DNA from: an uncultured Flavobacteriales bacterium
GTDB lineage: Bacteria > Bacteroidota > Bacteroidia > Flavobacteriales_G > Salibacteraceae
Length of the DNA stretch: 33,391 nt
Direction: 5' to 3'
Assembly (NCBI GenBank): GCA_913062955.1
Contig: CAJXZP010000046.1
Coordinates: forward strand, 1-33,391
Shown: in pieces, positions 1 to 33,391 of the stretch
Position numbering within the stretch: the stretch's first letter is position 1
Layout of the letters: each line of letters opens with the position of its first letter
Notes under the pieces: model-generated
What the model was told of the DNA's origin: nothing
Databases searched by the model: none
The model's input: the letters and a program-made list of their open reading frames with translations, nothing else
Position numbers and translations under genes: made by a program

Positions 1-460
1 GAGTAACAAAAACCTTTACATCCAATCGGGTGATTACATTGTCATGATTGTAGGGGGGCCAAATGCCCGTAAAGATTACCACTTTAATGAAACCGAAGAG
101 TTGTTTTTTCAGCTAAAAGGAGATATCAATGTTCGGATCCAAGAAAATGGAAAAGCACGCGATATCGCTATTAAGGAAGGGGAAATGTTCTTACTTCCAG
201 CACGTATACCCCATTCACCCATGCGGGGTGAAAATACCGTTGGTTTGGTTATTGAACGTAAACGTGGCGGTGATTTGAAAGATGGTTTGATGTGGTTTTG
301 CGATGAATGTAATTCGAATCTGCACCAAGTATTCTTTCCATTGGAGGATGTAGAAAAAGATTTCTTACCGAGATTTAAAGAGTTTTATGCCTCCGAGGAT
401 TTACGTAAATGTAAACGTTGCGGTCATACCATGGAGACCGACCCAAGATTTGTTGAATAA
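1..460 (+). CDS. nbaC: 3-hydroxyanthranilate 3,4-dioxygenase, 5' truncated by window edge
   Basis: Cupin dioxygenase that opens the ring of 3-hydroxyanthranilate to 2-amino-3-carboxymuconate semialdehyde (ACMS) in the kynurenine pathway; cytoplasmic. The reading frame is open from base 2, and the residues before the first ATG (base 44) still match the family (SGDYIVMIVGGPNARKDYH), so the true start lies upstream of the window and the ATG at 44 is internal. Visible iron ligands are the His and Glu of DYHFNETEE and the His of RIPHSP. The C-terminal rubredoxin-like second metal site is complete as two CxxC pairs (CDEC and CKRC), as in the bacterial enzymes. About 25-30 N-terminal residues are missing compared with the usual length of about 175. 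It lies 26 bases before the decarboxylase that consumes its product, so the two form an operon. Identification is firm. Confidence 0.95.
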   Translation, partial: SNKNLYIQSGDYIVMIVGGPNARKDYHFNETEELFFQLKGDINVRIQENGKARDIAIKEGEMFLLPARIPHSPMRGENTVGLVIERKRGGDLKDGLMWFCDECNSNLHQVFFPLEDVEKDFLPRFKEFYASEDLRKCKRCGHTMETDPRFVE

Positions 461-486
461 TTACCCCCACTAGAGATACCAATAAG

Positions 487-1512
487 ATGACAGACTATTC
501 TGGATTAAAAATAGATTCACATACCCATATAATGCCTCGCCATATTCCTGATTTCGCTAAGAAATTTGGATACGAAGGATTTATCATGTTGCACCATCAC
601 GATCATGATGATAAGGTGGATATGATGCAAGGCGATAAGTTTTTTAGAACGGTTGAACCCAATCTATTTGATCCGCAAACAAGAATTGATGATTATAAAT
701 TAAACCATACACAAGTGCAAGTTATTTGTACGGTGCCGGTTTTATTTGCCTATTTCGCCAAACCAGAACACGGGTATGAAGTGGCTAAATTTTTGAATGA
801 TGATATCGCACAAACGGTTCATGATAACCCAAAAAACTACATTGGTCTGGGAACATTACCCATGCAGGATGTAGACCTTTCGGTGAAAGAGTTACACCGG
901 ATTAAAAAAATTGGTTTAGCCGGAATTCAAATTGGTTCCAATATTAATGATATGAACCTAAACGAAGAGGTGTTTTTTCCGATTTGGAAAACATGTCAGG
1001 AATTAGGTTTGGCTATTATGGTTCACCCATGGAACATGATGGGTTTCAACGAAATTAAAAAATACTGGCTACCATGGTTAGTAGGTATGCCGGCCGAAAC
1101 AACCCGAGCAGCTGCGTCCATGATTTTTGGAGGCGTATTCGAAAAGTTCCCCGCATTACGGGTGATGTTCTCACATGCGGGTGGTTCTTTGATTCCAACC
1201 ATTGGCAGATTAGAACACGGATTTAATTGCCGTCCTGATTTGGTAGCCGTAGATAATCCACATAACCCAAGAAACTACTTTGGTAAGTTTTGGGTAGATA
1301 GTATTACACACGATCCGGATTTATTGCATTACATCATCAAACAAATCGGTACCGAAAGAATTACCTTAGGGAGTGATTATCCTTTCCCTTTAGGCGATTT
1401 GGAGATAGGTAAATTCATTTTGGATATGGGATTAACCCCTAAACAAGTGGAAGATATTTATTGTAATTCTCCCCTAGAATGGTTAGGATTAAATAAGTCA
1501 CAGTTTCTGTAG
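487..1512 (+). CDS. nbaD: 2-amino-3-carboxymuconate-6-semialdehyde decarboxylase (ACMSD)
   Basis: Amidohydrolase-superfamily, zinc-dependent decarboxylase that converts ACMS to 2-aminomuconate semialdehyde. This diverts the intermediate from spontaneous cyclisation to quinolinate (the NAD route) into catabolism. The 341-residue length is normal for ACMSD. The metal and catalytic residues are all in place: H12 and H14 of the HTH motif near the N-terminus, H180 in MVHPWNMMG, H230 in FSHAGG and D297 in LGSDYPFP. The start ATG at 487 is favoured because the HxH strand follows within 12 residues, as expected. It sits directly downstream of the dioxygenase that makes its substrate and is followed after 3 bases by the patatin gene, so all three are probably co-transcribed. 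Specificity is inferred from family resemblance together with this neighbour. Confidence 0.93.
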   Translation: MTDYSGLKIDSHTHIMPRHIPDFAKKFGYEGFIMLHHHDHDDKVDMMQGDKFFRTVEPNLFDPQTRIDDYKLNHTQVQVICTVPVLFAYFAKPEHGYEVAKFLNDDIAQTVHDNPKNYIGLGTLPMQDVDLSVKELHRIKKIGLAGIQIGSNINDMNLNEEVFFPIWKTCQELGLAIMVHPWNMMGFNEIKKYWLPWLVGMPAETTRAAASMIFGGVFEKFPALRVMFSHAGGSLIPTIGRLEHGFNCRPDLVAVDNPHNPRNYFGKFWVDSITHDPDLLHYIIKQIGTERITLGSDYPFPLGDLEIGKFILDMGLTPKQVEDIYCNSPLEWLGLNKSQFL

Positions 1513-1515
1513 CGA

Positions 1516-3861
1516 ATGAAAAAAAGACTTCTACTCGTACTATTTATTTTTATGATTTTGGGCAACGGATTTGCGCAGGACCTACAATCGAATACGGTTA
1601 AAAAACGACCCCGTATCGGATTGGTATTGAGTGGAGGAGGTGCCAAAGGTTTTGCCCATATTGGAGTCATTAAGCTTTTAGAAGAAGTGGGGATAATTCC
1701 CGATTATGTGACCGGTACAAGTATGGGGAGTGTTGTAGGTGCTTTATACTCCATGGGCTACACGGTGGCCGAAATGGAAGAAATAGCAGATACCACCCAT
1801 TGGAACAAGGTGCTTTCAAATACCGTTTCTTTAAAAGAAATAACGGTGGCTGAAAAGGTCTACTACGGCACTTTTTTAACCGAGTTGGATGTGCGGAAAA
1901 CAGGAGTGACTTTACCGGGTGGGTTGATTGAAGGACAGAATTTACTGCAAACGTTGTCCGCTTTAACGCAGCCCGTGCATGGGATCAATAGTTTTCTTGA
2001 TTTTCCGATTCCCTTTACTTGTGTGGCTACAGATATTGTAAATGGAGTTCCAGTAGCCATCAATCAAGGGGATATTACCACCGCCATTCGAGCCAGTATG
2101 GCCATTCCAACCGCCTTTACTCCAGTAGCGTATGATACCCTCTTATTGATTGATGGCGGATGGACCCGTAATCTACCCGTGCAAGAAGCCAAGGATATGG
2201 GAGCGGATATCATTATTTCTGTAGATGTAGGTGCTCCCTTGAAAACCAAAGAGGAACTACGGAGTATGATTTCTATTTTGGATCAAACGGCTTGGCTTTT
2301 GAGTGTTCAGGATACCAAAAAGCAATTGGAAATGAGTGATTACGTGATTCGCCCTCAAGTGAGTAATTTCTCCACCTTCGATTTTGATCTGGCTGATTCC
2401 ATTATGGAAAAAGGGTACGAGCAGGCGGTAAAGCAGCGGTCTGAATTGGAAGCGTTGGCCATGAGAATTTATCCAAACGGTAGAAATGACGTGCGGATTC
2501 AAAAGCCCAACACGCATACGGTGTATCTCATTTCAAAGGTGACCGTGGAAGGGTGTAAGTACACCTCCGAAAAATTTGTTACGGGTCGGTTGAATTCCTT
2601 GAAAAAGGATACCGTAACCATGGAGGATATTGAAAAGGAAATTGGTTTGCTTTTTGGATCCATGTATTACAAAAAGGTAGGTTTTGATGTGATCCCTACC
2701 AGCGATTCTACCCAAACCTTACATGTGAAGGTGGTCGAAGACAACCCCGCTAAACTGAAACTTTCCTTTTATTACGATACCGAAAATAGCTTGGGATTAA
2801 ACGTGAATTTAACCGTTAGAAATTTAGTACTGAAAAACTCTCGTTTAATTTTTGATGGGTTTATTTCGGAGAATCCAATTTTTGGATTTAAATATTTAAA
2901 GTATATCGGGATTGATCAAAAGGGCTTTGTATATGCAGATGTAGAGATGACCAAGGATTCCCGTTTTACAGGAACCAATCTATACGGACAACCGAGTGAT
3001 TTTAACTACCAAGAGTTTATTGGTAATTTGGGACTGGCTTATTCCATCAATAATAGTTGGGTGTTTGCCGTAGAAGCAGGGGCTTTAGGAGCCAAAGCAA
3101 CTCCTACATCCAACCCCGATAGCCTAATTAAAGACATTCGACAATCCCAGATGCCCTTGCAGGCTATTTTAAGTTTGAATACCTTAAACAAAGCCGTGTT
3201 TCCTACCAAAGGCACACGAATGCATGCTTCTGCAAGTTATAGTTTTGATATTAACATGAAGGCTAAATTACAACCCGAAATTACCAGTATTGCCCCCGAA
3301 GAGGTAAATGAAACCTTGCAGGTGGATCCCTATTTTGTGTATCAATTTACCATACAACATTTTGTTCCAGTCCGGACGAACCTATCCGTGTACTTGGACG
3401 TTAAAATGGACTTCGCTACCTCTACCAATATTGGTTTCAATGATTATATAAAAGTGGGTGGAATTGCCCCCATTCTTAAAACAGGATCCCCATTTTGGGG
3501 ATTGAAAAGAAACGAAATTGGTTTGACTCAAATGGCATCCCTATCCGTAGGTTTTCAATGGAATGTGATCGGTTCGCTTTATTTTAAAGGAAAAGTGAAT
3601 TATTTGAACTCTAAATACCCCATGGATTTGTTTAATGGAAATGAAGGAGATCCGGTCCAATTTATTGATGAACCAGCCCCTCATAAATTTAAACTGAATG
3701 GAGAGTATCTGGAAGAAATTTGGGGCTATGGAGGGGAGTTAGCTTATGATTCACCTATCGGTCCAATTCGGGCATTGGTGCATTATAGCCCCAAAACCAA
3801 TGTGGCCCATTTTTTTATGGGTATCGGTTATAATATATTCAAGTCTAGAGGCGATTTTTAA
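1516..3861 (+). CDS. Patatin-like phospholipase with C-terminal outer-membrane barrel
   Basis: A 781-residue exported protein. A signal peptide (residues 1-21, ending GFAQ) is followed by a patatin domain at about 35-300. It has the glycine-rich oxyanion motif GGGAKG, the nucleophile S69 in GTSMGS, and the dyad aspartate D213 in DGGW, so it should be an active serine-aspartate lipid acyl hydrolase. After about residue 340 come a POTRA-like segment and a long beta-rich part resembling the surface-antigen (BamA/Omp85-type) barrel. This is the PlpD-type arrangement (type Vd secretion), in which barrel and esterase are one chain; in Bacteroidota such proteins are common and their substrates mostly unknown. 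The gene begins 3 bases after the ACMSD stop, so translation is probably coupled, although a functional link to the kynurenine pathway is not obvious. No terminator is seen before the next promoter. Confidence 0.92.
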   Translation: MKKRLLLVLFIFMILGNGFAQDLQSNTVKKRPRIGLVLSGGGAKGFAHIGVIKLLEEVGIIPDYVTGTSMGSVVGALYSMGYTVAEMEEIADTTHWNKVLSNTVSLKEITVAEKVYYGTFLTELDVRKTGVTLPGGLIEGQNLLQTLSALTQPVHGINSFLDFPIPFTCVATDIVNGVPVAINQGDITTAIRASMAIPTAFTPVAYDTLLLIDGGWTRNLPVQEAKDMGADIIISVDVGAPLKTKEELRSMISILDQTAWLLSVQDTKKQLEMSDYVIRPQVSNFSTFDFDLADSIMEKGYEQAVKQRSELEALAMRIYPNGRNDVRIQKPNTHTVYLISKVTVEGCKYTSEKFVTGRLNSLKKDTVTMEDIEKEIGLLFGSMYYKKVGFDVIPTSDSTQTLHVKVVEDNPAKLKLSFYYDTENSLGLNVNLTVRNLVLKNSRLIFDGFISENPIFGFKYLKYIGIDQKGFVYADVEMTKDSRFTGTNLYGQPSDFNYQEFIGNLGLAYSINNSWVFAVEAGALGAKATPTSNPDSLIKDIRQSQMPLQAILSLNTLNKAVFPTKGTRMHASASYSFDINMKAKLQPEITSIAPEEVNETLQVDPYFVYQFTIQHFVPVRTNLSVYLDVKMDFATSTNIGFNDYIKVGGIAPILKTGSPFWGLKRNEIGLTQMASLSVGFQWNVIGSLYFKGKVNYLNSKYPMDLFNGNEGDPVQFIDEPAPHKFKLNGEYLEEIWGYGGELAYDSPIGPIRALVHYSPKTNVAHFFMGIGYNIFKSRGDF

Positions 3862-3952
3862 TCTGAACCCTTCCAATACTTGTATTACAATTACTTAAGA
3901 ATTCTATCTAGGAATCCAAGCTATTAAGTGGTCGTTAACTCTTTCTTTATAT

Positions 3953-3960
3953 TACTTTTG
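3953..3960 (+). promoter_or_regulatory. TAnnTTTG promoter element (-7) for the amidophosphoribosyltransferase gene
   Basis: TACTTTTG is a perfect match to the Bacteroidota -7 box. Transcription would start near 3966, leaving a leader of only about 10 bases before ATG 3977. No clear TTG is seen at -33. Confidence 0.6.
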
Positions 3961-3976
3961 CAGCAAATCGTGAAAT

Positions 3977-5878
3977 ATGAGTGATGCCATCCAACACGAA
4001 TGCGGAATCGCATTTGTACGTCTTTTAAAGCCATTAACTTATTACAAAGAGAAGTACGGAACATCGTTCTACGGGCTCAATAAAATGTATCTCCTGATGG
4101 AGAAACAACATAACCGAGGCCAAGACGGAGTGGGTTTAGCGAACATTAAGCTAAACATGAAACCCGGTCAACGTTACATTTCACGACAACGATCGGTAGA
4201 TCAACAACCCATTAAAGATGTTTTTCAACATGTGAATTCTCGTTTCCAAAAGTATGTAGGAAAGGACGCAGAGAAATTGAATGATGTGGAATACCTAAAG
4301 CAAAATGAAGCCTTTACCGGAGAAGTTTTCTTAGGCCATTTACGTTACGGAACTTACGGTAAAAACTCTATTGAAGCATGTCACCCCTTTTTACGTCAAA
4401 ATAATTGGATGACTAGAAATCTCGTATTGGCTGGGAACTTTAACCTTACCAATGTAGATGAGCTTTTTGATATTTTGGTACGTATTGGGCAACATCCGAA
4501 AGGAAAGACCGATACCGTTACCGTAATGGAGAAAATTGGGCATTTCTTAGATGTAGAAAATCAAGAATTATTTGATAAGTACAAAACCTTAGGGTATAGT
4601 AATGAAGAAATAACCGGTTTAATTGCTAAGAATCTGGATATTGGAAATATTCTAAAGCGAGCTTCAGAGTCCTGGGATGGTGGGTATTTAATGAGTGGAA
4701 TTATGGGGCATGGAGATGCTTTTGCGTTTCGTGATCCAAATGGTATTCGACCCGCTTATTATTACCAAGATGACGAGGTAATAGTTGTGGCATCTGAAAG
4801 ACCCGCTATTCAAACCACCTTCAATGTAGATTACGATAAAGTAAAAGAATTAGAACGTGGTCAAGCCATTATTGTGAAGTCGGATGGTACCATTAAGTTT
4901 GAACAAATTATTGAACCGAAAGAAAATTTAGCCTGTTCATTTGAACGTATTTATTTCTCCAGAGGATCGGATAGAGAGATTTATCAAGAACGGCAAGATT
5001 TAGGAAAGAATATTTTTCCTAAAGTAATGGAAAGCCTAAAAGGTGATTTAGAAAATACCGTGTTCTCATTTATTCCAAATACGGCAGAAGTGTCCTTTTA
5101 CGGTTTAATGAAAGCGGCCAACGATCACCTTAATGTTCGTAAGGCGAAAGAAATTTCTGACTTGGGTGCGGAAGCAACACCAGAGAAAATAGCGGAAATT
5201 TTATCGGAAACCATTCGGATGGATAAATTGGCGATTAAGGATGCCAAATTACGTACGTTTATTACTCAAGATGAAGGTAGAAATGACTTAGTAGCACATG
5301 TATATGATGTGACTTACGGAGTTGTGAAAAATGGGAAAGATACCTTGGTGATGATTGATGATTCCATTGTTAGAGGAACCACTTTAAAACAAAGTATACT
5401 TCGAATTTTGGATACTTTACACCCAAAGAAAATAATTATTGTTTCCTCTGCTCCTCAAATTCGTTACCCCGATTGTTATGGAATTGACATGGCGCGTATG
5501 GGCGATTTTATTGCCTTTAGAGCAGCCGTTGCTTTGTTAGAAGATCGAGGAATGTCCAAGTTATTGGATGAGGTGTATAAAAAATGTAAAGCACAAGAAT
5601 CCTTACCCAAATCAGAAATTAGAAACTACGTAAGTGAAGTTTATGATCCCTTTACCGTAGAAGAAATATCGGCTAAGATTGCAGAATTGGTTACTCCTGC
5701 TGAAATTAATGCGGAAGTAGAAGTGATTTACCAAGGTTTAGCCGGTTTAAAAGAAGCATGTCCTAAAAACCCGGGTGATTGGTATTTCTCTGGTAAATAT
5801 CCTACCCCTGGTGGATTCAAAGTAGTGAATAAAGCATTCATGAACTACATGGAAGGAAGTAACGAGAGAGCGTATTAA
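3977..5878 (+). CDS. purF: Amidophosphoribosyltransferase, long Bacteroidota form
   Basis: First committed enzyme of purine synthesis: the N-terminal glutaminase (class II, Ntn hydrolase) gives ammonia that the phosphoribosyltransferase domain adds to PRPP. The glutaminase nucleophile is C9 in HECGIAF, so eight residues would have to be removed to expose it, or the enzyme works unprocessed. GHLRYGT matches the substrate-binding loop. The PRPP loop (IDDSIVRGTT), followed by SSAPQIRYPDCYGIDM, is intact. At 633 residues it is over 100 longer than classical PurF, and the oxyanion segment reads LAGNFNLTN where classical PurF has LAHNGNLTN (Gly replaced by Phe). It could therefore be a paralogue with altered activity beside a standard PurF elsewhere in the genome. 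It is a single-gene unit with its own promoter and terminator. Confidence 0.88.
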   Translation: MSDAIQHECGIAFVRLLKPLTYYKEKYGTSFYGLNKMYLLMEKQHNRGQDGVGLANIKLNMKPGQRYISRQRSVDQQPIKDVFQHVNSRFQKYVGKDAEKLNDVEYLKQNEAFTGEVFLGHLRYGTYGKNSIEACHPFLRQNNWMTRNLVLAGNFNLTNVDELFDILVRIGQHPKGKTDTVTVMEKIGHFLDVENQELFDKYKTLGYSNEEITGLIAKNLDIGNILKRASESWDGGYLMSGIMGHGDAFAFRDPNGIRPAYYYQDDEVIVVASERPAIQTTFNVDYDKVKELERGQAIIVKSDGTIKFEQIIEPKENLACSFERIYFSRGSDREIYQERQDLGKNIFPKVMESLKGDLENTVFSFIPNTAEVSFYGLMKAANDHLNVRKAKEISDLGAEATPEKIAEILSETIRMDKLAIKDAKLRTFITQDEGRNDLVAHVYDVTYGVVKNGKDTLVMIDDSIVRGTTLKQSILRILDTLHPKKIIIVSSAPQIRYPDCYGIDMARMGDFIAFRAAVALLEDRGMSKLLDEVYKKCKAQESLPKSEIRNYVSEVYDPFTVEEISAKIAELVTPAEINAEVEVIYQGLAGLKEACPKNPGDWYFSGKYPTPGGFKVVNKAFMNYMEGSNERAY

Positions 5879-5909
5879 AAAACGTTTTAAGAATTATAAT
5901 ATTTGGAAG

Positions 5910-5942
5910 GCCTCACATGTTTATGTGAGGCTTTTCTGTTTT
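5910..5942 (+). terminator. Intrinsic terminator after amidophosphoribosyltransferase
   Basis: Perfect 9-bp stem (5910-5918 GCCTCACAT with 5923-5931 ATGTGAGGC), four-base loop GTTT, then TTTTCTGTTTT. Confidence 0.9.
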
Positions 5943-5985
5943 CTGTATTATTATTATTATTGACATCTAATAATAACTCAAAATT

Positions 5986-7584
5986 ATGAAACCTATTCTT
6001 ACTCTTATCCTTGGTTTAATTTCTATTCTCGGCTTTTCTCAAACGCCAACCATTTCTTTTCAGAAAATATTTGGAGGTAGTAGTAATGAATTTCCGTATG
6101 ATATGATTCAATTACCAAATGGAGATTTGGTTGTTTGTGGCTCATCCAATTCAGATATTTCGGGTAACAAAACAGAAAATGGTTTTGGAGGCAAAGATTA
6201 TTGGGTTTTTCAAATCGCACCTGATGGTACTATTGAATGGCAAATGACTCTTGGTGGTGCTATGGATGATGTTCCTTCTTCTATTATTCAAACTCCAGAT
6301 GGTGGTTTTTTGATAAATGGTTATTCCAATTCACCCATTTCGGGTAATAAAACCTCTTCTAATTATGGGAGTTGGGATGTTTGGTTGGTTAAAATTTCAT
6401 CTGTAGGTCAATTGGAATGGCAAAAAAATTATGGAGGTCAGGATACTGATGTTGGAGGACCAATGCTCGTTTTACCCAATAGTAACATTCTGATTTGTAA
6501 CTCTTCTACGTCAGGGGTTTCGGGTACCAAAACCAAACCGTCTAAGGGAGGTCATGATGTTTGGGTGTTAACTGTGGATGAATTAGGAAATGTTATAAGA
6601 GAAGAAGTGTATGGGGGTTCAGGTTCTGAAATAATGAATGATGTACAGCTCATAAGTGCAAACCGTATTGTTTTTACGGGTAGGTCTGATTCCGATATCT
6701 CTGGAGATAAGAATCAAAATAGTTTTGGAGGAACCGATTACTGGACGCTTATTACAGATATTGATGGGGGAATTCACTATTCATCTACAGAGGGGGGGGA
6801 TTATTTTGATGGGGCAAAATCGGTGGTAAGTAGAAATAATGAGTTGGTTTTGTTTGGGCGGTCTAGTTCGGATGTTTCGGGTTCAAAAACGGTAGCGGAA
6901 TACGGTTTTGGGGATTTTTGGTGTGTAGGACTTGATAGTAACTTGAATCGTAAATGGGAGACTGTATTGGGTGGCTCAAGTATGGAATGTAAAGCGGGAG
7001 ATGTTGCAGGCGTATATTACAGTGCTATTCATCAATATGTCATTTGTGGGAGCTCTTTATCTGATGTTTCAGGAAATAAAACGATGGGTGCATTCGATGT
7101 GGGTTATGGCGACTTATGGATGGTGGGGTTGGATACGTTTGGTGTAAAACAATTTGAATTTGTAGCTGGTGGAGACGGTGAAGACCTATTTGGACAAATA
7201 ATAGCCTCTAACAACAATACATTAATAGTAGTAGGATTAACTTGGTCAGGTATTTCTGGTAATAAAACGGAAGCTAACTACGGGGAAGGGGATATTTGGC
7301 TTATCGAACTAGATTTTCAAGTAAGTATAAAAGTAGTGGTCAATAACACCGATTTAAAAGCGTTCCCTAATCCTACATCTACGGTGCTTACTTTTTCCTT
7401 ACCAATGACCGTTAATCATTCCGAAGTTTCTTTAACGGATATGACCGGTAAGGTGGTGTATTCTAAAAGATTAGAAAGGGTTGACCAGTCGCAAATTGAT
7501 GTGTCTAATATGCCCAATGGAATGTATGTGTTAAGTGTTCTATCTAAGGAATTTCAATACACCAGAAAAGTGGTAATAGAATAA
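5986..7584 (+). CDS. Secreted repeat protein with type IX secretion sorting domain
   Basis: A 532-residue protein. A signal peptide (residues 1-18, ending LGFSQ) is followed by about seven consecutive repeats of 55-65 residues to about residue 445. Each has the pattern GG(S/D)..., a buried strand, then SxSD(I/V)SGxKT...G..D.W. This looks like a propeller or stacked-sheet fold. The last ~75 residues form a type IX sorting domain: FPNPTSTVLTFSLP, then DMTGKVVYS, then MPNGMYVLSV and a basic end. The protein should therefore cross the outer membrane by the Por system and be attached to the surface or released. The repeats resemble anonymous T9SS cargo of gliding or polymer-binding Bacteroidota; no catalytic domain is visible. 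An eight-G run (6792-6799) lies inside the coding sequence. The gene is flanked by two related terminator-like sequences. Confidence 0.9.
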   Translation: MKPILTLILGLISILGFSQTPTISFQKIFGGSSNEFPYDMIQLPNGDLVVCGSSNSDISGNKTENGFGGKDYWVFQIAPDGTIEWQMTLGGAMDDVPSSIIQTPDGGFLINGYSNSPISGNKTSSNYGSWDVWLVKISSVGQLEWQKNYGGQDTDVGGPMLVLPNSNILICNSSTSGVSGTKTKPSKGGHDVWVLTVDELGNVIREEVYGGSGSEIMNDVQLISANRIVFTGRSDSDISGDKNQNSFGGTDYWTLITDIDGGIHYSSTEGGDYFDGAKSVVSRNNELVLFGRSSSDVSGSKTVAEYGFGDFWCVGLDSNLNRKWETVLGGSSMECKAGDVAGVYYSAIHQYVICGSSLSDVSGNKTMGAFDVGYGDLWMVGLDTFGVKQFEFVAGGDGEDLFGQIIASNNNTLIVVGLTWSGISGNKTEANYGEGDIWLIELDFQVSIKVVVNNTDLKAFPNPTSTVLTFSLPMTVNHSEVSLTDMTGKVVYSKRLERVDQSQIDVSNMPNGMYVLSVLSKEFQYTRKVVIE

Positions 7585-7603
7585 TAATCATTCCGATATT
7601 TAG

Positions 7604-7635
7604 AGAAGCCTACCATGAAAATGTGAAGCTTTTTA
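7604..7635 (+). terminator. Degenerate terminator-like hairpin at convergent gene ends
   Basis: The imperfect stem AAGCCTACCAT / ATGTGAAGCTT with loop GAAA runs into TTTTT. Several mismatches weaken it. It resembles the terminator at 5910-5942 in sequence. It lies between the convergent T9SS and polyprenyl synthase genes. Confidence 0.4.
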
Positions 7636-7639
7636 AAAC

Positions 7640-8614
7640 CTACTTCTGTCTATTAATGGTGTAATCTACCATAAGTAACAAGGATTCTTTCGCTTCGCCA
7701 TCAGGAAATTCGAGCAATCTCTTTTTTGCACTTTCGGTATACTCCATCATTTTGGCGGTGGTGTGTTCAATACCGCCACTTTTTAGTACGTATTGAATCA
7801 CCTCATTTACCTTTTTGGAATTCTCGTTATGGTTTTTGATGATGTTGATGTACTTCTTACGTTCCGATTTTGGCGCATTGTTTAGGGCGTAAATCATCGG
7901 TAAAGTCATCTTCTTTTCTTTGATATCGATACCAGTAGGTTTACCGATTTTTGAACCTTCACCAAAATCAAATAAATCATCTTTTAATTGAAACGCCATG
8001 CCCACATCATTCCCAAATAAACGGGCCATTTCAATCATGTCTTTATCTCCTCCAGAAGAAGCGACACCCGAAGCACAACAAGCCGCGATTAAGGTCGCTG
8101 TTTTTTGACGAATAATATCGTAATAAATAGATTCGTCAAAGTTGAGGTTACGCGTTTTTTCCATTTGTAAAAGCTCCCCTTCACTCATTTCTTTCACGGC
8201 ATTCGCTACTATTTTTAAAATGGCGAATTCTTCGTTATTTATCGCTAATAATAAACCTCGGGAGAGCAGGTAATCACCCACTAATACCGCAATCTTATTT
8301 TTCCATAACGCATTGATCGAAAAGAAACCCCTGCGTTCGTACGATACATCTACTACGTCATCGTGTACTAAGGTAGCCGTGTGAAGTAATTCAATTAAGG
8401 AAGCAGCGGTGTAAGTGGATTCCGTTATACCACCATTCATTTTGGCGGTAAGGAATACAAAAAGAGGACGCATTTGCTTCCCTTTTCGCTTAATAATGTA
8501 GTGCATGATTTTGTCAAGTAAAGAAACTCTACTCTTCATAGACGCTCGGAACTTGGCCTCAAATTCCGTCATTTCCGATTTAACCGGAGCTTTTATTTGG
8601 TCTAAAACACTCAT
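7640..8614 (-). CDS. Polyprenyl diphosphate synthase (long-chain, IspB/HepT type)
   Basis: Trans-prenyltransferase that extends farnesyl diphosphate with isopentenyl units to the side chain of menaquinone. In 324 residues both aspartate-rich motifs are intact: D85-D86-V-V-D89 in LVHDDVVD and D212-D213-L-F-D216 in LKDDLFDF. The basic GKQMRP patch that binds the diphosphate of isopentenyl diphosphate is also present. Length and the helices around the first motif fit single-subunit medium/long-chain synthases, although chain length cannot be read reliably from sequence; Flavobacteria usually make MK-6. The ATG at 8614 follows a good promoter (8626-8633) by about 12 bases. Convergent with the T9SS gene, and separated by 99 bases from rlmN on the same strand, so it forms its own unit. 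Confidence 0.92.
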   Translation of the reverse strand: MSVLDQIKAPVKSEMTEFEAKFRASMKSRVSLLDKIMHYIIKRKGKQMRPLFVFLTAKMNGGITESTYTAASLIELLHTATLVHDDVVDVSYERRGFFSINALWKNKIAVLVGDYLLSRGLLLAINNEEFAILKIVANAVKEMSEGELLQMEKTRNLNFDESIYYDIIRQKTATLIAACCASGVASSGGDKDMIEMARLFGNDVGMAFQLKDDLFDFGEGSKIGKPTGIDIKEKKMTLPMIYALNNAPKSERKKYINIIKNHNENSKKVNEVIQYVLKSGGIEHTTAKMMEYTESAKKRLLEFPDGEAKESLLLMVDYTINRQK

Positions 8615-8625
8615 TCAATAAGAAA

Positions 8626-8633
8626 CAAATATA
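8626..8633 (-). promoter_or_regulatory. TAnnTTTG promoter for polyprenyl synthase
   Basis: On the minus strand TATATTTG is a perfect -7 box, with TTG 16 bases upstream as the -33 element. The predicted leader is about 6 bases. Confidence 0.65.
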
Positions 8634-8713
8634 CGTGTCGTACAGAAATCAAGGGAACACAAAAGGGGATATTTGAGAAAATAAATGAAGGGGCAATGAA
8701 TCAGGCTTTTATC

Positions 8714-9772
8714 CTAGATATCATCCTTTAAAACCGCTCCGTTTTTATTGGCCAATTGCCCACAAGCAGCATCAATATCGTCTCCTCTACTTTTACGTAC
8801 TTGCGAATCTACCCCCTTGTATTTAAGGAAAGCTTGAAACTCTTCCGTACTTTGACGAGAACTCTTGCTGAATATAGCATCATCAATGGCATTGTATTCA
8901 ATGATATTCACCTTGGTGGGTACTTGCGCACATAAATTGGCCAAAGCTCTAACATCTTCTTTGGTATCGTTAAAGCCTTTAAAAAGGATGTATTCGAACG
9001 TAATTTTGTTCCCCGTCTTTTCGTAGAAGTACTTTAACGAATCCATTAATACCTCCAAGTTATTGGATTCATTAATGGCCATAATTTTATCTCGCTTGCT
9101 ATCCATCGCAGCATGCAAGGAAACGGCTAAGTTAAATTTAACCTGGTCATCGCCCAATTTGCGAATCATCTTGGCAATACCTGCGGTAGATACCGTGATA
9201 CGCTTAGAAGCCATGTTTAACCCTTCTGGAGAAGTGATTTTGTCGATGGCTCGCAATAAATTTTTGTAGTTCAGTAAAGGTTCACCCATGCCCATAAAGA
9301 CAATGTTGGTTAAACCTTTACCGTAATGTGTTTTTGCCTCCGCATCAATTAACGCCACTTGATCATAGATCTCCGCAGAATCAATATTACGTAACATTTT
9401 TAGTTTCCCAGTCGCACAAAAAGTACACGCTAAACTACAACCAATTTGAGACGAAACACATGCTGTATTTCGAGTATCCGTTGGAATAAGAACCCCTTCG
9501 GTAATTTTTTGATCAAATAATTTGAACGCATATTTGAAAGTGCCATCCACACTACGTTGCGACTCCGCAATAGTGACTGGATTGATTTCAAAATGTGTGT
9601 TTAAAATGTCCCGATGCTTGATGGAGAGATTCAACATCTCCTCAAAAGTTTTGGCAGATTTTTTCCAAAGCCAATCGTGAATTTGACGTGCACGGAATTT
9701 TTCAAAGCCGTATTCGCTAGTCTGATCAATGATCTCCTCTTTCGATAGCTTACGTATATCTGTTTTTGACAT
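8714..9772 (-). CDS. rlmN: Dual-specificity 23S rRNA/tRNA adenine-C2 methyltransferase RlmN
   Basis: Radical-SAM enzyme that methylates C2 of adenosine 2503 in 23S rRNA and A37 in some tRNAs. In 352 residues the CxxxCxxC cluster motif is C112-SLA-C116-TF-C119. C105 (in ACVSSQIGC) aligns with the resolving cysteine (C118 in E. coli). C337, in DIDAACGQLA, is the methyl-carrying cysteine. GMGEPLLNY, a typical SAM-binding GGE-like segment, is also visible. All catalytic residues are in place, so it should be active. It follows queA by 31 bases on the same strand with no terminator, so the two are likely one transcript; both act on the translation machinery. ATG 9772 gives the usual N-terminal helical domain. 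Confidence 0.96.
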   Translation of the reverse strand: MSKTDIRKLSKEEIIDQTSEYGFEKFRARQIHDWLWKKSAKTFEEMLNLSIKHRDILNTHFEINPVTIAESQRSVDGTFKYAFKLFDQKITEGVLIPTDTRNTACVSSQIGCSLACTFCATGKLKMLRNIDSAEIYDQVALIDAEAKTHYGKGLTNIVFMGMGEPLLNYKNLLRAIDKITSPEGLNMASKRITVSTAGIAKMIRKLGDDQVKFNLAVSLHAAMDSKRDKIMAINESNNLEVLMDSLKYFYEKTGNKITFEYILFKGFNDTKEDVRALANLCAQVPTKVNIIEYNAIDDAIFSKSSRQSTEEFQAFLKYKGVDSQVRKSRGDDIDAACGQLANKNGAVLKDDI

Positions 9773-9803
9773 TTTGTGTAGTGCTGGTAGTAAACTACAA
9801 GAC

Positions 9804-10853
9804 TTAGATAATTAACATGGCGTCACCGTAGGCTTGGAATCTGTATTTTTCCTTTAAGGCTACTTCATACGCATGTCTCACTTCATCGTACCCACCAAAA
9901 GCAGAAACTGCCATTAATAAAGTAGAATGTGAATCATGGAAATTTGTAATCAATGAATTGGGTAATGAAAACTCATGTGGAGGAAACAAAAATTTGTTAG
10001 ACCAACCATCAAATGGTTTCAAAAAACCATCCGTAGAAACAGTGGTTTCCATACTTCTTAATACAGAAGTACCCACCGCACAAATTCTCTTTTTATTGGC
10101 TTTAGCAGAATTCACTAAGGTACACGCATCTTGGTCTACGAGTAATTTCTCGCTATCCATTTTGTGCTTCGTTAAATCCTCTACATCCACCTGACGGAAA
10201 CTACCTAAACTTGTATTAATCGTGATGTACGAATAATCCACCCCTTGAAGTTCCAAACGCTTCATTAAGTTTCTACTAAAGTGTAAACCTGCCGATGATG
10301 GCGCTACCGCTCCTTCGTTCTTCGCGAAAATGGTTTGGTATCTCTCCGCATCTTCTGGCTCTACCTTACGCTTAATGTAATCTGGAAGAGGAGTCTCGCC
10401 CATTTCGTAGATTAATTTCTTGAAATCATCGTAATCCCCATCAAATAAGAAACGTAAAGTTCTTCCTCGAGAAGTCGTATTGTCAATCACTTCCGCTACT
10501 AAATCATCGTTTTCACCGAAATACAATTTGTTTCCAATACGGATTTTACGCGCTGGATCCACTAGTACATCCCACAAACGGCTATCTGAATTTAGCTCTC
10601 TTAATAAGAAAACCTCAATTAATGCCCCTGTTTTTTCTTTGTTTCCGTACAATCTTGCCGGGAATACCTTGGAATCATTCATGACCATTACGTCACCTTC
10701 GCCAAAATAATTTACGATATCTTTAAAAACCTTGTGCTCAATTTCACCCGTATCACGGTGCAACACCATTAATCGAGACTCGTCTCTTTCTTGTGCGGGA
10801 TGTTGAGCGATTAACTCTTCAGGAATTTCAATCTTGAACTTTGTTAACTTCAT
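9804..10853 (-). CDS. queA: S-adenosylmethionine:tRNA ribosyltransferase-isomerase QueA
   Basis: Transfers and isomerises the ribose of SAM onto 7-aminomethyl-7-deazaguanine in tRNA, giving epoxyqueuosine at the wobble position of tRNAs with GUN anticodons. The 349-residue length is normal. Family segments visible include the N-terminal [20 protein letters not shown], the KVFPARL strand, TPLPDYIKR, the highly conserved [13 protein letters not shown] and the C-terminal [16 protein letters not shown]. No other queuosine gene is in the window, so the pathway must continue elsewhere or rely on salvage. First gene of a probable queA-rlmN transcript; a perfect TAnnTTTG box lies about 100 bases upstream. 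Confidence 0.96.
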
Positions 10854-10951
10854 CTTGGAATGTTGTTTTTATCGTAAATTGGAAATGACTTTTCAGCTCT
10901 AAAATATAGACCAAAAAATTGTCATATTCCGCAAAATTGTTTAAAAGTCTG

Positions 10952-10959
10952 CAAAAATA
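10952..10959 (-). promoter_or_regulatory. Possible TAnnTTTG promoter for queA-rlmN
   Basis: On the minus strand TATTTTTG matches the -7 box. No TTG stands at the ideal -33 distance. The leader to ATG 10853 would be about 90 bases. Confidence 0.4.
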
Positions 10960-11010
10960 CGATAATGCCTTCAATTGACGTGTTAATTCTGTGTTATTGT
11001 TGACTCAGGG

Positions 11011-11034
11011 GAGTCGGAAGTCGGAAGACCGAAG
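11011..11034 (+). repeat. 24-base dispersed repeat, copy 1
   Basis: Begins GAGTCGGAAGTCGGAAGACC and is built of GTCGGAA units. An identical copy is at 11696-11719. Copy 1 is followed by ACGGGAG and a T10 run. Confidence 0.85.
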
Positions 11035-11115
11035 ACGGGAGTTTTTTTTTACTCCTCTCAATAAGTTAGATTCTACCGAATTAACCTAGTTGTTCCAGTG
11101 TCTTGATCTTGGTGG

Positions 11116-11283
11116 TTAGGCGTAGGGTCCCGCTACGTCTTGTTTAACGTGGCCTCTGGCCTTTAAATGGTGAAGTCGTAAAACAAAATCTAAACACTTT
11201 CCATCCTTTGGGCCTCTTGAATCCCCGTTTTCATTGTTTGCTGTAAACTTGATTTTAGAATAGTTGTTTTGAAATACCTTCAT
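11116..11283 (-). other. Small ORF of 55 codons, doubtful
   Basis: ATG 11283 to TAA 11116 on the minus strand. It starts MKVFQNNYSKIKF and ends KQDVAGPYA. No promoter or ribosome-binding site was recognised. Its second half lies in a GC-rich patch of the repeat block, so it is more likely a repeat translation than a gene. Confidence 0.2.
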
Positions 11284-11481
11284 GGAAGAGCAATTGCTTA
11301 GAATACGACCTAAGAATAAAAAGTCGAAAACTTTGTTAAGGGTGTAAATGTTAGAAGACCTTTTTGTGTAGTGTTAGGCGGACTGAAGCTCGGAATTGCG
11401 TTCCCGAAGGGAAAGGAGCATGGAGAGTGAGAAGGGAGCGGTCGCTTGCGAAACACCTTCCAAAAAGCGCCTTTTCTTTTG

Positions 11482-11516
11482 GTTCGTTTTCTTTGGTGCG
11501 AACAAAGAAAATGAAC
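11482..11516. repeat. Imperfect inverted repeat within the repeat block
   Basis: Arms 11482-11495 (GTTCGTTTTCTTTG) and 11503-11516 (CAAAGAAAATGAAC) pair at 13 of 14 positions around the loop GTGCGAA. There is no T-tract directly after it, so it is not a normal terminator. It resembles folded intergenic repeats seen in Bacteroidota. Confidence 0.75.
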
Positions 11517-11695
11517 AAAGCACAAATAATAATTCATTTTTTTTTTTAGGAAAGGCTACTTTCTATGCAATCGCTGTAGCGAAGGGGGGACTAACGTAGG
11601 AGGGATTAGGGGGATTGACTCTGTTCATTTGAGACGTAAGCTATTTAGTCTTTCCCGCTTAAATGAAACTTACGGCAGTTTTTTAGTAGAGTTAT

Positions 11696-11719
11696 GAGTC
11701 GGAAGTCGGAAGACCGAAG
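11696..11719 (+). repeat. 24-base dispersed repeat, copy 2
   Basis: Identical to 11011-11034 over 24 bases, and followed again by a short T-run. Confidence 0.85.
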
Positions 11720-11836
11720 TTTTTGAAATTGATTGTTGTTCCATCCCCCTTTCGTTTGTACGTCTCTCCTGTCCCTCTCCTCCAAGGGGGGGGGGCAGGA
11801 ATATTTCTTGCTTTCGAAAAGGAAATAAAAGGGCAT

Positions 11837-11864
11837 AAAAAAAACCGATCATTTCTGATCGGTT
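11837..11864 (-). terminator. Intrinsic terminator of the cold-shock gene
   Basis: Perfect 9-bp stem (AACCGATCA 11843-11851, TGATCGGTT 11856-11864), GAAA loop on the minus strand, then a run of T. Confidence 0.92.
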
Positions 11865-11892
11865 CCAATTTTATTTTGAAAAAAAATAAAAA

Positions 11893-12084
11893 TTATGCAA
11901 TTTTTACATTTACTGCATTTAATCCTTTTTTACCTTCTTCAACATCAAAACTTACTTTGTCGCCTTCTCTGATTTCATCAATAAGACCGTTTACATGTAC
12001 AAATACATCTGCACCTCCACCTTCTTGGGTGATAAATCCGAATCCTTTAGAATCGTTGAAAAATTTTACTGTTCCGTTACTCAT
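11893..12084 (-). CDS. Cold-shock domain protein
   Basis: A 63-residue single cold-shock domain (OB fold) that binds single-stranded RNA and DNA and acts as an RNA chaperone. Both RNA-binding motifs are intact: RNP1 as K13-GFGFI and RNP2 as V27-FVHV. The protein starts MSNGTVKFF, as usual for the family, which confirms ATG 12084. It has a clean single-gene unit: a perfect TAnnTTTG box about 24 bases upstream and a strong terminator 28 bases past the stop. The leader appears short (about 17 bases), unlike the long thermosensing leader of E. coli cspA, so cold regulation by that mechanism is not suggested. Confidence 0.96.
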
Positions 12085-12107
12085 AACTATTTTATTATAA
12101 TAAGCCG

Positions 12108-12115
12108 CAAATATA
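12108..12115 (-). promoter_or_regulatory. TAnnTTTG promoter of the cold-shock gene
   Basis: On the minus strand TATATTTG is a perfect -7 box, with CTG 18 bases upstream as a weak -33 element. Start of transcription is expected near 12101. Confidence 0.65.
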
Positions 12116-12324
12116 CGTTATTATTCATGTTGACAGCACTTTATTTTTTATTTTTTTTATTTTATTGCTTCTATATCATTTTCGTTCTATGAAGAGGTAA
12201 TAATTTATTGTGAGTGAGATCTTTAGCAGTGGGTGTGGAATGCAGTAATACCAAGTGATTCAGCCTACTTTGTAAAGGATCAATTGCATGGTAAACCGAC
12301 TAAAGTGACTACTTCTTTTTTTGA

Positions 12325-12332
12325 TAAGTTTG
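12325..12332 (+). promoter_or_regulatory. TAnnTTTG promoter for the MFS gene
   Basis: TAAGTTTG is a perfect -7 box and puts the transcript start near 12339. This rules out the upstream TTG codon at 12321 and supports ATG 12366 as the start of the transporter. Confidence 0.55.
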
Positions 12333-12365
12333 TTTGTATTAATAAAAAATGGAAACAGAACAATC

Positions 12366-13631
12366 ATGACCATATTATCTAAGCAGCCCATTCATCGTAT
12401 TTTATTATTGATCTTGGCGGGGGAGTCTATTTTTATATTGCCTTTTGTACTCGCTCGTATTTTCCGCCCTACCTTTTTGGATGTTTTTGGACTCAATAAT
12501 TTTGAATTGGGTACCTGCTTTTCCATTTATGGGGTAGTGGCTTTGTTGTCTTATTTGTATGGAGGCGCTATTGCCGATAAATACCCTCCTCGCAAATTAA
12601 TGGCTTCGGCTTTATTTCTAACCGCTTTGGGAGGATTTTACATGGCTTCCTTTCCTTCGTTTGTCATGTTAAAGGTATTGTTTGGGTATTGGGGGTTTAC
12701 TACAATTTTTTTGTTTTGGGGAGCTATGATCAAAGCTACTCGTGCGTGGGGAGGTGAAGCGAACCAGGGAAAAGCCTTTGGTTTTTTAGAAGGTGGACGA
12801 GGATTTGTTGCCGCATCTTTGGGCGCCATCGGTGTTTTTATTTTCTCGCTTTTTATTCGGGAGGATATTGCGGATACCCCATTTTTAGACCGTCAAGATG
12901 CGTTCCGTTATGTGATTTTATTTACCTCTGGGGTAGTGACTGTCGTTGGTCTCTTGGTATACTTCTTTATGCGTACGGTGGATTCATCTATGGCGAAAAT
13001 TGATACCCCATTACCTGCTATGGCTAATTTGAAATCGGTGATAAAAATCCCATCAGTAGGGTTACTTATGATTATTGTACTGTGCGCCTATGTAGGTTAC
13101 AAACTAACGGATATATTTTCCTTGTATGCCAAAGAAGTAATGCTGTTTGATGAGTTGGAAGCCGCTAAGGTGGGAACATTTCAATTGTATTTACGTCCCA
13201 TTGTTTGTATCTCTATAGGTTTATTAGCCGACAGAACCAAAGCTTCTCTTTGGATGATTATTGGCTTCGTAACGATGTTATTGGGCGCCATCATTTTTGC
13301 ATCTGGGGTTTTGGAACCAACGGTAACCCGATTTTTTATTATGTCATTGATAATTACGGCTTCGGGAACGTATGCTGTTCGGACCTTATACTTTGCGGCA
13401 ATGGAAGAAGGGAAAATTCCTTTGGCGGTTACTGGAACGGCCGTGGGTTTAATTTCTGTTATTGGATATACGCCTGATATTTTTGTAGGGCCTATTATGG
13501 GGTATTTGCTAGATGCTTCACCTGGGGAGTTGGGCCATCAACATGTGTTTATGATGTTGGCTGGGTTTTCAATTATTGGCTTAATTGCTGCGGTTGGGTT
13601 TAAGAAAATTACCCGCAAAAAGAATTATTAA
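12366..13631 (+). CDS. Major facilitator superfamily transporter
   Basis: A 421-residue inner-membrane protein with about twelve hydrophobic segments in two halves. The loop after helix 2 reads GGAIADKYPPRKLM, the characteristic MFS motif A. Helix 4-5 carries NQGKAFGFLEGGRG, seen in transporters related to the sugar-phosphate/YihN-like branch. The second half begins after the soluble linker at about residues 205-230. Substrate cannot be told from sequence. The frame extends back to a TTG at 12321, but that codon lies upstream of the probable transcription start, so ATG 12366 (MTILSKQPIHRILL) is chosen. It ends 10 bases from the convergent gene on the minus strand, and no terminator was found there. 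Confidence 0.88.
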   Translation: MTILSKQPIHRILLLILAGESIFILPFVLARIFRPTFLDVFGLNNFELGTCFSIYGVVALLSYLYGGAIADKYPPRKLMASALFLTALGGFYMASFPSFVMLKVLFGYWGFTTIFLFWGAMIKATRAWGGEANQGKAFGFLEGGRGFVAASLGAIGVFIFSLFIREDIADTPFLDRQDAFRYVILFTSGVVTVVGLLVYFFMRTVDSSMAKIDTPLPAMANLKSVIKIPSVGLLMIIVLCAYVGYKLTDIFSLYAKEVMLFDELEAAKVGTFQLYLRPIVCISIGLLADRTKASLWMIIGFVTMLLGAIIFASGVLEPTVTRFFIMSLIITASGTYAVRTLYFAAMEEGKIPLAVTGTAVGLISVIGYTPDIFVGPIMGYLLDASPGELGHQHVFMMLAGFSIIGLIAAVGFKKITRKKNY

Positions 13632-13641
13632 ATGCAGCTTA

Positions 13642-14073
13642 TCAATAATCAAAATAACCCGAATCGGGAGGCATAGAGTCTACCTTTAGTTGATGTAGTT
13701 TTTTGAAAAATGGAATTCCATTTTCACCCAAATAAGAATTGGAGAATTTCATGAAATGACCATCTGCATGGATACTTAAGTTACTCGACTGGTAGGTATG
13801 TAGTTTGTAAAACGGAATGACCCAAGCGTAGGTAAGCAGGTGAATATCAAAATGAACAATAACCCCTTTTGGGCGAATTTCTATGTCGACTAGATTGTTC
13901 AATTCTTGGCCTGGATGTAACTTGCCAAAGGCAGAACTAAAAGAAATTAAAAGGAGGTTTGGAGATCCAATACAGCCACGAGCCACTTTTTCATGAAATG
14001 AAAAAGGTTCACCTACCAATGCAATGCATTCGGAATGATGGACTAATGAACTATTTGAAATTTCGTAAATCAT
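13642..14073 (-). CDS. Conserved hypothetical protein, Bacteroidota type
   Basis: A 143-residue soluble protein with no signal peptide or membrane segment. It is rich in alternating hydrophobic and polar residues, so probably mostly beta strands. The stretch EKVARGCIGSPNLLLISFSS and then FGKLHPGQELNNLVDIEIR look like conserved core motifs, and LLTYAWVIPFYKL a buried strand. I do not know its function. The frame opens at a TTG (14091), but ATG 14073 (MIYEISNS) is the likelier start. It is divergent from the small gene at 14184 with 110 bases between them, which must hold both promoters. Its stop lies 10 bases from that of the convergent MFS gene. Confidence 0.8.
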   Translation of the reverse strand: MIYEISNSSLVHHSECIALVGEPFSFHEKVARGCIGSPNLLLISFSSAFGKLHPGQELNNLVDIEIRPKGVIVHFDIHLLTYAWVIPFYKLHTYQSSNLSIHADGHFMKFSNSYLGENGIPFFKKLHQLKVDSMPPDSGYFDY

Positions 14074-14183
14074 AGGTATAGCTAGCAACAAGAATTTTTT
14101 AATTTCCGTGAAAAAGCATTAAACGATTATTAATACGCCATTTAATTAGCTAAAATAATAATTTTACACCAGATTAAATAGGT

Positions 14184-14591
14184 ATGAAAAAAGATATTGA
14201 AATTCCCGAAGTGAAAAACGTTCATGTAGCAGCGGTTAAAGACACGACTCCGGGCCAAGAAGAATCATGGAATGTTTTTGTGGTGAACAATAGAAATGAA
14301 ATGATTGATACCGTGATGGTGACTTCAAAAGGGTACATGACCGATAAATTTGGTCACGAAACTAAAACCTCTGTTATGCGTCATAAGTTGGGGGCAGTAC
14401 CTGCTAAAACTGCCGTGAAAATTGAACCAATTACACCCGAAGTATTTCAATTAAACAACGAATATTGGGTAACTTTTTTTGCGGAGAATAAATTATTTGA
14501 AAAGAAATTCATTTTTGGTTCAGACACCATTGTACCAGAATTGGAAGAAGATGTACCGGTATTAAATGTAAAAGGTGTGGTGGTTTGGTAA
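14184..14591 (+). CDS. Conserved hypothetical protein, Bacteroidota type
   Basis: A 135-residue soluble protein starting MKKDIEIPEVKNVHVAAV. The pattern of strands (WNVFVVNN, DTVMVTSKGY, AVKIEPI, YWVTFFAEN, KKFIFGSDTI) suggests a beta-sandwich of about 110 residues followed by an acidic tail (PELEEDVPVLNVKGVVVW). Similar proteins occur widely in Flavobacteria; some databases give them unrelated tRNA-synthetase names, and nothing in this sequence supports that. Function unknown. A near-match -7 box (TAATTTTA, last base off) lies about 30 bases upstream. It is divergent from the gene at 13642-14073 and convergent with the secreted protein at 14602. Confidence 0.82.
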   Translation: MKKDIEIPEVKNVHVAAVKDTTPGQEESWNVFVVNNRNEMIDTVMVTSKGYMTDKFGHETKTSVMRHKLGAVPAKTAVKIEPITPEVFQLNNEYWVTFFAENKLFEKKFIFGSDTIVPELEEDVPVLNVKGVVVW

Positions 14592-14601
14592 TCCTAAAAT
14601 C

Positions 14602-15612
14602 CTATTGGGTGGGTGTTTTTTCAAAATAATAAATTTCGTATTGTCCGTCATAATCCCAGGAAGGGACCCCAAATCCACTAGGGGTCAGTTTTTTTATCCG
14701 TAATTCTTTTTCAAGGTCGAGGGTTAAGGTGAAAACCATACTGAATTCAATGGGTAGGTTATCTATTTCTTCTTCAATCACCACGAAATCTCCAAAATCG
14801 TCTTCCATATCAATTTGTACTATTTGGGTCATAACGGAATCCTTTGGGAAAGATTCTTGGTCTGTGGAGAATACATTTTGTGGTAAAGGATGTTGTTCAA
14901 AATAGGGGCCACAAACAGATGCGTACATTCTTTTTTGACTGTACCCAAATGGACGGTTATTCCCTTCTACGGGTGCATCGATGTTAATAGGAAGGGTAAC
15001 CCGAAAATTGTAATCCACTTGTTGAAATAATTTTGGAAGGTATTGATGACTATGCGTCTCTAGAAACTTATCCGTTGGGATGTTTTTTCCTTCTTGTAAT
15101 TTCTTATACGCTACATGGATGGTTATTCCTTCGCTATTGGTTTTTGTGAATTGAATACCCATTAACCGATTCACCCATTTCTTGGTGATAACGCTATATC
15201 CCATATTTAAAATAAGGGATACGGATAGGTCTTTTATTTCGGTTTTTTCAACCGCTAATAGGAGCACCACCTCGTCATTTTCATAGTCTTCCATATAGAT
15301 GGAGTCGGTCAGTTGAGAATAAAAAAATGGAGCTGAAAATGGAACGCCCTTTAAACTGGGACTCCACAAAACATAATCTGCTGTATTTCCGGTCTTAATA
15401 TCTTGTTCCAATTGGGTGAGGAGACTGGTGGCTACAAGTTTGCCTACCCATGCATCCCGTGTAATCTCAAATACATGGGTATTGAAATCATCGTTGACTT
15501 CATCCCGAAGACCAAATATAATATTCAATTCGGAGGGCATGTTTTGGGCGGAAATAGAATTTCCAAAAAGGAGGGGCAATACCCAGGCAACGAAGGCGAG
15601 TTTTTTAATCAT
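14602..15612 (-). CDS. Secreted protein of unknown function
   Basis: A 336-residue protein with a clear signal peptide (residues 1-22, MIKKLAFVAWVL... ISAQ). The mature part has no further membrane segment and no lipobox, and no type IX sorting domain at the end (EIYYFEKTPTQ), so it is probably periplasmic or outer-membrane associated. It is rich in acidic and aromatic residues, with acidic stretches such as MEDYENDE and VIEEEIDN. I do not recognise the family. The start ATG at 15612 overlaps the last 8 bases of the upstream EamA gene, so translation is probably coupled and both are on one transcript. The stop lies 10 bases from that of the convergent gene. Confidence 0.8.
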   Translation of the reverse strand: MIKKLAFVAWVLPLLFGNSISAQNMPSELNIIFGLRDEVNDDFNTHVFEITRDAWVGKLVATSLLTQLEQDIKTGNTADYVLWSPSLKGVPFSAPFFYSQLTDSIYMEDYENDEVVLLLAVEKTEIKDLSVSLILNMGYSVITKKWVNRLMGIQFTKTNSEGITIHVAYKKLQEGKNIPTDKFLETHSHQYLPKLFQQVDYNFRVTLPINIDAPVEGNNRPFGYSQKRMYASVCGPYFEQHPLPQNVFSTDQESFPKDSVMTQIVQIDMEDDFGDFVVIEEEIDNLPIEFSMVFTLTLDLEKELRIKKLTPSGFGVPSWDYDGQYEIYYFEKTPTQ

Positions 15613-16504
15613 GAAGCTGTTTTTTTAGTGGCCTGTTTTGGATATTTCTAATTTGGGGATAGGTAATGGCTAATAGGATAAGGACCACTCCAAACCATTG
15701 CCAAAAACTTACGTATTCGTGTAATATGATGGATGCGCTTAGTACCGCAACGGGTAATTCAATACCACTAATAATGGATGCCTCTGTGGTACCAATTTTT
15801 GGAATGCCCCAAGCAAAAAAGATTGGCGGTATCACTATTCCAAAAATGGCTAATGGAATCCCATAACTTAATAATCCATTGGTTGAAATACCGTCTAGTC
15901 CTTGCCATGGAAGGAAAAATAACATCGAGAATAAAGCGCCACCAGTACTTCGAAAGGCGGCAGTCATCATAAAGTGAGCATCATTTTTGGTGCCATTTAC
16001 ATAAATGAAAATAGCATAACCAAATGCAGCCAAAAGTCCGTATCCTATTCCGGGAAGACTCCATTTTAAGTTGGGTTGATCTACAATTCCAGCTGCGAAC
16101 ACCGTTCCAATGATTAATACAAGTACGCTAAAAGTCTGAAGAGTGGAAGGTCGTTTTCGTTTGAAAATGATATCGAGTACTACCCCCATCCATACAAATT
16201 GAAATAAGAGTAAAATGGCAATGGAAGCAGGAACAAATTCAACACATTTGTAATAGGCAAAACTGGTCATCCCCAATGGGAAGCCGCTCACTAAAATTTT
16301 CCACCATGAGGTCGTGTTTAGAGACGTTTTAATTCCGATGGACTTGTATATAAATACCAATAACCAGCAAAATAACGCTCCCAACCAAAGTTGAGAGGTA
16401 ACCACTTGACTTACATCAAAGCCTTTGCCATACGCTAACTTTACAATTGTGGAAAGTATGCCAAAACTGCCAGCGCCTATTAATACTATAATTCTACCCT
16501 TCAT
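15605..16504 (-). CDS. EamA/DMT-family membrane transporter
   Basis: A 299-residue inner-membrane protein with ten hydrophobic segments in two related halves of five, the standard EamA (drug/metabolite transporter) layout. Helix 1 has GAGSFGILSTIVKLAYGKG, helix 3-4 has SGFPLGMTSFAYYKCVEFVPAS, and the second half repeats the pattern with FFAWGIPKIGTTEASIISGIELPVAVLSA. Such proteins usually export amino acids or small metabolites; the substrate here is unknown. It overlaps the following secreted protein by 8 bases. ATG 16504 is preceded by a weak TAATCTTG box at 16526-16533. Confidence 0.88.
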   Translation of the reverse strand: MKGRIIVLIGAGSFGILSTIVKLAYGKGFDVSQVVTSQLWLGALFCWLLVFIYKSIGIKTSLNTTSWWKILVSGFPLGMTSFAYYKCVEFVPASIAILLLFQFVWMGVVLDIIFKRKRPSTLQTFSVLVLIIGTVFAAGIVDQPNLKWSLPGIGYGLLAAFGYAIFIYVNGTKNDAHFMMTAAFRSTGGALFSMLFFLPWQGLDGISTNGLLSYGIPLAIFGIVIPPIFFAWGIPKIGTTEASIISGIELPVAVLSASIILHEYVSFWQWFGVVLILLAITYPQIRNIQNRPLKKQLHD

Positions 16505-17050
16505 GTGTATTTCTGTATGGACTCACAAGATTAATATACATCTTGGGTCCCACTGAAATTTTTAGTTCTTTTTTCTCTAATATCTTTTTCATGGATGTCA
16601 TTTCCAATTTACATGGTTTGGAATGAGGACAGATTTACGTAATTCTTTGACATGTTCTTCAAGGACGTCAAAGTAACTGAGATACTTTGTGATTACCTTG
16701 ATGTTACTTTTTTTTGTGTAGCTTGAAAGAGTTAAAGTGACGAAAAAGAGAGTTTTGAAAAATAGTATTACGAATTTCAGCTTCTTCCTATTCAAAAGTA
16801 CAAATAACTTACAGAAAAAATAATACCATTGGGTGGCTATAGGCGTGGATTCGTTTGCTTTTCAGATACCATAGCCATTTAATTCGATTCCCTATTTGAA
16901 ACATGGCACAATTTTTAATGTAGAGACCCAATCAAAGGAATAATCTTTCGGTCTTGACGCGTCCATTGTTTTGAATTACTTAACATGGGTTAAGCAATAT
17001 TTTTCAGGTTGTTTTCTTCCTTTGATGTTGGATTTTAAGGTGTCTGCTAT
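16505..17050. other. Intergenic stretch with minus-strand signals, no firm gene
   Basis: There are 546 bases between divergent genes. On the minus strand there is a 31-codon ORF (16904 to 16809) starting MFQIGNRIKWLWY. It is followed directly by a perfect TAnnTTTG box (16793-16800) and then by a frame of 65 codons whose only possible start is a TTG inside that box. The 65-codon frame is hydrophobic near its start (VILFFKTLFFVTLTL) but has no usable initiator downstream of the predicted transcript start. A leader RNA for the EamA gene, a small RNA or a decayed gene are all possible. Confidence 0.4.
16793..16800 (-). promoter_or_regulatory. Possible minus-strand TAnnTTTG promoter
   Basis: TACTTTTG on the minus strand. 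It would start an RNA near 16787 with about 280 bases before the EamA start codon. Confidence 0.35.
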
Positions 17051-17401
17051 ATGAAAAAAAGAGATAAATTATTGCGTGGAATTTTAGTGCTTCTCGTTGG
17101 AATGGTTTCCATTTACTTGCCTTTGGTATCTTTGTTTGAGGTGGCCGTCTTTTGGTCGGTTTTATTAGCTATAGGTCTATCGTGCATATTGACTTTGTAT
17201 TATTACCGAAGAGGATTACGGTTTAAATATGTTTTATCCTTTAGTGGCATTGGGTGGTTTTTAGGCGTGTTTGTTGGCATTTCCTATTTGATGCTAATAA
17301 ATCCAGCCGAAGCGGAAGGGGTTTATTTAGGCTTATGCTGTACTGGGCCCATTGGAGGAGTGATTGGCTTAAGTTTAAAAGCATTACCTCGTTTGGTGTA
17401 A
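17051..17401 (+). CDS. Small integral membrane protein, unknown function
   Basis: A 116-residue protein with four hydrophobic segments (about residues 9-27, 31-48, 60-80 and 92-110). The short basic N-terminus MKKRDKLLRG suggests an inside amino end, and YYYRRGLRFK forms the positive loop between helices 2 and 3. A glycine-rich segment with a Cys pair (GLCCTGPIGGVIG) lies in the last helix. I do not recognise a family. It lies 25 bases upstream of the TonB-C-domain protein and is probably co-transcribed with it. No good promoter was found; TATTTTTC near 17010 is one base off the -7 box. Confidence 0.65.
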   Translation: MKKRDKLLRGILVLLVGMVSIYLPLVSLFEVAVFWSVLLAIGLSCILTLYYYRRGLRFKYVLSFSGIGWFLGVFVGISYLMLINPAEAEGVYLGLCCTGPIGGVIGLSLKALPRLV

Positions 17402-17426
17402 GTTGGCAAAAAAAAGATGGATTAAA

Positions 17427-18374
17427 ATGAAATCATTAGTACTGTATATTTTTTGTTTGGCTTTGCCTATTGTTACTTTTTCTGAGGAAATATATTCACC
17501 AGATATCAACGGATTATTTGACGCAACACTGATCGTTACTGGAAAGGCTGAAATTAAAAATGGACAAGTAATATTTACGATTCATAATGTATTAAAAAAT
17601 GTGAGCGGGGAATCCTATAATTCCAAATCTATAATACGGTTTCAAGGGCCAAGGTATGGGATCTTATCGATCCTGAACCCTCAAATTAACTCCGATGTTT
17701 TAATTGTTTATTTAAAAAAATATAAAGGGGCATGGTACTGTTATGGAGGTTCACAACAAGTGCATGCCTTGAAAAACCAAAAAATCCCATTTGACTTCTG
17801 TCAGGAAATCTATTGGTTAACTCCCGGAGAGTATTTGAGAATGAAAAAGCAGTTTTTTACTGCTTTTAGAAGAACCGGGGATGGTCGATACCACGCATTT
17901 ATGACGCAAAAAGAATTTTTAAAATCGCCCCAAACTTCCCCTATTGTAAATAGGTTTTACACCTGTAATCCTTGGGGTACTTATATGGAAGAACCAGGAG
18001 GGGGTGGGGGAATTGATGCCCCTGTTTCCAAGCCCGAACCGCTAGAGGATACTACCATTTATTCTTTTTTGAGTGAGGATCCAACGTATCCGGGTGGAAT
18101 GACTGCCTTTATGAAGTTTGTTCAATCGGAATGGCGAAATGTGGAATTAAATGAATTGGAAAAAGAATATCAAGGGAGAATCTATTTCTTAGTCGTTGTA
18201 GAAAAGGATGGTCGTGTTTCAAAAATTGAAGTGGCCCGTGGAATCAGTGTATCTATCGATAAAAAAGCACTACGCATTATGCGAAAAATGCCCAATTGGA
18301 AACCCGGGAGTGTAAGGGGAAAAGTAGTCCGAAGTCAGTTTCATTTACCCTTCCCTGTGCCGGAATATCACTAA
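17427..18374 (+). CDS. Exported protein with C-terminal TonB domain
   Basis: A 315-residue protein in three parts. A hydrophobic signal segment (residues 1-19, MKSLVLYIFCLALPIVTFS) comes first. A beta-rich domain to about residue 130 (DATLIVTGKAEIKNG...) follows. After a linker with a GGGGG run (about 190) comes a TonB C-terminal domain (about 215-315): PTYPGGMTAFMKF, YQGRIYFLVVVEKDGRVS, DKKALRIMRKMPNWKPGS and a final PFPVPE. TonB proper has an N-terminal membrane anchor and a proline-rich spacer. Here the N-terminal segment looks cleavable and the spacer is short, so it is probably a periplasmic protein using the TonB fold for something other than energy transduction. The frame opens at a TTG (17403), but ATG 17427 places the signal peptide correctly. 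Confidence 0.82.
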   Translation: MKSLVLYIFCLALPIVTFSEEIYSPDINGLFDATLIVTGKAEIKNGQVIFTIHNVLKNVSGESYNSKSIIRFQGPRYGILSILNPQINSDVLIVYLKKYKGAWYCYGGSQQVHALKNQKIPFDFCQEIYWLTPGEYLRMKKQFFTAFRRTGDGRYHAFMTQKEFLKSPQTSPIVNRFYTCNPWGTYMEEPGGGGGIDAPVSKPEPLEDTTIYSFLSEDPTYPGGMTAFMKFVQSEWRNVELNELEKEYQGRIYFLVVVEKDGRVSKIEVARGISVSIDKKALRIMRKMPNWKPGSVRGKVVRSQFHLPFPVPEYH

Positions 18375-18456
18375 TTTGTAAAAGGTGTTATTTCTAGCTT
18401 AGGTTTTCTTAAGTACTCGGAAGAATGGAGTACTTTGGTTAATCAATTTTAGCTGC

Positions 18457-19530
18457 ATGTTCAAGAATATTGTAATTACGGGTACGGGAAGTTATCTGCC
18501 ATCTATTGTTAAGTCTAATATGGAGTTTAGTAACCATACATTTTATTCCGAAGAGGGGAAAAAAATTACGGAATCCATTGAACGGACTATTACCAAGTTT
18601 CAAAAAATTACGGATATTAAAGAGCGTAGATATGCCTCGGAGGATAAAACATGTAGCACCTTAGGTTTTCTTGCTGCTGAAGAAGCAATTCTAAATGCGG
18701 GATTGGATAAGGAAGAGCTAGACTACATCATTGTAGCTCATAATTTTGGCGATGTGATTAAGCATAACATACAGTCGGATATGGTGCCGTCTATTGCGGC
18801 ACGAATAAAACATAAATTAAAAATAAAAAACCCCAATTGTGTCGCTTATGATGTGTTATTTGGTTGCCCTGGCTGGATAGAAGGAACCATTCAGGCTACC
18901 GCGTTTATGAAGGCGGGTATGGCAAAAAAATGTTTGGTTATTGGTGCCGAAGCATTATCACGGGTACTGGATCCGTTTGATCGGGATTCTATGATTTTTG
19001 CCGATGGTGCTGGAGCTTCCGTAATGGAGCTGAAAGAAGAAGAAACCCAACGTGGTGTTTTGGGACATGCCACGCAATCGCATACGATGGAAGAAATGGA
19101 GTATCTGTATCTAGGTAAATCCAATTACCCCGGTTCGGATGATCGTATTCGCTATATTAAAATGAAAGGTCGTAAAATTTATGAATATGCATTAACCCAT
19201 GTCCCTTTGGCAATGAAAAAATGCATGGATGAATCAGGGGTAGATGTGAACTTGATTAAAAAAGTACTGATCCATCAGGCTAATAATAAAATGGATGAAG
19301 CCATAATTAATCGTTTCTTCAAATTAGTAGGGGCAAAAAATACTCCGGATAATGTGATGCCCATGACTATCGATAAGCTTGGAAATAGTTCGGTAGCCAC
19401 TATCCCTACTTTGTACGATTTGATCTTACGGGAAAAAATGCCGAACCATTCTATTCATCGCAATGATCATTTATTGTTTGCCTCGGTAGGGGCAGGAATG
19501 AATATCAATGCGTTTGTATATAAACAGTAA
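18457..19530 (+). CDS. 3-oxoacyl-ACP synthase III family protein (FabH-like)
   Basis: Thiolase-fold condensing enzyme of 357 residues. The catalytic triad is complete: C137 in VLFGCPGW, H273 in VLIHQANNK and N310 in LGNSSVATIPT, so condensing activity is expected. It starts directly with the fold (FKNIVITGTGSYLP). It is 30-40 residues longer than classical FabH, mainly from the insertion after the first strand (EFSNHTFYSEEGKKITESIE), as in the FabH-like enzymes common in Flavobacteria beside the standard copy. It may prime fatty-acid synthesis or act in a specialised pathway (for example flexirubin-like or branched lipids); no other lipid gene is adjacent, so its role stays open. It appears to be a single gene. 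Confidence 0.9.
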   Translation: MFKNIVITGTGSYLPSIVKSNMEFSNHTFYSEEGKKITESIERTITKFQKITDIKERRYASEDKTCSTLGFLAAEEAILNAGLDKEELDYIIVAHNFGDVIKHNIQSDMVPSIAARIKHKLKIKNPNCVAYDVLFGCPGWIEGTIQATAFMKAGMAKKCLVIGAEALSRVLDPFDRDSMIFADGAGASVMELKEEETQRGVLGHATQSHTMEEMEYLYLGKSNYPGSDDRIRYIKMKGRKIYEYALTHVPLAMKKCMDESGVDVNLIKKVLIHQANNKMDEAIINRFFKLVGAKNTPDNVMPMTIDKLGNSSVATIPTLYDLILREKMPNHSIHRNDHLLFASVGAGMNINAFVYKQ

Positions 19531-19845
19531 TTCTGGGCGTAAAATGTTTGTATGTAGTTAATGAAGTGAGTATTTAAAAAAATACCCATTCTATAAAATA
19601 AATTATTGATAGGTCATGAAATAACTCCAGAATTGGCGTGGTCGTTTATTTAATACGTTCCAATCATAGCTATGGTAATTTAGCTTGTTTTTTACTAGAA
19701 GGATGTGTTAGATCTGTTAAAACCAGATGTTTGTTTCGAAAGGTTGGAAGCATAGGAAGTCGTTCAAATAAGCGCTTTTGTAAGGCTTATTATTTTGGCA
19801 TGGTACATGCTTACGTGCACCTAATAATTTCCTAAAACAATTATT
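19531..19845. other. Intergenic stretch, no gene seen
   Basis: There are 315 bases. One 7-bp hairpin (AATAAGC 19767-19773 with GCTTATT 19785-19791) has no T-tract. A 65-codon frame without ATG is rejected on composition (rich in Cys, Arg and Tyr). No recognisable promoter was found. Confidence 0.5.
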
Positions 19846-20238
19846 ATGAATACGGTACGACATAAAAAACAATCGGTCTTCTTTACGGTGCTACTTTTCC
19901 TTTTTATGTTTCTGCTTTCGTCTTGTACCGATGAGTGCGTGGCGGATAATGCAGAACTTACTGTTTCTAATGATTGGAATAGATCCATTTATGTGGAAAT
20001 TTATTCGGGCGGCTATGTCACTCATTCTGCCTCTCTAGATCGTGGGGAACAAATTTCGTTTACCGTGGATATTAATGAAATTGAAGTAAGAACCCGAGAA
20101 AAGGGTTTTTTACTTTTCCCCGATCGTGAAAATGCGACTATTGATGCTACTGGATGTTGGAACTATGAAGTATTTGCATATACAGATCCAAATAATTCAG
20201 ACCGACATTATTTGGAGACCAATCATGTTTCTAGGTAG
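19846..20238 (+). CDS. Small lipoprotein, unknown function
   Basis: A 130-residue protein with a basic N-terminus (MNTVRHKKQ), a hydrophobic core and a lipobox ending LLSSC at about residue 27, so it is a lipoprotein. The lipid-anchored part begins TDECVADN and forms a probable beta-sandwich (SIYVEIYSGGYVTHSASLD, GEQISFTVDIN, EVRTREKGFLLF, CWNYEVFAYTD). I know no family. The stop TAG at 20236 is followed in the same frame by sequence that still translates plausibly for about 66 codons with one more stop, so the protein may have been shortened. It lies 198 bases before the next gene. Confidence 0.75.
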   Translation: MNTVRHKKQSVFFTVLLFLFMFLLSSCTDECVADNAELTVSNDWNRSIYVEIYSGGYVTHSASLDRGEQISFTVDINEIEVRTREKGFLLFPDRENATIDATGCWNYEVFAYTDPNNSDRHYLETNHVSR

Positions 20239-20436
20239 TTTGGTGGTTACTCTTTATCTCATACCTTTGGAGAAAGGCATTGGAGTATCCAAAGTCATGG
20301 ACTTTCACCGAATGAACCAAGCGGTTAATACCCATACAGTAATGATCCCTATGATGATTCTTTTATATCTAATTACCTTACCATTACAGAACATCGTGAG
20401 CCATGCAGTCCTCAAATTAATATTAAGCCTTTCGCC
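20239..20436 (+). other. Stretch in frame with both neighbours, possible decayed coding sequence
   Basis: In the frame shared by the lipoprotein and the next gene this segment reads FGGYSLSHTFGERHWSIQSH, more residues, a stop, then YPYSNDPYDDSFISNYLTIT and on into the next start. Two stops (TAG at 20236 and a TAA about 31 codons later) interrupt it. It may be a decayed C-terminus of the lipoprotein, or chance. Confidence 0.3.
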
Positions 20437-21123
20437 ATGTTGAAATTTTTGAAACTACTTGTTTTTACTTCGCTCTATTTAATGGTTAGTTATGGTGCGT
20501 TTTCTCAAATTAGTGAAGTGTCAAAAAAACAGGTTCCGATGAAGAAAAATTGGTATCCTGAATTTTCTACTACCACGGCAGACCTTTCCATTTTTGCAAC
20601 CTACGGTTATCAGAGTTACAATAGGTACGATCAAAACTGGATGGTGGGAATAGCTGCCGAAATGGGTTTTGCAGAACAATGGAGTGCAAATTATCGAATT
20701 CAAGGTGGCCCAGATTATTTCCATTTTCCAGTAGCATTACCTTTTGCTGCGGTATGTTTGGTATTTACACAACCCGTGGGTGGTTATTATTGGAATATAG
20801 ATTGGGTTAAATATTTATTTCTAATACCTGAAGGAGTATCCTATTCTTTTGACCCTATACCTGGACTCACTGTTAAACCTTATTTAAACCCTTTGGGAGT
20901 AACTGTTTTGCGCGAAACTGATGCTCAAAACATTAGCTACTGGGAGGCATACATGATGTTGAGCGCTGGTGGATCCGTACAGCTGACTGCTATTCGAACC
21001 TGGGGGATTAGTGCGTATGGAGAGTATCGGTATTCTTGGAATGGTCAACGAAATGGCGTACAAACGGGGATTCGAGTCAGTCACAATTTTGATTTGGCCA
21101 ATCGCTGGCCATTTTTGAATTAA
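20437..21123 (+). CDS. Exported, probably outer-membrane beta-barrel protein
   Basis: A 228-residue protein with a signal peptide (residues 1-23, LVFTSLYLMVSYGAFSQ). The remainder alternates hydrophobic and polar residues and is rich in Tyr and Trp (ADLSIFATYGYQSYNRYDQN, WSANYRIQGG, WGISAYGEYRYSWNGQ). It ends in a segment of the outer-membrane insertion type (IRVSHNFDLANRWPFLN). A small barrel of eight to ten strands is likely. Function unknown. It sits downstream of the lipoprotein in the same direction. A terminator-like hairpin overlaps its last codons. Confidence 0.75.
   Translation: MLKFLKLLVFTSLYLMVSYGAFSQISEVSKKQVPMKKNWYPEFSTTTADLSIFATYGYQSYNRYDQNWMVGIAAEMGFAEQWSANYRIQGGPDYFHFPVALPFAAVCLVFTQPVGGYYWNIDWVKYLFLIPEGVSYSFDPIPGLTVKPYLNPLGVTVLRETDAQNISYWEAYMMLSAGGSVQLTAIRTWGISAYGEYRYSWNGQRNGVQTGIRVSHNFDLANRWPFLN
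21095..21116 (+). terminator. Terminator-like hairpin inside the end of the coding sequence
   Basis: TGGCCA (21095-21100) and TGGCCA (21106-21111) pair around the loop ATCGC, followed by TTTTT. The 6-bp stem is GC-rich. It lies just before the stop codon at 21121. Confidence 0.4.
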
Positions 21124-21232
21124 TGAGAATAAACCCTTTATCCTGTCTTTTCGCCATTCGTTAATAATATGAATCCTTGGATTAAAATTTGGCTAACTTC
21201 GAATTAATATTTACTCGAATAATACACTAAAA

Positions 21233-23641
21233 ATGAAAAAATTTTTCATGGCATGTATACTTGCATGCTCTTTATCTGGTTTTGGACAAGGTAATTTGAA
21301 ATATCAAAAACCCCCAAAAGAGATTCTTGACCTGGTAGATGTTAAACTCTCTCCATCCGTTTTTATGAACGAGCAACAAACACAAATGGTAATGGTTTAT
21401 CGTAGTGTGTATAAATCTATAACGGAATTATCGCAGGAAGAATTACGATTAGGTGGGTTACGAATAGACCCCAAAAGAAATATTGGGAGTCGAGTGACCT
21501 ATTTCAATAATATGGAAGTGAAAACGGTAAAAACAGGTGAGGTAAAAGAAGTGACTGGAATGCCTCAAAAAGCTAAAATATCCAATTTCCAATGGTCACC
21601 AGATCAATCTATGCTGGCTTTTACAAATACCGCAGAGGGTGGGGTTGAACTCTGGGTACTCGATATTTCAAAAGCCGTTGCGAAGAAAATTACAGCCACG
21701 AATCTAAATGCCAATATGGGGCGTCCTTTTCAATGGAATAAGGACGGAAAATCTCTTTTGGTTAAGGTCGTGTCGTCTAAAAAACAATCTTTAATTGATA
21801 CAAAAAATGTCGTGCCCACCGGACCTACTATTTCGGTTAATGAGGGTGAAAAAGCGCAAAACAGAACGTATCAAGATTTATTAAAGAATCCGAATGATGA
21901 GTTTAATTTTGAGCAATTAGCCATGTCGGAAATCATGAAGGTTTCCTTAGATGGCACCTCCTCTCTTTGGATGGAAAGTGCCATGTATAGAAGTATTTCC
22001 TTTTCTCCTGATGGTGAAAATGTGATGGTGAGTACGATTCATCGACCATTTTCCTATTTAGTGACCTATCGAAGTTTTCCAAGTAAACAAACGGTGTACA
22101 CCAAAGATGCTGTCATGATTTCGGTCGTAAATGAAGTTCCTTTAGTGGAAGATTTACCCCAAGGGTTTATGTCCTGTAGAATGGGGAAACGTAGATTAAA
22201 CTGGCGGAATGATCAACCGGCAACTTTAGTTTTTGCTCAAGCCTTAGATGGAGGTGACCCGGCAAAGGAAATGGCTTATAGGGATGAGGTTTTTGAGTGG
22301 AAATCACCATTTACCGAAAATCCAGTTTCAATTATGAAAACGATAAACCGTTTTTCGGGAATCGAATGGGGTACGCCTAATTTGGCCGTTGCGTACGATT
22401 ATTGGTGGAATACACGAAACACGAAAACCTATAGTTTTAATCCCAGTGATATAAAGCAAGAACCAAAAATTTTGTGGGACCGAAATTATCAAGATCGCTA
22501 TAGCGATCCAGGTGATTTTGTAACCCATCGAAATAAGTACGGAAAGCAGGTATTATCTCTTAAAGGAAAGGACCTTTTTTTAATGGGTGATGGATTTACC
22601 AAAGAAGGACAATTTCCATTCATAGATCAAATGAATATTTCTACGGGTAAAACAACTCGATTATATACTTCGAAAATGTCGAATAAAGTGGAAGATTTAC
22701 GTAAGTATGATCCGAAGCAAAATCAGTTATTGGTTCGGATTGAATCAAAAAATGAATACCCAAATTATTATTTTAGAGATGTCAAGGGAGAGGCACTCGT
22801 TCAATTGACCGCTTTTCCAAATCCGTTTAAAAGTATTGAAAATGTGCATAAAGAAGTGATCTCTTATACCCGGGATGATGGCTTAGAATTATCTGGGACT
22901 TTGTATTTACCTATGGGATATGATAAATCTAAAGCAGGGACATATCCAATGATTTTGTGGGCATATCCTACCGAATACAAAGACAAAGCAAGTGCCGGAC
23001 AAAAGACCACCAATCCGAACGAATTTGTATTCCCTTTTTACGGCTCACCGGTGTATTGGGTAACCCGAGGTTATGTGGTTTTGGATGATGCTTCATTTCC
23101 TATTTTAGGCGAAGGCGATGAAGAACCCAATGATTCCTTCCGAAGACAACTGGTTGCCAATGCAAAAGCAGCGATCGATGCCGTAGACGATTTGGGGTAC
23201 ATTGATCGGAACAAAGTGGCCGTGGGTGGACATAGTTATGGGGCGTTTATGGTCGCTAATTTATTGACCCATAGCGATTTGTTTGCCGCAGGGATTGCTC
23301 GGAGCGGTGCGTATAACCGTACCTTAACGCCATTTGGTTTCCAAAGTGAAGAACGAAACTATTGGGAAGCACCCGAAATTTATTATGAAATGTCTCCTTT
23401 TAGTCATGCCGATAAAATGAAAACACCGCTATTATTAATTCATGGGGTAGCCGATAATAATTCAGGGACCTACCCTATGCAAAGTGAGCGTTATTTTAAT
23501 GCATTGAAAGGATTAGGGGCTACCGCTAGACTCGTTATGTTACCCAAGGAAAGTCATGGTTACCGAGCCATCGAAAGTATTTTACATGTTCTTTGGGAAC
23601 AAGATCAATGGATGGAGAAATATGTAAAGAATAAGAAGTGA
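21233..23641 (+). CDS. S9-family serine peptidase, glutamyl-endopeptidase (CGEP) type
   Basis: Exported peptidase of 802 residues: a signal peptide (1-19, ending GFGQ), a long beta-propeller (about 60-560), then an alpha/beta-hydrolase domain. The catalytic triad is S668 in GGHSYGAF, D741 in HGVADNN and H775 in KESHGY, all in the right order and spacing. The N-terminal part (YQKPPKEILDLVD, LGGLRIDPKRN, FQWSPDQSMLAFT) matches the group of prolyl-oligopeptidase relatives that includes the plant chloroplast glutamyl endopeptidase, so it probably cleaves peptides after Glu. It would act in the periplasm on peptides taken up for nutrition. ATG 21233 gives the signal peptide. Single gene, ending in a strong terminator. 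Confidence 0.92.
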   Translation: MKKFFMACILACSLSGFGQGNLKYQKPPKEILDLVDVKLSPSVFMNEQQTQMVMVYRSVYKSITELSQEELRLGGLRIDPKRNIGSRVTYFNNMEVKTVKTGEVKEVTGMPQKAKISNFQWSPDQSMLAFTNTAEGGVELWVLDISKAVAKKITATNLNANMGRPFQWNKDGKSLLVKVVSSKKQSLIDTKNVVPTGPTISVNEGEKAQNRTYQDLLKNPNDEFNFEQLAMSEIMKVSLDGTSSLWMESAMYRSISFSPDGENVMVSTIHRPFSYLVTYRSFPSKQTVYTKDAVMISVVNEVPLVEDLPQGFMSCRMGKRRLNWRNDQPATLVFAQALDGGDPAKEMAYRDEVFEWKSPFTENPVSIMKTINRFSGIEWGTPNLAVAYDYWWNTRNTKTYSFNPSDIKQEPKILWDRNYQDRYSDPGDFVTHRNKYGKQVLSLKGKDLFLMGDGFTKEGQFPFIDQMNISTGKTTRLYTSKMSNKVEDLRKYDPKQNQLLVRIESKNEYPNYYFRDVKGEALVQLTAFPNPFKSIENVHKEVISYTRDDGLELSGTLYLPMGYDKSKAGTYPMILWAYPTEYKDKASAGQKTTNPNEFVFPFYGSPVYWVTRGYVVLDDASFPILGEGDEEPNDSFRRQLVANAKAAIDAVDDLGYIDRNKVAVGGHSYGAFMVANLLTHSDLFAAGIARSGAYNRTLTPFGFQSEERNYWEAPEIYYEMSPFSHADKMKTPLLLIHGVADNNSGTYPMQSERYFNALKGLGATARLVMLPKESHGYRAIESILHVLWEQDQWMEKYVKNKK

Positions 23642-23660
23642 TTCTTTGGGGTTTTAGTGC

Positions 23661-23697
23661 AAAAGGGAGATGACATGCAGTCATCTCCCTTTTTTTA
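23661..23697 (+). terminator. Intrinsic terminator of the S9 peptidase gene
   Basis: Perfect 11-bp stem (AGGGAGATGAC 23664-23674 with GTCATCTCCCT 23680-23690), loop ATGCA, then T7. Confidence 0.95.
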
Positions 23698-24120
23698 TGG
23701 GGTAATGGGGAGACATATAAAAAATGTAAAGATCGAATTTATTGGATGGTTTGCTAGTTACTGCATAGTAAGTCCATCGAAATGCTTTGATTTTGAATGG
23801 TGCATTTTTTCAAGTCTGAAGTACTAGATTCCCCTAATTCACTGCTGATCGAAACTCCAAATTGATGTAAAGTCGCTGCATTGCATGGTTGCTCCTATTG
23901 GTTTGTTATAGGAATGATGTTCCGTTTCTTTCTCAAGTATAAAGTTTCTTCGGGACAAATCTCGTACCGAAACATTACCTCCTTGAAATCGCAAAATGGT
24001 GTAAATACCGTTGGATAATTAGTGGAAATATTTTTGCGTTTTTTTTTGCTTATATCTAATAGATCCGATTTACAATACCCACGTGTAATTCGAGTTTACT
24101 AATTGTTTAATCTTAATATG
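23698..24120. other. Intergenic stretch with coding-like but broken frames
   Basis: About 420 bases without an intact gene. On the minus strand two frames read like protein but are broken. One (24018 to 23839, 59 residues, with ETEHHSYNKPIGATMQ) has no ATG at its head. The other passes through an in-frame TAG (23897-23895) and ends at 23754 (HQFGVSISSELGESS ... MDLLCSN). A plus-strand frame here also looks coding-like, so the impression is weak. It is either a decayed gene or a dispersed element. Confidence 0.35.
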
Positions 24121-24148
24121 GTTTATGTCGTAAACTAGTTTATATTTG
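24121..24148 (+). promoter_or_regulatory. Promoter with palindromic operator for the membrane protein/regulator pair
   Basis: TATATTTG (24141-24148) is a perfect -7 box. Overlapping it is the perfect 12-base palindrome TAAACTAGTTTA (24131-24142), and GTTTA at 24121-24125 forms a further half-site facing TAAAC. An operator here would block polymerase directly. The regulator encoded in the same transcript (24722-25003) is the natural candidate to bind it. Confidence 0.6.
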
Positions 24149-24174
24149 TATTTTTCAAATCTAAAACAAAAAAT

Positions 24175-24738
24175 ATGGAAACGTCAAAGAGTATTGAAAT
24201 TATTGAAAACATGATGAAGGAGAGTAAACGGTCGCTAATGCGAAACTCATTTTTCTTTATTCTTTGGGCGGCTCTTTTGGTACCTGCTGGCTTGATGGAG
24301 TTTTTTTTAAAAGAAACAAATTTCCCTGGTTTGGTTTGGCCGGTGGTGGGGATTATTGGAGGAATAATATCAACTATTTATGGTAGGAAAGAGAGTTCTA
24401 GAGCAGGAGTAGGAACTTTTGGTGATCGCATAACGGCTTATACTTGGGGTGCTTTTGGATTTGCTTTAATTTGGAGCATTGCATTTTCAGTTAAATCCCA
24501 ATACCCTCCGCATGCAATGATCTTGCTGTTAGCTGGTTTGGCTACTTTTATCAATGGTGGTATTTCCAACTTTAAACCCTTTATATATGGGGCTGTCATT
24601 TTGGAATTGGGCGCAATTGCTTGTGGCTTTTTTGTAGAACCAGTTTATCATTCATTGGTTTTCTCATTAAGTATTTTAATTGGATATTTGATTCCTGGAA
24701 TTCAATTGCGAAAAATAGAAAATGGTCAAGCTCAATAG
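24175..24738 (+). CDS. Integral membrane protein paired with winged-helix regulator
   Basis: A 187-residue protein. An amphipathic, charged N-terminal helix (METSKSIEIIENMMKESKRS) precedes about five hydrophobic segments (residues 24-45, 52-66, 88-105, 113-130 and 136-178 as two), with the basic loop YGRKESSRAG. The fold resembles the small membrane proteins found next to regulators of the same type in Bacteroidota; function unknown, possibly sensing or permeability related. Its last 17 bases overlap the start of the regulator gene, so the two are translationally coupled. The promoter at 24121-24148 contains a palindrome, which suggests repression of the pair by its own regulator. Confidence 0.78.
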   Translation: METSKSIEIIENMMKESKRSLMRNSFFFILWAALLVPAGLMEFFLKETNFPGLVWPVVGIIGGIISTIYGRKESSRAGVGTFGDRITAYTWGAFGFALIWSIAFSVKSQYPPHAMILLLAGLATFINGGISNFKPFIYGAVILELGAIACGFFVEPVYHSLVFSLSILIGYLIPGIQLRKIENGQAQ

Positions 24739-25003
24739 CATATTACATCAAGAATTACGGCTCGCCATTATTAGTTTTTTGGTTGGAGTAGAATGGGCTG
24801 ATTTTAAGAAGCTTTCAGAAATTACCGGTGCGACAAAGGGAAACCTTAGCGTACAAATATCGAAACTTCAAAAGGCGGGTTATTTGGAGGTGGAAAAATC
24901 CTTTAAAGGAAATTATCCATTAACGGAATGTCAGGTGACCGAACAAGGAAGAAATGAGTTTGAAGCATATGTGAAGAGTCTTCGCAAAATGTTGAACCTG
25001 TAG
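24722..25003 (+). CDS. Winged-helix transcriptional regulator (HTH_34 type)
   Basis: A 93-residue single-domain DNA-binding protein, MarR/ArsR-like. The N-terminal helix reads LNSILHQELRLAIISFLVG. The recognition part is ADFKKLSEITGATKGNLSVQISKLQKAGYLEVEK, and the wing follows as SFKGNYPLTECQVTEQGRNEF. The family works as a dimer on inverted repeats. It overlaps the membrane-protein gene by 17 bases, so both are made from one message, and the palindrome in that promoter is its likely target. No metal-binding or redox cysteines stand out (the single Cys is in the wing), so the signal is unknown; it may come through the partner membrane protein. Confidence 0.88.
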   Translation: MVKLNSILHQELRLAIISFLVGVEWADFKKLSEITGATKGNLSVQISKLQKAGYLEVEKSFKGNYPLTECQVTEQGRNEFEAYVKSLRKMLNL

Positions 25004-25083
25004 TTTTTTTAGGTCTGAAATTTGTTGAAATTATCAGCAAATATTCCAATTAGTTCACGCTAAATATTTCTACTATTGTAACA

Positions 25084-27195
25084 ATGAATACCACCGTTTC
25101 TTACGATATACACAGTCCTCTAAAACAGTATTTTGGGTACGATTCGTTTCGTGATCCTCAAGAAAGTATTATCCAAAATGTACTGGATAAGAAGGATACT
25201 TTGGTAATTATGCCTACAGGAGGTGGTAAATCTATCTGTTTTCAAATTCCTGCAATGGTAATGGATGGCGTCACCATTGTAATTTCACCATTAATAGCCT
25301 TGATGAAAGATCAAGTGGATGGCTTACGCGCTAATGGGATTGAAGCCAACTATTATAATAGTAGTCAGGAAACTAGCGAACAAGAAAAAATAATAACCCA
25401 AGTGGTGAGCAGAGAGTTGAAACTACTCTATGTAGCGCCTGAGAGTTTGGCCTACCTATCCAATATTCTTTCCGAAACCTACGTGTCATGCATAGCTATT
25501 GATGAAGCACATTGTATATCTTCTTGGGGACACGATTTTAGACCGGGGTATCAGCAATTAGGATTCATTAAAAAATCGTTGCCCAATACTCCCATAATTG
25601 CCTTAACGGCTACTGCGGATAAAGCGACAAGGAAAGATATTTTAGATCAATTAAATATTCCCCTTGCCCATCAGTTTGTCGCCTCTTTTGATCGACCTAA
25701 TATTAGTTTGGAGGTACGTCCAGGTTTGGATCGAATGCATCAAATTACTCGATTTATTTCGACCAATAAAGAGGAATCTGGGATTGTATATTGTTTAAGT
25801 CGAAAAGCAACGGAACAAGTTGCAAAACGTTTAAAAACTGCTGGTTTTGATGCCGTGGCTTACCATGCTGGATTAAGTTTTGAAGAACGAACAAGCGTAC
25901 AAGAAGGGTTTGTGTATGACCGAACCAAAATTGTTTGTGCTACAGTGGCTTTCGGAATGGGGATCGATAAATCCAATGTACGTTGGGTGATTCATTACAA
26001 TATGCCTAAAAATATTGAAGGGTATTACCAGGAAATTGGTCGAGCGGGTCGGGATGGTTTACCCTCCAAAGCGATCCTTTTTCACAGTTATGCAGATGTT
26101 ATTCAATTACGAAAATTTGTAGAAGGAACTTCTAATGAGGAGGTTCAGATCGCTAAGTTAGAGCGAATGAAACAGTTTTCGGAAGCGACCTCTTGTAGAC
26201 GGAAAATTTTACTTAGTTATTTTGGAGAATCTCGTTTAGAGAACTGTGGCAATTGTGACGTGTGTAAAAACCCGCCTAAATTTATTGATGGAACGGTGCT
26301 CGCACAAAAAGCATTGTCAACCATGGCCCGAGTGCATCAAAAAGAGGCTATTGGTACACTCATAGATGTTTTGAGAGGTGCAAATAATAGCCATATTTTA
26401 GAGAAAGGCTTGAACCAAGTAAAAACATTTGGTATTGGAAAGGATGTTTCTTGGGCGCATTGGCAGCAATACATCATCCAAATGATGAATCAAGGATTGG
26501 CTGAATTAGCGTTTCATAAAAATAACGCCTTAGAGCTTACTCCTATTGCAGAACAGGTTCTTTTTAAAGGTCGAAAGGTGGAATTAACTCTCCCCATTGA
26601 CAAAGAGCAAAACAAAAAGAAAACAGTCCTTAAAAGAACAGCTTCGCCCGAAAAGAAATCAGGCTTATTTGAACATTTACGTTCCATTCGTTCATCCATT
26701 GCCAAGGAACAAGGTGTTCCAGCTTATTTGGTTTTTAGTGATGCCACCTTAAAGGAAATGGAAAAATATATACCTCGTACAGAATCCGAAATGTTGCAAA
26801 TAAGTGGCGTAGGTACTCGGAAAATGGAGGTCTATGGTGATCAGTTTATTGCGGAAATAATCCAATACATCAATCAGAACAAAGCCGCCAAAAAGGATAC
26901 GTTTATGGAAACCTATAAGCTCTATGCTCAGGGATTAAGTATAGATGAAATTTGCGAAAAACGTAACCTGAAATCGCCAACCGTGTTTTCCCATTTATCA
27001 AAGTTATACCTGGATGGAAAGAGTATTAATTTGAATCAATTTGTAGCTAATGATGAAATTATTCAAGTTAAAAATGCCAAAAATATATTGGGAAACCCAC
27101 CGCAATTAAAGGCCTATTTTGAATACTTTGATGAGGAATTATCTTATTCGAAAATAAGGGTAGCATTGACGATCATAGAAAAACAAGAGGGATAG
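25084..27195 (+). CDS. recQ: ATP-dependent DNA helicase RecQ
   Basis: 3'-5' helicase of recombination and replication repair, 703 residues. Walker A is MPTGGGKS with K49 and the DEAH box is at 140-143 (IDEAHCISSWGHDFRP). Motif VI lies in QEIGRAGRDG. A zinc-binding part of the RQC domain is present (C371 and the CGNCDVC cluster at about 388-395), and the HRDC domain (about 525-600) has ISGVGTRKMEVYGDQF. The C-terminus continues with a helix-turn-helix (about 605-700, LSIDEICEKRNLKSPTVFSHL) like the extra module seen in other Bacteroidota RecQ proteins. Everything needed for activity is present. A weak promoter box (TACTATTG, 25071-25078) lies just before ATG 25084, so the leader would be minimal or the gene is read from upstream. 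Confidence 0.95.
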   Translation: MNTTVSYDIHSPLKQYFGYDSFRDPQESIIQNVLDKKDTLVIMPTGGGKSICFQIPAMVMDGVTIVISPLIALMKDQVDGLRANGIEANYYNSSQETSEQEKIITQVVSRELKLLYVAPESLAYLSNILSETYVSCIAIDEAHCISSWGHDFRPGYQQLGFIKKSLPNTPIIALTATADKATRKDILDQLNIPLAHQFVASFDRPNISLEVRPGLDRMHQITRFISTNKEESGIVYCLSRKATEQVAKRLKTAGFDAVAYHAGLSFEERTSVQEGFVYDRTKIVCATVAFGMGIDKSNVRWVIHYNMPKNIEGYYQEIGRAGRDGLPSKAILFHSYADVIQLRKFVEGTSNEEVQIAKLERMKQFSEATSCRRKILLSYFGESRLENCGNCDVCKNPPKFIDGTVLAQKALSTMARVHQKEAIGTLIDVLRGANNSHILEKGLNQVKTFGIGKDVSWAHWQQYIIQMMNQGLAELAFHKNNALELTPIAEQVLFKGRKVELTLPIDKEQNKKKTVLKRTASPEKKSGLFEHLRSIRSSIAKEQGVPAYLVFSDATLKEMEKYIPRTESEMLQISGVGTRKMEVYGDQFIAEIIQYINQNKAAKKDTFMETYKLYAQGLSIDEICEKRNLKSPTVFSHLSKLYLDGKSINLNQFVANDEIIQVKNAKNILGNPPQLKAYFEYFDEELSYSKIRVALTIIEKQEG

Positions 27196-27357
27196 GTTCT
27201 ATTCCGTTATTTCCTATAGATAACGGGAAAGTAAAGATCGTTAATTGTTTTTTAGGTGCATTCGTGTATCATTTGGATAGGTAGTTCTATTCATTTTATG
27301 AAGAACAAAAAAAGAGTAGAGCAAGGATCAATAGATGAATATTTAGGAAATCAAAAA

Positions 27358-27831
27358 TTACTCATTCCAATTGGAGCTACATACCTCCAAGTTACCGGAA
27401 GGATCTTTCATCCATTCCACATGAACGTCCTCCGCAGCAAATAAAATCAATTGACCATCAATGATTTCAAAAATCTCAGGGTCGGTATTGGCCGTAACTC
27501 CTTTGGTAATAGCGTACACACAATAACCTCCAAAAATGGGGGCGTATTGTTCTGGATGACTATCAAATAGGTCTTTGTTTTCTGGAGAGGAAAAAAGCCA
27601 TTTGCCACCATGCCATTCAGAATATATATCGTCCTGGCCTGCTAGGGCTTTATTTTGAGTATGATAACTCACTGCATCGTATCCATTAATGACCACGTTA
27701 GAAAATAACCCCACATTCAAATCATCTTTATCCACCATACTTAGCGGGGCAATTCGTTCCATCTTTGCAAATCCAATAATAAGAATCACTAATACAAATA
27801 GGGTAATACCAATTAATTTTAAAGTTTTCAT
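27358..27831 (-). CDS. YHS-domain protein with N-terminal membrane anchor
   Basis: A 157-residue protein. One hydrophobic segment at the N-terminus (MKTLKLIGITLFVLVILIIG) anchors it to the membrane or acts as a signal. The YHS domain follows (about 45-105): INGYDAVSYHTQNKALAG, WLFSSPENKDLF, HPEQYAPIFGGYCVYAITKG, with the conserved Cys in GGYC. YHS domains bind metals or occur with metal-dependent redox enzymes. The frame continues upstream without a stop, but the ATG at 27831 is preferred because it directly precedes the hydrophobic segment. Divergent from the Crp/Fnr regulator, with 93 bases between, so it may be a target of that regulator. Confidence 0.85.
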   Translation of the reverse strand: MKTLKLIGITLFVLVILIIGFAKMERIAPLSMVDKDDLNVGLFSNVVINGYDAVSYHTQNKALAGQDDIYSEWHGGKWLFSSPENKDLFDSHPEQYAPIFGGYCVYAITKGVTANTDPEIFEIIDGQLILFAAEDVHVEWMKDPSGNLEVCSSNWNE

Positions 27832-27853
27832 TGCGTTGGTTATTAAGTCGCTA

Positions 27854-27865
27854 AATGTAAACATT
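27854..27865. promoter_or_regulatory. Inverted repeat in the divergent YHS/Crp intergenic region
   Basis: AATGT AA ACATT (27854-27865). On the minus strand it overlaps TACATTTA, a near -7 box for the YHS gene. It may be an operator of the neighbouring regulator. Confidence 0.35.
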
Positions 27866-27924
27866 CTTTCAAACAAAAGAAACATAGCTTTTTGTTATTA
27901 TTGTGATCAATTAACATTCACTAA

Positions 27925-28545
27925 ATGAAAATGGTCTTTACCAAACTGGATGAATTATACTCGGCTAGAGATATACTGAGGACATTCTTTCAAAACATTG
28001 GAATCCTTACGGATGCGGAAATTTCTGTTTTGTTGGAATTAACCACTTTATCCTATTTAAAAAAAGGGGCTTATTTTATTCGTGAAGAAGAAGTTTGTGA
28101 AGAATTGGTGTTTACGGTATCTGGGATGCTTCGATCGTATTTTACCAAGGATGATGGAGAAGAAATAACCTATTGTTTCACCTTACCTCATCATTTGATG
28201 ACCGCCTACAGCTCTTTTATAACGGGTAATCCTACTGTTGAAAGTATTCAGGCACTTACAGATACGGAATTATTGGTTATTAAGAAGTCCGATTTTGTTC
28301 GATTAACCCAGTCTAGTTCCAATTGGATTGTACTACAAAAATTCTTTGCCGAACAGCAATACATGGCCCTAGAACAGCGTATATTTTCCTATCAAAAAGA
28401 AAAGGCCAAGCAGCGGTATACCGATTTAGTGGGCCAAGAACCTGTGTTGCTACAACAAGTTTCTTTACAGCATTTGGCTTCTTTTTTGAATATTACTCCT
28501 CGTCATTTAGGAAGAATAAGAAAGGAAGTATTAAAGGGCGAATGA
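27925..28545 (+). CDS. Crp/Fnr-family transcriptional regulator
   Basis: A 206-residue protein. The cyclic-nucleotide-binding-like domain (about 30-130) begins LSYLKKGAYFIREEEVCEEL and contains the jelly-roll strand LVFTVSGMLRSYF. A long dimerisation helix (about 125-165) and a C-terminal helix-turn-helix (LQQVSLQHLASFLNITPRHLGRIRKEV) follow. The pattern of cysteines needed for an Fnr iron-sulfur cluster is absent, so direct oxygen sensing is unlikely; the phosphate-binding arginine of true cAMP receptors is also not evident. Such proteins are very common in Bacteroidota and their ligand is usually unknown. ATG 27925 or 27931 are both possible starts. Divergent from the YHS gene and followed by the quinone reductase. 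Confidence 0.9.
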   Translation: MKMVFTKLDELYSARDILRTFFQNIGILTDAEISVLLELTTLSYLKKGAYFIREEEVCEELVFTVSGMLRSYFTKDDGEEITYCFTLPHHLMTAYSSFITGNPTVESIQALTDTELLVIKKSDFVRLTQSSSNWIVLQKFFAEQQYMALEQRIFSYQKEKAKQRYTDLVGQEPVLLQQVSLQHLASFLNITPRHLGRIRKEVLKGE

Positions 28546-28580
28546 GACAATTGTCTTCGTTAGACTTCAAACCCACATTT

Positions 28581-28588
28581 TACTTTTG
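28581..28588 (+). promoter_or_regulatory. TAnnTTTG promoter for the quinone reductase gene
   Basis: TACTTTTG is a perfect -7 box. Start of transcription is expected near 28594, about 20 bases before ATG 28614. Confidence 0.6.
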
Positions 28589-28613
28589 GATTCTAATTTA
28601 TGAATATCAAAAG

Positions 28614-29192
28614 ATGAAAAATATATTAATTATTAATGGGCACCCCAATAGAGAAAGTTACAATTTTGGATTGGCAAAGGCGTATAAGGAAGGCGCTGAG
28701 AAAACAGGCTTTGCGATTTCGGAAATTGTAATTGCGGATTTAACCTTTAATCCCAATCTTCAATTTGGGTATCAAAAAAGAACAGAATTAGAACCCGATT
28801 TGTTAGTGGCTTGGGAAAAAATTCAAAAGGCGGATCATTTGGTATGGGTGCATCCCGTTTGGTGGGGAGGCTTGCCTGCTATGATGAAAGGATTTATTGA
28901 CCGATTATTTTTACCTGGATTTACTTTTCAACTGCAACCAGACTCTTTGAGGTGGGAAAAATTACTGACGGGTAAAACGGCACGAATCATTACTACAATG
29001 GATCAACCCGGATGGTATTACCGCTGGTTTAATCACCAACCTAGTGTGCATCAATTAAAAAAAGGAACCCTCGAGTTTTGTGGGGTCAAGCCAGTAAAAG
29101 TCAGTTATGTGGGTGTCGTCAAAACCTCCAAGGAAACACAAAGAGGAAAGTGGTTGAAAGAATCCTACCAATTAGGATTGAACGGGAAATAA
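28614..29192 (+). CDS. Flavodoxin-fold NAD(P)H:quinone oxidoreductase
   Basis: A 192-residue FMN/FAD-binding reductase of the NQO/MdaB type (flavodoxin-like fold). It opens MKNILIINGHPNRESYN, the phosphate-binding loop of the family. The flavin-ring motif VHPVWWGGLPAMMKGFIDRL is intact, as is the substrate-side stretch FLPGFTFQLQPD, followed by LLTGKTARIITTMDQPGWYYRW. It catalyses two-electron reduction of quinones or nitro compounds, protecting against redox cycling. The frame runs back to 28323, but that part is a shadow of the regulator gene; ATG 28614 is correct and has its own promoter. The next small ORF begins one base after its stop. Confidence 0.93.
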   Translation: MKNILIINGHPNRESYNFGLAKAYKEGAEKTGFAISEIVIADLTFNPNLQFGYQKRTELEPDLLVAWEKIQKADHLVWVHPVWWGGLPAMMKGFIDRLFLPGFTFQLQPDSLRWEKLLTGKTARIITTMDQPGWYYRWFNHQPSVHQLKKGTLEFCGVKPVKVSYVGVVKTSKETQRGKWLKESYQLGLNGK

Positions 29193-29193
29193 A

Positions 29194-29289
29194 ATGAATA
29201 AGAAGGAGTTGGAAAAAATATTTTCATCTTATTTAAATAAAAGTAGGTTAGTTTTAAAAACTAAATCTAATTTTGCGGCAACATTATGA
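29194..29289 (+). CDS. Small ORF A (31 codons), coupled to the reductase gene, doubtful
   Basis: ATG 29194 lies one base after the reductase stop and reads MNKKELEKIFSSYLNKSRL... to TGA 29289. Its stop overlaps the next start in the sequence ATGA. The chain of coupled ORFs supports translation, but a run of 31 codons is easily chance. A promoter for the following ORF lies within it. Confidence 0.25.
   Translation: MNKKELEKIFSSYLNKSRLVLKTKSNFAATL
29248..29275 (+). promoter_or_regulatory. TAnnTTTG promoter with 17-bp palindrome
   Basis: TAATTTTG (29268-29275) is a perfect -7 box. The perfect 17-base palindrome TTAGTTTTAAAAACTAA (29248-29264) occupies the -33 region, ending three bases before the -7 box. 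Transcription would begin near 29281, five bases before the ORF at 29286. Confidence 0.6.
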
Positions 29290-29348
29290 AACTAAAGAAT
29301 CAAAATAAGTTTATGCATAGATCGTATTGGAGACAATATCGAGGGTAG
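29286..29348 (+). CDS. Small ORF B, possible leader peptide of 20 residues
   Basis: Reads MKLKNQNKFM and then HRSYWRQYRG, followed by TAG 29348. It starts nearly at the predicted transcript end and is followed by a strong terminator 25 bases after its stop. The C-terminal half carries three Arg codons (AGA, AGA, CGA), one Trp and two Tyr. Position and size fit a leader peptide controlling the terminator behind it. I do not recognise the sequence. Confidence 0.4.
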   Translation: MKLKNQNKFMHRSYWRQYRG

Positions 29349-29373
29349 AAACGTATAAATAAAACTTTTATTA

Positions 29374-29409
29374 AAGGCGTTCTTCTACCAAGTTGAACGC
29401 CTTTTTTTT
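29374..29409 (+). terminator. Intrinsic terminator 1 in the yitT leader
   Basis: Perfect 9-bp stem (AAGGCGTTC 29374-29382 with GAACGCCTT 29395-29403), 12-base loop, then T8. Confidence 0.93.
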
Positions 29410-29430
29410 GAACTATAAATAACAATTAGT

Positions 29431-29547
29431 ATGAATACACATTCCAATAAACAGATGAGTAAACCAATTTCGAATCATTTTATGAGGATGAATATGTGGT
29501 TTAATGAGATGCAATATAGATGTGCGCTAATTTGTCAAAGTGAATAG
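29431..29547 (+). CDS. Small ORF C, methionine-rich, possible leader peptide of 38 residues
   Basis: ATG 29431 to TAG 29547. It has six methionines, four of them in the ten residues FMRMNMWFNE plus the following M. No promoter box lies between terminator 1 and this ORF, so it depends on read-through of terminator 1 or an unseen start. The second terminator begins 21 bases after its stop. Unknown family; it may be a leader peptide or chance. Confidence 0.35.
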   Translation: MNTHSNKQMSKPISNHFMRMNMWFNEMQYRCALICQSE

Positions 29548-29568
29548 TTCAATGAATAATAAAATTGA

Positions 29569-29608
29569 AAAGTCCCTTTGGTTTAAATAATCAAAGGGAC
29601 TTTTTTTT
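29569..29608 (+). terminator. Intrinsic terminator 2, directly before the yitT start codon
   Basis: Perfect 12-bp stem (AAAGTCCCTTTG 29569-29580 with CAAAGGGACTTT 29592-29603), 11-base loop, T8 ending at 29608. Only 12 bases separate it from ATG 29621. Confidence 0.95.
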
Positions 29609-29620
29609 GGAATACAAAAA

Positions 29621-30475
29621 ATGAAGAATTTAACGTTAAAGTATAGTACTCCTCTGAGTTACCTCTCCGCTGTTAGGAGTTATAGTGAGGTGTTGTTGGG
29701 ATCATTAATACTCGCCATTGGTTATGTCGTATTCATTGTGCCTCACCATATTGTTCCGGGTGGTATTTTTGGGTTGAGTATAGTTATTAATGAGTTGGGT
29801 GGTTTGTCAATTGGAATGATCGCCTTGATTATTAATATCCCCCTATTACTTATTGGAAGTAAAATTTTGGGGAGATCTACGGGGTTTAAAACGGCATTTT
29901 CAATGGTTACCGTAAGTGTTTTAGTGGACGGGTTTACGCTTTTTACTTCGGGTAAAATATATGTTTCCGATGTATTGGTTTCTTCCATATTTGGAGGGAT
30001 ATTAATAGGGGTAGCCGTGTTTATTGTGATGAAGGCGGGGGCCACCACGGGTGGAAATGATATTCTAGTACGAATCATTTCTCGGAAGGTAAACTTACCT
30101 TACACTTCTTTGATATTGATTGTGGATGGAATAGTGGTGTTATTAGGGGTGCTGGTTTTTGGTGACTTTACATTGGCTGCCTATTGTGTAATTGCCATTG
30201 TTTCGATCAGTAAAACCATTGAACACTTTTTAAAAAAGAGTAAACAGAATAAGACGCTATTGATTTTTTCTAAAGCAAATGAGGATATTAAAGAAGTTCT
30301 ATGGAATAATCAGGGGATTAAAGAAGGGCTAATTCGCTTTATTCATCAAGATTCTCAAGAGAAAATGGTATTGGTAACTCGTGATAATAACCATGTAAAT
30401 CTAATAGAACAAATGATTTACGAGGTAGATCCGGATGCCCAAATTTCTATTTTGGAATCGCATTACCGATTGTGA
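29621..30475 (+). CDS. YitT-family membrane protein
   Basis: A 284-residue protein with five to six hydrophobic segments (about residues 22-200), then a soluble C-terminal domain (about 215-284, TLLIFSKANEDIKEVLWNN ... ISILESHYRL), the usual DUF161 plus DUF2179 layout. Family motifs visible are GYVVFIVPHHIVPGGIFGLS near helix 1-2 and the glycine-rich MKAGATTGGNDILVRIIS. The biochemical function of the family is not established; transport is assumed. ATG 29621 fits the family's N-terminus. No promoter fits between the preceding terminator and this start, so expression must need read-through of one or two perfect terminators, which suggests regulation by attenuation. Confidence 0.9.
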   Translation: MKNLTLKYSTPLSYLSAVRSYSEVLLGSLILAIGYVVFIVPHHIVPGGIFGLSIVINELGGLSIGMIALIINIPLLLIGSKILGRSTGFKTAFSMVTVSVLVDGFTLFTSGKIYVSDVLVSSIFGGILIGVAVFIVMKAGATTGGNDILVRIISRKVNLPYTSLILIVDGIVVLLGVLVFGDFTLAAYCVIAIVSISKTIEHFLKKSKQNKTLLIFSKANEDIKEVLWNNQGIKEGLIRFIHQDSQEKMVLVTRDNNHVNLIEQMIYEVDPDAQISILESHYRL

Positions 30476-30526
30476 TTTTTTAAGAATACTTTTTGTGATA
30501 TAGGTCTCCAAAGTTGAACAGATAGC

Positions 30527-30534
30527 TACCTTTG
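30527..30534 (+). promoter_or_regulatory. TAnnTTTG promoter for the small export protein
   Basis: TACCTTTG is a perfect -7 box with no well-spaced TTG. It overlaps the TTG codon at 30532 that opens the reading frame, which argues for ATG 30568 as the start. Confidence 0.45.
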
Positions 30535-30567
30535 GGTCATTTTTGGTTCCGATTAACTATTTGGTGT

Positions 30568-31023
30568 ATGCTTATTGATTTAATTACCGTTTTCATAATT
30601 AGTATTTCTCCCTTTGGAGAAGCAAGAGTAGGCATCCCTTATGGGGTAATGAATGGGGTTCCTGTTTTATGGAGTTTCATGATAGGTTGGATAGCCAACC
30701 TGTTGATTTTCCCATTGTTTTATAAGGGTATTACTCTTATGAATCAAACTTTTTGGAAATACCGGAGCTATAAAAAGAGCGCAATTTTTTTGTCAAAAAG
30801 AGCCAAGAGTAAAACCCAATCAAGCATTGAAAAATATGGCGCGTGGGGATTAATGGTTTTTGTGATGATTCCCCTTCCAATTACCGGTGCCTATATTGGT
30901 ACCATAGCGGCTTATATTTTGAAAATGAATAGTAAAACCGCTCTTGTAGCTGTGACCATAGGTGTCACTATCTCTAGTTTATTGGTGGGTTCAGCCCTGT
31001 ATTTTGGTTTTTCTACCAACTAG
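30568..31023 (+). CDS. Putative small multidrug export family membrane protein
   Basis: A 151-residue inner-membrane protein with four hydrophobic segments. It carries the family's signature N-terminus (ISPFGEARVGIPYGVMNGVP) and, before the third helix, KYGAWGLMVFVMIPLPITGA. The label comes from the Pfam group Sm_multidrug_ex; drug export has not been shown for most members, so the substrate is unknown. The frame opens at TTG 30532 but that codon lies within the promoter box, so MLIDLITVF at 30568 is chosen. It is the second membrane gene after yitT; whether they are co-transcribed is unclear. Confidence 0.8.
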   Translation: MLIDLITVFIISISPFGEARVGIPYGVMNGVPVLWSFMIGWIANLLIFPLFYKGITLMNQTFWKYRSYKKSAIFLSKRAKSKTQSSIEKYGAWGLMVFVMIPLPITGAYIGTIAAYILKMNSKTALVAVTIGVTISSLLVGSALYFGFSTN

Positions 31024-31120
31024 TCCATACCCTTAGGTTCTTTTGAATTTTTTTTTTTTAACTGTTACTTGTAGGTCTTTTTTGTCCAATTTATACCATT
31101 ATCTTCCTTTTTATAACCTT

Positions 31121-31149
31121 TTGAAACCTACTAACCCAAGGTAGTTTTG
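31121..31149 (+). promoter_or_regulatory. Full Bacteroidota promoter for the pirin genes
   Basis: TTG (31121-31123, within TTTTG) is followed after 18 bases by TAGTTTTG (31142-31149). Both elements are perfect and well spaced. Transcription should start near 31155. Confidence 0.75.
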
Positions 31150-31169
31150 CTTCGTAAAATTATTTGAAT

Positions 31170-32021
31170 ATGATACGAACTATTAATACCATCACCGGAC
31201 ATTCCAGAATTGATGGAGTTGTACCGGGCGTACGTGGTCAACGTGCGTTCCCCAATAGAGAATTAAGAACTTTAGATCCTTTTGTGATGTTAGACCATAT
31301 TGGTCCGCAACATTTGGGTACGGAATATTATGTAGATGGAAGTAATTCTTCTCATCCGCATCGTGGTTTTGAAACCCTTACCTTTATGTTTGATGGGCAA
31401 ATGAAACATGTGGATTCACTTGGGAATAAAGCGGAATTGAAAACGGGAGATGTTCAACGCATGAATGCTGGGCGAGGTATTCAGCATGGGGGTGACTTTT
31501 TGAGTGACCCTTCTACCGGAAATTTTCATGAAGTGCAGCTTTGGGTAAATGCACCCGCTAACGAAAAAATGAGCGAACCTAATATTCACAATGTCAAAAG
31601 CCATGAATTTCCAATGGTTACCCAACAAAATCAATCTATTCGTGTCATTTGTGGTAAGTTACTAGGGGTGCAAGGTCCTATGGAAACTTTGGCTACTACT
31701 CAAATCGCACATGTCATTAGTGAAGCCAAAGGGAAGGTGAAAATTACCGGCTTAACCAACTCTAATAATGTAGGTGCCTATGTTTTAAAGGGAAGTTACA
31801 GTATGGATGGAACGCAATTTTCCCAAGGAGAAATGGTGGTATTTAATAAAGATGGTGACGAATTGGAATTGAAAGCAGCGTATGCAGGAGAATTGTTAGT
31901 GATTTCTGGAAAACCGTTAAACCAACCAGTCGTTATGGGAGGGCCTTTTGTGATGAATACCCAAGATGAAATTGAGCAAGCGTATCAAGATTTTGACAAG
32001 GGGTTATTTGGGACCATTTAA
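31170..32021 (+). CDS. Pirin-family protein 1, one metal ligand replaced
   Basis: A 283-residue bicupin of the pirin family; characterised members are iron-dependent quercetin dioxygenases or redox-sensitive regulators. N-terminal domain motifs: DPFVMLDHIGPQ, then SHPHRGFETLTFMFDG with H62 and H64, and RMNAGRGIQHGGDF with H106. In human pirin the ligands are H56, H58, H101 and E103; here the position of the glutamate is a glycine (HGG), so metal binding or catalysis may differ. The C-terminal cupin (about 165-283) lacks ligands, as usual. The frame opens at a TTG (31164); ATG 31170 is preferred. It leads a probable two-gene transcript, 15 bases before the second pirin. Confidence 0.9.
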   Translation: MIRTINTITGHSRIDGVVPGVRGQRAFPNRELRTLDPFVMLDHIGPQHLGTEYYVDGSNSSHPHRGFETLTFMFDGQMKHVDSLGNKAELKTGDVQRMNAGRGIQHGGDFLSDPSTGNFHEVQLWVNAPANEKMSEPNIHNVKSHEFPMVTQQNQSIRVICGKLLGVQGPMETLATTQIAHVISEAKGKVKITGLTNSNNVGAYVLKGSYSMDGTQFSQGEMVVFNKDGDELELKAAYAGELLVISGKPLNQPVVMGGPFVMNTQDEIEQAYQDFDKGLFGTI

Positions 32022-32024
32022 TAA

Positions 32025-32030
32025 GGGAGG
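32025..32030 (+). promoter_or_regulatory. Strong Shine-Dalgarno before a TTG start
   Basis: GGGAGG stands six bases before TTG 32037. Such sites are rare in this window and here help to decide an unusual start codon. Confidence 0.6.
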
Positions 32031-32036
32031 AACAAA

Positions 32037-32861
32037 TTGAAAAGAGAGGTAAAGAGAATTCAAGAGCCCCGAAATGGGATTCAGTTTGTGTTATATCCAG
32101 AAACAAGAGAAGAGTTAAAACCATTAGTATTTTTTGATGGTGGGAAGTTTAAAAGAAATGATGAGGGTTTTACTATTGGTTTTCATCCGCATTCGGGGAT
32201 TGGAATAATTACTTATTTCCATCATACTGATTTGCATCATAAGGATAGTTCAAATAACCCGGGAGTGGTGTATGATGGTGGTGCTCAGTGGATTCAGGCC
32301 GGTAAAGGGGTTTGGCATGAGGAGGGGTACCATCGAAAATATAATGCCACCGATTTGGGAGAATGGGAAGGTTCTATTCATCAATTGTGGATTCAATTAC
32401 CACCCGATTTTGAGGAAGGAGAGGTTAAGTATAGAAATTTGAATCCAGAGGAATTGCCTTGGGTCGAAAATGTAAAAGTGCTTTCCGGAGAGTATCTGGG
32501 AGTGAAAGGGCCTATGAATGTGCCCATTAAGTTGACCTACCTAGATGTGTATCTAAATGAAGGGGAAACTTGGAGCTTTGACACACCCAAAGGACAAACT
32601 ACAGGATTTGTATTTACCCGTGATGGGGAACTTACTATTGGAAATACGATCATTCCAAATTCCAAATTAGCCATTTTGGAGCATAATGAAGGCTTGATTA
32701 CCGCAAATGCAGTGGGTAAAGAGTCTAATTTTATTGTGGTTTTAGCCCAGCCAAGTCAGGAGGATGTCGTGGCGCAAAATGGTCAAATCCACACCAATAG
32801 GGCCTCCTTACAGCGTAGTGCGGAACATATAAAAAGCATTGGGAAAAATATTAATCAATAA
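32037..32861 (+). CDS. Pirin-family protein 2, complete metal site, TTG start
   Basis: A 274-residue bicupin related to pirin 1 but clearly divergent. All four expected metal ligands are present: H50 and H52 in GFHPHSGIGIITYF, H94 and E96 in GKGVWHEEGYH. It is thus the likelier active dioxygenase of the pair. The C-terminal half (VLSGEYLGVKGPMNVPIKL ... LAILEHNEG) is the usual second cupin. Translation must begin at TTG 32037: a strong Shine-Dalgarno lies six bases upstream, the protein starts with family-like sequence (KREVKRIQEPRNGIQFVLYP), and no ATG occurs for over 100 codons. Directly behind pirin 1 with a 15-base gap, so co-transcribed. Confidence 0.88.
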   Translation: MKREVKRIQEPRNGIQFVLYPETREELKPLVFFDGGKFKRNDEGFTIGFHPHSGIGIITYFHHTDLHHKDSSNNPGVVYDGGAQWIQAGKGVWHEEGYHRKYNATDLGEWEGSIHQLWIQLPPDFEEGEVKYRNLNPEELPWVENVKVLSGEYLGVKGPMNVPIKLTYLDVYLNEGETWSFDTPKGQTTGFVFTRDGELTIGNTIIPNSKLAILEHNEGLITANAVGKESNFIVVLAQPSQEDVVAQNGQIHTNRASLQRSAEHIKSIGKNINQ

Positions 32862-32886
32862 GAGAATAAAAGGGTGGTATTTATCC

Positions 32887-32916
32887 TTGTTAATCTAAAA
32901 AAGGGTAGTACTATTG
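32887..32916 (+). promoter_or_regulatory. Promoter for the YceI-like lipoprotein gene
   Basis: TTG (32887-32889), 19 bases, then TACTATTG (32909-32916), which is one base off the -7 consensus. The leader would be about 33 bases. Confidence 0.5.
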
Positions 32917-32954
32917 TATGTACAACAATTGAATAAACAAATAAAGTCAATACA

Positions 32955-33391
32955 ATGAAAAAAGTAATTATTTCAGCATTTATGTTATCAGCCGTTTTGG
33001 TAGCATGTTCGGATAACGGATCAAAAACAGAAGCTAAAGAAGCAGTAACTATAGAAGTAACAAAAACAGCCATGACCCAAACGTACTCCATGGTGGCAGA
33101 AGGAAGTCATGTAGACTGGAGAGCGGCTCATTTAGGAGGAGTTCAGCCTCGTTTTGGAAAACTAATGTTAAAAGACGCTGAAGTTTCAACAACAGATAAC
33201 GTATTAACAAATGCGGAAATAGTGATGGATATGAACAATTTCACTATTGAAAATTTTGAAGATCAAGAATCTATCGATAAATTAGCAGGTCACTTAAAAA
33301 GTGATGATTTCTTTAAAGTGGCTACTTATCCAGTATCTACTTTTGAATTTGCTTCTATTGAGGCGCATGAGGGAGATTTCAATTCCAAATT
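32955..33391 (+). CDS. YceI-family lipoprotein, 3' truncated by window edge
   Basis: Begins MKKVIISAFMLSAVLVACSD with a lipobox (LVAC), so it is a lipoprotein. A charged linker rich in Lys, Thr and Glu is followed by the YceI domain (from about residue 50): the characteristic SHVDWRAAHLGGVQPRFGKL, then MDMNNFTIENFE and LAGHLKSDDFFKVATYPVSTFEF. YceI proteins are lipocalin-like barrels that bind isoprenoid chains such as polyprenyl pyrophosphate or quinones in the periplasm. About 145 codons are in the window; the family would need roughly 60 more. It has its own promoter, so it need not be in the pirin transcript, but neighbourhood with pirins and a quinone reductase fits a quinone/redox theme. 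Confidence 0.92.
   Translation, partial: MKKVIISAFMLSAVLVACSDNGSKTEAKEAVTIEVTKTAMTQTYSMVAEGSHVDWRAAHLGGVQPRFGKLMLKDAEVSTTDNVLTNAEIVMDMNNFTIENFEDQESIDKLAGHLKSDDFFKVATYPVSTFEFASIEAHEGDFNSK

Follow-up and report, generated by a model that had tools for sequence, protein, structure and literature searches.

The yitT gene of the 33,391-nucleotide window (the whole stretch of DNA analysed here) is preceded by what is probably a tandem ribosome-mediated transcription attenuator, in which the trp-type plan would be used twice in series. The region 29268-29621 contains, all in one direction, a promoter-like site, a short open reading frame (ORF1), an intrinsic terminator, a second short open reading frame (ORF2), a second intrinsic terminator and then yitT. 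The first-pass annotation had listed these parts, all of which we found at or within one base of the positions that it gave, and had read them as leader-peptide attenuation done twice; this reading is supported by predicted antiterminators located at both ORF stop codons in three species. Both the arrangement and its predicted alternative pairings are shown by sequence comparison to be conserved.

Organization and conservation of the yitT leader

The Bacteroidota-type -7 promoter element TAATTTTG (TAnnTTTG) is located at 29268-29275 on the plus strand, the strand of all leader features and downstream genes given below, and from its position transcription is expected to start at approximately 29280-29282. 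ORF1 (29286-29348), whose start codon lies ~5 nt from this inferred start, encodes a putative leader peptide of 20 codons, MKLKNQNKFMHRSYWRQYRG, and ORF2 (29431-29547) a putative leader peptide of 38 codons, MNTHSNKQMSKPISNHFMRMNMWFNEMQYRCALICQSE, that is rich in Met, Trp, Cys and His; each is closed by a stop codon. Terminator 1 (29373-29409) is a perfect stem with the arms AAAGGCGTTC and GAACGCCTTT and a loop of 12, forming a hairpin at 29373-29401 that is followed by T8 at 29402-29409. Terminator 2 (29570-29608), also a perfect stem, has the arms AAGTCCCTTTGGTT and AATCAAAGGGACTT, a hairpin at 29570-29602 and T8 at 29601-29608, and its last T stands 12 bases from the start of yitT at 29621. 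The putative controlled gene, yitT (29621-30475), encodes a membrane protein assigned to the YitT family (PF02588) by family match. Both leader terminators were missed by a standard scan, which was restricted to loops of 3-8, as their loops are longer; a longer-loop scan detected four strong perfect terminators in the whole 33 kb window, two of which are those of the leader.

Alignment of the regions upstream of yitT orthologues, a check that the first-pass annotation had proposed, was carried out with G001 and G002, which belong to the same genus as the source genome of the window (G000); the G002 contig is the same as CAJXPI010000204, from an uncultured Flavobacteriales MAG. The YitT orthologues are 83% (G002) and 69% (G001) identical to the protein of the gene at 29621 and both are encoded behind the same leader, in which one TAnnTTTG is followed by a 20-codon ORF1, terminator 1, an ORF2 of 36-38 codons (counted in G001 from the second ATG, which aligns with the starts in the other two species), terminator 2 and yitT. 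G001 and G002 retain the start and stop of each ORF, the two terminators and the one promoter-like site, and the short ORFs between promoter and terminators are conserved in place and frame in the three species. The Crp-like and flavodoxin-like genes that precede the leader do so in G001 and G002 too, and the gene 3' of yitT differs among all three species, indicating that yitT is the constant target of the leader. This yitT was absent from all 39 other genomes of the order examined.

Four-fold degenerate sites of two neighbouring genes are 62-72% different between the species and thus near-saturated. That the leader has been kept despite such synonymous divergence next door argues, at the level of sequence, that it is maintained by selection rather than chance, and it is this conservation, not statistics from one genome, that provides the evidence above chance. 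The stems were also inspected for covariation, for which three genomes give low power, most base pairs being invariant. Compensatory changes occur in terminator 1 (one, A-U to G-C among the three species), in terminator 2 (A-U in G001 and G002 where G-C stands here) and in the inner stem of the antiterminator of unit 2 described below. Two intrinsic terminators with T-tracts and compensatory changes are therefore present 5' of the structural gene. Covariance models of units 1 and 2 gave strong matches only 5' of yitT in this genus. Their other matches were scattered, with scores of up to 31.6 bits (unit 1) and 42.2 bits (unit 2); nine of these (six R1, three R2) were aligned in detail and matched mainly over a terminator.

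Each of the three species has a single intergenic TAnnTTTG, at the homologous place 5' of ORF1, and none contains this motif between ORF1 and yitT, whether 5' of ORF2 or of yitT. ORF2 and yitT should thus be reached by read-through only, in agreement with the dependence of yitT on read-through suggested earlier, and the two units would lie on one transcript. An improbable alternative is that the hairpins are two ordinary terminators, the first serving the upstream Crp and flavodoxin genes and the second fortuitous or protective, with ORFs that arose by chance and a yitT promoter of unrecognised form. Consistent with this alternative, the longer-loop scan found no other strong terminator from the flavodoxin stop (29192) to 29373. 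In addition, a perfect 13-bp terminator at 23660-23700, 3' of a peptidase-like gene ending at 23641, has a 5' arm that can likewise pair with RNA upstream, so that such pairing is by itself no evidence of attenuation. However, the flavodoxin gene is separated from terminator 1 by a promoter-like site and ORF1 in each of the three species, terminator 2 stops about 12 bases short of yitT, no TAnnTTTG follows ORF1, and both antiterminators and the ORF frames have been conserved at saturation.

Downstream of yitT in the window is a gene with a family match to Sm_multidrug_ex (30532-31023), which is not directly 3' of yitT in G001 or G002 and is possibly co-transcribed with yitT in this species only. 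Two tandem pirin-like genes and then a YceI-like gene follow at 31164-32861; in G002 the YceI-like gene is directly 3' of yitT and the pirin pair is absent there. G000 (L025, on contig C23) and G001 (L026) each carry a further YitT gene with about 30% identity. No comparable leader is visible upstream of L025, and an 11-base match, ATATCGAGGGT, located ~300 bases 5' of it is probably due to chance and is missing upstream of the G001 paralogue. Elsewhere in the window, the intergenic stretch 11360-11600, which adjoins a cold-shock protein gene (11893-12084, minus strand), has overlapping open frames on both strands and a motif resembling TTCTTTTGGTTCGTTTTCTTTGG, and is possibly a dispersed repeat.

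Predicted alternative folds of the two leader units

In unit 1 the predicted antiterminator pairs a 5' strand, GGUAGAAACG (29344-29353), which contains the ORF1 stop codon, with a 3' strand, CGU..UUCUACC (29378-29389), that overlaps the 5' arm and loop of terminator 1. The ten pairs of this helix, GGUAGARACG : CGU..UUCUACC, are formed in 29 of 30 cells (96.7%) over the three species, the sole broken pair being in G002. For RNA that lies 3' of a lagging ribosome and still lacks the 3' arm of terminator 1, antiterminator 1 is predicted in all three species; once the ribosome is placed at the ORF1 stop, antiterminator 1 is gone and terminator 1 alone remains. A simulated ribosome scan places the switch point at codon 16/17 in each species, directly after the invariant Trp15. 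Without a ribosome, unit 1 of G002 as a whole favours a different fold.

The sequence ACAATATCGAGGGTAGA-R-ACGTATA, which spans the end of ORF1 and the bases just beyond it, is nearly invariant and includes a 17-nt invariant block. Within the end of ORF1, a hairpin with a GNRA loop (UCG-AUUG / CAAU-CGA, strands 1:2; 29322-29342) forms seven pairs in all three species. Its end stands ten bases from a C followed by G, which is the spacing of hairpin-stabilised polymerase pauses, making it a possible RNA-polymerase pause hairpin. ORF1 contains no indel and no synonymous change among the three species, which points to constraint on the RNA, accounted for by this hairpin and the antiterminator 1 helix; its codon statistics give no sign of translation, and an open frame of this kind is not improbable by chance (P about 0.2-0.3). 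Of the two ORFs, which the first-pass annotation had suggested testing for codon-level conservation, ORF2 keeps its frame through indels and ORF1 is constrained as RNA.

A 17-nt invariant block without synonymous change would also fit an aptamer, and the leader could in principle be a pair of tandem riboswitches, in which the unit 1 hairpin and the GGGUAGARACG block would bind a metabolite and the ORFs would be incidental. We consider this very unlikely, as units 1 and 2 share no common aptamer, unit 2 is conserved as an ORF and not as a fold, and an Rfam search of the whole window returned no family at gathering score. The best sub-threshold Rfam match, to the L10 leader (29.9 bits versus 44, E 0.0044), was attributed to shared terminator shape.

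Unit 2, which under the attenuation reading would be the second gate, differs in that its ORF has diverged strongly. ORF2 is open in all three genomes (shuffling P about 0.03-0.04 each), its frame is maintained through indels, and its stop, TAG in two of the species and TGA in the other, occupies the same alignment column. At the end of this fast-changing ORF, the hexamer UCAAAG is invariant, inside UCAAAGnGA, which closely resembles the 3' arm of terminator 2, UCAAAGGGA. The 5' side of the predicted antiterminator 2 (29535-29553) is composed of UCAAAGUGA, which mimics the 3' arm of terminator 2 and extends up to the ORF2 stop, and UUCAAU; its 3' side (29564-29581) is composed of AUUGAA and UCCCUUUGG, the 5' arm of terminator 2. 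The inner stem UUCAAU:AUUGAA is replaced by the compensatory UUCAAG:CUUGAA in G002 (U-A to G-C). With the upstream RNA treated as ribosome-covered, antiterminator 2 is predicted in each species as long as the 3' arm of terminator 2 has yet to be made; a ribosome at the ORF2 stop abolishes it and leaves terminator 2 alone. The switch point in the simulated scan falls at codons 29-32, about 6-8 codons 5' of the stop. Near the ORF2 start, the nine bases AATAAACAG (29446-29454; Asn-Lys-Gln) are invariant in all three species and have no obvious pairing partner.

Hence, in both units and all three species, the conserved 5' strand of the antiterminator either contains the ORF stop codon or borders on it, and in the computation the antiterminator excludes the terminator and has its 5' strand masked by the finishing ribosome. 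The simulated scan behaves as a sharp switch: the antiterminator persists with a ribosome stalled upstream and disappears once the ribosome is at the stop. The duplex energies of the antiterminators have a modest edge over shuffled sequences, with about 1-7% of shuffles equally good per genome. Compared with the antiterminators, the terminators have the greater stability in the full-length RNA, so that switching would have to be kinetic.

Termination at either site would release a hairpin-ended RNA, and the leader might instead produce two terminator-ended, trans-acting small RNAs (about 130 and 330 nt), with yitT made by read-through. The conservation of the second half of ORF1 at the RNA level, with no synonymous change, is compatible with this. 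As an account of the whole leader it is highly improbable, since it leaves unexplained both the conservation of the ORF2 frame with a changed stop codon and the placement of antiterminator strands at the stop codons; small RNAs are nonetheless compatible with attenuation, and the two can coexist.

The tandem attenuator that we favour would operate as follows, with translation of the ORFs, stalling, antitermination and multiplication in series being steps that we infer. The one promoter at 29268 would make the leader RNA, and a ribosome would normally reach the ORF1 stop and cover GGUAGAAACG, allowing terminator 1 to form. If it lagged or stalled no further on than about codon 16 (His11 to Trp15-Arg16), GGUAGAAACG would pair first with CGU..UUCUACC and the polymerase would read on. 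At the second gate, a ribosome at the ORF2 stop would cover UCAAAGUGA and terminator 2 would form, and a stall at or before about ORF2 codon 31 would let UCAAAGUGA and UUCAAU pair with AUUGAA and UCCCUUUGG, such that the polymerase would enter yitT. Terminator 1 and then terminator 2 would both have to fail for yitT to be made. With the gates in series, yitT output would be the product of two read-through probabilities, giving low leakage and a steep response.

Leader composition and the candidate signal

With the proteins of the window as the composition baseline, the codons 5' of both switch points, pooled over the species, are enriched for Cys (5.1-fold), Met (4.9), His (4.5) and Trp (3.4); Asp and Gly do not occur among them, and Val, Glu and Ala hardly do. 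The Cys/Met/His/Trp excess is specific to the reading frame and no single amino acid stands out. For ORF2, the excess of Met, Trp, Cys and His corresponds to a P of about 1e-4 per genome, a value that is overstated because these four amino acids were picked once the peptides were known.

No matches to hisG, trpA, metE or ilvC were detected in the genus (G000, G001 and G002), and a metH-type (homocysteine) methyltransferase domain was found in G001 only. Judging from these missing matches, the cells are probably auxotrophs that need His, Trp and branched-chain amino acids, and two of the species also Met. The proposal of an exact correspondence between the amino acids reported by the leaders and those that the cells cannot make is weakened, as ilvC is absent while Ile, Leu and Val codons are avoided. 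Neither gene sought as a positive-control leader gene of the genus yielded a control leader: hisG was absent and the trpE matches were short and partial.

The most likely signal would be slow decoding of the scarce amino acids Cys, Met, His and Trp, part of which this genus seems unable to make, or else slower translation overall; the leader could register either a shortage of amino acids taken up from outside or simply any slowdown of translation. A more specific proposal, which we regard as tentative and on balance doubtful, is a two-gate, AND-type attenuator in which both peptides are composed of the scarcest amino acids and contain hardly any of the abundant ones, so that an auxotroph would sense general scarcity, respond with approximately the square of the stalling probability and induce YitT, perhaps an importer.

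Relation to known attenuators and significance for YitT

The proposed mechanism would work by analogy with classical leader-peptide attenuation. Like the enterobacterial trp/his/thr-type leaders, the yitT leader has a short ORF, a predicted antiterminator that includes the ORF end, an intrinsic terminator and a possible pause hairpin. Unlike them, it is doubled, lacks a run of one control codon and precedes a gene that is not a biosynthetic operon, the matching pathways appearing absent. In the same phylum, leader-peptide attenuation has been inferred in Flavobacterium psychrophilum from structured 5' regions of amino-acid biosynthesis operons (PMC9723704). These attenuators precede biosynthesis operons, however, and the main text of that study makes no mention of yitT (PMC9723704).

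The first-pass annotation cited no described element of this form for YitT. Tandem leader-ORF attenuators do have a precedent in Salmonella mgtCBR, whose leader ORFs, mgtM and mgtP, were called a singular example by its authors (PMC3641672). As proposed for the yitT leader, two short serial ORFs each control alternative folds and entry into a transporter or membrane gene. The mgtCBR ORFs sense different signals, ATP and proline, and act additively, and the stem-loops are unlike intrinsic terminators, with Rho suggested to be involved (PMC3641672). By contrast, each ORF of the yitT leader has a strong intrinsic terminator and the two ORFs are similar in composition. Antibiotic-responsive leader attenuators such as bmrB-bmrCD of Bacillus and mef/mel of pneumococcus resemble the proposed yitT attenuator in that a terminator 5' of a membrane transporter gene is opened when the ribosome slows on a leader ORF, but are single attenuators. 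There was no sign here that yitT encodes a drug transporter.

Our literature search found no assigned function for YitT (PF02588) proteins and no described leader for yitT; YitT is mentioned in connection with macrolide-selected Mycoplasma mutants, iron and gliotoxin, without a consistent function. YitT proteins are widespread, and a leader that reports translation would be the first physiological handle on when one is needed. The composition of this leader suggests a sensor of multi-amino-acid scarcity rather than single-pathway feedback. If the proposed mechanism holds, two serial intrinsic-terminator attenuators would constitute a natural design for a low-leak, steep switch, unlike the additive control of mgtCBR.
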